Shown one piece after another: positions 1 to 44,327 of a stretch of 44,327 bases of DNA. Position 1 is the stretch's first letter. Each line of letters begins with the position of its first letter. This DNA is from Deltaproteobacteria bacterium (GTDB lineage: Bacteria; Desulfobacterota; GWC2-55-46). The stretch covers positions 1 through 44,327 of the forward strand of contig JACPGB010000030.1 in the NCBI GenBank assembly GCA_016182655.1, given 5' to 3'. The notes under the pieces are model-generated. The model had not been told where the DNA came from, did no database searches, and saw only the letters and a program-made list of their open reading frames with translations. Made by a program: the position numbers and the translations under genes.

Positions 1-1743
1 CTTTGCCTGCACCCTCGCCTTCCAGTTCTTTGAGACAGGCGCGAGCACCCCGACGGATGCGCCCGCGCCGAGGGCGTAACCGTCGTCGAGCCCGCTACCC
101 ACTTTCACTTCGGGCTCTATGAATCCATAGATGAGCGCGTCTGTGAACTTGAAGCTCAGTCCCGGCCCGGCGGCGAGCCCCAATACGGTCCTGTGTCCGC
201 GCTTCTCTACCTCTTCGCGCCTTACGCCGGACGACACCTTCCACGAGACCGGCCTGAAGAACCCGTCGAAGGAAGCAATGGAAGTGATGCCGACGAAAGT
301 CAGGTCTTCGAGCGATAGCTTTTTCTCCGTATAGTTGTACCGGAACTCCCCGTCGAGAAATGAAATGGCCGCGCCAGGGAGATAACCTTCGTCAGGGTCC
401 ATGAGGTCGTGGTTCGCGGGGCGGAGCCTGATATTATTGTATACCGCCCCGGCCTTCGCCCCTATCCCGGCGCCGAGCCTTATTGCGCCGTGGCCGTCTT
501 CGGGCGGAGCGGGTTCGGATAAATCGTACTCTATCGGGCCACCAAGCTTCGAGCGCGCCGCGAGTATCTCGATATACCTCTTCTGGTACTCGTCCTTTGC
601 TATCTTTTCCTTCGCGTAAAGATACTGTACGTACTCGGCCGCGAGATCGAATGTCTTTATCCTCTCTTCGTTTGAACCGGCGGCAGAAAGCGCGTCAACA
701 GGCGCGGATCCCCCTCTGGCGAGTCCGCTTGCGAGTTTCTTTATATGGGAGTCCGTCGAGGCTTCTATCCCCTTTATCCGCGCCGCTTTCGACGGCCGGA
801 ACAATCTCTCCCCGAGAACCCCCTTTGCCTCGACCTCCCTTATCGTATCAAGCGGTATGACCCAGCCCGGGAGCGTCTCGGTAAGGTCGGACTCGGGTCT
901 CGCCGCCTCAAGGAGGAGCAGGAGGTTGTACGAGCAGTTCTCGTCGAAGAAATAATATTCCGCGTAGACGTCCTTCATCTCCCATATGTGCCTTACGACG
1001 CGCTCGACCTCTTCCTTCGTGAAGTCCAGCTTGTACTCCCAGATGTCCCGGTGCTCCATGTTGCTGTATTCTTTTATCTTCTCGTAATACGGGAGTATTC
1101 CGAAAAAGCCTTTGTAGTACCCGAATATGCCCTTGACGGCGAAAAAGAGCCCGTTGGTCTCGTCCGTTATGGCGGAATAGTTTATCGCGTAGGAGAAGAG
1201 CTTTGTCTTTGAGTCCGAATCTATCCGGAGGAGCGTGTGGCCGAACATCGAGGCAGGAGAGTTCATGTGAGCTACCGGAAATATCAGGGTCGCGCTCTCT
1301 GGCCGAGCCGCCTCCATGAGCTCCCGGAACCCCTTGCAGTCAGCCGGCGGGACCTTTGTTTCGTCTATCCCGAGCTCATTTTTAAGCCATTCGTATCGTG
1401 CGACGAACCTGCACCTCGGGTGAGCGTCGTTTTCGAGGTCGGTCCTGAAAAAGGCCCTGATGGTCTCGGCCATCTCTTTTTTCGGGTCGCGTTTGCCTTC
1501 TTTGGAGAGGAAAAAGTTCGGGTCGTCTATGACGCTTTCAAGGGCGTGGAAGACTGAAGGTTTGTAGTGGACGAGGACGAGCCAGCCCCTCCTCTCGAAG
1601 AGGCGCGTCTCTTCGGCCTTGTCCACAAGCTCATCGGCGTAGGAAGGCGCTTCGGCCCCGGCAGAGGCCGTGAAAAAAACAAAGAGGCAGGCAAGGAGCC
1701 AAGCGATCACGCACGGCCCTTGCCGCCTCAGGACGGATATCAT
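1..1743 (-). CDS. DUF4105 (Lnb N-terminal-like) exported protein, 3' end cut by window edge
   Basis: Reading the minus strand from an ATG at 1743 gives an uninterrupted frame of 581 codons to the window edge, so the C-terminus is missing. The N-terminus is a clear signal peptide (MISVLRRQG, then a hydrophobic stretch ending TASAGAEA). The DUF4105 hallmarks are present: a MFGHTLLRID motif after VAHMNSP, and a later FFDENCSYNLLLLLEAARP motif with the conserved Asn-Cys. The second half is rich in alternating hydrophobic and aromatic residues and looks like a beta-barrel or outer-membrane-like domain, which is inference. Its start lies 18 nt after the DUF3015 stop with a GAGGGG ribosome site between, so the two are co-transcribed. 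DUF4105 proteins are periplasmic or outer-membrane proteins of mostly unknown function; a cysteine-peptidase-like or lipid-handling role has been suggested for relatives. I do not assign a reaction. Confidence 0.85.
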   Translation of the reverse strand, partial: MISVLRRQGPCVIAWLLACLFVFFTASAGAEAPSYADELVDKAEETRLFERRGWLVLVHYKPSVFHALESVIDDPNFFLSKEGKRDPKKEMAETIRAFFRTDLENDAHPRCRFVARYEWLKNELGIDETKVPPADCKGFRELMEAARPESATLIFPVAHMNSPASMFGHTLLRIDSDSKTKLFSYAINYSAITDETNGLFFAVKGIFGYYKGFFGILPYYEKIKEYSNMEHRDIWEYKLDFTKEEVERVVRHIWEMKDVYAEYYFFDENCSYNLLLLLEAARPESDLTETLPGWVIPLDTIREVEAKGVLGERLFRPSKAARIKGIEASTDSHIKKLASGLARGGSAPVDALSAAGSNEERIKTFDLAAEYVQYLYAKEKIAKDEYQKRYIEILAARSKLGGPIEYDLSEPAPPEDGHGAIRLGAGIGAKAGAVYNNIRLRPANHDLMDPDEGYLPGAAISFLDGEFRYNYTEKKLSLEDLTFVGITSIASFDGFFRPVSWKVSSGVRREEVEKRGHRTVLGLAAGPGLSFKFTDALIYGFIEPEVKVGSGLDDGYALGAGASVGVLAPVSKNWKARVQAK

Positions 1744-1761
1744 TTATCGGTGTGCCCCTCG

Positions 1762-2241
1762 TCAGTCCTTGACAGAGGCGATGCCGTCGAGCACGTCAGC
1801 CGACTCGGTCTTGCTGGAAGAGTATATCGCCGCGAAGTTGGCCTGCAGGGAGGCGTAGAAGACCGGCTTCTGCAGAGCGGGTATCTCGAGGAGTTCGGTG
1901 AGCGTGTCGAGAGTCTCGCCGCCGCCCGCCGCCATGTCCTGCGCGAGCGAGTCCATGTTGTCGGCTACGAACCTCTTCACCTTGTCGTTGTAGACGAACT
2001 TGGACGGCTGTTTGCATTCGAGCGTCCCGGACGAGATGCCGAACGTCTGGTTGCCGAGGGTCCCGTTGGTGGTCACGGCCAGGACCTGGAAGACGGTGGT
2101 GTCCTTCTCCTTCATGATAATGGAGCCGAGCCCGCACCCGACATTCTGCTGGAATGTGGTCTCGGCAAACGACATGGACGGGATAAAGGCCCCGATCGCC
2201 AGCGCAAAGAAAACCCCCGCGCCAATAAGCTGCCTTTTCAT
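1762..2241 (-). CDS. DUF3015 family periplasmic protein
   Basis: A 159-residue protein with a cleavable signal peptide (MKRQLIGAGVFFALAIGAF... cut near SFA-ET). The mature part begins with the DUF3015 pattern: NVGCGLGSIIMKEKD, then QVLAVTTNGTLGNQTFGISSGT and a second cysteine (LECKQP). The two cysteines could form a disulfide in the periplasm. The function of the family is unknown. The start is fixed by an excellent AGGAGG site 5 nt upstream and by the promoter at 2271-2298. It is the first gene of a two-gene operon with the DUF4105 gene; this pairing recurs in proteobacteria and suggests a shared envelope role, which is inference. Confidence 0.88.
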   Translation of the reverse strand: MKRQLIGAGVFFALAIGAFIPSMSFAETTFQQNVGCGLGSIIMKEKDTTVFQVLAVTTNGTLGNQTFGISSGTLECKQPSKFVYNDKVKRFVADNMDSLAQDMAAGGGETLDTLTELLEIPALQKPVFYASLQANFAAIYSSSKTESADVLDGIASVKD

Positions 2242-2270
2242 TCAGCACCTCCTGAAAATTATTTTGTCTG

Positions 2271-2298
2271 AATATAGCTGGGAAAAAACCTTTGTCAA
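2271..2298 (-). promoter_or_regulatory. Sigma-70 promoter for the DUF3015-DUF4105 operon
   Basis: On the minus strand there is a consensus -35 TTGACA (2293-2298), a 16-nt spacer and a -10 TATATT (2271-2276). The start codon of the DUF3015 gene is about 30 nt downstream of the -10, so the leader is very short. One of the best promoter matches in the window. Confidence 0.75.
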
Positions 2299-2421
2299 CC
2301 GGGGATGGAAGTTTTTTTTACGAAAGGCGTAAAAAAGATCAACAGTGCGTAAAGAAGTTTTACGGGTAAGGTATTGAGGGGATTGGGGTTTTCTGGATTG
2401 CCTTGCGGGCTCAGGCTAAGC

Positions 2422-2446
2422 GGGTTCAGTTTTGTAAACTGAACCC
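2422..2446 (+). repeat. 25-nt palindromic repeat, copy A
   Basis: A perfect 11-bp stem, GGGTTCAGTTT pairing with AAACTGAACCC around a TGT loop. The flank CATTAATTCGTAAC follows. The same unit with this flank occurs at 27452-27476 (same strand) and 28084-28108 (opposite strand). There is no T-tract directly after the stem, so it is not a classic terminator. Confidence 0.8.
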
Positions 2447-2465
2447 ATTAATTCGTAACTCAGTC

Positions 2466-2542
2466 TACGCCGGATGACTTATTCGAACCCTCTGTCAAAA
2501 GGCTTTTTGCCTCAGCGTACAGATGCGACTTTATCCGGCGTA
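2466..2542. repeat. Inverted repeat with 10-bp arms around a smaller hairpin
   Basis: Arms TACGCCGGAT (2466-2475) and ATCCGGCGTA (2533-2542) flank 57 nt that contain a smaller hairpin (AAAAGGC/GCCT type). The segment sits between the 25-nt palindrome and the GC-rich repeat and is absent from the equivalent place at 27.5 kb, so it may be a small insertion. Confidence 0.55.
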
Positions 2543-2561
2543 CTGTGCCATTTTCTTTTTT

Positions 2562-2817
2562 GCCCTGCCGGGCTTTTTTTCGGCATGGGGCTTCGCTCCC
2601 TCCGCCCTCCCCTTCCCCGCTGGGCGCGGGGCCAGAGTTCTTCGGAAGCTATTGAGGTTAGGGTACGAATCGCCTTCGATACGAACTTTGCCAGTCCGGC
2701 GAGGACCGCTCGCCTCCCCTGAGCGCGCTTCGCGCGTCTATCCTTCCTCCGGCTCGCGCGTCTCTTCCTCTCTTAAGGTCGCTCACCACATGCCTGGGGG
2801 GTTTTGAAAACAAAAAA
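2562..2817 (+). repeat. GC-rich dispersed repeat, copy 1 (longer form)
   Basis: It begins with a terminator-like GCCC-TGCC-GGGC stem followed by a run of seven T, then GGCATGGGGCTTCGCTCCC, and ends with CTTAAGGTCGCTCACC and a CATGCCTGGGG motif. The same blocks in the same order occur at 27539-27704. This copy has about 90 extra bases (about 2620-2707) between the shared blocks; the end of that insert carries a third repeat core (TTTGCCAGTCCGGCGAGGAC). Confidence 0.75.
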
Positions 2818-2838
2818 AATTTAAACAGCATAAAGCCT

Positions 2839-3372
2839 TTAATCGGGCCTCATACCGCGCGTCCTTTGTAAAAGGTTGGAGAGTCCCTTGCCGCCGAAGA
2901 AGAGGATAATACCTAAAATGAACTGCACTGCGGTGCTGAAAGCAAAGACATATTCATCCTCTATTTTCCAGACCAACTCAACGCCTTCCTGTGCGGCTCT
3001 ATTTTTGGCGTAGAGATTAGAAAATACCAAAAGAATATCTGGAATAGCCAATATTGCGATAAGGAGACCAGTGACTGAAAAAGCTACTGACTGGAGGTCG
3101 GATATATTAAATCTCTCTGAACTAAACTCCCCGGGTCCGCAGACCCTTTTAGCAAGAGAATCCGAAAAAATGACAAGGACGCAACCCGCGCCGAACATTA
3201 ACAGAAACGAGATGGCGCCGCCTATCAGATACAGATTATTTTCAAAAAAAACTCCACCCTGCCTGTACATCGCTAGCGCGCTAAATAATGAGCCAAAGAG
3301 CGGTATCGAGTTGATAAAGGCGTAAATGCCGAGGACCTTCATGGCTATCGACATGATACTCTGTACCGGCAT
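2839..3372 (-). CDS. Four-helix integral membrane protein, unknown function
   Basis: A 177-residue protein with about four hydrophobic helices: residues about 10-30, 45-70 (LIGGAISFLLMFGAGCVLVIF), 95-120 and 143-162. A charged loop (KRVCGPGEFSSERF) follows helix two. GGAGAG lies about 7 nt before the ATG. I recognise no family. It follows proS on the same strand after 30 nt, where a short GATAA/TTATC hairpin with five T might weakly terminate proS transcription. Its sequence is more AT-rich and less biased in codon use than its neighbours, so it may be a lineage-specific or acquired gene. Confidence 0.7.
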   Translation of the reverse strand: MPVQSIMSIAMKVLGIYAFINSIPLFGSLFSALAMYRQGGVFFENNLYLIGGAISFLLMFGAGCVLVIFSDSLAKRVCGPGEFSSERFNISDLQSVAFSVTGLLIAILAIPDILLVFSNLYAKNRAAQEGVELVWKIEDEYVFAFSTAVQFILGIILFFGGKGLSNLLQRTRGMRPD

Positions 3373-3402
3373 TTGAGATCTCTCCGTTAAAAAGATAACC
3401 GT

Positions 3403-5103
3403 TTATCCCCTTACGAACTTAACAGCCTCGGCCGTCGCCTCTTCCTTCTTTACAAGCCTCATGGCCCCGCCCTTCCGTTCCTTTATCTCGACGAGCCCTT
3501 CTTTCAAATTCCGCTCGCCTATTGTTATCCGCAGAGGTATGCCGATAAGGTCCGCGTCCTTGAACTTCACTCCGGCGCGCTCATCCCTGTCGTCGAGCAA
3601 TACATCGAGCCCCGCGCCCTTTAGCTCAGAGTAGATCGCCTCTGCCGCGGCAAGAGTCCCGGCGTCCTTTACATTCACCGGCACGACCTCGCAGTCGAAG
3701 GGAGAAAGTGGCTTGGGCCAGATGATGCCGAAATCGTCGTGGTTCTGCTCGATAGAGGCCGCGGCAGTCCTGCCGATCCCTATGCCGTAGCAACCCATGA
3801 TGATGGGGCGCTCCTTGCCTTCCTCGTCGAGGAAGTTCGCGGACATCGCCTTCGAATACTTTGTGCCGAGCTTGAATACGTGGCCGACCTCTATCCCGCG
3901 CTTTATCGTGAGCGTCCCCCTGCACCGGGGGCACCCGTCGCCCTCGACCGCGTTCCTTATGTCCGCGTACTCCGGGGCAAAGTCCCTCCCCGGGTTTACA
4001 TTCAATATGTGCGCGTCGGATTCGTTCGCGCCGGTTGCGGCGTCGTTCATATCGCGGACGCTCAAATCGGCGACTATCCTGATTTTGAGCCCGACCGGCC
4101 CGGCGAACCCCACGGGCGCGCCGGTTACTTCCCTTACGCGGGACTCCTCCGCAAGCTTTACCCACGAGGCGTCAATGGCCCTCACAAGCTTCATCTCATT
4201 CAGGTCAAAGTCGCCCCTTACAAGCGCCGCGACGGTCCCCTTGTCGGTCTCATAGATAAGCGTCTTTATAAGGGCGGAGGGCTTGATCTTCAGGTACGCG
4301 CTTACCTCTTCTATCGTCCTCTTGCCCGGCGTCATCACCTTTTCTATCTTTTTATCAGAGGGCGCGCTGTTTGCGGTCTCCGGCGCCCTCACCTCGGCCC
4401 TCTCGACGTTAGCGGCGTACGAGCACTTGTCGCACGCGGCTATCGCGTCCTCGCCGGTCTCGGCCAATACCATGAACTCGTGCGAGAACCTTCCTCCGAT
4501 GGCCCCGGTCTCTGCCTCTACGGCGCGGAACTCGAGCGAGCACCTCTCGAATATCCGGGTGTAGGTCTCGTACATGTTCTGGTATTCCTTATCCGCGCTC
4601 TCGTCGGTCGCATGGAAGGAGTACGCGTCCTTCATGACGAACTCTCTCCCCCTCATGAGCCCGAAGCGAGGACGGATCTCATCCCTGAACTTCGTCTGTA
4701 TCTGATATAAGTTAAGGGGGAGCTCCCTGTACGAGCGGACTTCCCTCCTGACCATGTCGGTTATTACCTCTTCGTGGGTCGGCCCCAGGCAGAACTCGCG
4801 GTCGTGGCGGTCTTTTATACGGAGGAGTTCCTTCCCGTACTCGTCCCACCTGCCGCTCTCCTTCCAGAGCTCGGAGGGGACGACCATCGGCATCATGACC
4901 TCCTGCGCCCCTGCCCTGTTCATCTCCTCACGGACGATCCCCTCCACCTTGCGGACAGCCTTTAGCCCCATCGGAAGGAGGTTGTATATCCCGGCCGCGA
5001 CCTTCCGTATCATCCCGGCCCGCATCATGAGTTTCTGGCTGACCACATCCGCGTCAGACGGGGTTTCCTTGAGTGTCGGGAGCAGCATCCTTGAAAATCG
5101 CAT
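3403..5103 (-). CDS. proS: Prolyl-tRNA synthetase, bacterial type
   Basis: Charges tRNA-Pro with proline in the cytosol. The 566-residue protein has the bacterial layout: N-terminal class II core (MRFSRMLLPTLKE, PMGLKAVRKVEGIVREEMN, then the FRDEIRPRFGLMRGREFVMKD region of motif 2), an inserted cis-editing domain in the middle (about residues 220-400), the motif 3 region with GCYGIGIGRT, and a C-terminal anticodon-binding domain (VNVKDAGTL...LLDDRDERAGVKFKDADLIG). I start it at the ATG at 5103, matching the family N-terminus; the open frame continues upstream only through the terminator and repeat at 5135-5300. The length fits the usual 565-575 residues. Confidence 0.97.
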   Translation of the reverse strand: MRFSRMLLPTLKETPSDADVVSQKLMMRAGMIRKVAAGIYNLLPMGLKAVRKVEGIVREEMNRAGAQEVMMPMVVPSELWKESGRWDEYGKELLRIKDRHDREFCLGPTHEEVITDMVRREVRSYRELPLNLYQIQTKFRDEIRPRFGLMRGREFVMKDAYSFHATDESADKEYQNMYETYTRIFERCSLEFRAVEAETGAIGGRFSHEFMVLAETGEDAIAACDKCSYAANVERAEVRAPETANSAPSDKKIEKVMTPGKRTIEEVSAYLKIKPSALIKTLIYETDKGTVAALVRGDFDLNEMKLVRAIDASWVKLAEESRVREVTGAPVGFAGPVGLKIRIVADLSVRDMNDAATGANESDAHILNVNPGRDFAPEYADIRNAVEGDGCPRCRGTLTIKRGIEVGHVFKLGTKYSKAMSANFLDEEGKERPIIMGCYGIGIGRTAAASIEQNHDDFGIIWPKPLSPFDCEVVPVNVKDAGTLAAAEAIYSELKGAGLDVLLDDRDERAGVKFKDADLIGIPLRITIGERNLKEGLVEIKERKGGAMRLVKKEEATAEAVKFVRG

Positions 5104-5134
5104 GGTATCGTCCTTGTATGTTGGAATAGGGTAC

Positions 5135-5163
5135 AAAAAAAGGCCGGGCCAAAAGGTCCGGCC
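5135..5163 (-). terminator. Intrinsic terminator after ppiD
   Basis: Read on the minus strand: GGCCGGACC, a TTTT loop, GGCCCGGCC (eight of nine pairs) and then a run of seven T. It would stop transcripts coming from ppiD just before proS. It lies 137 nt beyond the ppiD stop because a palindromic repeat is interposed. Confidence 0.8.
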
Positions 5164-5176
5164 TAAGCAGTTCAAA

Positions 5177-5300
5177 ACAGGTTGCTCAAAAAGCTTCAGA
5201 TGCGAGGCGTCGAGAAGCGAGGCACGAGGCGTACTGTTTTTGTACGCCGCAGTCCCGAGCGCCGAAGACAACAAAGCAGATGGACTTTTTGAGTGACCTG
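5177..5300. repeat. 124-bp palindromic (MITE-like) repeat
   Basis: The outer ends are inverted: CAGGTTGCTCAAAAAG at 5177 and the complement of CAGGTCACTCAAAAAG at 5300. The centre is a hairpin, GGCGTAC-TGTTTTT-GTACGCC. The right end abuts the TTA stop complement of ppiD at 5301. Repeats with CTCAAAAAG ends and GTACGCC-type centres are common in deltaproteobacterial genomes (from general knowledge, not checked here). No transposase is present. Confidence 0.75.
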
Positions 5301-7220
5301 TTAGAGCATATCCTCGAAGACCTTGATCTTCGCCTTGGTCCTCAAGTCCTTGAGCCACGCGCTCACGGCGTCTTCCTGCTTCTGGGCCTTGAGGCGCGCC
5401 TTAAGGGGCTCCTTCATCGATTCGAAAGCCGTTTCATCCGCCTCTTTCGTAGCCTTAAGCTTCAGGACATAGTAGCGGCCGTTGGCCTCAAGCACCTCGG
5501 GGTAATAAGGCGCGGCATCGGTAAGGTCAAAGAGCGCGGGCTTGTCCCCGGAGAACGCGCCGATCTTGGGTACGAACCCCTGCGACTTGCTGAAAAGGCC
5601 CGTCTCCTCTATCGCTACACCCTCCGCCTTGGCGGCTACGGCAAGGTCCGCGCCTCCCTTTGCCTTGGCGAGGAGTTCCTCTGCCTTCTTCTTCGCGGTC
5701 TCGTCTGCTTTTTTGAGTATCAGCATCGCCTTAACCCTCGCCGAGACGTCCTTGTATTCAGGGACATGGGAGTCGACCTTCTCGACGGCCTTTATCACAT
5801 AGACCCCTTCATGCGTCTCGACAGCCGGGCTCACCTCTCCGGCGCGTAGCCCGAAGACGACGTCGCGGAGCATCTCGTTGGAGACGAGCTCGATGCGCTT
5901 GTCCGCGTCCGAGAACGGCTCGGTGACAGTGGCCTTGAGGCCCGCTTCACTGGCCGCCTTCTTCATCTCCTCGACCGTCTTCATGTCCTTCATCTTCGCG
6001 CCGAGCAAGGAGGCGGAGTCCTTTGCGAAGGAGCGGGCCTTATCGAAGTTGAGGTTCTTCCTTATATCCGCCGACACTTCAGAGAGCGCTCGCGCCGAGG
6101 GGTCTTTCTTGTCCTCGACGAGTATCACATGGTAGCCGAACTCGGTCTCGATTGTGCCGCTCATCTCGCCTTTTTTAAGAGCAAACGCCGTCTCTTCAAA
6201 GGGCTTTATCATGACGCCCCTGCCGAACTCGCCGAGGTCGCCTCCGACCTTGGCCGAGCCCGGGTCGTCCGAGTGCTTCTTCGCCATGTCCGCGAACTTA
6301 GCCCCTGCCTTTATCTTCTTTATGATATCCTCGAGCTTCGCCCTGGCGTCGGCCTTTGCCTTCTCCGCATCAGCGGCGTCGGGCGCGGGGCGGACGAGTA
6401 TATGACGCGCCTTAACCCTCTCGGGGAGCGCGAACTGGTCCTTGTTCTTCTCGTAGAAGGCCTTTACATCCTCGTCGGTCGCCTTCGCCTTCGCGGCGGC
6501 GTCTTTATATCCTATGAAGGCGTAGAACGCCTTTATCTTCACCGGGACCATGAAGGCCGAGCCGTTCGTCTTAAGGAACGCCTGGCCTTCCTCGTCCGTC
6601 ACCTTTATCGAGCTCTTGAGCCTGTCGCCGTCAAAGGCCGCGTAGGAGAGGTTCACTTTACTCATCTCCTTCTTGTAGGCCGCCTTCACTTCGTCGTCCG
6701 TGACGCTCAAGTCCTTTACGACCGTCTCCCTGACTTTGCCGGTAAGGATATCGTCCTCTATCGACTTCTCGAACTCGGAGGGCGAGATGCGGTTGGCGTT
6801 CAAGACCTTGATGTAGGTCTCCTTGTCGAACGCGCCGTTTTTCGTGAACGCCGGTATCGACCTTATCGCCGCCTGTATGTCTTCCGTGGCGACCTTCACG
6901 CCCTTGGCATCGGCGTCTTTGAGCGCCAAAGCCCTGTTTATGAGTATGTCGAGGGAGCGGTGCTTAAGGTCCATCTTCCGCGCGACCTCTTCGGTGAACT
7001 GGCCCTTGAACGTGGTCCTGTAGTAATCGAGCTCTTTCTTGTAAAGGGCCGCGTACTCCCGGACCGGTATCTCAACGCCGTCGACTATCGCGACCGCGGT
7101 CTTGTTCTGGTTGTCGTTGTTCGAGGGCCCCGCCCCCCAGAATATGAAGACTACTATGATCGCCGCGAACGCCACGAGTATGACTATGGAGTTTCGCCTC
7201 TTCCTGATACTCTCGAGCAC
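5301..7220 (-). CDS. ppiD: PpiD/SurA-type periplasmic folding chaperone with parvulin domain
   Basis: Membrane-anchored folding helper for exported and outer-membrane proteins. The 639-residue protein starts with a short cytoplasmic tail ([10 protein letters not shown]) and one membrane helix (residues 11-29). Next come a SurA_N-like chaperone region (about 40-200) and a canonical PpiC rotamase domain at about 268-360 (ARHILV, then [10 protein letters not shown] and [13 protein letters not shown]). A long helical C-terminal part follows with a second, degenerate parvulin-like segment. The size and architecture are those of PpiD. The start is GTG with a near-perfect AAGGAGGA site, transcribed from the promoter at 7278-7306. 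Confidence 0.9.
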
Positions 7221-7277
7221 TGTTCCTCCTTCTTCTTAACCTGTAATTTATGTCACTGTTATTTCCGCCAAACTTAT

Positions 7278-7306
7278 ATAATAATGATTTTGTCTTTTAA
7301 ATTCAA
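7278..7306 (-). promoter_or_regulatory. Sigma-70 promoter for ppiD
   Basis: Minus strand: -35 TTGAAT (7301-7306), 17-nt spacer, -10 TATTAT (7278-7283). The leader to the GTG start is about 50 nt. It lies back-to-back with the mreB promoter. Confidence 0.7.
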
Positions 7307-7326
7307 CTTTTTTATGCATTTTCCGC

Positions 7327-7356
7327 TTGCCATAAGGTTACGATTTCTGTTAAAAT
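7327..7356 (+). promoter_or_regulatory. Extended -10 promoter for the mreB cluster
   Basis: -35 TTGCCA (7327-7332), then TG-T-TAAAAT (extended -10; hexamer 7351-7356) after an 18-nt spacer, or TTAAAA at 17 nt. mreB starts about 54 nt downstream with AAGGAGAAAAC before the ATG. Confidence 0.65.
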
Positions 7357-7409
7357 TTTCTGATTCAGCACTTACCCGCCCGTTTTAATCGAAGATCCAA
7401 GGAGAAAAC

Positions 7410-8441
7410 ATGTTCAATTATATACTGGGTCTGTTCTCTAACGACCTTGCCATAGACCTCGGCACCGCCTCTACCCTCATATACGTGAAGGGCAAGGGCA
7501 TCGTCAGCAACGAGCCTTCCGTCGTCGCCGTCAAGAAAGACGGCAAGGGCAAAAGGGTCCTTGCCGTCGGCAAGGAGGCGAAGGCCATGCTCGGCCGCAC
7601 CCCCGGCAACATCGCGGCCATAAGGCCCTTGAAGGACGGCGTCATAGCCGACTTCGAGGTGACCGAGGAGATGCTCAAGTACTTCATCACCAAGGTCCAC
7701 AACAGGAGGCTCCTCGTCAGGCCCCGCATCATAGTCGGCGTCCCATCAGGGATAACGCAGGTCGAAAAGAGGGCCGTAAGGGAGTCCGCCTACTCGGCCG
7801 GAGCGGCTGAAGTCTACCTCATCGAAGAGCCCATGGCCGCGGCCATAGGCGCGGGGCTTCCCATCACCGAGCCTTCCGGCAACATGATAGTCGACATCGG
7901 CGGCGGCACTTCCGAGATAGCCGTCATATCGCTCGCCGGCATAGTCCAGTCCAAGTCCATAAGGATAGGCGGGGACAAGCTCGACGAGGTCATCGTCCAG
8001 TACATCAAGAGAAAGTACAACCTCTCGATAGGCACCGGGGTCGCCGAGATCATAAAGATGACTCTGGGGTTGCCCATGCCGGACGAGAAGAACCAGAAGC
8101 TCGAGATAAAGGGCTCGAACCTCATAACCGGCATACCGACGACGCTCGAAATAGAGTCCGGCGAGATAAGGGAGGCCCTTAACGAGCCTATAAACCAGCT
8201 CATCGAGGCCGTAAAGCATGTCCTCGAGACCACCCCGCCGGAGCTTGCGGCCGACCTCGTCGATAAGGGCATAGTCCTTGCCGGAGGCGGCGCGCTCCTT
8301 AAGAACCTCGACACGATCCTCCGGGAAGAGACCCAGCTCCCGGTGACCATAGCGGATGAACCCCTTCACTGCGTCGTCAAGGGCGCGGGAAAGGTGCTCG
8401 ACGAGATGAAGCTTCTGCGTGAAGTGACGATACCGAATTAA
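7410..8441 (+). CDS. mreB: Rod-shape actin-like protein MreB
   Basis: Cytoplasmic actin homologue that forms membrane-bound filaments guiding lateral cell-wall synthesis with MreC, MreD, PBP2 and RodA, all encoded downstream. The 343-residue length is typical. Actin-fold signatures are present: [17 protein letters not shown] (phosphate 1), the [13 protein letters not shown] region, [15 protein letters not shown] (phosphate 2) and [13 protein letters not shown] (adenosine site). A ribosome site (AAGGAG) lies 7 nt upstream. First gene of the plus-strand envelope cluster. Confidence 0.98.
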
Positions 8442-8456
8442 CGTCCGCGCCTCCTT

Positions 8457-9350
8457 TTGAAAAGGGGGGACCTCTCAATAACTACTTTCGGGCCTCTGAT
8501 GCGCTCTCAGCGAAATGTCGTCTCGTTCCTAAAGAAAAACCAGATAATAATCGCCTCCCTCGTGCTCGCGCTATTCTCCCTCCACCTCGCCCTCACCGGC
8601 AGGCAGGAGGTCGAGCGCGGGTTTGTCCTCCGTGAGATACTCTCCCGCACAGTCTCCCCCATGCAGAGGCTCATGCTCGGGATCCAGGACTCGGTCAAGG
8701 GAGTGTGGTCGGGCTACATAAACCTCGTGGACGTCCAGGAGCGGAACGAGGAATTAAAGAAGGCACTTACGCTCGTAACGGAGGACAACCTCAGGCTCAA
8801 AGAGGAGATAAACCTCAACGCCCGCCTTAAATCGATACTCGAATACAAGGACCAGCTCCCGCACAAATCAAAGGCCGCGGTCATCATAGGCTTCAACAAG
8901 GAACCCTGGGCAAGGACCGTCACCATCGACAAGGGCTCGGCCGACGGAATAGCCAAGGACCTCGCGGTCATAAGCCCGCTCGGGGTCGTTGGGCGCGTGA
9001 TCGACGTAAGCACCCATACCTCCACGGTCCTCCTCGGCTCGGACCTCCGCTCCAACATAGACGTCATAGTACAGCGCTCGAGGATAAAAGGTGTGGCCGA
9101 AGGCAACGGCACCGACGGGTTTCTGCTCAAGTACATAAGGCAGGTCGACGACGTCCAGCTCGGCGACCTCGTCCTCACCTCCGGGCTCTCGGGCGTCTTC
9201 CCCAAGGGGGTCGCCGTCGGCGAGGTCGTGAAGATAGAGAAGGGCAGGGACAACTTCTTTAAGTCCATCGAAGTCCGCCCGTCGGTGAACATACAGAGGG
9301 TCGAAGAGGTCCTCGTCGTCACCGAGACCGGCCTTTACGCGGAAGAGTAA
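8457..9350 (+). CDS. mreC: Rod-shape protein MreC
   Basis: Bitopic inner-membrane protein with a periplasmic beta domain that links MreB filaments to the wall synthases. One membrane helix (about residues 30-47, IIIASLVLALFSLHLAL) is followed by a coiled coil (about 75-115, rich in E, L and N) and the MreC beta-barrel region (GSADGIAKDLAVISPLGVVG, LTSGLSGVFPKGVAVGEV). The start is uncertain: the frame opens at a TTG at 8457 without a good ribosome site, and an ATG at 8499 would give 283 residues starting MRSQRNVVSFLKKN. It follows mreB after 15 nt. Confidence 0.93.
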   Translation: MKRGDLSITTFGPLMRSQRNVVSFLKKNQIIIASLVLALFSLHLALTGRQEVERGFVLREILSRTVSPMQRLMLGIQDSVKGVWSGYINLVDVQERNEELKKALTLVTEDNLRLKEEINLNARLKSILEYKDQLPHKSKAAVIIGFNKEPWARTVTIDKGSADGIAKDLAVISPLGVVGRVIDVSTHTSTVLLGSDLRSNIDVIVQRSRIKGVAEGNGTDGFLLKYIRQVDDVQLGDLVLTSGLSGVFPKGVAVGEVVKIEKGRDNFFKSIEVRPSVNIQRVEEVLVVTETGLYAEE

Positions 9351-9603
9351 GGGCGTCCCCCTCCGCCTCCCGAAGGGCCGCTTAAAGCGGCGGGACCGAT
9401 ATCGAGGCCTCTCCGAACCGCTAAACTCCAGGCCTGAAACCCTTTTACAATCGCCACTTTTTATTCTATTATATCCCTGACCCCGTAATGTAGCCGGGGC
9501 GGGCTAAAAAACAATTGCGAAAGCATTTGCGCCCTGGGCTTTTAAACGCTTCGCGGCATTTTACGCGGGCAAGCCAGGCGATCAAATACATCCTAATCCG
9601 GCC
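9351..9603. other. Non-coding spacer between mreC and mreD
   Basis: 253 nt with no open frame worth calling. It holds a CCGCTT/AAGCGG palindrome near 9380 and an AT-rich run (TATTATAT near 9470) that could serve as a -10 for mreD. The gap is longer than is usual inside mre operons, so mreD to rodA may have a second promoter; that is inference. Confidence 0.45.
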
Positions 9604-10092
9604 ATGAAAGAATTTCTTGTATTCCTCCCCATAACAATCGTATATCTCGCGCTCAAGAGCACGATACTCGTAAACCTGCCGCTACCCGACCTCCCGCTTA
9701 TCATAATCTTTTACATGGCGTACAGGAGGCCAACGATAGAAGGCGCGCTCATGGGGTTCGTCCTCGGCTATCTCGACGACGCCTTCAACGGCGGCATCAT
9801 AGGCACGTCGTCCTTCGCGCTCGTCCTGATATTCCTCGCCATGCACCTCCTTGCGAAAAAGGTCCAGTTCTCGACCCCGGCCTTCAGGGCCGGCGGCGTT
9901 GCCGTCGTCGCGCTCATAAAGGGAGCTCTCACCTACTCAGTATTAAGGTTCGCCAACGTCGGGGTCTACTTCTTCACTCACGTCATCCTCATGTCGCTCG
10001 TCACAGGCATCCTCGCTCCCGGCATAATCACCCTCTTCCAGAGGCTTTTCTCCCTTTTCGGCCCCGAGTCTTTCAAGGGTAAGGCAAATTGA
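9604..10092 (+). CDS. mreD: Rod-shape protein MreD
   Basis: A small polytopic membrane protein (162 residues, about five helices) and the third member of the MreBCD elongation complex. The N-terminal helix pair, the segment PLPDLPLIIIFYMAYRRP and the GFVLGYLDDAFNGG motif are typical of the family. Its stop codon overlaps the mrdA start (TTGA), pointing to translational coupling. Confidence 0.92.
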   Translation: MKEFLVFLPITIVYLALKSTILVNLPLPDLPLIIIFYMAYRRPTIEGALMGFVLGYLDDAFNGGIIGTSSFALVLIFLAMHLLAKKVQFSTPAFRAGGVAVVALIKGALTYSVLRFANVGVYFFTHVILMSLVTGILAPGIITLFQRLFSLFGPESFKGKAN

Positions 10093-12062
10093 GCTACTTC
10101 AAGGACAAGGAACCGACCGAATACAAAAACCGGGTATTCATAGCAAACGTGATAGTCGCTATCGCGTTCTTCGTGATAGGGGCCCGGTTCTGGTATCTGC
10201 AGGTGCTGGCGAGCTCCCATTACACCGAGCTCTCCCTTAATAACAGCACCCGCCTCGTCAAATCCCCTGCCCCGAGGGGCGTCATCTACGACAGACTCGG
10301 CATAAAGATAGCCGAGAACCGCCCCGGCTTCGACCTCTATCTCGTCCCGGAGGACGTCAAGGACTGGGCGTGGACAAAGGAGATGCTCTTGAAGCTCGTC
10401 TCCATAGACGACGAGACGATAGAGGAAAAACTCCAGAAGGCAAAGGGCAGGCCCCCGTTCCAGGCGATAACCCTGAAAGAAGACCTCACCTGGGACGAGA
10501 CCGTAAAGATAGAGAGCTACAAGTTCGAGATGCCCGGCATAATACTCGACGTCGCGCCGAAGCGCTCGTACCTCTTCGGCGAGGCGAACGCGCACCTCAT
10601 AGGGTATCTCGGCGAGATAAGCGAAAAGGAATTGAAGGAAAAGGAGACCGAGAACCCCTCTAACAAGTACAGGCCCGGCGACCTTACCGGAAAGTACGGG
10701 CTTGAAAAGGCGTTCGAGAGCGACTTAAGGGGCATTGACGGCGGCAAGGAGGTCGAGGTCGACGCGCTGGGGAGGAAGATAAAGGTCGTAAACTACCTCC
10801 CCCCCTACCCCGGCAACAACATCAAGCTGACGATAGACATAAAGACCCAGGTCGCGGCATGGGCCGCGTTGAAGGACAAGGTCGGAGCGGCTGTGGCCAT
10901 CGAGCCCTCGACGGGCAAGGTGCTGGCCATGGTCAGCACGCCGACGTTCGACCCGAACGCGCTCTCCTCCGGCATCTCAAAGGAAGACTGGCAGGAGCTC
11001 ATAGGGAACCCGCTCAATATCCTCAATAACCGCGCCATACAGGGGCTCTACCCACCGGCCTCGACCTTCAAGCCCATTCACGCCGCCGCGGCGCTCGAGG
11101 AGAAGGTCATAACCCCCTCGACCATGATATACTCCGGCCCGGCCTTCCGCTTCGGCAACCGCGACTACAGGGACTGGAAGGAGCAGGGCCACGGCATCAT
11201 CAACGTCCACCGGGCCATAGTGGAGTCCTCGGACACGTTCTTCTACCAGGTCGGGCTGAAACTCGGCATAGACCGTCTCGCCAGGTACACAAAGGGGTTC
11301 GGGTTCGGCCAGAAGACCGGTATACCCCTCCATAACGAGAAGTCCGGGCTCGTGCCTTCGTCCGAATGGAAGGAGAAGACCTACAAAGTAAAGTGGTACG
11401 AGGGCGAGACGATCTCCGTATCCGTCGGGCAGGGCTACATGCTTACGACCCCGCTCCAGCTATGCAACGCATACGCGGCGATAGCCAACGGCGGGACGAT
11501 ATTGAAACCCCAGATCATAGAGGAGATAAAGACCCCGGCCGGAGAGGAGCTCTCCCGATTTACTCCGGAGGCGCGCGGGACGCTCGCGGTCTCTCCTGAG
11601 ACCCTCTCCATCGTAAAGGACGCGCTCCGGGGCGTCGTCCACGACGACGGCGGCACGGCGCATTTCCTTAAGGCCACGAACCTGAAGATCGCCGGAAAGA
11701 CAGGCACCGCGCAGGTAGCCAAGCTCATAAAGAGGACGAAGAACATCCAGTCCATAGCCTACAAGTACAGGGACCATGCCTGGTTCGCCGGCTTCGCCCC
11801 CTACGACGACCCGAAGATCGCGGTCGTCGTGATCGTCGAGCACGGAGGCTTCGGCGCATCCGCCGCGGCCCCTGTGGCGAGAGAACTATTCAAGGCCTAT
11901 CTCACCACGATGGACGAGCCCGAGGAGCCGAAGGTATTGACGGTATCCGCTCCGGGAGGGACCGCTACCCCTGCAACCGCGCCCGGGCCCCCAGCGACAG
12001 GCGCGACTGACAAGGAAAAGGCCTTAAAACCCGAAGACGATCCAGGAGAGGTATATGATTGA
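10089..12062 (+). CDS. mrdA: Penicillin-binding protein 2, elongasome transpeptidase
   Basis: Cross-links new glycan strands made by RodA during side-wall growth. The 657-residue protein has one N-terminal membrane helix (about 17-37), a pedestal domain with the SPAPRGVIYDRLG motif, and a transpeptidase domain with active-site serine in ASTFK (Ser325), an SSD second motif (SSDTFFYQ) and the KTGTAQV third motif (Lys537). The C-terminal 45 residues are a low-complexity Pro/Ala/Thr tail, likely disordered. It starts at a TTG overlapping the mreD stop and ends overlapping rodA by 8 nt. Confidence 0.96.
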   Translation: MSYFKDKEPTEYKNRVFIANVIVAIAFFVIGARFWYLQVLASSHYTELSLNNSTRLVKSPAPRGVIYDRLGIKIAENRPGFDLYLVPEDVKDWAWTKEMLLKLVSIDDETIEEKLQKAKGRPPFQAITLKEDLTWDETVKIESYKFEMPGIILDVAPKRSYLFGEANAHLIGYLGEISEKELKEKETENPSNKYRPGDLTGKYGLEKAFESDLRGIDGGKEVEVDALGRKIKVVNYLPPYPGNNIKLTIDIKTQVAAWAALKDKVGAAVAIEPSTGKVLAMVSTPTFDPNALSSGISKEDWQELIGNPLNILNNRAIQGLYPPASTFKPIHAAAALEEKVITPSTMIYSGPAFRFGNRDYRDWKEQGHGIINVHRAIVESSDTFFYQVGLKLGIDRLARYTKGFGFGQKTGIPLHNEKSGLVPSSEWKEKTYKVKWYEGETISVSVGQGYMLTTPLQLCNAYAAIANGGTILKPQIIEEIKTPAGEELSRFTPEARGTLAVSPETLSIVKDALRGVVHDDGGTAHFLKATNLKIAGKTGTAQVAKLIKRTKNIQSIAYKYRDHAWFAGFAPYDDPKIAVVVIVEHGGFGASAAAPVARELFKAYLTTMDEPEEPKVLTVSAPGGTATPATAPGPPATGATDKEKALKPEDDPGEVYD

Positions 12063-13146
12063 CAGGAGGCTTTTCACACACTTCGACTGGCTGACCTTAT
12101 CGGTCATCGCGGCTCTGACGCTCATCGGGTTCGCCTCGGTCTTCAGCGCCACGCACCTCCACCAGGCCTCCATATACCAGAAGGACATATGGTGGGTCGC
12201 GATAGGCACGTTTATGATGACGCTCGCCATAATCATAAACTACACGTTCATGGAGAGGGCGGCGTACTTCATCTACGGCGCGACGATAGTACTCCTCATC
12301 TCGGTCTATTTCATAGGCTCGTCCTTCAGCGGCGCCCAGAGGTGGATATCCTTCGGCTTCTTCACGCTCCAGCCGTCGGAGCCTGCGAAGCTCGGACTTA
12401 TCATAATACTCGCCAGGTTCTTCAGCGAAAAGAACGTCCCGGCGCGCGGCATGGGGCTTAAGGACCTGATACTGCCCGGCATACTCATGATAGTCCCGTT
12501 CATCCTCATAGCAAAACAGCCCGACCTCGGCACCGGCATAATCATATGGATGATATTCTGGTCCGTCGTCCTCGTCGTCAAGATCCGCACCCGGGTCATC
12601 CTCGGCATATTCGCCTCCTTCATGGCGGTCGCGCCGCTCGGCTGGACCATGCTCAAGGCCTATCAGAAGGCGCGGCTTACGAGTTTTTTAAACCCGGACG
12701 CCGATCCATTAGGCTCCGGATACCATGTCATGCAGTCCAAGATCGCCATAGGCTCCGGCGGCATCCTCGGCAAGGGCTTCACCGAAGGCACGCAGGGAAA
12801 GCTCATGTTCCTCCCGGAGCACCACACGGACTTCATCTTCTCGGTCCTCTCGGAGGAATGGGGGCTCCTCGGCTCCCTTGTCGTCATTTCCCTCTTCCTT
12901 ACGCTCATCATCTGCGGGCTCAACACCGCCAGCGGCTCCAAGGACCGTTTCGGGTTCCTCCTCGCCTTCGGCATCACCTCCATGTTCTTCTGGCAGATAA
13001 TCATAAATCTTGGTATGGTCTCCGGGATACTTCCGGTAGTCGGGGTGCCTTTGCCGTTTATAAGCTACGGCGGGTCGTTCCTCATCACCTCGATGATATC
13101 CGCCGGGCTCCTCCTTAACGTAAAGATGAGAAAGTTCATCTTCTAA
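12055..13146 (+). CDS. rodA: SEDS glycosyltransferase RodA
   Basis: Polymerises lipid II into glycan strands as PBP2's partner. The 363-residue protein has about ten membrane helices. SEDS landmarks are present: FSGAQRWISFGFFTLQPSEPAKL, KQPDLGTGI, the HHTDFIFSVLSEEWGLLG loop with the conserved Asp, and the C-terminal GVPLPFISYGGSFL signature. The start overlaps the end of mrdA with GGAGAGG upstream. This completes the mreBCD-mrdA-rodA elongasome set. Confidence 0.97.
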   Translation: MIDRRLFTHFDWLTLSVIAALTLIGFASVFSATHLHQASIYQKDIWWVAIGTFMMTLAIIINYTFMERAAYFIYGATIVLLISVYFIGSSFSGAQRWISFGFFTLQPSEPAKLGLIIILARFFSEKNVPARGMGLKDLILPGILMIVPFILIAKQPDLGTGIIIWMIFWSVVLVVKIRTRVILGIFASFMAVAPLGWTMLKAYQKARLTSFLNPDADPLGSGYHVMQSKIAIGSGGILGKGFTEGTQGKLMFLPEHHTDFIFSVLSEEWGLLGSLVVISLFLTLIICGLNTASGSKDRFGFLLAFGITSMFFWQIIINLGMVSGILPVVGVPLPFISYGGSFLITSMISAGLLLNVKMRKFIF

Positions 13147-13192
13147 GAGGCGGGAGCCCATATTAACTAAACAGCATAACTATTCGTTTTTA

Positions 13193-13648
13193 ATGAAAAA
13201 AAGTATAGTAAAATTCCTGGCCACCGGCACATATCTCGGGTGCGCACCCCTGGCCCCCGGGACCTTCGGGACCATCTGGGGTGTGGGAATCACCTGGGTA
13301 ATATCAGGCTATTCGCTCTACATCCAGGGCGCGGTCATTTTGGCCGTGATACTCGCATCCATCTATGTGGCGGGAGAGTACACGCGCGCTATCAGCAGGC
13401 ACGACCACCCCTCTATCGTATGCGACGAGATAAGCGGTTATCTCGTCGCGTTTTTCGCCCTCCCCTTCACCCTTTTCAACGCAACATTAGTGTTTATTCT
13501 TTTCAGGATTTTTGATATTCTTAAGCCCTATCCGGCCGGGTCCCTGGATAAAAAGGTAAAGGGCGGGCTCGGTGTCGTAGCCGACGACCTTGCGGCAGGG
13601 ATATACGCCGGGGTCTCGGCGCGCTTGATGATATGGCTCCTCGGATAA
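13193..13648 (+). CDS. pgpA: Phosphatidylglycerophosphatase A
   Basis: Dephosphorylates phosphatidylglycerol phosphate to phosphatidylglycerol at the inner membrane. At 151 residues with three to four membrane segments, it matches PgpA in GTFGTIWGV near the N-terminus, DHPSIVCDEISGYLVAF (the conserved acidic motif), and FRIFDILKPYPAGSLDKKVKGGLGVVADDLAAG. No clear ribosome site precedes the ATG (an AT-rich GTTTTTA), so translation may be weak. It overlaps the next gene by 16 nt. Confidence 0.94.
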   Translation: MKKSIVKFLATGTYLGCAPLAPGTFGTIWGVGITWVISGYSLYIQGAVILAVILASIYVAGEYTRAISRHDHPSIVCDEISGYLVAFFALPFTLFNATLVFILFRIFDILKPYPAGSLDKKVKGGLGVVADDLAAGIYAGVSARLMIWLLG

Positions 13649-14121
13649 GACCTCTAAGCATATTAGCCGGGGAAGCCCTTAAGTCAAAGGGGCTCACCCT
13701 CGCCACAGCCGAGTCATGCACAGGCGGGCTTTTGTCCAAGCTCGTAACGGACGCGGCCGGTAGCTCCGATTACTTCAGGGGCGGCGTTATCGCCTACTCT
13801 AACGACATAAAAGAAGGCCTCCTCAAGGTCCGGGCCGCGACCCTCAATAAATACGGCGCGGTGTCCGTTGAGACCGCAGGGGAGATGGCCCGAGGGGTCA
13901 AAAAAGGCATCAAAGCTTCGATAGGTGTTTCAATTACAGGCATCGCCGGGCCGGGCGGAGGAAGACCCGGAAAGCCCGTAGGCACGGTCTATATCGGGGC
14001 CTCAAAGGGGCGCGCTACCATAGTCAAAAAATTCCTCTTCAAGGGATCAAGGGCAATCGTCCGCAAAAGGTCGGCGGAAGAGGCCCTCAAACTCATAATC
14101 AGACTCGCAAAGGGGGCATAA
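13633..14121 (+). CDS. pncC: CinA C-terminal domain protein (NMN deamidase type)
   Basis: Likely nicotinamide-nucleotide amidohydrolase, recycling NMN released by NAD-dependent DNA ligase. The 162 residues cover only the CinA C-terminal domain, with TLATAESCTGGLLSKLVTD at the N-terminus, GGVIAYSNDIKEGLL, and SITGIAGPGGGRPGKPVGTVYIG. The N-terminal MoCF-like domain of full CinA is absent, which is common for this stand-alone form (PncC, YgaD). It overlaps pgpA by 16 nt and leads directly into thpR and recA; linkage to recA is widespread. Confidence 0.93.
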   Translation: MAPRIRPLSILAGEALKSKGLTLATAESCTGGLLSKLVTDAAGSSDYFRGGVIAYSNDIKEGLLKVRAATLNKYGAVSVETAGEMARGVKKGIKASIGVSITGIAGPGGGRPGKPVGTVYIGASKGRATIVKKFLFKGSRAIVRKRSAEEALKLIIRLAKGA

Positions 14122-14123
14122 AG

Positions 14124-14684
14124 ATAAGGGCGTTTATCGCGATAAGGATACCTGGAGAGATTTTAAAGGAGCTCGAAGGGATACAGTCGATTCTCGACCG
14201 GGGCTGGCGAGGCATAAGCTGGGTAAAGACAGCCTCGATCCACCTCACCTTGAAGTTCCTGGGAGAGACGGACCCGGCAAAGGTCGACGAAATATCGAAT
14301 GCCCTCGAAGCGGCCTCGAAGGGCATTCCCCCTTTCGGAGTCAAGGTCTCTGGGCTTGGGGCCTTCCCGAACATGAGGAACCCGAGGGTGCTATGGGTGG
14401 GTATTGGCGAAAACGATGCGCTCAAGAGGCTTGCGGCAAATATCGAAGAGGCGATTGTCCCCCTCGGCTTCGAAAGAGAAGACCGTCCCTTTACCCCGCA
14501 CCTGACCCTTTGCAGGGTAAAGTCTCCCGCTGACGGCAGGGACCTTGGCAGGACGGCCGCCGAAGCGGATATATCGATAGATAAAAGCTTCACGGCCTCT
14601 GAATTTCACCTCATAAAGAGCATACTCAACCCCAAGGGGGCCGAGTACACGGACATAAAGACGATAAGGCTTAAACAACCATAA
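14124..14684 (+). CDS. thpR: RNA 2',3'-cyclic phosphodiesterase ThpR, apparent AUA start
   Basis: A 2H-phosphoesterase that opens 2',3'-cyclic phosphate ends (historically 2'-5' RNA ligase). Counting from 14124 the 186-residue protein has both catalytic HxTx motifs, His40-Leu-Thr42 (IHLTLKFLG) and His126-Leu-Thr128 (TPHLTLCRV). The family N-terminus (RAFIAIRIPGE) is encoded right after codon 14124, which is ATA; no ATG, GTG, TTG or CTG is in frame nearby. A strong AGGGGG at 14111-14116 sits 7 nt upstream, just where a start at 14124 needs it. The first usable conventional codon is TTG at 14250, inside HLTLKFLG, which would delete the first catalytic motif. Initiation at AUA is therefore inferred; a base error is the alternative. 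Confidence 0.85.
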   Translation: MRAFIAIRIPGEILKELEGIQSILDRGWRGISWVKTASIHLTLKFLGETDPAKVDEISNALEAASKGIPPFGVKVSGLGAFPNMRNPRVLWVGIGENDALKRLAANIEEAIVPLGFEREDRPFTPHLTLCRVKSPADGRDLGRTAAEADISIDKSFTASEFHLIKSILNPKGAEYTDIKTIRLKQP

Positions 14685-14701
14685 TTCAAGGAGGGGCGTA
14701 G

Positions 14702-15727
14702 ATGTCCAATTCTCCCGCAACAACGCCGTCAAACAAGGGCAAGGCGATAGAGCTCGCCATAAGCCAGATAGAAAAGCAGTTCGGCAAGGGCTCGATAATG
14801 CGGCTCGGAAAGGACGGGGTCCCGGTCGACGTCGCGACCATATCCACCGGCTCCCCGGCGCTCAATATCGCGCTCGGAGCAGGCGGCGTGCCGAGAGGCA
14901 GGGTCGTCGAGATATTCGGCCCCGAGTCCTCAGGCAAGACCACTCTCGCCCTCCACATAGCGGCAGAGGCCCAAAAGACGCAGGGGGCGGTCGCCTTCAT
15001 AGACGCCGAGCACGCACTCGACCTCGCCTACGCCAAAAAACTCGGGGTAAATACAGACGACCTCCTCCTCTCCCAGCCGGATACCGGAGAACAGGCGCTG
15101 GAAATTACCGACGTCCTCATAAGGAGCGGGGCCGTCGACTTGATCGTCATAGACTCGGTCGCCGCACTCGTACCGCGCGCCGAGCTCGAAGGTGAGATGG
15201 GCGACTCGCACATGGGCCTGCAAGCCCGGCTCATGAGCCAGGCGCTCCGCAAGCTCACCTCCACCATCAGCAAATCGAACACCTGCGTCATATTCATCAA
15301 CCAGATAAGGCACAAGATAGGCGTGATGTTCGGCTCGCCCGAGACGACGACCGGCGGAAACGCATTGAAGTTCTACGCGACCATCCGCATGGACATAAGG
15401 AAGATAGGCCAGATAAAGCAGGGCGATAACGTCATCGGCAACCGCATCAGGGTAAAAGTGGTAAAGAACAAGCTCGCCCCGCCCTTCAAGGACGCCGAGT
15501 TCGACATACTCTTCAACGAGGGGATCTCGCGCGAGGGCGACATACTCGACCTCGCCTCGAACGCCGACATCGTGGAGAAGAGCGGCTCGTGGTTCTCCTA
15601 CGGCGGAGAGAGGCTCGGCCAGGGCCGCGAAGCGGCCCGCACCTTCCTCAAGGAACACCCCGAAGCCGCGCTCGACATAGAAAAAAAGGTCCTCCAGCAC
15701 TACGGCATCAAGGTAAAAGAGGAGTAA
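14702..15727 (+). CDS. recA: Recombinase A
   Basis: Forms filaments on single-stranded DNA, drives homologous strand exchange and activates the SOS response. The 341-residue protein has the Walker [10 protein letters not shown], the MAW-type region [11 protein letters not shown], Walker [13 protein letters not shown], and the L2 loop region with [21 protein letters not shown] strong AAGGAGGGG site precedes the ATG, 17 nt after the thpR stop. I see no convincing LexA box in the short upstream gap, so any SOS control would act at an upstream promoter. Confidence 0.99.
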
Positions 15728-15733
15728 CCCGGT

Positions 15734-16906
15734 ATGGCAGACATAGACTTAAGCTCGATCCTTAACGTAGCCGTAAAGTCCAAGGCCTCCGACGTCCACT
15801 TGAAAGCCGGAGTGCCCCCGATCCTCCGCGTCCACGGAAACCTCGTCCCCGTAAAGAACCACGACAGGCTCGCCCCGGACGAGATATCCAAGGCCGCGAT
15901 GAGGATAATGAACGACGTCCAGAAGGATACATTCAAGGCAAAACACCAGGTCGACATGGCCTACTCGGTACCCGGCCTCGGCAGGTTCAGGGTCAATGTC
16001 TTCCAGCAGAGGGGCGCGGTCGGCATAGTCCTCAGAGTCATACCCATAAAGATACAGACCTTCGATGAGCTGAACCTCCCCAAGGTCCTCGAGACCATCT
16101 CCAACGAGATGCGCGGCCTCGTCCTCGTAACAGGCGTGACCGGCAGCGGCAAGTCAACCACACTCGCCGCGGCAATGGACTACATAAACAACCACCGCTC
16201 CGGCCACATCGTCACGGCCGAGGACCCTATCGAGTTCCTCCACAGGGACAAACGCTGTATCATCAACCAGAGGGAGATAGGCGTCGACTCTCAGACCTTC
16301 TCCGACGCCCTCCGTGGCGCGCTCCGCCAGGACCCGGACATCATCATGGTCGGCGAGATGCGAGACCTTGAGACCATAGAGATCGCACTTACCGCCGCCG
16401 AGACCGGCCACCTGGTCTTATCCACCCTCCACACCATAGACGCCATGGAGACGATAAACAGGATAGTCTCGGTCTTCCCCCCCTACCAGCAGAAACAGAT
16501 AAGGATACAGCTCGCGGGCGTCCTGAAGGCCATCGTCTCCCAGAGGCTCATGCCCACAAAGGACGGCCACGCGAGAGTCCCGGCAGTCGAAGTCATGGTA
16601 ACTACCGCCCGCATACGCGAGTGCATAGAGGACAAGGAAAAGACCAAGGACATCTCGGACGCCATAGTCAAGGGCTATACTACCTACGGCATGCAGACAT
16701 TCGATCAGTCCATCATGTCGCTCCTGAACAAAGGCCTCATCTCCTATGACGAGGCCATGAGACAGTGCACAAACCCGGCCGACTTCGCCCTGAAAGTAAA
16801 AGGCATCTCCTCCACAAGCGAGATGGGCTGGAAAGACTTCGAAAAAGGCGAGGATAAGGAAGGCGGCAGTGGCCCCAAACCCTCGCCCGATATCGAGAGA
16901 TTTTAA
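15734..16906 (+). CDS. pilT: Type IV pilus retraction ATPase PilT family
   Basis: Hexameric cytoplasmic ATPase that powers pilus retraction in twitching motility. The 390-residue protein has the PilT N-terminal domain (SKASDVHLKAGVPPILRVHG), Walker A GVTGSGKSTT, an Asp-box region (VTAEDPIEFLH), Walker B IIMVGEMRD, and the His box (GHLVLSTLHTIDA). The C-terminus adds about 25 residues of Gly/Lys/Glu-rich tail. It starts 6 nt after the recA stop, so it is co-transcribed with recA and lies between recA and recX. PilU-like paralogues cannot be excluded from sequence alone. Confidence 0.92.
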   Translation: MADIDLSSILNVAVKSKASDVHLKAGVPPILRVHGNLVPVKNHDRLAPDEISKAAMRIMNDVQKDTFKAKHQVDMAYSVPGLGRFRVNVFQQRGAVGIVLRVIPIKIQTFDELNLPKVLETISNEMRGLVLVTGVTGSGKSTTLAAAMDYINNHRSGHIVTAEDPIEFLHRDKRCIINQREIGVDSQTFSDALRGALRQDPDIIMVGEMRDLETIEIALTAAETGHLVLSTLHTIDAMETINRIVSVFPPYQQKQIRIQLAGVLKAIVSQRLMPTKDGHARVPAVEVMVTTARIRECIEDKEKTKDISDAIVKGYTTYGMQTFDQSIMSLLNKGLISYDEAMRQCTNPADFALKVKGISSTSEMGWKDFEKGEDKEGGSGPKPSPDIERF

Positions 16907-16948
16907 GAGGCATTGGGGGAAACTTTCTGTAGAAAGTGCTCGGCGCAC

Positions 16949-17025
16949 GGCCAAATGAAATCGGAGCACAGATGCGTTTCATGCATCCAGCCGATTGATA
17001 CGGATTTGCCCGTCCGGCGAGGACC
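16949..17025 (+). repeat. Third dispersed repeat family, copy at pilT-recX
   Basis: Starts GGCCAAATGAA, passes a CCGAT block, and ends GGATTTGCCCGTCCGGCGAG-GACC (17003-17025). The same order of blocks is seen on the opposite strand at 27880-27931, and the terminal core alone at 2687-2708. Confidence 0.65.
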
Positions 17026-17125
17026 CCAAACCCCCTTCAAAGACTTTTAGTTCCAGAAAGGCCCCCCTGAAAAAACGCAAGGGGGCTCTTTCTGGAATAC
17101 CTAAAAACTTAGAAGGAGGATTTGG
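17026..17125. repeat. 100-nt nested inverted repeat between pilT and recX
   Basis: Outer arms CCAAACCCCCTTC...TTTTAG (17026-17050) and CTAAAAAC...GGATTTGG (17101-17125) are inverted. The inner arms TTCCAGAAAG (17051-17060) and CTTTCTGGAA (17088-17097) are perfect, with a CCCCC/GGGGG step inside. The whole could fold into one long hairpin; it may end the recA-pilT transcript or be a MITE. Confidence 0.7.
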
Positions 17126-17185
17126 AAGTAACTTTACACAAAGGCTCTCCAAATACCTTTCTAAAATCTCAAAATTGGACAGTAG

Positions 17186-17686
17186 ATGACCCCAGGCCAG
17201 GCCAGGAAAGACGCTTTGACCGTAGCACTAAACTACCTTTCCTCAAGGCCGAGGTCGGTTTTTGAGGTCCGTACAAAGCTCAAGGACAAGGGCTTCGAAG
17301 CAGTTGAAATAAACGGAGTAGTATCAAGGCTCATCGAGGCCGGATACCTCGACGACGAAAAGTTCGCCGTCTCCCTTGTGGAATCCCGTCTAAGGTTCAA
17401 AAACTGGGGTCCGGCCAAGATTGCGCGGGACCTCGAAAAAAAAGGCATCCCGAAAGAAACGATTGCGCGACTATTATCCGGCGCAACCGTTGCATCGAAC
17501 ACGGCGGCAAGAGAGGCCGCGCGCAAATGGCTGAAAAAGAACCGCCTCTCCCCTCCCCTCGAACGGAAGGACACGGAACGGGCGTTCCGGTTTTTATCGA
17601 GCAGGGGCTTTCCCCCGTCTCTCATCTTCGAGGTCATAAGGGAGATGTCCAGGGACGCCCCTCAAGTGCCGTCGGACGAGTTGTGA
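17186..17686 (+). CDS. recX: Regulatory protein RecX
   Basis: Binds RecA filaments and limits their activity. The 166-residue helical protein shows the RecX three-helix repeats: ALNYLSSRPRSVFEVRTKL, the hallmark LIEAGYLDDEKFAVSLVESR, then NWGPAKIARDLEKKGIPKE and the C-terminal FRFLSSRGFPPSLIFEVIRE. The ATG at 17186 has only a weak GGACAG upstream. It is separated from recA by pilT and by a long hairpin, so its level may be uncoupled from that of recA. Confidence 0.92.
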   Translation: MTPGQARKDALTVALNYLSSRPRSVFEVRTKLKDKGFEAVEINGVVSRLIEAGYLDDEKFAVSLVESRLRFKNWGPAKIARDLEKKGIPKETIARLLSGATVASNTAAREAARKWLKKNRLSPPLERKDTERAFRFLSSRGFPPSLIFEVIREMSRDAPQVPSDEL

Positions 17687-17712
17687 AGGTACTTGGCTTG
17701 TGTGAGATAATT

Positions 17713-17724
17713 GTATTTAAATAC
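17713..17724. promoter_or_regulatory. 12-bp palindrome upstream of alaS, possible operator
   Basis: GTATTTAAATAC is a perfect palindrome in the AT-rich 55-nt gap before alaS, overlapping where a weak promoter (TTGTGT ... TACATT) could sit. E. coli AlaRS represses its own gene by binding a palindrome near its promoter; a parallel here is only a guess. Confidence 0.3.
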
Positions 17725-17741
17725 ATTTAAAGGTCACTAAT

Positions 17742-20387
17742 ATGCGTTCAAGCGAAATAAGAAAACGCTTCCTCGATTACTTCAAGAAGAACGGCCACAC
17801 GATAGTCCCCTCCTCGGGGCTCATCCCCAAAGGCGACCCGACGCTCCTCTTCACGAACGCCGGCATGGTCCAGTTCAAGGGCGTCTTCCTGAACGAGGAG
17901 ACGCGCGAGTACAAGACGGCCGTATCCTGCCAGAAGTGCATGAGGGCCGGGGGCAAGCACAACGACCTCGAGAATGTCGGCAGGACCGCGCGCCACCATA
18001 CCTTTTTCGAGATGCTCGGCAATTTTTCCTTCGGGGACTACTTCAAGGAAGGCGCGATAAAGTACGCCTGGGACTTTCTCACTAACGAGATGCGGCTACC
18101 CAAGGACAAGCTCTGGGTGACGGTCTTCGAAACCGACGACGAGGCGGCGACCATCTGGAAAAAGTCCGCGGGCGTATCCGAAGACAGGATAGTACGGTTG
18201 GGCGCGAAGGACAACTTCTGGTCCATGGGAGACACCGGCCCGTGCGGCCCTTGCTCAGAGATACTCATAGACCAGGGCGTTGAGGCCGGGTGCGGAGAGC
18301 CGACCTGCGCGGTCGGGTGCGACTGCGATAGATACCTTGAGCTCTGGAACCTCGTCTTCATGCAGTACGATAGAAGCGCCGACGGCAAGCTCACGCCACT
18401 GCCCTCCCCCTGCATCGATACAGGCATGGGGCTTGAGAGGTTATCGGCCGTGCTTCAGGGCAAAAAGTCGAACTACGACAGCGACCTCTTCTCTCCCATT
18501 ATAGAGTTCATCGAAGGGCTCTCTTCCGTCAAATACGGCGCGGACCACGAAAACGACGTCTCCATAAAGGCCATCGCCGACCACGCCCGCGCCATTTCAT
18601 TCCTTATGACCGATGGGGTGCTCCCGAGTAACGAGGGCCGGGGCTATGTGCTGAGGAGGATCATCCGCCGGGCCGCGCGTCACGGCAAGTTCCTGGGCCT
18701 GAAGGAACCCTTCCTCTACAAGGTCAACGCCAGGGTCGTCGAGCACATGGGCGAGGTCTATCCCGAGCTCAAGGGCGCGGCGAGCCTTATAGCGCGCGCC
18801 ACAAAGGGCGAGGAGGAGCGGTTCTTCGAAACTCTCGAACGCGGCCTTGCCCTCCTCGAAGAGGAGATAAAGACGCTCAAAGGCAAGGGCGAGAAGGTCA
18901 TCCCAGGAGAGGTCGCCTTCAAGCTCTACGACACATTCGGTTTCCCTTCCGACCTTACCGCCGATATCGTAAGAAAGGGAGGCTTCTCGGTAGATGAGGC
19001 CGGCTTCAACCGTTACATGGACGAACAAAAGCGGAAGGCGCGGGAATCGTGGAAAGGCATGGAAGGGACCGGAGCCCCTCAGGAGCTTTACAAGTCGCTC
19101 GCCGCTTCAGGCCTTAAATCCGAGTTCGTCGGCTACCACATGGAGGCCGTCTCTTCCCGCGTCCTCTACATCATAAAAGACGGCAAGGGGGTAGATACCG
19201 CCTTTGACGGAGATACCGTCGAGATAATCACTGCGGAGACGCCCTTCTATGGTGAATCAGGCGGACAGGTCGGCGACACCGGCGCGATTGTCGGCAAAGG
19301 GTTCAACATAACCGTCACCGACACGACGAGGCCGGCGAACGACCTCATCGTCCACGCCTGCAGGATAGAAGCCGGCTCCGTATCCGTCGGCGACGAGGCG
19401 GAGCTCGTCCCCGACATGGAAAGACGCGACGCCACGCGCCGGAACCACACCGCGACCCACATACTCCACGCGATATTGAGAAAACGCATAGGCGAGCACG
19501 TCCGGCAGGCGGGCTCGCTCGTAGGGCCCACGGGCTTCAGGTTCGACTTCAACCACTTCGAGGCGATAGGGGCTGAAGCCCTCAAGGCCATAGAGGAAGA
19601 GGCGAACAGGGCGGTGCTTAAAAACATAGAGGTGGCTACCGACGTCCTCTCGTTCGACGAGGCGGTAAAACGGGGCGCGCTCGCCTTCTTCGGCGAGAAG
19701 TACGGCGCGACGGTCCGCATGGTCTCGGTAAAGGGCGTAAGCGCTGAGCTCTGCGGCGGGACCCATGTAAGAAGGACCGGCGACATAGGGCTTATAAAGA
19801 TAACCGGGGAAGGCTCGGTCGCATCAGGCGTCAGGAGGATCGAGGCCGTTACAGGCGAGAGCGCGTGGAAGGCCGTGACCGAGGCCGAGGACGCGCTCAA
19901 GGAGAGCGCCCAGATACTCAAGGTGCCGAAGCAGGACGTGCCGGATAAGATAAGGAAGCTGCTTATTGACCAGAAGGAGCTCCAGAAAGAGATAGAGCGC
20001 CTGAAAGGCAAAGGCAAGGCCGCCTCCGCCGGGGACTTGCTTGAAAATGTCAGGAAGATAAACGACGTGAGCGTGCTCGCGGCAAAGGTCGAGGCAGGGG
20101 ATGCCAAGGAACTCCGTGAGATGGCGGACGCGCTCCGCTCAAAGCTCGGCTCCGGGATAGTGGTGCTCGCCGCTGTCCAGGACTCAAAGGCCCTGTTACT
20201 TGCGGCGGTAACAAAAGACCTTACGAAGAAGTACAGCGCAGGCGAGATAATAAAGAGGCTCGCGCCGACAGTCGGCGGCAGGGGCGGCGGCAAGGAAGAC
20301 CTCGCGCAGGCAGGCGGCCCGGACCCGTCCGGCATCAAGGACGCGATTGAATCCGCGTATAGGACGATAGAGGAGATGGGGAGGTAA
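17742..20387 (+). CDS. alaS: Alanyl-tRNA synthetase
   Basis: Charges tRNA-Ala with alanine and edits Ser and Gly mischarging. The 881-residue protein has the class II catalytic core (SSGLIPKGDPTLLFTNAGMV; GNFSFGDYFKE), the tRNA recognition region, the editing domain with zinc ligands (HTATHIL and CGGTHV), and the C-terminal Gly-rich DHHA1-like domain (GGRGGGKEDLAQAGG). Full family length, no defect seen. AGGTCAC lies before the ATG. End of the plus-strand housekeeping block. Confidence 0.99.
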   Translation: MRSSEIRKRFLDYFKKNGHTIVPSSGLIPKGDPTLLFTNAGMVQFKGVFLNEETREYKTAVSCQKCMRAGGKHNDLENVGRTARHHTFFEMLGNFSFGDYFKEGAIKYAWDFLTNEMRLPKDKLWVTVFETDDEAATIWKKSAGVSEDRIVRLGAKDNFWSMGDTGPCGPCSEILIDQGVEAGCGEPTCAVGCDCDRYLELWNLVFMQYDRSADGKLTPLPSPCIDTGMGLERLSAVLQGKKSNYDSDLFSPIIEFIEGLSSVKYGADHENDVSIKAIADHARAISFLMTDGVLPSNEGRGYVLRRIIRRAARHGKFLGLKEPFLYKVNARVVEHMGEVYPELKGAASLIARATKGEEERFFETLERGLALLEEEIKTLKGKGEKVIPGEVAFKLYDTFGFPSDLTADIVRKGGFSVDEAGFNRYMDEQKRKARESWKGMEGTGAPQELYKSLAASGLKSEFVGYHMEAVSSRVLYIIKDGKGVDTAFDGDTVEIITAETPFYGESGGQVGDTGAIVGKGFNITVTDTTRPANDLIVHACRIEAGSVSVGDEAELVPDMERRDATRRNHTATHILHAILRKRIGEHVRQAGSLVGPTGFRFDFNHFEAIGAEALKAIEEEANRAVLKNIEVATDVLSFDEAVKRGALAFFGEKYGATVRMVSVKGVSAELCGGTHVRRTGDIGLIKITGEGSVASGVRRIEAVTGESAWKAVTEAEDALKESAQILKVPKQDVPDKIRKLLIDQKELQKEIERLKGKGKAASAGDLLENVRKINDVSVLAAKVEAGDAKELREMADALRSKLGSGIVVLAAVQDSKALLLAAVTKDLTKKYSAGEIIKRLAPTVGGRGGGKEDLAQAGGPDPSGIKDAIESAYRTIEEMGR

Positions 20388-20571
20388 AAAAACCATACCC
20401 GAATGAACTACCTTAGGCTACCAAGACTTCTGTAAACTGCTAAAGGCGATAGCTCCTCCGCTTCGCCAACAAAAACTGACTCCGCCCGGGCGGCCATTCA
20501 TCCCTGGCTGAAAGCCCTTGGTTTTCTGACCGTTTTTATAAAATGATTGATGACGAGATGGAGGTTGAGAC
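20388..20571 (+). other. Spacer upstream of darT, possible promoter
   Basis: 184 nt without a gene. TTGGTT (20518-20523) and TAAAAT (20539-20544) form a weak promoter with a 15-nt spacer, or TATAAA (20537-20542) could be the -10. The stretch CCGCCCGGGCGG near 20482 is a GC palindrome. The left edge of the darTG insertion must lie here. Confidence 0.35.
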
Positions 20572-21213
20572 ATGACTGTCCCTGCTCAGCCAAAAATTTA
20601 TCATATCGTGCATGTGGACAGGCTATCCTCAATCATCGCGGATGGTTTCCTGTGGTGTGACGCGGAAATCGTCCGCCGAGCGCCATCAGGAACAACCATC
20701 GGCATGAGCAGTATCAAGGAACGTCGGCTCAATGAATTGACCCTTACCAGCCATCCGGAGTTGCATGTTGGCGATTGTGTGCCGTTCTACTTCTGTCCAC
20801 GCTCGATCATGCTATACTTGCTATATCAAGGCAATCATCCTGAACTGACCTATCTTGGCGGGCAAGGCCCCATCATTCACATGGAGGCCGACCTGCATGA
20901 GTCCGTCGCATGGGCGGCAGGTAATCAGCAGCGTTGGGCCTTTACGCTGTCGAATGCTGGCGCGCGTTACTTTGAAGACCGTCGCGACCTGGCGCAGTTG
21001 GGTGAAGTTAACTGGGATGCCGTACAGGCAACCGACTGGCAGAGGTGCAAAGATGGAAAGCAGGCCGAGTTTCTCATGGAGCGGAGCTTTCCCTGGCACC
21101 TTGTTAGTCGTATAGGCGTACATTCATTGGCTGTCTATCAGCGGGTCGTTAATACACTGCCTGCGGACGGCCATAGACCCCCGGTAGAAATAAGGCCCGA
21201 CTGGTATTATTGA
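20572..21213 (+). CDS. darT: DarT DNA ADP-ribosyltransferase toxin
   Basis: Uses NAD+ to ADP-ribosylate thymidine bases of single-stranded DNA, blocking replication; members act as toxins and phage defence (family knowledge). The 213 residues show the DarT (DUF4433) pattern: IYHIVHVDRLSSIIADGFLW at the N-terminus, MSSIKERR with Arg51 at the place of the conserved NAD-contacting arginine, VPFYFCPRSIMLYLL, and KQAEFLMERSFPW with the candidate catalytic Glu166. A GGAGG site precedes the ATG. It is intact and followed after 13 nt by darG. It uses CGT/CGC, TTG and ATC/ATT codons more than its ATA- and AGG-rich neighbours, a sign of transfer. Confidence 0.93.
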   Translation: MTVPAQPKIYHIVHVDRLSSIIADGFLWCDAEIVRRAPSGTTIGMSSIKERRLNELTLTSHPELHVGDCVPFYFCPRSIMLYLLYQGNHPELTYLGGQGPIIHMEADLHESVAWAAGNQQRWAFTLSNAGARYFEDRRDLAQLGEVNWDAVQATDWQRCKDGKQAEFLMERSFPWHLVSRIGVHSLAVYQRVVNTLPADGHRPPVEIRPDWYY

Positions 21214-21226
21214 TAAGGAGGCGAAA

Positions 21227-22282
21227 ATGCTACAATACAAGAATGGCGATATCATGAAAGAAGACGCCGAGGCCCTTGTCAACACCGTCAACTGCGTCGG
21301 CGTGATGGGGCGCGGCATCGCCCTGCAGTTCAAAAACGCCTTCCCGGAGAACTTTGAAGCGTATGCCGTGGCGTGCAAGAACAACGAGGTACAGCCCGGC
21401 CGGATGTTCGTACATAAAACGGGGCGGCTTACCAACCCCAGCTACATCATCAACTTCCCCACCAAGCGCCATTGGCGTGGCAAGAGCCGGATAGAAGATG
21501 TCGAGACAGGGCTTAAGGCTCTGGTGGAGGTAATTCACCGATACGGCATTCGCTCAATAGCCATTCCGCCCCTGGGTAGCGGGCTAGGTGGGTTGGACTG
21601 GGCAGAGGTCAAACCAAGAATAGAGGCCGCGCTACGGCCTCTCACCGATGTGTGCGTTATTGTCTATGAACCGAAAGGCGCACCGGAGAAGATGGTACAT
21701 AACCGTGAAGTCCCCAAAATGACCGCAGGCCGCGCGGCCCTTGTTGAGCTGATGCACCGCTATCTCGGCGGCCTGCTCGACCCCTTCGTGACCCTGCTGG
21801 AAGTTCACAAGTTGATGTATTTTATGCAAGAGGCCGGCGAACCGTTGCGGCTCAAGTTCCAGAAAGCCCTGTACGGCCCTTACGCCGAGAACTTGCGTCA
21901 TGTGTTGCTCACTATCGAGGGGCACCTTGTTTCCGGCTATGCCGATGGCGGCGATGCGCCGGACAAGCAGCTCAAACTGGTGCCAGGGGCCGTTCAGGAT
22001 GCAACGGACTTCCTGCAACACCATGCTGAAACCCGTGCCCACTTTGATAAGGTGACAGAACTGGTCGAGGGGTTCGAATCGCCTTTCGGCATGGAGCTGT
22101 TATCCACTGTGCATTGGATAATGAGAAACGAATCCGTCCATTCCGTGGAAGAGGTGGTGAGCCGTACATATGCCTGGAATGAACGCAAACGCCAATTTAC
22201 ACCACGCCAGATTGCCCTCGCTGCGAAAGTACTGATGCAAAAGGGCTGGATAGACGGAATTAAACTGCGAGGAACGCACTAA
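21227..22282 (+). CDS. darG: DarG macrodomain antitoxin (ADP-ribosyl-DNA hydrolase)
   Basis: Removes ADP-ribose from DNA and neutralises DarT. The 351 residues comprise an N-terminal macrodomain (about 1-150): NGDIMKEDAEALVNTVNCVG, GRGIALQFKNAFP, then NFPTKRHWRGKS with Lys80 at the position of the essential lysine of the Thermus aquaticus enzyme, and IPPLGSGLGGLDW. A helical C-terminal domain (about 165-351; VHKLMYFMQEAGEPLRLKF, ALYGPYAENLRHVL) corresponds to the DarT-binding part. AAGGAGG precedes the ATG. The full-length antitoxin beside an intact toxin suggests a working pair. Confidence 0.93.
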   Translation: MLQYKNGDIMKEDAEALVNTVNCVGVMGRGIALQFKNAFPENFEAYAVACKNNEVQPGRMFVHKTGRLTNPSYIINFPTKRHWRGKSRIEDVETGLKALVEVIHRYGIRSIAIPPLGSGLGGLDWAEVKPRIEAALRPLTDVCVIVYEPKGAPEKMVHNREVPKMTAGRAALVELMHRYLGGLLDPFVTLLEVHKLMYFMQEAGEPLRLKFQKALYGPYAENLRHVLLTIEGHLVSGYADGGDAPDKQLKLVPGAVQDATDFLQHHAETRAHFDKVTELVEGFESPFGMELLSTVHWIMRNESVHSVEEVVSRTYAWNERKRQFTPRQIALAAKVLMQKGWIDGIKLRGTH

Positions 22283-22362
22283 AACCCTGACACCAGCAAA
22301 AAGCATGGGACCCATTATCGTGAAGAATAACGACCGATATGGAAGCATGCGGCTTTGAAGTG

Positions 22363-23070
22363 TTATCTTGAGGGAGTCAGCAAGAGGTTCATATACATCT
22401 GGGCCATCTTGTCCTCGGGGTGCTTCCGGAGGACCTTAAGCCACTCGGTCTTGGCCTTCTCGTGCTGGCCCATCGCGTAGTAGGTGAGCCCGAGCTGTAT
22501 CCTCGAGGCGGGGTATTCGGGGCTGGACTTCAAGGCGGCCTCAAGCTCGCTTATGGCAGAGGCGAAGTCCTTCATGTCCCTGTAGACGACGCCGAGGCTC
22601 GTCCTGATGTCGACGAAGTCGGGGCAGAGCGCGAGCGCCTTTTTATATTCCCCGGCGGCCTCGGAATAGAGCCCGAGGTCTTTGTATATCGAGGCAATGG
22701 AGGCGTGCATGTTGGAGAGCTTTCCACGCACGTAGGGGTCGAGATAGGACGCGGCTTCCTTACGCGCCTCCTTTGCCCCTGCGTAGACCTCGCTCGACTT
22801 CTCGAACTGGCCGAGCTCGTTGTAGACTACGGAGAGGTTCAAGGAGACCTCGGTGTAGCTCGGGTTTATCTCAAGCGCCTTTTGAAAAGACCCTATCGCG
22901 TCCTCGAAACGGGACTGCCCGTAGTAGATGAGACCGAGCATGTTGTAGACGTCGGCGAAGTTGGTCTTTTCGGAAGCGACCCTTTCGAGGTACTGCAGGG
23001 CCTTGTCAAAGTGCCTCTCCTCGAAAGCCCTCTTGCCCAGGTCGTAGTTGTGCTGCCACCCTTTGTCCAT
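22363..23070 (-). CDS. TPR-repeat protein
   Basis: 235 residues made of about six tetratricopeptide repeats (for example FADVYNMLGLIYYGQSRFED, then YTEVSLNLSVVYNELGQFEK and YPASRIQLGLTYYAMGQHEK). No signal peptide or membrane helix is seen, so it is probably a cytoplasmic scaffold. It follows bamD after 28 nt with a strong AAGGAGGAGC site, so the two are co-transcribed. The partner is unknown; a link to outer-membrane assembly is only suggested by position. Confidence 0.85.
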   Translation of the reverse strand: MDKGWQHNYDLGKRAFEERHFDKALQYLERVASEKTNFADVYNMLGLIYYGQSRFEDAIGSFQKALEINPSYTEVSLNLSVVYNELGQFEKSSEVYAGAKEARKEAASYLDPYVRGKLSNMHASIASIYKDLGLYSEAAGEYKKALALCPDFVDIRTSLGVVYRDMKDFASAISELEAALKSSPEYPASRIQLGLTYYAMGQHEKAKTEWLKVLRKHPEDKMAQMYMNLLLTPSR

Positions 23071-23098
23071 CGCTCCTCCTTAAGGGAGTGGGGCCTTT

Positions 23099-23893
23099 TT
23101 AGCTGTCCTTCAGCCGCTCCATCGCGCCCCTGGCAAAGGGGCTCTCCGGGAAATTGCTTATTATGGTGCTGTAGGCGTCGTCGGCGAGCTTCTTTTCGCC
23201 GAGCCTCGTGTAGGACTCGCCTATGAAGTAAAGGGCGGTGTCGGTGAAACCTGTGTCGGGATAGTTCTTAAGGACGTCTCTAAGCCTGCCGAGCGCGCCC
23301 TTGTAGTTCCTGGACTTGAAGTAATAACGGGCTATATATATCTCACGCTCGGCGAGCCTTTTACGGAGGAATGAGATGAGTTCCTTCGCCTTCGGCGCGT
23401 ACGTGGAATCCGGATACGCCTTCGAGAGGTCCTCGAAGGCGAAGAGGGCCTTTCTCGTCGCGGTCTGGTCCCTGTCCACGGAGAGGACTTCCTTGAAGTG
23501 GCTCATACCCTTCTGGAACATCGAGTACGCCGCCTTGGGGTGAGTCGGGTGGAGCGCCGAAAAATTGGTGTAATACGAGGCAGAGTCCTCGTACCTCTCC
23601 ATGCCGTAGTATACGTCCGCGAGCATCAGCTGGGCCTCGACCGAGAGCTTGTTCAGCGGGAACTCGTTCATGAGCGTCTTGAAGGTCGTCTCCGCCTCTT
23701 CATACCGCTCGCCCAGGTACGCGGTCATGCCCTTGTCATATAGCTCTGCCGGGTCCCTTTTGCCCTGTATGGGCAAGGGCGTGGACGAGCACCCGATGAT
23801 GCCTGAAAAGGCAAAAAAGACGAGGAGCGCCGTTATCGTTCCTTTTCTGAATGACAATAGCACTCCATCGATGCTTTTAAAAAAGTTTATCAT
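23099..23893 (-). CDS. bamD: Outer-membrane assembly lipoprotein BamD
   Basis: Lipoprotein partner of BamA in folding outer-membrane beta-barrels. The 264 residues start with a signal peptide and lipobox (FSGIIGC, Cys at about residue 35), followed by five TPR-like repeats: PAELYDKGMTAYLGERYEEA, YYGMERYEDSASYYTNF, the FLRKRLAEREIYIARYYFK segment typical of BamD/YfiO, and YFIGESYTRLGEKKLADDAY. No ribosome site precedes the ATG at 23893; a GTG 10 codons later would give a shorter, more usual signal peptide. Confidence 0.9.
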   Translation of the reverse strand: MINFFKSIDGVLLSFRKGTITALLVFFAFSGIIGCSSTPLPIQGKRDPAELYDKGMTAYLGERYEEAETTFKTLMNEFPLNKLSVEAQLMLADVYYGMERYEDSASYYTNFSALHPTHPKAAYSMFQKGMSHFKEVLSVDRDQTATRKALFAFEDLSKAYPDSTYAPKAKELISFLRKRLAEREIYIARYYFKSRNYKGALGRLRDVLKNYPDTGFTDTALYFIGESYTRLGEKKLADDAYSTIISNFPESPFARGAMERLKDS

Positions 23894-24038
23894 TTTTAAA
23901 TAGTTAGGTTAGGAATTAAACACCCGATATTAACATTCCGCACACCTTGGGGCTTCGTATAAACTAACACAAAAGGGCCTTGTTTTTCAAGCCATTTCCC
24001 CTCGCCCCGCCTCGTTTCCATGTCCAATCGAATTCCGT

Positions 24039-24536
24039 TTAATCGGAATCCGGCGCAAGGTCGTTGCCGCCTATGGGCCCGGAGAGGACCTTCTTTTCCT
24101 CGTTGCTCAAAAGGCCTTTAAGGCTGAGCATCATCACCGGCCCGTGAGACGTATTTACGACGGCGTCGACGCACCCCGCCCAGGGGCCGTCAGGGGGTTT
24201 TGAGCCCGTCTCCTGCCCGCCTTCTTCAGCGATCTCCGTTACCTTGTCCACCACAAGCCCGGCTATCCGGGATTCTACGAGGCATATGATGACCCTTGTC
24301 TCGTCTTCGAACGGCGCCGGTAGCGAAAACCTCTTTCTGAGATCGATGACCGGCACGAGTATCGTCCGTAGCCATACGAAGCCGTCGAGGAAGGCCGGGG
24401 TCCCGGAGGGCCTCTCCAGACCCTTTAACCGGATGATCTCTTTAACATCCCTTACATCGAGCCCGAACTCGCGGGATGAGAGGCTGAAACGGGCGAACTG
24501 GAAGTCGTGCTGGGAATACCTCGACTTAGGCTTCAT
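24039..24536 (-). CDS. cheW: CheW-like coupling protein (second of two)
   Basis: 165 residues consisting of one CheW beta domain: FQFARFSLSSREFGLDVRDV, PAFLDGFVWLRTILVPVIDL (the interface strand), and IAGLVVDKVTEI. In chemotaxis-type arrays such proteins bridge receptors and CheA. It has a divergent C-terminal tail (residues about 105-165). It overlaps the preceding cheW by 11 nt and ends 146 nt before bamD, where no strong terminator is seen. Confidence 0.85.
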   Translation of the reverse strand: MKPKSRYSQHDFQFARFSLSSREFGLDVRDVKEIIRLKGLERPSGTPAFLDGFVWLRTILVPVIDLRKRFSLPAPFEDETRVIICLVESRIAGLVVDKVTEIAEEGGQETGSKPPDGPWAGCVDAVVNTSHGPVMMLSLKGLLSNEEKKVLSGPIGGNDLAPDSD

Positions 24537-25071
24537 CCTGGCGGAACTCCATGAGCTTGCCGGCGTCGAGCAGCCTTATGATGGAGACGCCCTTGACAAG
24601 CCCCTTGAGGAACCCCCTGCACGGCTCGTCGAACCCGGCGAGGTCCCCGTCTATCGAGCTTACGGGGACCTCCTTGACGCCCGAGAGCCTCTCCACTATG
24701 AACCCGGCCTTGAGGTCGTCGACTGATGCGACGAGTATCCTTCCGGTCTTCTTCCCCTGCGCTGTCTCGCCGAACCGGCCGTTCAAGTCTATTACGGGCA
24801 CCATCTCGCCCCTGACCGAGAGGATGCCGAGGACGAATGAAGGGGTCTTGGGCACCTCGGTAAGCGTCCTGAGTTTGAGTACCTCGACCGCCGAGGATAC
24901 CTCGAAGGCGTACTCCCTGCCGTCGAGGAAAAAGGATATTATGTCGAGCCTCTCCTCCTCGGCCGTACCGTGGTCGAGGCTCTCCGAATAGTTCTCGTCC
25001 GTCGGGGCGACGGTGGCCTGCCTTAAGGCCGCCTCCTGAATCTGTCTTAAGTCCAGTATCTTTCTGCGCAT
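24526..25071 (-). CDS. cheW: CheW-like coupling protein (first of two)
   Basis: 181 residues: an N-terminal tail of about 40 residues (MRRKILDLRQIQEAALRQAT, likely helical) and a CheW domain (LDIISFFLDGREYAFEVSSAVEVLKL, FVLGILSVRGEMVPVIDL, KAGFIVERLSGVKEV). It starts 3 nt after the cheA stop, so translation is probably coupled. The N-terminal extension is longer than in E. coli CheW and may contact CheA or a receptor; that is inference. Confidence 0.88.
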   Translation of the reverse strand: MRRKILDLRQIQEAALRQATVAPTDENYSESLDHGTAEEERLDIISFFLDGREYAFEVSSAVEVLKLRTLTEVPKTPSFVLGILSVRGEMVPVIDLNGRFGETAQGKKTGRILVASVDDLKAGFIVERLSGVKEVPVSSIDGDLAGFDEPCRGFLKGLVKGVSIIRLLDAGKLMEFRQDEA

Positions 25072-25074
25072 ATG

Positions 25075-27120
25075 CTATGCCCTCGCGGGCGTCTTCCTCT
25101 CCTTAAGTACTTGCTCGAGGATGCCGGTTATGTCGAGGACGAGTATGGTCCCTTTCTCGCCCATGTCGGTGGCCCCGGCTATGCCTGGGGCCTTGAGCAT
25201 CCTCGGCAAAGGCTTTATGACTACCTCGAGCTCCTCCACAAGGCCGTCTACCATGACGCAGAGCCTGTGCTCGGCGAGCCCCGCGACTATGCCGTAAGAT
25301 GATGTCTCTCTCCCGGAAGGCCTATCCTTGCCGAAAAAGCTCGACAGACGGACCGAAGGCACGCTCCTTTCGTTCACGGTTATATACTCCCGGTCCGAGT
25401 CCATCTCACCGGGGGGGAGTTCGACTATTTCGATCACGGAATTCAGCGGTACGGCGTACCTCCTGCCGAGGTCCTCGACTATGAGCGCCTGGATGATGGC
25501 GAGAGTTATGGGGATGGTAAGCAAAAAGCGAGTCCCCCTCCCCTTTACCGTCTCTATGTCGATGATGCCGGAGAGCTTCGTTATGTTCTCCTTGACGACG
25601 TCCATGCCCACACCCCTGCCCGAGGTCTCGCTCACGACGTCCCTCGTGGAGAACCCCGGGAGGAAGATGAGCTCGAGCGTTTCCTGCCTTGAGAGCCTCT
25701 GCGCGTACTCCCTTGTGACGAGCCCCTTTTCCACCGCCTTTTCCCTGACAAGCTCCGCGTCTATGCCCGCGCCGTCGTCCTTGACCTCGAGGACGACGTG
25801 GTTCCCTTTCTGGTACGCGCTCAAGGTGATGGTCCCGGCCCTCGGCTTTCCCATCGCCTCGCGGGCCGAGGGGGACTCGATTGCGTGGTCGAGGACGTTC
25901 CTTATGATGTGCATGAGCGGGTCGGCGAGCTCCTCGACGATCAATTTATCGAGCTCTGTCTCGTCCCCGTGGGTTATCATCCTTATTTCCTTGCCGGTCT
26001 CCCTGGAGAGCTTGCTTATGAAGGTCTCGAACCTGCCGAAGAGCTGGCCTATGGGGACCATCCTGACGTCGAGGACGCTGTCCCGGAGCTCGGAGAGCTT
26101 CCTCTCCAGGTATTTCTCGGACCTGGAGAGCTCGATAGAGTACGAAGAGAACTCCCGCTCGCCCTTAAGCCGCTGGCTTATGCCGGAGATCCCGGTCTTC
26201 AATATCCCGAGCTCGCTTATGATGTTCATGATGTTGTCGAGCTTGGCGATGTTGACGCGGACGGTGTTGGATACGCGCCGCAAGGTCTCGCGCGAAGCCT
26301 CGGCATGTCTTCCGTGCCCGTGCCCCTTTATTATCTCAAGGGCGGGCTCGGACCTGAATGCGGGTGTGGACACCTGCTTTGTGGACGGCTCCGCGAGGAC
26401 CCTTATCTCCGCCTCGGCAAGGGGCTTTACGAGATCGGCTATGAAGTCCCTGGACCTTGCCGTGCCGATGAGTATGTCGAAATAGAGCACTTCGTGGCTG
26501 GACTTGGTGGAGGGGAGCGTAGCTATGAGCTCGGATTCGGTCTTCAATATCTCCGTTATCGAGACATAGCCCTTGTCAAAACTCGTTATCGGGAATTTGA
26601 CGGTTATTATGAAGATGTTCCTGCCTTCGCGGAGACACTCCCTGAACCTGTGCTCCTCGTACTCGGTGAGGATGGAGAGGAGTTCCTTGTCTATCTGCTC
26701 TCTCGGCTTGGACTTCTTGACGTGACCTCTCGCGAGCCCCTGCTTTATGGACTCTATCTCGTCGGAGAAGTCCCCGAGCCCGCGCGCCGAGACTATCTTT
26801 ACGAGGAGCTCGTGCGCGGCCATGACGGAGTCGAGGGTGTCGTCGGTAAGGGCGATCCTGCCCATGCGCAAAAGGTCGAGGGTGTCCTCGAGCGAGTGGC
26901 TCAAGGAGCTCATGTCCTTGAACTCGAATACGCCGGACATGCCCTTTAGCGTGTGCGCGGAGCGGAAGATGCTGTTCAGGACAGCCGGGTCGATGATGCC
27001 CGCCTTGACGCCCTTGCCGAGCTTAAGGAGGCCCTTGCCCATCGAGTTGAGTATGTCCTCTGCCTCGGCGAGAAACTCCCTGAAACGCTCTCCCTTTATA
27101 TCGCTGTTGTTCACGGTCAA
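25075..27120 (-). CDS. cheA: CheA-type histidine kinase
   Basis: Core kinase of a chemosensory system. The 681 residues show an HPt domain with phospho-acceptor His56 (SAHTLKGMSG), a P2-like linker region (about 160-260) that would bind a response regulator, the dimerisation helices (SNTVRVNIAKLDNIMNIISE onwards), the ATPase domain with N box (HIIRNVLDHAIE), G1 (DDGAGID) and G2 (GRGVGMDVV), and a C-terminal CheW-like domain (about 540-675). It has one HPt and no receiver domain. The frame opens at a TTG; a GTG two codons later (27114) has better spacing from AGAGGT. No receptor, CheY, CheR or CheB gene is in the window. Confidence 0.93.
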   Translation of the reverse strand: MTVNNSDIKGERFREFLAEAEDILNSMGKGLLKLGKGVKAGIIDPAVLNSIFRSAHTLKGMSGVFEFKDMSSLSHSLEDTLDLLRMGRIALTDDTLDSVMAAHELLVKIVSARGLGDFSDEIESIKQGLARGHVKKSKPREQIDKELLSILTEYEEHRFRECLREGRNIFIITVKFPITSFDKGYVSITEILKTESELIATLPSTKSSHEVLYFDILIGTARSRDFIADLVKPLAEAEIRVLAEPSTKQVSTPAFRSEPALEIIKGHGHGRHAEASRETLRRVSNTVRVNIAKLDNIMNIISELGILKTGISGISQRLKGEREFSSYSIELSRSEKYLERKLSELRDSVLDVRMVPIGQLFGRFETFISKLSRETGKEIRMITHGDETELDKLIVEELADPLMHIIRNVLDHAIESPSAREAMGKPRAGTITLSAYQKGNHVVLEVKDDGAGIDAELVREKAVEKGLVTREYAQRLSRQETLELIFLPGFSTRDVVSETSGRGVGMDVVKENITKLSGIIDIETVKGRGTRFLLTIPITLAIIQALIVEDLGRRYAVPLNSVIEIVELPPGEMDSDREYITVNERSVPSVRLSSFFGKDRPSGRETSSYGIVAGLAEHRLCVMVDGLVEELEVVIKPLPRMLKAPGIAGATDMGEKGTILVLDITGILEQVLKERKTPARA

Positions 27121-27451
27121 AAGACCTCTGAATGAGTCATTGATGATGAGGATAAAGACGCAGAGCTCGGCCTATGGGGAAGTGCAGGCAAGGCGGAGGG
27201 GCCTGACGGTATTAAAAGGCATGGGATATGTCATGAGACAGGCACCTCCATCGGCGCTCTCTGCCCCGTCGAGGGGCAAGGGCTTAACGGCCGTCAATGG
27301 CCCTTTAAGTCCCTTAAAACAGGTACATTGTACCACAACTTACCTTTTTTAGCATACAAGTATGGATGTGTAAAGGGTTTTTGGGCAGGGACAGCCCTTA
27401 TCCCTCGAAAGAGGGATAAGGGCTGGGGCGGGTGCAATTGGGATTTTTTGC

Positions 27452-27476
27452 GGGTTCAGGGTTGTAACCGGAACTC
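27452..27476 (+). repeat. 25-nt palindromic repeat, copy B
   Basis: GGGTTCAGGGT faces ACCGGAACTC around a TGT loop, with two mismatches and one G-T pair. Flanks TTTGC before and CAT-TATTCGTAAC after match copies A and C. At stem pair 9 this copy and copy C have G-C where copy A has T-A. Confidence 0.75.
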
Positions 27477-27538
27477 ATTTATTCGTAACCCGATATGGGT
27501 TTGATAGGCAATTCCAATTTTCTGCTAAAAGCCTCTGC

Positions 27539-27704
27539 GCCCTGCCGGGCTTTTTTCGGCATGGGGCTTCGCTCCCTCCGCCCTCTCCCGCCCACGCGCT
27601 CGCCTCCCCCGAGCGCTTCGCGTCTATCCTTCCTCCGGCTCGCGCGTCACTTCCTCCCTTAAGGTCGCTCACCCCATGCCTGGGGAGTTTTGAAAAACAA
27701 AGAA
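27539..27704 (+). repeat. GC-rich dispersed repeat, copy 2 (shorter form)
   Basis: Same blocks as 2562-2817 in the same order: GCCCTGCCGGGC with a T-tract, GGCATGGGGCTTCGCTCCC, GCTCGCCTCCCC, TCTATCCTTCCTCCGGCTCG, then CTTAAGGTCGCTCACCCC and CATGCCTGGGG. It lacks the roughly 90-bp insert of copy 1. Confidence 0.75.
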
Positions 27705-27879
27705 ATGAAAGAAATTCACCCTCCCCTCTATCCCCTCCCATCAAGGGAGGGGAAGTTAATAACGAGTCTTTTTGTCTTGTCTTTACAAACACACAGGCGC
27801 ATGGCGGAGAGCGCATAAGGGAGGCCGGGGTGAGCGAGCCGTGGCGCGAGGAGCGAAGCGACTTTAGGGGCGAGCGAAC

Positions 27880-27931
27880 GGTCCTGGCCGGACTGGCAAA
27901 TCCGCATCGGGCGGTTGTGCTTCATTTGGCC
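27880..27931 (-). repeat. Third dispersed repeat family, inverted copy
   Basis: On the minus strand: GGCCAAATGAAG, a CCCGATGC block, then GGATTTGCCAGTCCGGCCAG-GACC. The blocks align in order with 16949-17025; the core also matches 2687-2708. Confidence 0.65.
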
Positions 27932-28083
27932 CTAAGCAACCCGATTTGAAATTGGCCCCGCGCCGAGCGGGGGAGGAAGAAAGCGCTCGGAGCCATCGCC
28001 GAAAGCGCGCGGAGCGCGCAAAAAGGCCTCAGGCAAAAGATGTGGTGTAGCCCTGGGGAGTATTATTTGAATTCCGAATTAAT

Positions 28084-28108
28084 GGATTCAGGTTACAAAC
28101 CTGAACCC
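28084..28108 (-). repeat. 25-nt palindromic repeat, copy C (inverted)
   Basis: On the minus strand: GGGTTCAGGTT, TGT loop, AACCTGAATCC, with ten Watson-Crick pairs and one G-T pair, followed by ATTAATTCGGAA. It faces copy B at 27452, so the pair brackets about 660 bp as inverted repeats. Confidence 0.78.
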
Positions 28109-28201
28109 GCAAATGAAGCGCTCGGAGTCATGCGAATGAGCTCGCGGAGGCGCATAAGGGCCTTTGTAAAATTACCTTCCCCCCTGAACCCGCGATCAGC
28201 A

Positions 28202-28239
28202 AAAAAAAACGGGCGGGGCCGTAAGGCCCCGCCCGTTCA
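28202..28239 (-). terminator. Intrinsic terminator after ahcY
   Basis: Minus strand: GAACGGGCGGGGCC, a TTAC loop, GGCCCCGCCCGTT and a run of eight or nine T. It begins about 20 nt after the ahcY stop. A very strong stem. Confidence 0.9.
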
Positions 28240-28259
28240 GGCGTTCATCAAACAGAATG

Positions 28260-29534
<1,275 letters not shown>

Positions 29535-29566
29535 TTATAAATATATGTTCGGGTTCAGACACAGAA

Positions 29567-29607
29567 AAACCTATCGCCCCCCTGGCTTCGGGGGGGCGAT
29601 AGGTTTA
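29567..29607 (-). terminator. Intrinsic terminator after metK
   Basis: Minus strand: AACCTATCGCCCCCC, a short GAAGCCA loop, GGGGGGCGATAGGTT followed by TTT. A near-perfect stem of about 15 bp starting 17 nt after the metK stop. Confidence 0.85.
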
Positions 29608-29623
29608 TTTCGAGTTGCAAAGG

Positions 29624-30793
29624 TTAGACGGCAAGGCCCGCCGCTTTCCGAAGGGTATCGGCCTTGTCGGTCATCTCCCACTTGAAGGCGTCGCCGGTCC
29701 TGCCGAAGTGGCCGTAGGCGGCGGTGTTCCTGTAGATGGGGCGAAGGAGGTCGAGGTCCTTTATAAGCTCGGCCGGCTTCATGCGGAAGTTCGCCTTTAT
29801 GAGCGCCTCTATCTTCTCTACCGGTATCTTCTCGGTGCCGAAGGTGTCTACCATTACCGAGACCGGGTCGGCGACCCCTATGGCGTAGGCGAGCTGTAAC
29901 TCGCACTCCGCGGCAAGACCCGCGGCAACGACGTTCTTTGCTATGTATCTCGCGAGGTAGGAAGCGCTTCTATCGACCTTGGACGGGTCCTTGCCCGAGA
30001 ACGCGCCGCCGCCGTGCGAGCCGTGGCCGCCGTAGGTGTCGACGATTATCTTCCTGCCGGTAAGGCCGCAGTCGCCGTGCGGGCCGCCTACGACGAACTT
30101 GCCGGTCGGGTTGATGTGGTACTTGGTCTTGGGGGTAAGGAGGTCCGCCGGAACTACCTTCTTTATGACCTCTTCGATTATGCCCTCGCGGAGCGTCTTG
30201 TTGTCGACCTCGGGCGAGTGCTGGCTTGAAACGACTACGGTATCGACTGCGACGGGGCGGCCGTCGACGTACTTTACGGTCACCTGGCTCTTGCCGTCGG
30301 GCCTGATGAAGTCCAGTATCCCCTTCTTCCTCACCTCGGCGAGCCTCATCGTTATCTTATGGGCGAGGTCGATCGGCATGGGCATGAACTCGGCGGTGTG
30401 GTCGCAGGCGTACCCGAACATGAGCCCCTGGTCGCCGGCGCCCTGCTCCTTGTTGTCGCCGGTATCCACTCCCATGGCGATATCGGGCGACTGCCTGTCG
30501 AGCGTCACCATCACGGCGCAGGTCTTGTAATCAAAACCCATGGCGGCGTCGGTGTATCCGATGTCCCTTATCGTCTCCCTCACGACATCCGCGTAGTTCA
30601 CCTGGGCGTTGGTCGTTATCTCGCCGGCTATTATGGCTACACCCGTCGTAACAAGCGTTTCGCAAGCGACCCTGCTCTTCGGGTCCTGCTTGAGTATGGC
30701 GTCCAATATGGCGTCTGATACTTGATCAGCGACCTTATCCGGGTGGCCTTCGGTTACCGATTCCGATGTAAAAAGGTACTCCCTCATTCCCAT
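29624..30793 (-). CDS. metK: S-adenosylmethionine synthetase
   Basis: Makes S-adenosylmethionine from methionine and ATP. The 389 residues carry the N-terminal [20 protein letters not shown], the signature [12 protein letters not shown], the P-loop-like [19 protein letters not shown] and the C-terminal [23 protein letters not shown] lies next to the ATG. Together with ahcY it covers two steps of the activated-methyl cycle. The leader from its promoter is only about 45 nt, too short for a SAM riboswitch. Confidence 0.98.
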
Positions 30794-30842
30794 TTCCTCC
30801 TTTTTTCCGTCAATACGGACATTATCTTAATGTAAGGTGCTA

Positions 30843-30871
30843 ATTATTTAATGTTTGGGAAAAATTGTCAA
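30843..30871 (-). promoter_or_regulatory. Sigma-70 promoter for metK
   Basis: Minus strand: consensus -35 TTGACA (30866-30871), 17-nt spacer, -10 AATAAT (30843-30848). A small CCGT/ACGG hairpin lies just before the metK ribosome site. Confidence 0.6.
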
Positions 30872-30948
30872 CGGATTTCTTCTATTTACCCCTCGTGTCC
30901 CGCCCGTCCGCCATCAATTCCCGCCTTTACGGCATTTTCAACCGGGCG

Positions 30949-32721
30949 TCAGCTCCAGAACTCTTCCTTGTAAAGGCCGGGGAGCTTCTGGTTTATGTAG
31001 CCCTCGACCTCCTTGGCTGTGGCGAGCCCCGTTATGGCCTTGCAGATCTTTTTAGCCTCCGCGTAGCTTATGGAGCGGATGAGCCTCTTTACCTTCAATA
31101 TCGAGAACGCGTTCATCGAGAGGTTGTCGACTCCGAAGCCGAGGAGTATGAGCGCGTACTCGGGCTCTCCGGCCATCTCGCCGCAGACGCCGACCGAGAC
31201 CCCGGCCTTGTTCGCCGCCTCGGCGACCGTCTTTATGATGCGGAGCACCGCCGGATGGAACGGCTCGTAGAGGTACGCCACGTGCTCGTTCACCCTGTCT
31301 ATGGCGAGCGAGTACTGGAGGAGGTCGTTCGTGCCTATGGAGATGAAGTTCACCTCTTTTACGATGAGGTCGGCTATTATGGCGGCCGACGGTATCTCTA
31401 TCATCACGCCTGTCTCGACGTTCTCGTCGAAGTGCCTCCCCTCGGCCTTCAACTCCGTCTTCGCCTCTTCGAGCAGGCCCTTGGCCTGCCTTATCTCCTC
31501 TATCCCGGAGATCATCGGGAAGAGTATCCGTATCTTGCCGAAGGCGCTCGCCGCGAGCATGGCCCGGAGCTGTACCTTGAATATGTCCGTGTTCTTGAGG
31601 CAGAACCTGATCGCGCGGAGACCCATCGCCGGGTTTATCTCCTTCGGGCCGTCCATCTGCGAGAGGACCTTGTCCCCGCCGATGTCGAGCGTCCTTATGG
31701 TGACCGGGTGCGGAGCCATCTTCTTTATGACCTTCTTGTACGCCTTTATGTGCTCTTCCTCCGAGGGCAGGTCCTTCCTGTTGAGGTAGAGGAACTCGGT
31801 CCTGTAGAGCCCGATGCCGTCGGCGCCGTGCTCGACGAGGGAGTCTATCTCCTCGACTATCTCCATGTTGCCCATGATGCGGACTCTGCGCCCGTCGGTC
31901 GTCTCGGACGGCAGGTCCTTGTAGTGGAAGAGCGCCCTGCCGTAGCTCTCGTACCTCTCCTTGCGTTTCCTGTAGACGTCGATGACGGAGTCCGACGGGT
32001 TTATGATGACCGTGCCGGTCGTGCCGTCGACGATGATGGTATCATTCATCTCGGCTTTCCGCGTCGCGGTCTCAAGGCCGACTACGGCAGGTATTTCGAG
32101 CGAGCGGGCCATGATCGCCGTGTGGGAGGTCCTGCCTCCGGCGTCGGTCAGGAAGCCGAGCACCATGCCCTTCGTCATCTGGGCCGTGTCGGTGGGAGCG
32201 AGGTCGTGGGCGATAACGATGGAGGGAGACTTTATCTCGGATATGGACTCGTGTTTCCTGCCCATGAGGTTCAGGAGGACCCGGTTCACTATGTGCTCGA
32301 TGTCCATCGAGCGCTCTTTCAGGTACTCGTCGTCGATCCTGTCGAAGTAGTCCTTTACGCCCTTGAGGACGCTTTTGAGCGCCCACTCGGCGTTGACGCG
32401 CTCATCCTTTATGACCTTTATGGTGTCATTGATGAGCATGTTGTCTTTCAGTATCAGGGTGTGTGCGTCGATGATGCTGATGTGCTCCTTGCCCTTGCCG
32501 TCGTGCTCCATCTTGCGCTTGATGCGGAGCAGTTGGTCGCGGGATTCCTTGACCGCGTTCGTGAAGCGCCCTATCTCGCGCTCGGTCTCGGAGGAGTCCA
32601 GGTAGCAGAACTGCGCGGGCTCGATGGCGCCCCGCTCCATCAGGTACGCCTTTCCTATGACGATGCCCGAGGAGACGCCTATCCCCTTCATCAAGACTAC
32701 TTGTTTCTTCGCTTCCGTCAT
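30949..32721 (-). CDS. ptsI: PTS Enzyme I (PEP-protein phosphotransferase)
   Basis: Transfers phosphate from PEP to HPr. The 590 residues include the HPr-binding helical domain, the swivelling domain with active His200 (GGRTSHTAIMARSLEIPAVVG), and the PEP-binding barrel (DGIGLYRTEFLYLNR, NPAMGLRAIRFCL, SIGTNDLLQYSLAIDR, VGVCGEMAGEP with the conserved Cys). The start codon overlaps the HPr stop (TGATG), so the two are translationally coupled. It has no extra GAF domain, so it is the carbohydrate-type EI rather than PtsP. Last gene of the cluster. Confidence 0.97.
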   Translation of the reverse strand: MTEAKKQVVLMKGIGVSSGIVIGKAYLMERGAIEPAQFCYLDSSETEREIGRFTNAVKESRDQLLRIKRKMEHDGKGKEHISIIDAHTLILKDNMLINDTIKVIKDERVNAEWALKSVLKGVKDYFDRIDDEYLKERSMDIEHIVNRVLLNLMGRKHESISEIKSPSIVIAHDLAPTDTAQMTKGMVLGFLTDAGGRTSHTAIMARSLEIPAVVGLETATRKAEMNDTIIVDGTTGTVIINPSDSVIDVYRKRKERYESYGRALFHYKDLPSETTDGRRVRIMGNMEIVEEIDSLVEHGADGIGLYRTEFLYLNRKDLPSEEEHIKAYKKVIKKMAPHPVTIRTLDIGGDKVLSQMDGPKEINPAMGLRAIRFCLKNTDIFKVQLRAMLAASAFGKIRILFPMISGIEEIRQAKGLLEEAKTELKAEGRHFDENVETGVMIEIPSAAIIADLIVKEVNFISIGTNDLLQYSLAIDRVNEHVAYLYEPFHPAVLRIIKTVAEAANKAGVSVGVCGEMAGEPEYALILLGFGVDNLSMNAFSILKVKRLIRSISYAEAKKICKAITGLATAKEVEGYINQKLPGLYKEEFWS

Positions 32722-32996
32722 CAGTCCTCGCCGAATCCGTTGTCTATGAGCTCGCCGAGGGCGTTCATCGCCCCGAGGGCGTCCCCCCCGTTGACCTTCA
32801 ATGTTATCTCCGACCCCTGGGCCGCGGCCAGCATGAGGATGCCCATGATGGACTTGCCGTTGACCTCCTGGCCGTTCTTCGCGACGAAGATGTCGGAATC
32901 GAACTTGTTAGAGAGCTGCACGAAGAGCGAAGCCGCCCTCGCGTGAAGCCCGAGCTTATTCCTGATCCTGAATGTCTTTTCGATTGCGCCGTTCAT
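32721..32996 (-). CDS. ptsH: Phosphocarrier protein HPr
   Basis: Carries phosphate from EI to the EIIA proteins. The 91 residues contain the active His18 (LGLHARAAS) and a regulatory serine, Ser49, in GKSIMGIL, which is the site phosphorylated by HprK in other bacteria; hprK is encoded in the same cluster. The start at 32996 matches the family N-terminus and overlaps the EIID stop (ATGA). A longer frame reading back into EIID is not the real start. Confidence 0.96.
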   Translation of the reverse strand: MNGAIEKTFRIRNKLGLHARAASLFVQLSNKFDSDIFVAKNGQEVNGKSIMGILMLAAAQGSEITLKVNGGDALGAMNALGELIDNGFGED

Positions 32997-33769
32997 GTCT
33001 GGAATATTATCCCGTATAGTATTAGTGGTATGAGGACGATAGAGGCGAGCGCCTGTATCGTCGCCCCCTTCTTGAACGCATAACCCGATACGACCGTTGC
33101 CGCGATGCTTGCCGCGATTGCCAGGGCCGTCTTTGCCGCTCCATTGCCGGAAGGAGGCAGGACGCTCACGGCGGTAGCGGCGCACAAAACGCCAAGGAGC
33201 GCCGCCGAGAGATATTTAAGCCTTACCGCCCACCTGGGCAGGTCCAGCGACTTGATAAACGCGACGACCCCGTCGCCGAGAACAAGCCCCTTCTTCAACC
33301 CGTACCACCTCATGAGGAGGTGGAAGACGTTGTAGAGGGCGAGAAAGACAAGCGGCCCCCACATCCCCCAGAGGACGACGGCAAGCACGCCGGCGATAGA
33401 CGCAAGAGGCCTGACCGCGCCCCAGAAAAACGCGTCTCCTATCGCGCCGTAAGGCCCCATGACGAGCGACTTGAATTTCGAGGACGCTTCTTTCGGCCCG
33501 TCTCCCCGAAGCGCCTTCTCCTCCATGTTTATCGCCGCTCCCAAGACCGGAGAGGCCATGTACGGGTGCGCGTTATAGAACGCGAGGTGGCGTTTGAGCG
33601 CGCCCTTTTTAAGCCGCTCGTCCGCTCCGTATATCTCTTTAATAGCCGGGGCTATGGCTGAAGCGAACCCGAGCCCCTGCATCTTTTCGAACGACCATGA
33701 CGACTGTATGAAGAACGACCCGAAAAATACCTTTATGAACGACTTTCCCGAGATCATAGCGCCAACCAT
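32993..33769 (-). CDS. PTS mannose-family EIID component
   Basis: Membrane subunit that works with EIIC to move and phosphorylate the sugar. The 258 residues carry the EIID N-terminal pattern (FFIQSSWSFEKMQGLGFASA, PAIKEIYG, the FYNAHPYMASPVLGAAINME motif) and four or five C-terminal membrane helices. It overlaps the EIIC end by 16 nt and HPr by 4 nt, so the proteins are made in step. The substrate cannot be read from sequence. Confidence 0.92.
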   Translation of the reverse strand: MVGAMISGKSFIKVFFGSFFIQSSWSFEKMQGLGFASAIAPAIKEIYGADERLKKGALKRHLAFYNAHPYMASPVLGAAINMEEKALRGDGPKEASSKFKSLVMGPYGAIGDAFFWGAVRPLASIAGVLAVVLWGMWGPLVFLALYNVFHLLMRWYGLKKGLVLGDGVVAFIKSLDLPRWAVRLKYLSAALLGVLCAATAVSVLPPSGNGAAKTALAIAASIAATVVSGYAFKKGATIQALASIVLIPLILYGIIFQT

Positions 33770-34470
33770 GTGAGCAGTGCGCCGGCGGCCGCCGCGGAGA
33801 CGCCGAATACATAGGCCGACTTGTCGGTCGTAACCGACCAGGCCGCGGCCCCCGCGCCCGCGAGAAGGAGACCGGCGAAGGCCGCCGTAAAGGGCCTTAA
33901 CGCGAACCTCGTAAAGAAGTAGCTCGCGCCGAGCATGAGCGGCACGGCGGTTAAAAGTAGCGCGACCGTATTGGTCACGAGAAAGAACGCCGCGCCCTTG
34001 AGGTTATTGCGGATTAGCGCCGCCCCTCCGCCTTCGACCGATACCGCCGCCGTCTCAAAGAGCCTCGCGTTCATCTTCCTCGTTATTATATCGGCCTTCT
34101 GAAAGACCCTGGACGCCGGAAACGCCATGAGTATCGCGAGCGGCAGGACCGTCATCTCGGAACGAAGTCCCGCGTAGCCGTCGGAGGCGCCCATGGCTTC
34201 GAGGGCCGCAACGACCATGCCCGTAACGAGGGCCGCAAGCGACGTCTCGTGGACCGGCACGTACCTTCCCACCGGGAGGTCGCCGATAAGCAGGAGCTCA
34301 AGCGCCGCTCCGGCCACGAGCCCCCACTCAGGGTGCCCGAGGAGCCAGCCTATAACCGGGGCCGTCACTATGGGCCTCGAGACCATCACCTGAAATGCCG
34401 CGGTCCTGTCGAGCGAGAGGACCCCGCCGGCGACCGAAACGAGTATCGCGCCGTTAAGCGCCGCGCTCAC
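33754..34470 (-). CDS. PTS mannose-family EIIC component
   Basis: Sugar-conducting membrane subunit. I place the start at the GTG at 34470, which overlaps the EIIB stop as GTGA, giving 238 residues with about seven helices: ILVSVAGGVLSLDRTAAFQ, MVSRPIVTAPVIGWLLGHPE and LELLLIGDLPVGRYVPVHE with the conserved Asp/Glu loop. A longer open frame to 35007 reads through eiiB out of frame and lacks family similarity. The C-terminal third is rich in Ala, Gly and Leu. Confidence 0.88.
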   Translation of the reverse strand: MSAALNGAILVSVAGGVLSLDRTAAFQVMVSRPIVTAPVIGWLLGHPEWGLVAGAALELLLIGDLPVGRYVPVHETSLAALVTGMVVAALEAMGASDGYAGLRSEMTVLPLAILMAFPASRVFQKADIITRKMNARLFETAAVSVEGGGAALIRNNLKGAAFFLVTNTVALLLTAVPLMLGASYFFTRFALRPFTAAFAGLLLAGAGAAAWSVTTDKSAYVFGVSAAAAGALLTWLAL

Positions 34471-34940
34471 GGGCTTTTCCTCGCCCCGTGGCGGGCCGGT
34501 GAGCTCGCGGGCACGTCCCTTATGTCCATCTTCACCCCGAGCGACTCGAAACGCCTTATTATCTCCTCGTCCTCGCGGTTTATTATTATCGAAGGCGTGA
34601 CCTCGCGTCCGTCCTCCTCGTGATGGATGTTCCCGAGGTTCAGGGTCTCGAACCTGAACCCCTCTTCGTAGACCGCCATCGCGTCTTTCAGGTCCCCGAC
34701 TATGAGTATCACCCTCACCCCGCACTCGTCCGAGTTGACGTGCGCCACCGCGTCCTTTATCGATTTGACGCAGACAGAGAGCCCCTTGTGGCCGCAGGAC
34801 GAGATGATCTCGGTGACAAGGCTGTCCCGCGCCGCCTCGTCGGAGGCGATGACGAGGGCGTCGGCCTTTATATGAGGCACCCACGAGCAGATGATCTGCC
34901 CGTGAAGGAGCCTGTCGTCGACCCTGACCATTATCACCAT
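34467..34940 (-). CDS. PTS mannose-family EIIB component
   Basis: Cytoplasmic phosphocarrier between EIIA and the sugar. The 157 residues include the phospho-histidine motif VDDRLLHGQI with His13, preceded by the usual MVRVD strand, then the SWVPHIKADALVIASDEAA and FETLNLGNIHH motifs. Its stop overlaps the EIIC start. It is separated from EIIA by 84 nt containing a small hairpin. Confidence 0.93.
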   Translation of the reverse strand: MVIMVRVDDRLLHGQIICSWVPHIKADALVIASDEAARDSLVTEIISSCGHKGLSVCVKSIKDAVAHVNSDECGVRVILIVGDLKDAMAVYEEGFRFETLNLGNIHHEEDGREVTPSIIINREDEEIIRRFESLGVKMDIRDVPASSPARHGARKSP

Positions 34941-34965
34941 GAGACCTGGACCTCTCGCGCCTTGA

Positions 34966-34988
34966 GCGTCCCGTGGAGCCAGGGACGC
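34966..34988 (-). promoter_or_regulatory. Small hairpin between EIIA and EIIB genes
   Basis: GCGTCCC (34966-34972) and GGGACGC (34982-34988) form a perfect 7-bp stem with a 9-nt loop, 25 nt before the EIIB start. No T-run follows, so it is not a standard terminator; it could set an mRNA processing or stability boundary. Confidence 0.4.
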
Positions 34989-35024
34989 CGTAACTCCATT
35001 TTATCAAAAAAAGAACTCAGGATG

Positions 35025-35429
35025 CTATTTCCGTTCCTTCAAGATGTCTCCGGCCAGCACTATCGATGACTGCCCGTATTCCTTCAGCATGACCGCGAGG
35101 CCCGAGAGGCCCTTTTCAGTCCTGTGGCCGACGAATTTGAGTATCATGGGAAGGTTCACGCCCGTGATGACCTCTACCTTGCCGTCCTCCATGAACGAAA
35201 GCGCGATGTTCGTCGGCGTGCCGCCGAACATGTCCGTAAAGACTATCGCCCCGTTGCCGGAGTTCACCGCTTTTATGGAGGCGGCCAGAAGCGCCCTGAC
35301 GCTCTCGGTCGTGTCCGACCTCGTGACCGACACCGTCTTTATACCGTCTATCTTTCCGGCGATCGTCTCGGCGGCCTCCTTGAGGCTTCCGGCGAGAGCG
35401 CCGTGCGTGATTATTACGGCTCCTATCAT
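35025..35429 (-). CDS. PTS mannose-family EIIA component
   Basis: Accepts phosphate from HPr. The 134 residues start MIGAVIITHGALAGSL with active His9, followed by IVFTDMFGGTPTNIAL, the standard EIIA-Man second motif. It follows rapZ after 28 nt. In many deltaproteobacteria an orphan EIIA-Man sits here; in this genome the B, C and D partners follow. Confidence 0.95.
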   Translation of the reverse strand: MIGAVIITHGALAGSLKEAAETIAGKIDGIKTVSVTRSDTTESVRALLAASIKAVNSGNGAIVFTDMFGGTPTNIALSFMEDGKVEVITGVNLPMILKFVGHRTEKGLSGLAVMLKEYGQSSIVLAGDILKERK

Positions 35430-35457
35430 CCTTTTCTCATCTCCATAGTATGTCGAT

Positions 35458-36321
35458 TCAGACCCGGTACATGTCCCTGTGCCGTTTTTTCGTAACGACG
35501 GCTTCAGTGGCTATCTCATCGGCGAGGAACTCGGTTATGGCGACGGAGCGGTGCTTCCCGCCGGTGCACCCTATAGCGATAGTAAGGTACGATTTCCCCT
35601 CTTTCCAGTACAATGGGATGAGGTAATCGAGAAAAGAGCGGAGCCTTTTCAGGAACTCCTTCGTCTCGGGGTTAGAGAGCACGAACTCCCTCACCTTTTC
35701 GTCCTTTCCGTCGAGCCACTTGAGCGAGCTTACGAAGTAGGGGTTCGGCAGGAACCTTATGTCGAAGACGAGGTCGGCGTCGGTGGGTATGCCGTACCTG
35801 TACCCGAACGACAGGAGATTCACCGACATCCTGCCGTGCGTGACGGGCCCGGAGAAGTATTCCTTTATCGTGTCCCGGAGGTCGTGGACGGTGAACCCGG
35901 TCGTGTCTATGACCTTGTCCGCGTGCTCCCTTACCTCCTTGAGGATGTCCCTCTCGCGGAGGATCCCTTCGAGCGGCGTGTCGGAGTCCGCGAGCGGGTG
36001 CCGCCTCCGTGTCTCGCTGAACCTGCGGACGAGGGATTCATCCGACGCGTCCAGAAAGATAAGCTCGGCGGTGTAGCCCGCCGCCTTGAGCTCGTTGAAA
36101 ACAGGCGTGAACTCCTTCAAAAACTGGCGCTCGCGGATGTCCACCACGGCCGCCACTTTTGTTATCTCGCCCGACTGCGCAAGGAGCTCCATGAACTTCG
36201 GCAGTAGCGCGACGGGCATGTTGTCGACGCAGAAAAAACCGAGGTCCTCGAGCGCCTTTATGACCGTGGATTTCCCGGAGCCCGAGGGCCCGCTCAATAC
36301 TACGAGCCTTATCTCTTTCAA
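35458..36321 (-). CDS. rapZ: RNase adapter / nucleotide-binding protein RapZ
   Basis: In E. coli RapZ presents small RNAs of glucosamine metabolism to RNase E. The 287 residues have the P-loop LSGPSGSGKSTVIKALED, FFCVDNMPVALLP, the central ETRRRHPLA motif, FGYRYGIPTDADLVFDIRFLPNP, and the C-terminal GCTGGKHRSVAITE RNA-binding region. It overlaps the hprK stop by 4 nt (ATGA). The target in this lineage is unknown. Confidence 0.95.
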   Translation of the reverse strand: MKEIRLVVLSGPSGSGKSTVIKALEDLGFFCVDNMPVALLPKFMELLAQSGEITKVAAVVDIRERQFLKEFTPVFNELKAAGYTAELIFLDASDESLVRRFSETRRRHPLADSDTPLEGILRERDILKEVREHADKVIDTTGFTVHDLRDTIKEYFSGPVTHGRMSVNLLSFGYRYGIPTDADLVFDIRFLPNPYFVSSLKWLDGKDEKVREFVLSNPETKEFLKRLRSFLDYLIPLYWKEGKSYLTIAIGCTGGKHRSVAITEFLADEIATEAVVTKKRHRDMYRV

Positions 36322-37265
36322 TTCTTCGCCTTCTGGAGGCCCTTCATCGCGTTATCCAGGTGCGCCTCCAAATTCCTTGCCGAGTGGTGCCCCATTATCT
36401 TCAATATCTGGTTCCGGGCCGCTACCTCCACTATCGCGGCCACGCTTCGGCCGGGTGAGACCGGCACGCGCAGGTACGGGAGCCCCACGCCCAGGATATC
36501 GTAAGTCTTCTCCTCGAACCCGAGCCGCTCGTACTCGCTGTCGGACTCCCATTTGATGAGCTCGACGACGAGGTCCATCTGCTTTCTTTCCCTTATCGCC
36601 GTTATGCCGAAGAGGTCTTTTATGTTTACGATCCCCAACCCCCTTATCTCCATGTGATACCGGATAAGGTCGGAAGACGTCCCGAAGAGGAGCGAGGGCG
36701 GCAGCTTTTTGACTATCACCACGTCGTCGGATACGAGCCTGTAGCCGCGCGAGACGAGGTCGAGCGCGCACTCGCTTTTTCCGATGCCGCTTTTGCCTAT
36801 TATGAGTATGCCGACTCCGAGGACGTCCACGAGGACGCCGTGGAGCGTTGTGGACGGCGCGAGCCTCTCCTCGAGGTACTTGGTGACTCCTTCTATAAGG
36901 TGCGACGAGGTGTGGCGGGTCTTTATAAGCGGGATGGACTTCGCGACGCAGAGCTTCAGCAGGAAGTCCGGGGGCTCGAGCTCCCTCGTGACTATTATGC
37001 CGGGTATTGTCGACCTCTCAAGGAGGCCGAGCGTCCTTTCGAGCTTTTCCTTCTTGAGGCTCCGCAAATAGCCTATCTCGGCGGCCCCGAATATCTGGAG
37101 CCTGTCGGAGTGGAGCTCTTCGAGGAGACCGGTAAGGAGGAGCCCCGGCTTCTGTATGCGGGACGTCTGGAGCTCCCTTCCGAGACCCCGCTCACCGGCG
37201 ACGAGCACGAGCGAGAACTCCTTGAGCTCCTTGGCCTCAAGTACCTCCTTGACCGGCACTCCCAT
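36318..37265 (-). CDS. hprK: HPr kinase/phosphorylase
   Basis: Phosphorylates or dephosphorylates HPr on its regulatory serine. I start it at the ATG at 37265 (315 residues), which has GGGGAG 8 nt upstream; an open frame from a TTG at 37304 has no better site. It has the N-terminal HprK domain, the P-loop GKSGIGKSECALDLV (about residue 157), and the signature LGIVNIKDLFGITAIRE followed by RKQMDLVVEL. The target serine exists in HPr of the same cluster. Confidence 0.95.
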   Translation of the reverse strand: MGVPVKEVLEAKELKEFSLVLVAGERGLGRELQTSRIQKPGLLLTGLLEELHSDRLQIFGAAEIGYLRSLKKEKLERTLGLLERSTIPGIIVTRELEPPDFLLKLCVAKSIPLIKTRHTSSHLIEGVTKYLEERLAPSTTLHGVLVDVLGVGILIIGKSGIGKSECALDLVSRGYRLVSDDVVIVKKLPPSLLFGTSSDLIRYHMEIRGLGIVNIKDLFGITAIRERKQMDLVVELIKWESDSEYERLGFEEKTYDILGVGLPYLRVPVSPGRSVAAIVEVAARNQILKIMGHHSARNLEAHLDNAMKGLQKAKN

Positions 37266-37322
37266 GACACTTACTCCCCGGGATCTATGACCGAAGCCTT
37301 GCAAGCCCCCGGCCCTACCCCG

Positions 37323-37793
37323 TCAGACGAGGCCGCTCTTCCTGTCGGCCTCTGTTATTATCCTGTATATCTCCGAGGGGTCCTCGGCCTTCATGAGCCG
37401 GGTCCTCAGTTCCTGGTTCTTCAAGAGGTGCGAGATGCAGGCGAGTATCTTAAGGTGCGCCGCCGCCGAGTTCTCCGGGGCGACTATGAGGAAGAAGATG
37501 TAGACCGGCATCCGGTCCATCGAGTTGAACTCAACGCCCTTCTTGCTTCTCCCGAAGAACACCTTGATATCGGTGAGCCCCTTGACCTTGCCGTGCGGGA
37601 TCGCGACCCCGTGGCCTATGCCGGTCGTTCCGAGCTTCTCTCTCTCCAGGAGGGACGAGAGGACGGACCCGCCGTCGAGCCTCTCGAGTTTCGGGGAGAT
37701 GTCCGAGACGAGCTCGGCTAGCACGCCCTGCTTCTCCCTGGCCTTGAGGTCGGAGAATATGTAGTCTTCCTTCATTACGTCCGCAAGCCTCAT
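37323..37793 (-). CDS. ptsN: PTS regulatory protein EIIA-Ntr
   Basis: A phosphorylatable regulator of the nitrogen-type PTS, usually linked to rpoN. The 156 residues contain active His67 in GHGVAIPHGKVKGL, then KKGVEFNSMDRMPVYIFFLIVAPE and HLKILACISHLLKN. It follows hpf after a 198-nt gap with a long hairpin. It probably takes phosphate from the same HPr, since no dedicated NPr or PtsP is seen here. Confidence 0.95.
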   Translation of the reverse strand: MRLADVMKEDYIFSDLKAREKQGVLAELVSDISPKLERLDGGSVLSSLLEREKLGTTGIGHGVAIPHGKVKGLTDIKVFFGRSKKGVEFNSMDRMPVYIFFLIVAPENSAAAHLKILACISHLLKNQELRTRLMKAEDPSEIYRIITEADRKSGLV

Positions 37794-37918
37794 GACACAC
37801 CTGACCGTCTTTAATCACCGAGAGCCCGCCTTCGGAGCAATGTGGGCGCGCGAAGGGGGCTCTCAAAGGAGCAAACCTCTAAAAGCGCATCAGTACCTCT
37901 GAAGACCTATTTCACTTT

Positions 37919-37982
37919 AAAGGCCGGACAAAAGGCCGCGCATAGCGCTTTTCGCCTCGACCGCCGCGGCTTGTCCGGTCTT
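37919..37982 (-). promoter_or_regulatory. Long imperfect hairpin between hpf and ptsN
   Basis: Arms AAAGGCCGGACAAAAGGCCG (from 37919) and the complement starting at 37982 (AAGACCGGACAAGCCGCGG on the minus strand) pair over about 20 nt, 10 nt after the hpf stop. Only a weak T-tract (CTTTAAAG) follows, so it may be a leaky terminator or a processing site. Confidence 0.5.
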
Positions 37983-37991
37983 GAGCCGTTG

Positions 37992-38525
37992 TTACTTCGT
38001 CGTCTCTATGAGGCCGTAGTTGCCGTCTTCAAGCCTGTAGACTACGCTTATGTTGTTCGTGGACGAGTCCGTGAAGACGAGGAACGGGGCGCCTACGGCC
38101 TCTACCTGCATGACAGCCTCCTCGACTGACATGGGTTTCGCAAACTGGTTTTCCTTACGGACTACCCTCGGGGCCCTCCCGGCTTCCGCCGAGCCTTCGG
38201 CGGGATAACGGATCGAGCCGCCCTCGTTGTTGTGGGGCTTGTGGTCCTTGACCTTTTCCTTGTGCTTCCTCACCTGCTTCTCAAGCTTCTCAAGGACCAT
38301 GTCTATGGCCGCGTACATGTCCTGGGTGTCGTCCTGGGCCTTTATGGTGACGCCGTTGGCGACTATGGTGCAGTCGGCTATGTGCCTTATCTTCTCGACC
38401 GAGAGGACCCAATGGACCTCGATCGGCTCGAAGAGGTATTTTTCGAGCCTCTCCGTTTTTTCAATCGCATAGCTCTTCAGTGCTTCAGACGATTCCATAT
38501 GTCTGAATGTGACGGTGACGCGCAT
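37992..38525 (-). CDS. hpf: Ribosome hibernation promoting factor, long form
   Basis: Binds the 30S subunit and dimerises idle ribosomes. The 177 residues comprise the N-terminal S30AE domain (VTVTFRHMESSEALKSYAIE, LEKLEKQVRKHKEKVKDH), a linker of about 40 residues, and the C-terminal dimerisation domain (KPMSVEEAVMQVEAVGAPFLVF, then SVVYRLEDGNYGLIE). Long HPF makes 100S ribosomes by itself. TGGAGG precedes the ATG, with a hairpin just upstream. Confidence 0.95.
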   Translation of the reverse strand: MRVTVTFRHMESSEALKSYAIEKTERLEKYLFEPIEVHWVLSVEKIRHIADCTIVANGVTIKAQDDTQDMYAAIDMVLEKLEKQVRKHKEKVKDHKPHNNEGGSIRYPAEGSAEAGRAPRVVRKENQFAKPMSVEEAVMQVEAVGAPFLVFTDSSTNNISVVYRLEDGNYGLIETTK

Positions 38526-38543
38526 CTCAATACCTCCAGTATT

Positions 38544-38573
38544 AGGCTGTTTCCGATTTGAAGAAAACAGCCT
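38544..38573 (-). promoter_or_regulatory. Leader hairpin next to the hpf ribosome site
   Basis: Minus strand: AGGCTGTTT, 12-nt loop, AAACAGCCT, a perfect 9-bp stem ending 8 nt before TGGAGG. It could affect hpf translation or mark a processed 5' end. Confidence 0.45.
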
Positions 38574-38587
38574 TTATTCGATAAAGA

Positions 38588-38608
38588 CGCCGGGGCCGCA
38601 CCCCGGCG
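38588..38608 (-). terminator. Probable rpoN terminator
   Basis: Minus strand: CGCCGGGG, TGCGG loop, CCCCGGCG, then TCTTTAT. A strong stem with a short T-tract, 97 nt after the rpoN stop; it would separate rpoN from hpf at least partly. Confidence 0.55.
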
Positions 38609-38704
38609 CGAGTTCCAAATCAGCTTGCGTAACCGTATCTCTCTTAAGCCGCTCGATCCCAAGCCCCGTCATACATAATAAAAGCCCCGGACACGAAAAG
38701 TCAA

Positions 38705-40153
38705 TCAATAATGGACCTTCCTCCTGCTCGACGAGAGGAACCCGAGCGCCTCCCTGTACTTGGCCGCGGTCCTCCTGGCGATGACTATGCCGGACTCGTT
38801 CAGTATATCGACTATCTGCTTGTCGCTCAAAGGGTTCCGGGCGTCCTCCGCCTTTATGATGTCCTTGAGCTTGTCTTTTATGTACTCGACGGCGAGATCG
38901 CTGCCGTCTGACGACGACATGCCTGTGGAGAAGAAGTATTTCAGCTCGAATATGCCGCGCGGGGTCTGGACGTACTTGTTCGAGGTGACCCTGCTTACGG
39001 TCGACTCATGCACCCCTATCTCCTCGGCGACGTCCTTCAGCACCAGCGGCTTCAGGTACTTGAGCCCCCTGTCCAGAAACTCCCTCTGGAACTTCACTAT
39101 GCACTCGACGACCCTGTATATGGTGCGCTGTCTCTGGTGGACGCTCTTTATGAGCCAGACGGCGCTCCTCAACTTGTCCTGTATGTAGCCCTTGGCCTTG
39201 TCCGGGACAGCGCCGTTGCCGTTGCCTTTAAGGAGCTGTCTGTAGTAGGGGCTGATCTTCAACTTCGGCATCCCGTCTTCGTTAAGCGTGATGACATAGT
39301 CGTCGCCGATCTTGGTTATATGCACGTCGGGGACTATGGTGCGGGAGTCATCCAGCCCGAACCCCGCGCCCGGCGTTGGGTTCAGGCACTTGTTTATGGT
39401 CCTGACGGCCTCGAAGACCTCTTCCATCGTGATGCCCAGGTTCCTTGAAATGGCCTTGTAGTTCTTCTTGCCGAGGGCTTCGAGGTGGTGGGCGATCATC
39501 TCCTCGACTACGGTGTCCCTTACCGGGAGACTCCGCGCCTGTATGAGAAGGCACTCTCTTAAGTTCCTCGCGCCGACGCCTGACGGGTCGAACTGCTGTA
39601 TCGTGCCGAGCACTTTAGCGGACTCGTCGATCGAAACACCGGTCAAGCGCGCTATTTCCTTCAAAGTGGCCGCGTCGTGCTCGTCGTCGCTCAAAGACCC
39701 GCGCTCGACGAGCCTCAGATACCCGTCCTCCTCGATGTTGCCTATTATGAACTCGCCGAGCCTCAAGTCATGTTCGGGGAGGCCGCACATGTTGAGTTGC
39801 CAGACGAGGTGCTCGCCAAGCGATCCGCCGGAGGACGAGATATTCGACATGAAGTCGTCCTCTTCGTCGTCCTTCTGGTTGAAGTCGATGCCGGGACGCG
39901 ACTCGGACGACGCCGCGAGGTACGCGTCCCAGTCGATCTCCGGCTTGGCCGGAGGCTCGGGCGTCGGCGCGGCCTCCGTCTCGGGGGCCTCCTCGACGCT
40001 GTCCTCGAGGACCGGGTTAGTCTGGACCTCTTCGCGGACCATGTCCACGAGCTCGAGCCTGGAGAGCTGGAGGAGCTTGATCGCCAGCTGGAGCTGTGGC
40101 GTCATCACCAGGTTCTGAGTAAGCTTTAGTTCCTGTTTTAGCTCGTAACCCAT
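38705..40153 (-). CDS. rpoN: RNA polymerase sigma-54 factor
   Basis: Directs RNA polymerase to -24/-12 promoters activated by enhancer-binding proteins. I start it at the ATG at 40153 (482 residues), which gives the family N-terminus MGYELKQELKLTQNLVMTPQ (activator-interacting region I); an open frame from a TTG at 40237 adds 28 residues without similarity. An acidic region II (about 50-110), the core-binding domain, a helix-turn-helix (IGVHESTVSRVTSNK) and the RpoN box (ARRTAAKYREALGF) follow. Confidence 0.97.
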   Translation of the reverse strand: MGYELKQELKLTQNLVMTPQLQLAIKLLQLSRLELVDMVREEVQTNPVLEDSVEEAPETEAAPTPEPPAKPEIDWDAYLAASSESRPGIDFNQKDDEEDDFMSNISSSGGSLGEHLVWQLNMCGLPEHDLRLGEFIIGNIEEDGYLRLVERGSLSDDEHDAATLKEIARLTGVSIDESAKVLGTIQQFDPSGVGARNLRECLLIQARSLPVRDTVVEEMIAHHLEALGKKNYKAISRNLGITMEEVFEAVRTINKCLNPTPGAGFGLDDSRTIVPDVHITKIGDDYVITLNEDGMPKLKISPYYRQLLKGNGNGAVPDKAKGYIQDKLRSAVWLIKSVHQRQRTIYRVVECIVKFQREFLDRGLKYLKPLVLKDVAEEIGVHESTVSRVTSNKYVQTPRGIFELKYFFSTGMSSSDGSDLAVEYIKDKLKDIIKAEDARNPLSDKQIVDILNESGIVIARRTAAKYREALGFLSSSRRKVHY

Positions 40154-40246
40154 TGGGACCGCTCTTAAGGTGCGCCATCGTGTTATCTCTTGCGGTTGCA
40201 AGACCGTATCGCTGAAAAACGCCCCTCGCAATGACAAACAAAAAAA

Positions 40247-40969
40247 CTACAGCTTGAACTTCTCCCCGAGGTAGACCTCGCGGACTTTTCGCGAATCGAG
40301 TATCTCGGTAGGAGTCCCGGCCTTAAGGAGCTTGCCGCTCCCGATGATGTACGCCCTGTCGCAGATGCCGAGGGTCGCTCCGACGTTGTGGTCGGTGACG
40401 AGCACCCCTATCCCCTTTTTCTTAAGCTCCAGGACTATATCCTGTATGTCCCCTACGGCTATGGGGTCTATCCCCGAGAACGGCTCGTCGAGGAGGAGGA
40501 ACGACGGCGAGTTGACGAGCGCCCTGGCTATCTCGACCCTCCGCCTCTCCCCGCCGGAGAGGGCGTAAGCCTTGGTCTTGGCTATGTGGAGGACGCCGAG
40601 CTCGTCAAGGAGCTTTTCAAGCCTCGTATCCATCTCGTTTTTAGGGACGTCGAGGAACTCGAGGATCGATTTTACGTTCTCCTCGACCGTAAGCTTCCTG
40701 AATACCGACGGCTCCTGCGGCAGATAGCTTATGCCGAGCCGCGACCTCTCGTACATGGGCGTCGTAGTTATGTCCCTGTCGCCTAATGAGACCTTGCCGT
40801 CGTCCGGCGTCACGAGCCCGACTATCATGTAGAATGTAGTGGTCTTCCCCGCGCCGTTGGGGCCGAGGATCCCGACTATCTCGCCCGGCTCTATGTGGAG
40901 GCTAACCCCGTCGACGACCTTCCGCTTTTTGTAGGACTTAACGAGGCCCTTTACAGCGAGCTTCTTCAC
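40247..40969 (-). CDS. lptB: LPS export ABC ATPase LptB
   Basis: Cytoplasmic ATPase powering LPS extraction from the inner membrane with LptF and LptG (not in this window). The 240 residues have Walker [11 protein letters not shown]-loop region, signature [15 protein letters not shown], Walker [14 protein letters not shown] and the H-loop VTDHNV. It overlaps the end of lptA by 32 nt. Confidence 0.97.
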
Positions 40970-41492
40970 TCGTCGCTTTCTCCTGCCTGGGCTCAGAGCA
41001 CTTCTTCTCGGGCATTATGACGGCCTTTACCCTGCCGCCCTTGTCGCCCTCGACTACGGCGTTGTCCTCGTCCAGAAATACCGTTATCCGGTCGCCCTTG
41101 ATCGTGTCCGTGCACTGTCTTACCTGCGGCTTTCCGGTAAGGGTTATCTTCCTCTCGGCCCTGTCGTAGACGGCCTTGTCAGAGGTAGAGGTCTTGTCGT
41201 CCTTGAATATCCTGACATTCCCGCTCGCCTCTATCTCTTTTACGTCGCGCGACTCCGAGTAGCGAATATGCAGCTCGTCGGAACAGAGCGTAAAGTCTTC
41301 CGTGGCCACTACGTTGCCCCTGAATATGACGAGGTTCTCGTTCGATATCGCCTCCATGGTGTCGGAGGTGACGGTAACAGGCTTTCTCGCGGCATCGCCC
41401 GCCTTGGCGGTCTCCTTCGTCTCCTTGGCAAAGGAGTTGACGGAGAGGATGGTGAATGCGAGGAGGGCCGTCAAAAATATCTTTTTTTTCAT
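40938..41492 (-). CDS. lptA: LPS transport periplasmic bridge protein LptA
   Basis: Forms the periplasmic bridge that carries LPS between LptC and LptD. The 184 residues begin with a signal peptide (cut near NSFA-KE) and an OstA-like beta-jellyroll: [40 protein letters not shown], and [11 protein letters not shown]. The C-terminal 30 residues are charged and cysteine-containing ([15 protein letters not shown]). The start is one nucleotide after the lptC stop. Confidence 0.93.
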
Positions 41493-41493
41493 C

Positions 41494-42054
41494 TCACGCC
41501 GCCTGGTCTTTGAAGACCGCTTTTACTTCCCTGTTGAGAAGGACCCGCCCGCCCTCTATATCGACAAAAAGGCCGTAACCTTCAATATCCATGTTGCCGG
41601 ACTTGAATACGACCTTTTCCGCGGAGGTTATCTCCTTCTGGTTTATGGAGTACTTGAGCTCGGCTGAATCGAGCGTGTAGCCTTCATCCGACGAGACTTT
41701 TACATTGCCGGACGCGTATATCTCGCCCGCGGCCTCCCGGAACCTGCCTTCGTTAGCGGTCAAGACATACGAGCCGCCTCTGCGTGGAAAGAACTTGACC
41801 TCGACGTTATCGAGTATCGTCAGGTCCTCGTCCTTTGCCCTCCTGGCCGAATCCGCCGTAAGCTCCCATTCGATCCGGCCGTCCTTGGTCCCCGAGTAAT
41901 GGACCTTGTCTATCTTTACCACAAGCTTCTTGTCCTCGTTCAGGACCACTATAAAGCTGTTTTGGGTACGGTAATGCACAAAAACGAGAACGGCAAGGCT
42001 GATTATGGAAAGGGCGATGAACGCCAGCAGGAAGATCCTTATCTTACGGTTCAT
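41494..42054 (-). CDS. lptC: LPS transport protein LptC
   Basis: Inner-membrane anchored protein passing LPS from LptB2FG to LptA. Starting at the ATG at 42054 it has 186 residues: an N-terminal membrane helix (IFLLAFIALSIISLAVLVFV) and an LptC jellyroll (KVHYSGTKDGRIEWELTADS, DNVEVKFFP, ASGNVKVSSDEGYTLDSAEL). No good ribosome site precedes this ATG; an open frame reaches back to a TTG at 42147 but adds a charged stretch unlike the family. Transcription likely starts at 42217-42245. Confidence 0.9.
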   Translation of the reverse strand: MNRKIRIFLLAFIALSIISLAVLVFVHYRTQNSFIVVLNEDKKLVVKIDKVHYSGTKDGRIEWELTADSARRAKDEDLTILDNVEVKFFPRRGGSYVLTANEGRFREAAGEIYASGNVKVSSDEGYTLDSAELKYSINQKEITSAEKVVFKSGNMDIEGYGLFVDIEGGRVLLNREVKAVFKDQAA

Positions 42055-42164
42055 GGAAGGTCGCTGGCATCGCTTTGGACCCCGTTGGCACGCCCGGGAA
42101 TCATCCATCCGTGGATAGACCGGCTTAGGGTCATGGGTTTTTCGCAACCACTTGAAATCATCAA

Positions 42165-42205
42165 TTTAATCAGGTACTTACAATTACAAAAACCCCCTGA
42201 TTAAA
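42165..42205 (-). promoter_or_regulatory. Inverted repeat in the lptC leader
   Basis: TTTAATCAGG (42165-42174) and CCTGATTAAA (42196-42205) are perfect inverted arms 21 nt apart, beginning about 5 nt after the predicted transcription start. This could be a repressor site or a 5' stem-loop. Confidence 0.55.
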
Positions 42206-42216
42206 GTATAGCAAAA

Positions 42217-42245
42217 ATTATACCATCAGCAATCAAGGGTGTAAA
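42217..42245 (-). promoter_or_regulatory. Consensus extended -10 promoter for lptC-lptA-lptB
   Basis: Minus strand: -35 TTTACA (42240-42245), 17-nt spacer, TGG-TATAAT (-10 at 42217-42222), so both the extended TG and a perfect -10 are present. It gives a leader of about 155 nt before the lptC ATG. Confidence 0.8.
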
Positions 42246-42292
42246 GGTTTTTGTCCCCCGGAGGGGGTTTTAAAGGGAGGCGGAGAGGGGTT

Positions 42293-42829
42293 TCAGGAGA
42301 GGTAACGGCTTAAAATCTCATCCCATTTGGATTGGCTTTTAAGTATCAACTCGGCAAGCTCCCTTACCGCGCCCCTGCCCCCGGGGCGGCTCGTAATGTA
42401 ATCGGCCATCTCCTTCACCTCATCGACCCCGTCGGCGACGGTCACGGCGAGCCCTACCCTTTTAAGTACAGGGAGGTCTATGATATCGTCGCCCATATAG
42501 GCGATCTCTTCGAGTTTAAAAGGCCTTAGCTTGAGTATCTCTTCGAGCCCCGCGAGCTTGTCCTTCATGGACTGAAAGACGAGCTCGATGCCGAGGTTCG
42601 CGGCCCTGTGTTCAACTGTTTTCGACTCTCTCGCCGTCAAGATGGCCGACTCTATCCCGGCTCTCGCCATTAGCTTTATGCCGTGGCCGTCCCTGACGTC
42701 GAAGACCTTCGTCTCCTGCCCCTCGTCGTTGTATATTATCCTGCCGTCGGTGAGGACGCCGTCGCAGTCGAATATGACGAGCCTTATCTTCTTGAGCTTC
42801 TCCTTGAGCCTTTCATCCATTTCCAGCAT
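42293..42829 (-). CDS. kdsC: KDO 8-phosphate phosphatase KdsC
   Basis: Removes phosphate from 3-deoxy-manno-octulosonate 8-phosphate to give KDO for LPS. The 178-residue HAD protein without a cap domain has motif I VIFDCDGVLTDG (nucleophile Asp), the DGHGIKLM region, motif II ILTARES, the Lys of motif III (SMKDKLAGLEE) and motif IV MGDDIIDLPVL. It follows the GH57 gene after 16 nt, and lies just upstream of the lpt genes, which have their own promoter. Confidence 0.95.
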   Translation of the reverse strand: MLEMDERLKEKLKKIRLVIFDCDGVLTDGRIIYNDEGQETKVFDVRDGHGIKLMARAGIESAILTARESKTVEHRAANLGIELVFQSMKDKLAGLEEILKLRPFKLEEIAYMGDDIIDLPVLKRVGLAVTVADGVDEVKEMADYITSRPGGRGAVRELAELILKSQSKWDEILSRYLS

Positions 42830-42845
42830 CCACCCCTGACATTTT

Positions 42846-44327
42846 TTATAAGCCCTCGACCTTCACCCTGAACGAGACCTCCATCTTACCTTCTTTGAGC
42901 GCGAAGGGGAAGAGGAAGACGAGGCACGAGCCCTGGTATATCTTCTCGAAACCGCCCTCTGAGAGCGAGACCGTATGGACCGGGAACCTCCAGAGGCCGG
43001 CGGGCCTATCCACCGCTATCGTAGCCTTCACCCTTGTAAGGGTGTCTATCATGGCGACGCTCTCTATCCCGGGTGTCTCGCCACTTGAGCCGAGCCCGAT
43101 GTCAAAGCCGAATGCCGCGTCGTTAGGCTCATACAGGCAGGCCGGGCCGTCACAGCACGGCAACAACATATTGAGCTCGACTCCAAACCGGAAATCGACT
43201 CCGCCGTGGACCTCGCCAGGGGTAAGCGTATAGTCGACCCTGAACGAGCCGGGGGAATCCGCTACAAACTCCTTTTTCAAAAAGAGCGCCCTGCCGTCTG
43301 TCTCGCTGTGCCTCGTGAGCGCGACGCCGTGCCCTTTGACCTCGGTTGAATAACGGCCCTTTGAAAAGTCCCCGAGTTCTTTGTATGTGTTTGCGTAAAA
43401 AGACTCGACAGTCTCACCTATCGGGATGAAGTGGTCGACGAACGACGCCCTTCTCGCGGAATCGTATTTGAGATATTTTTCCAGCCCTTCTTCCTTGACC
43501 TTCACGATCTCGTGAATAGACTTTTGTCCTCCGGCGTGCTCGGCCGAGTTCGCCTCTTCGAGCTTATAATGATAGCCCTCGTACCATCTCGACAAGGTAT
43601 TGGAGAGGTTCACGGCCCGGGGCTTGAAGTCGAGCTCAAGGAGCGCGCCACCGTTCGCGGGGCTTAAAAACAGGTTGAGGTCCCGCGTCCTTATGAGCAC
43701 CTCCTTGTGGCCGTCGGCGTCGATGTCTTCCAGCTCGACGCTGGAGAGCACATTATTCAGGCCGGAATCTATCTTCGAGCGTACCTCTGCCTCTATCAGG
43801 TGCCTGTAGACCTCGGTCCTCAAATGCGGGAGATAGAGCCCCCCGAATACGCCGTGCCAGTACGGGTCGTTGCACTGCCCTTTATATAAGTGAGTTTCTG
43901 CTATAGCCTTCTCTTCGCGGCTCAAGTTCGGCGAGTTCCTCACCGCCTTTGAGGCCAGCAACATCCTCTTGTGCATCCAGTTCGACTCCGGATACTTGGA
44001 AAAAAAGTTCCGCCAGATGCCTCCCTGCAGGAACCTCCTTACGCGCTCGCCCTCGGACCAGCCCTTTACATCGTCTACGAGCTTCATGTACGCCTTCGAG
44101 GCGTCAGGCGGCAAAGACCACTCGCCCATCTCCATGTAAGAGGTCGTCGGCAGATAGACCTGCCCGACAGGCTCTTCCCTGTCAATATACTCGGCGAAGG
44201 TGGCGACCGTTACCGAGTCTATCTTCTCCTCAAGCGCCTTAAGGAACCTTTCCAGCCAGCCGTCGTCAAAGACCCACTTGTGCGTGCCGGGCCAGACGCC
44301 GAATTTTTCGCCGTCGTCGCCGTATAT
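42846..44327 (-). CDS. GH57 glucan enzyme (4-alpha-glucanotransferase/amylase type), 5' end cut
   Basis: The frame is open to the right window edge, giving 493 residues of the C-terminal part. The visible N-terminus begins IYGDDGEKFGVWPGTHKWVF, the fourth conserved GH57 region, with the Asp that acts as general acid in Thermococcus 4-alpha-glucanotransferase; the catalytic Glu nucleophile region lies outside. After it come the DUF1925-like helical part (PTTSYMEMGEWSLPPDASKA) and the DUF1926-like beta domain (SPANGGALLELDFKP, GEVHGGVDFRFGVELNMLLP). Probably acts on glycogen or malto-oligosaccharides in the cytosol; the choice between transferase and hydrolase cannot be made here. An internal ATG at 44135 is not the start. 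Confidence 0.9.
   Translation of the reverse strand: MYGDDGEKFGVWPGTHKWVFDDGWLERFLKALEEKIDSVTVATFAEYIDREEPVGQVYLPTTSYMEMGEWSLPPDASKAYMKLVDDVKGWSEGERVRRFLQGGIWRNFFSKYPESNWMHKRMLLASKAVRNSPNLSREEKAIAETHLYKGQCNDPYWHGVFGGLYLPHLRTEVYRHLIEAEVRSKIDSGLNNVLSSVELEDIDADGHKEVLIRTRDLNLFLSPANGGALLELDFKPRAVNLSNTLSRWYEGYHYKLEEANSAEHAGGQKSIHEIVKVKEEGLEKYLKYDSARRASFVDHFIPIGETVESFYANTYKELGDFSKGRYSTEVKGHGVALTRHSETDGRALFLKKEFVADSPGSFRVDYTLTPGEVHGGVDFRFGVELNMLLPCCDGPACLYEPNDAAFGFDIGLGSSGETPGIESVAMIDTLTRVKATIAVDRPAGLWRFPVHTVSLSEGGFEKIYQGSCLVFLFPFALKEGKMEVSFRVKVEGL

Follow-up and report, generated by a model that had tools for sequence, protein, structure and literature searches.

In the REP/RAYT systems outlined by Nunvar 2010 (PMC2817692), a palindromic repeat occurs in many intergenic copies, usually more than 100, a single-copy IS200-like gene is bracketed by two inverted copies of the repeat, and repeat and gene covary. 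The palindrome that we term module A resembles these systems in all features except its number, its copies being far fewer, and it differs from those pairs by lacking the GTAG tag and by being joined to a large companion, module B. Facing pairs of A with a spacer occur, as in the REPINs presented by Bertels and Rainey (2011, PMC3116915); however, the A pair in the DNA analysed here spans 663 bp with B and a further repeat, unit C, inside, and the copy near 2.4 kb has a single A. In the BIMEs and mosaics of Neisseria, according to the sections of Di Nocera (2013, PMC3733652) on these repeats, different repeat families are interleaved in intergenic DNA and REPs lie mostly downstream of genes, and the present repeats are similar in both respects. 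Unlike in those mosaics as set out there, the REP-associated module here receives a non-REP unit (C) at one set position, and C also forms arrays of its own; A falls outside the GTAG/CGTC REP superfamilies, its palindrome foot being different. REP-targeting insertion sequences are also described, such as ISRm22, which lies on the axis of palindromy (Tobes and Pareja 2006, PMC1525189). Our element D likewise occupies the axis of the palindrome (17 of 18 places), and its duplication reads 11 bp, compared with six for ISRm22 in that account. The system is of the known REP/RAYT kind without the GTAG tag, plus a large companion module and two further repeats at fixed points.

Organisation of the two repeat loci

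We analysed a window of 44,327 nt, which is contig C38 of a 2.91-Mb genome in 60 contigs. The 399-bp block at 2419-2817 had 72 matches in its own genome, the next best after the self-match reaching E values of 1e-150 to 1e-121, and a reversed-palindrome control gave no match across all 59 genomes, so the repetition greatly exceeds what chance would give. Exact matches to a B1 motif in named genomes comprised 19 stretches, each from a MAG with the title Deltaproteobacteria bacterium (GWB2_55_19 and NC_groundwater isolates). The block is one of many mosaic copies of short repeats that litter the intergenic gaps of a group of uncultured groundwater bacteria. Six module profiles were run over 94 loci of the same genome, window included, and gave the order A, L1, L2, B1, C, B2 for the block:

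2420-2461, + strand: module A, REP palindrome GGGTTCAG-N9-CTGAACCC (2422-2446) with inward tag ATTAATTCGTAAC; profile match, genome-wide palindrome sites, and a RAYT-adjacent palindrome, in orthologs too
2467-2505, + strand: linker part L1; profile match
2507-2560, + strand: linker part L2, a lineage-specific linker type; profile match, 14 of 29 own B copies, B tree
2562-2611, + strand: B1, first part of module B, GCCCTGCCGGGC-T7-CGGCATGGGG...; profile match
2619-2708, + strand: unit C, third repeat family, embedded in B; profile match over positions 1-90 of 90, ends shared across the family
2709-2815, + strand: B2, second part of module B, ending CCCCATGCCTGGGG-like / CATGCCTGGGG; profile match

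A sequence-only reading had matched this block with a second locus at 27.45-27.70 kb. Both loci do carry palindrome A (2420-2461; 27449-27492) followed on the same strand by GCCCTGCCGGGC and a T-tract (2562; 27539). An A/B copy lies within the second interval, and the composite there continues to 28111. The profile scan gave its order (27449-28111) as A(+), L1, B1, B2, an inverted B2' with its own C, and A(-):

27449-27492, + strand: module A; profile match
27498-27534, + strand: short linker, L1 only; profile match
27539-27587, + strand: B1; profile match
27599-27701, + strand: B2, with C absent between B1 and B2; profile match, junction reading
27777-27869, - strand: inverted, diverged B2', right half of the composite; profile match, score 19
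27879-27968, - strand: unit C in the right half of the composite; profile match
28069-28111, - strand: inverted module A closing the composite; inverted-repeat match and profile match

The 2.4-kb locus had been said to differ by two extra pieces. Both the roughly 90-bp piece and the longer linker are present, and the longer linker recurs in 14 of the 29 B copies of the genome. The 90-bp piece lies inside B and belongs to a third family, as proposed; it is a complete unit C, more than a family core at its end. Only one A was found at this copy, with no inverted A pair. The neighbouring gene at 2839-3372 had no match in six relatives, and an empty site for the 2.4-kb copy was not found there.

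The A ends of the composite at 27.45 kb form a 42-nt inverted repeat that is 86% complementary, as would be expected if the element were an ordinary MITE of a DDE transposase. We consider such an origin extremely improbable, since the gene flanked by the same A ends encodes a Y1 (HUH) transposase and not a DDE one, no target duplication around the composite is apparent by eye, and a single end is present at the 2.4-kb copy. At cheA-ahcY, the orthologous site, the element is absent from G002 and G017, and in the G005 locus cheA is not adjacent to ahcY; the comparisons with relatives gave no clean empty site. As a separate observation, the inner part of the composite at this site is inverted in G003 (L148) relative to G000 (window 27449-28111) and G004.

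Module A, its RAYT gene and element D

The genome carries three Y1_Tnp genes. The single-copy RAYT gene (IS200-like transposase, HUH/Y1; above the Pfam Y1_Tnp cut-off) lies on C23 and is bracketed by A, the downstream A being intact and the upstream one split by D. Its orthologs, at 62-73% identity, were found in other genera, families and orders of the same class, and the HUH histidines and catalytic tyrosine were invariant in eight proteins. A adjoined all nine RAYT gene copies or fragments checked (L154-L161, L168), flanking both sides in the six full-length ones (L154-L159) and one side in L160 and L161, where the RAYT gene matches are partial; the own gene and five full-length orthologs were scored as having A on either side. 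In L155 and L156, the nearest left A copy is a variant on the opposite strand, with more A copies farther out. The stem arms of A covary (GGTTCAGG/CCTGAACC and GGAGCAGG/CCTGCTCC in L155 and L156), and in G037, which carries a more distant relative (36%), the palindrome downstream of that gene is the variant TGGTTCAGG...CCTGAACCA; every A site listed for this genome is of the TGGTTCAGG kind. Twenty mononucleotide-shuffle trials gave no palindrome of the A kind. When ortholog presence was scored from matches of at least 54% identity, partial ones counted, A was held by 10 of 10 genomes with a RAYT ortholog and by 25 of 49 without (59 genomes, several of them incomplete MAGs). The adjacency of A to the single-copy gene and to its 62-73%-identical orthologs shows that A is the cognate REP of this gene in its own genome.

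A RAYT relative with a stop-codon break (L168 1501-1590, G020) still has A palindromes adjacent. Each of the other two Y1 genes (L074, L075) is bracketed, as judged by eye, by a different palindromic repeat, GGCGGGACTTTCCAGTCCCGCC-like in one case and GTCGGGTTACGC...GCTAACCCGAC-like in the other; three REP/RAYT pairs may therefore coexist in the genome.

Module A behaves as a short palindrome with many extragenic copies (62 non-redundant sites, partial ones included). Neither GTAG nor CGTC occurs at its palindrome foot, which reads ATTAATTCGTAAC-like or TTCAT-like. Neighbouring A copies less than 1 kb apart were oriented ++ in 11 pairs, -- in 3, +- in 7 and -+ in 1, some of the ++ and -- pairs being one A split by D. 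We rejected a REPIN as the description of the block, with one A at the 2.4-kb copy and facing pairs in 7 of 22 cases within 1 kb. The RAYT protein would copy single-stranded DNA beside A hairpins, so that A would spread with flanking B.

The 18 places occupied by D were merged by hand from 32 match rows. At 17 of these D sits on the axis of palindrome A, with an A half directly at the D end, the exception being C4:114. D ends are ACTACTGTCCGG-like (L174-L185, L190, L192-L194, L197), and GGTTTGYAACC stands on both sides of D wherever both are readable, which constitutes a target-site duplication. A check for such duplications had been proposed for the inserted pieces; one flanks D, and none was established for C. 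The D copies are short, or, in several cases, reach contig ends, which suggests that D is likely part of a longer multi-copy IS. These results show that D is an insertion element nearly confined to the A axis, for which palindrome A is the landing site. Insertion into a REP palindrome, the mark of a REP-targeting IS, is found for D, which by analogy with those insertion sequences would reach the palindrome by transposition.

Module B, its linker and unit C

B is a dispersed companion repeat of about 150 bp, often beside A: 18 of the 29 own B copies, and 13 of the 23 related ones, have an A no more than 160 bp upstream. Among the 29 own copies, L2 was present in 14 and C in 15, and the four L2/C combinations numbered 8, 8, 7 and 6. 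We built a B tree from 50 copies (2 of 52 were left out as too short; the tree is weak, with 6 of 47 branches starred). L2 required 5 changes on this tree, compared with a shuffled mean of 13.2, and none of 2,000 shuffles gave as few. L2 marks a lineage of B copies and is no insertion special to the 2.4-kb copy, so the suggestion that the linker difference arose by nested insertion fails. The TACGCCGGAT inverted repeat (2466-2475 / 2533-2542) is no conserved feature either, its left arm being unique to the 2.4-kb copy among the L2-type linkers listed. Several B copies from related genomes have other linkers of similar length, and the short linker appears, by eye, to have lost the stretch between two CTTTTGCGC-like direct repeats.

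Unit C gave 120 profile matches in the 94 own loci, some duplicated through overlapping loci. Among the matches listed, C occurred in tandem arrays, singly, within B, within B' and within an unrelated GTCATTGCGAGGAGC...GAAGCAATCTC repeat, always with the same two ends; the arrays were mostly of 2-5 units with a period of about 87-94, and in many of them the units were near-identical over the whole ~90 bp. We rejected CRISPR as a reading of the arrays, because near-identity spans the whole ~90-bp unit, as opposed to short repeats with unique spacers. A copy outside B is also present in the window:

16938-17025, + strand: single C unit between two co-oriented genes; profile match

On the B tree, C required 15 changes (12-18 over 1,000 bootstrap trees), near the shuffled mean of 16.8, and 471 of 2,000 shuffles were as low, which indicates no tie of C to B's history. 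In most B copies GAGCG flanks C on both sides, and C-less junctions read mostly GAGCG-AAT-GGG or GAGCG-CGT-GGG, with small variants. The flanking direct repeats would allow the long form to be ancestral and the short forms to have arisen by deletion of C between them, and the presence of C within B in at least three species makes the B+C combination old. This history is nevertheless quite improbable. The GAGCG-GGG scar expected of it was seen in 0 of 24 C-less junctions, which instead have AAT or CGT, with small variants, so the simple deletion that the sequence-only reading had set against its nesting idea was not borne out. Unrelated places, too, carry C with the same ends. Finally, at the orthologous cheA-ahcY site, where C lies in B' only in G000, in B only in G003 (inner part inverted) and in neither in G004, two gains of C suffice for the three copies, whereas losses alone need at least three events.

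Spread of C among B copies only through gene conversion from an old B+C ancestor, without mobility of its own, would account for its one position in nearly all B copies and would leave C presence unlinked to the B tree, as observed. We regard it as possible but doubtful, given that C is also found alone, in arrays and in the unrelated repeat, and that two B copies (L013, L024) carry C 3 bp off the usual position with the empty-site triplet kept, the triplet in L013 being a CGT retained left of C. The random scatter on the tree and the lack of a deletion scar in the 24 C-less junctions support independent movement of C relative to B; the scatter could also reflect recombination between copies.

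C would enter B by its own route, through insertion or short-homology recombination at GAGC(G). GAGC(G) is also C's own right end, which would explain the head-to-tail arrays. The first units of arrays, among the matches listed, mostly have no preceding GAGCG, which counts against GAGCG as a strict target.

Placement relative to genes and overall reading

Gene calls came from a codon score trained on the window and are therefore approximate in position. Clusters with B lay in 15 convergent, 13 co-oriented and 2 divergent intervals (10 undecided), compared with 2 convergent, 20 co-oriented and 5 divergent (13 undecided) for C-only clusters (convergent versus not, Fisher p = 0.0005). In 23 of 32 cases (p = 0.02) the gene preceding the B1 hairpin was co-oriented with it. 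We also considered A/B as terminator carriers and rejected this role: both window copies are among the 9 exceptions, and the terminator scan does not call the B1 hairpin.

Promoters were predicted as sigma-70-like, outward-reading matches of at least 9 of 12 positions starting no more than 20 nt from the cluster edge. C-only clusters had one at 18 of their 79 sides, clusters with B at 1 of 80 and A-only clusters at 4 of 28, and shuffled C flanks gave a mean of 2.5 and a maximum of 7, compared with the 18 observed. In L109, L110, L118, L124, L128, L130 and other own C-only loci, arrays abut predicted outward promoters, opposite to A/B loci. In relatives, the six sides of 3 C-only clusters had no good outward promoter. 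The promoter-side pattern could also arise if the gaps upstream of genes are short and tolerate insertions only ahead of the promoter. The open-licence literature on REP mosaics, nesting, REP-targeting ISs and promoter-adjacent tandem repeats yielded no description of C. A fuller proposal, unlikely as it stands, would make C a mobile repeat not described so far, with insertion following GAGC(G), also where this is the right end of C itself, so that head-to-tail arrays form; the arrays would be kept right upstream of the promoter -35 box for shielding or tuning, and single copies would land in repeats such as B.

The intervals might alternatively encode structured small RNAs, with C arrays as tandem hairpin RNAs, and two arrays (L115 412-651 and L144 152-374) do resemble NrsZ on the same strand. 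Their scores of 27.1 and 25.7 bits, respectively, are far under the Rfam gathering score of 76.9, and an Rfam scan at gathering scores gave no match in the window and, with nine loci added, a tRNA alone. RNAalifold on 63 C units gave only 3 pairs, a z-score below -2 was obtained only for L144 among 10 C units folded as RNA, and left and right arms from the same unit showed no pairing advantage over swapped arms (matched by 9,193 of 20,000 permutations); end-to-end pairing of C therefore had no support from RNAalifold, single-strand folding or the arm test. The control pairing of the C left arm with the middle did differ (own -10.1, permuted -8.8, sd 0.4). With inward promoters into C arrays also rare (1 of 40 and 0 of 39), a small-RNA function is very unlikely.

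The earlier observation is thus largely right, and the view that repeats land inside repeats is supported, with C in B at recurrent exact sites and D on the A axis. Nesting is borne out for C and, strongly, for D in A, a case that the earlier reading missed; for the linker it fails. In a BIME, REPs alternate with other motifs at regular spacing; here A, B and C form a mosaic whose spacing is irregular. The block is probably a BIME-like mosaic of an A/RAYT pair, companion B, independent C and D on the A axis. It lets one follow how mosaics of intergenic repeats accumulate, here from a REP and its transposase gene, a companion module, C and D, and the several related genomes allow one to ask which repeat moves by itself. 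The location of C arrays beside predicted promoters, the opposite of A/B placement, poses a separate question.
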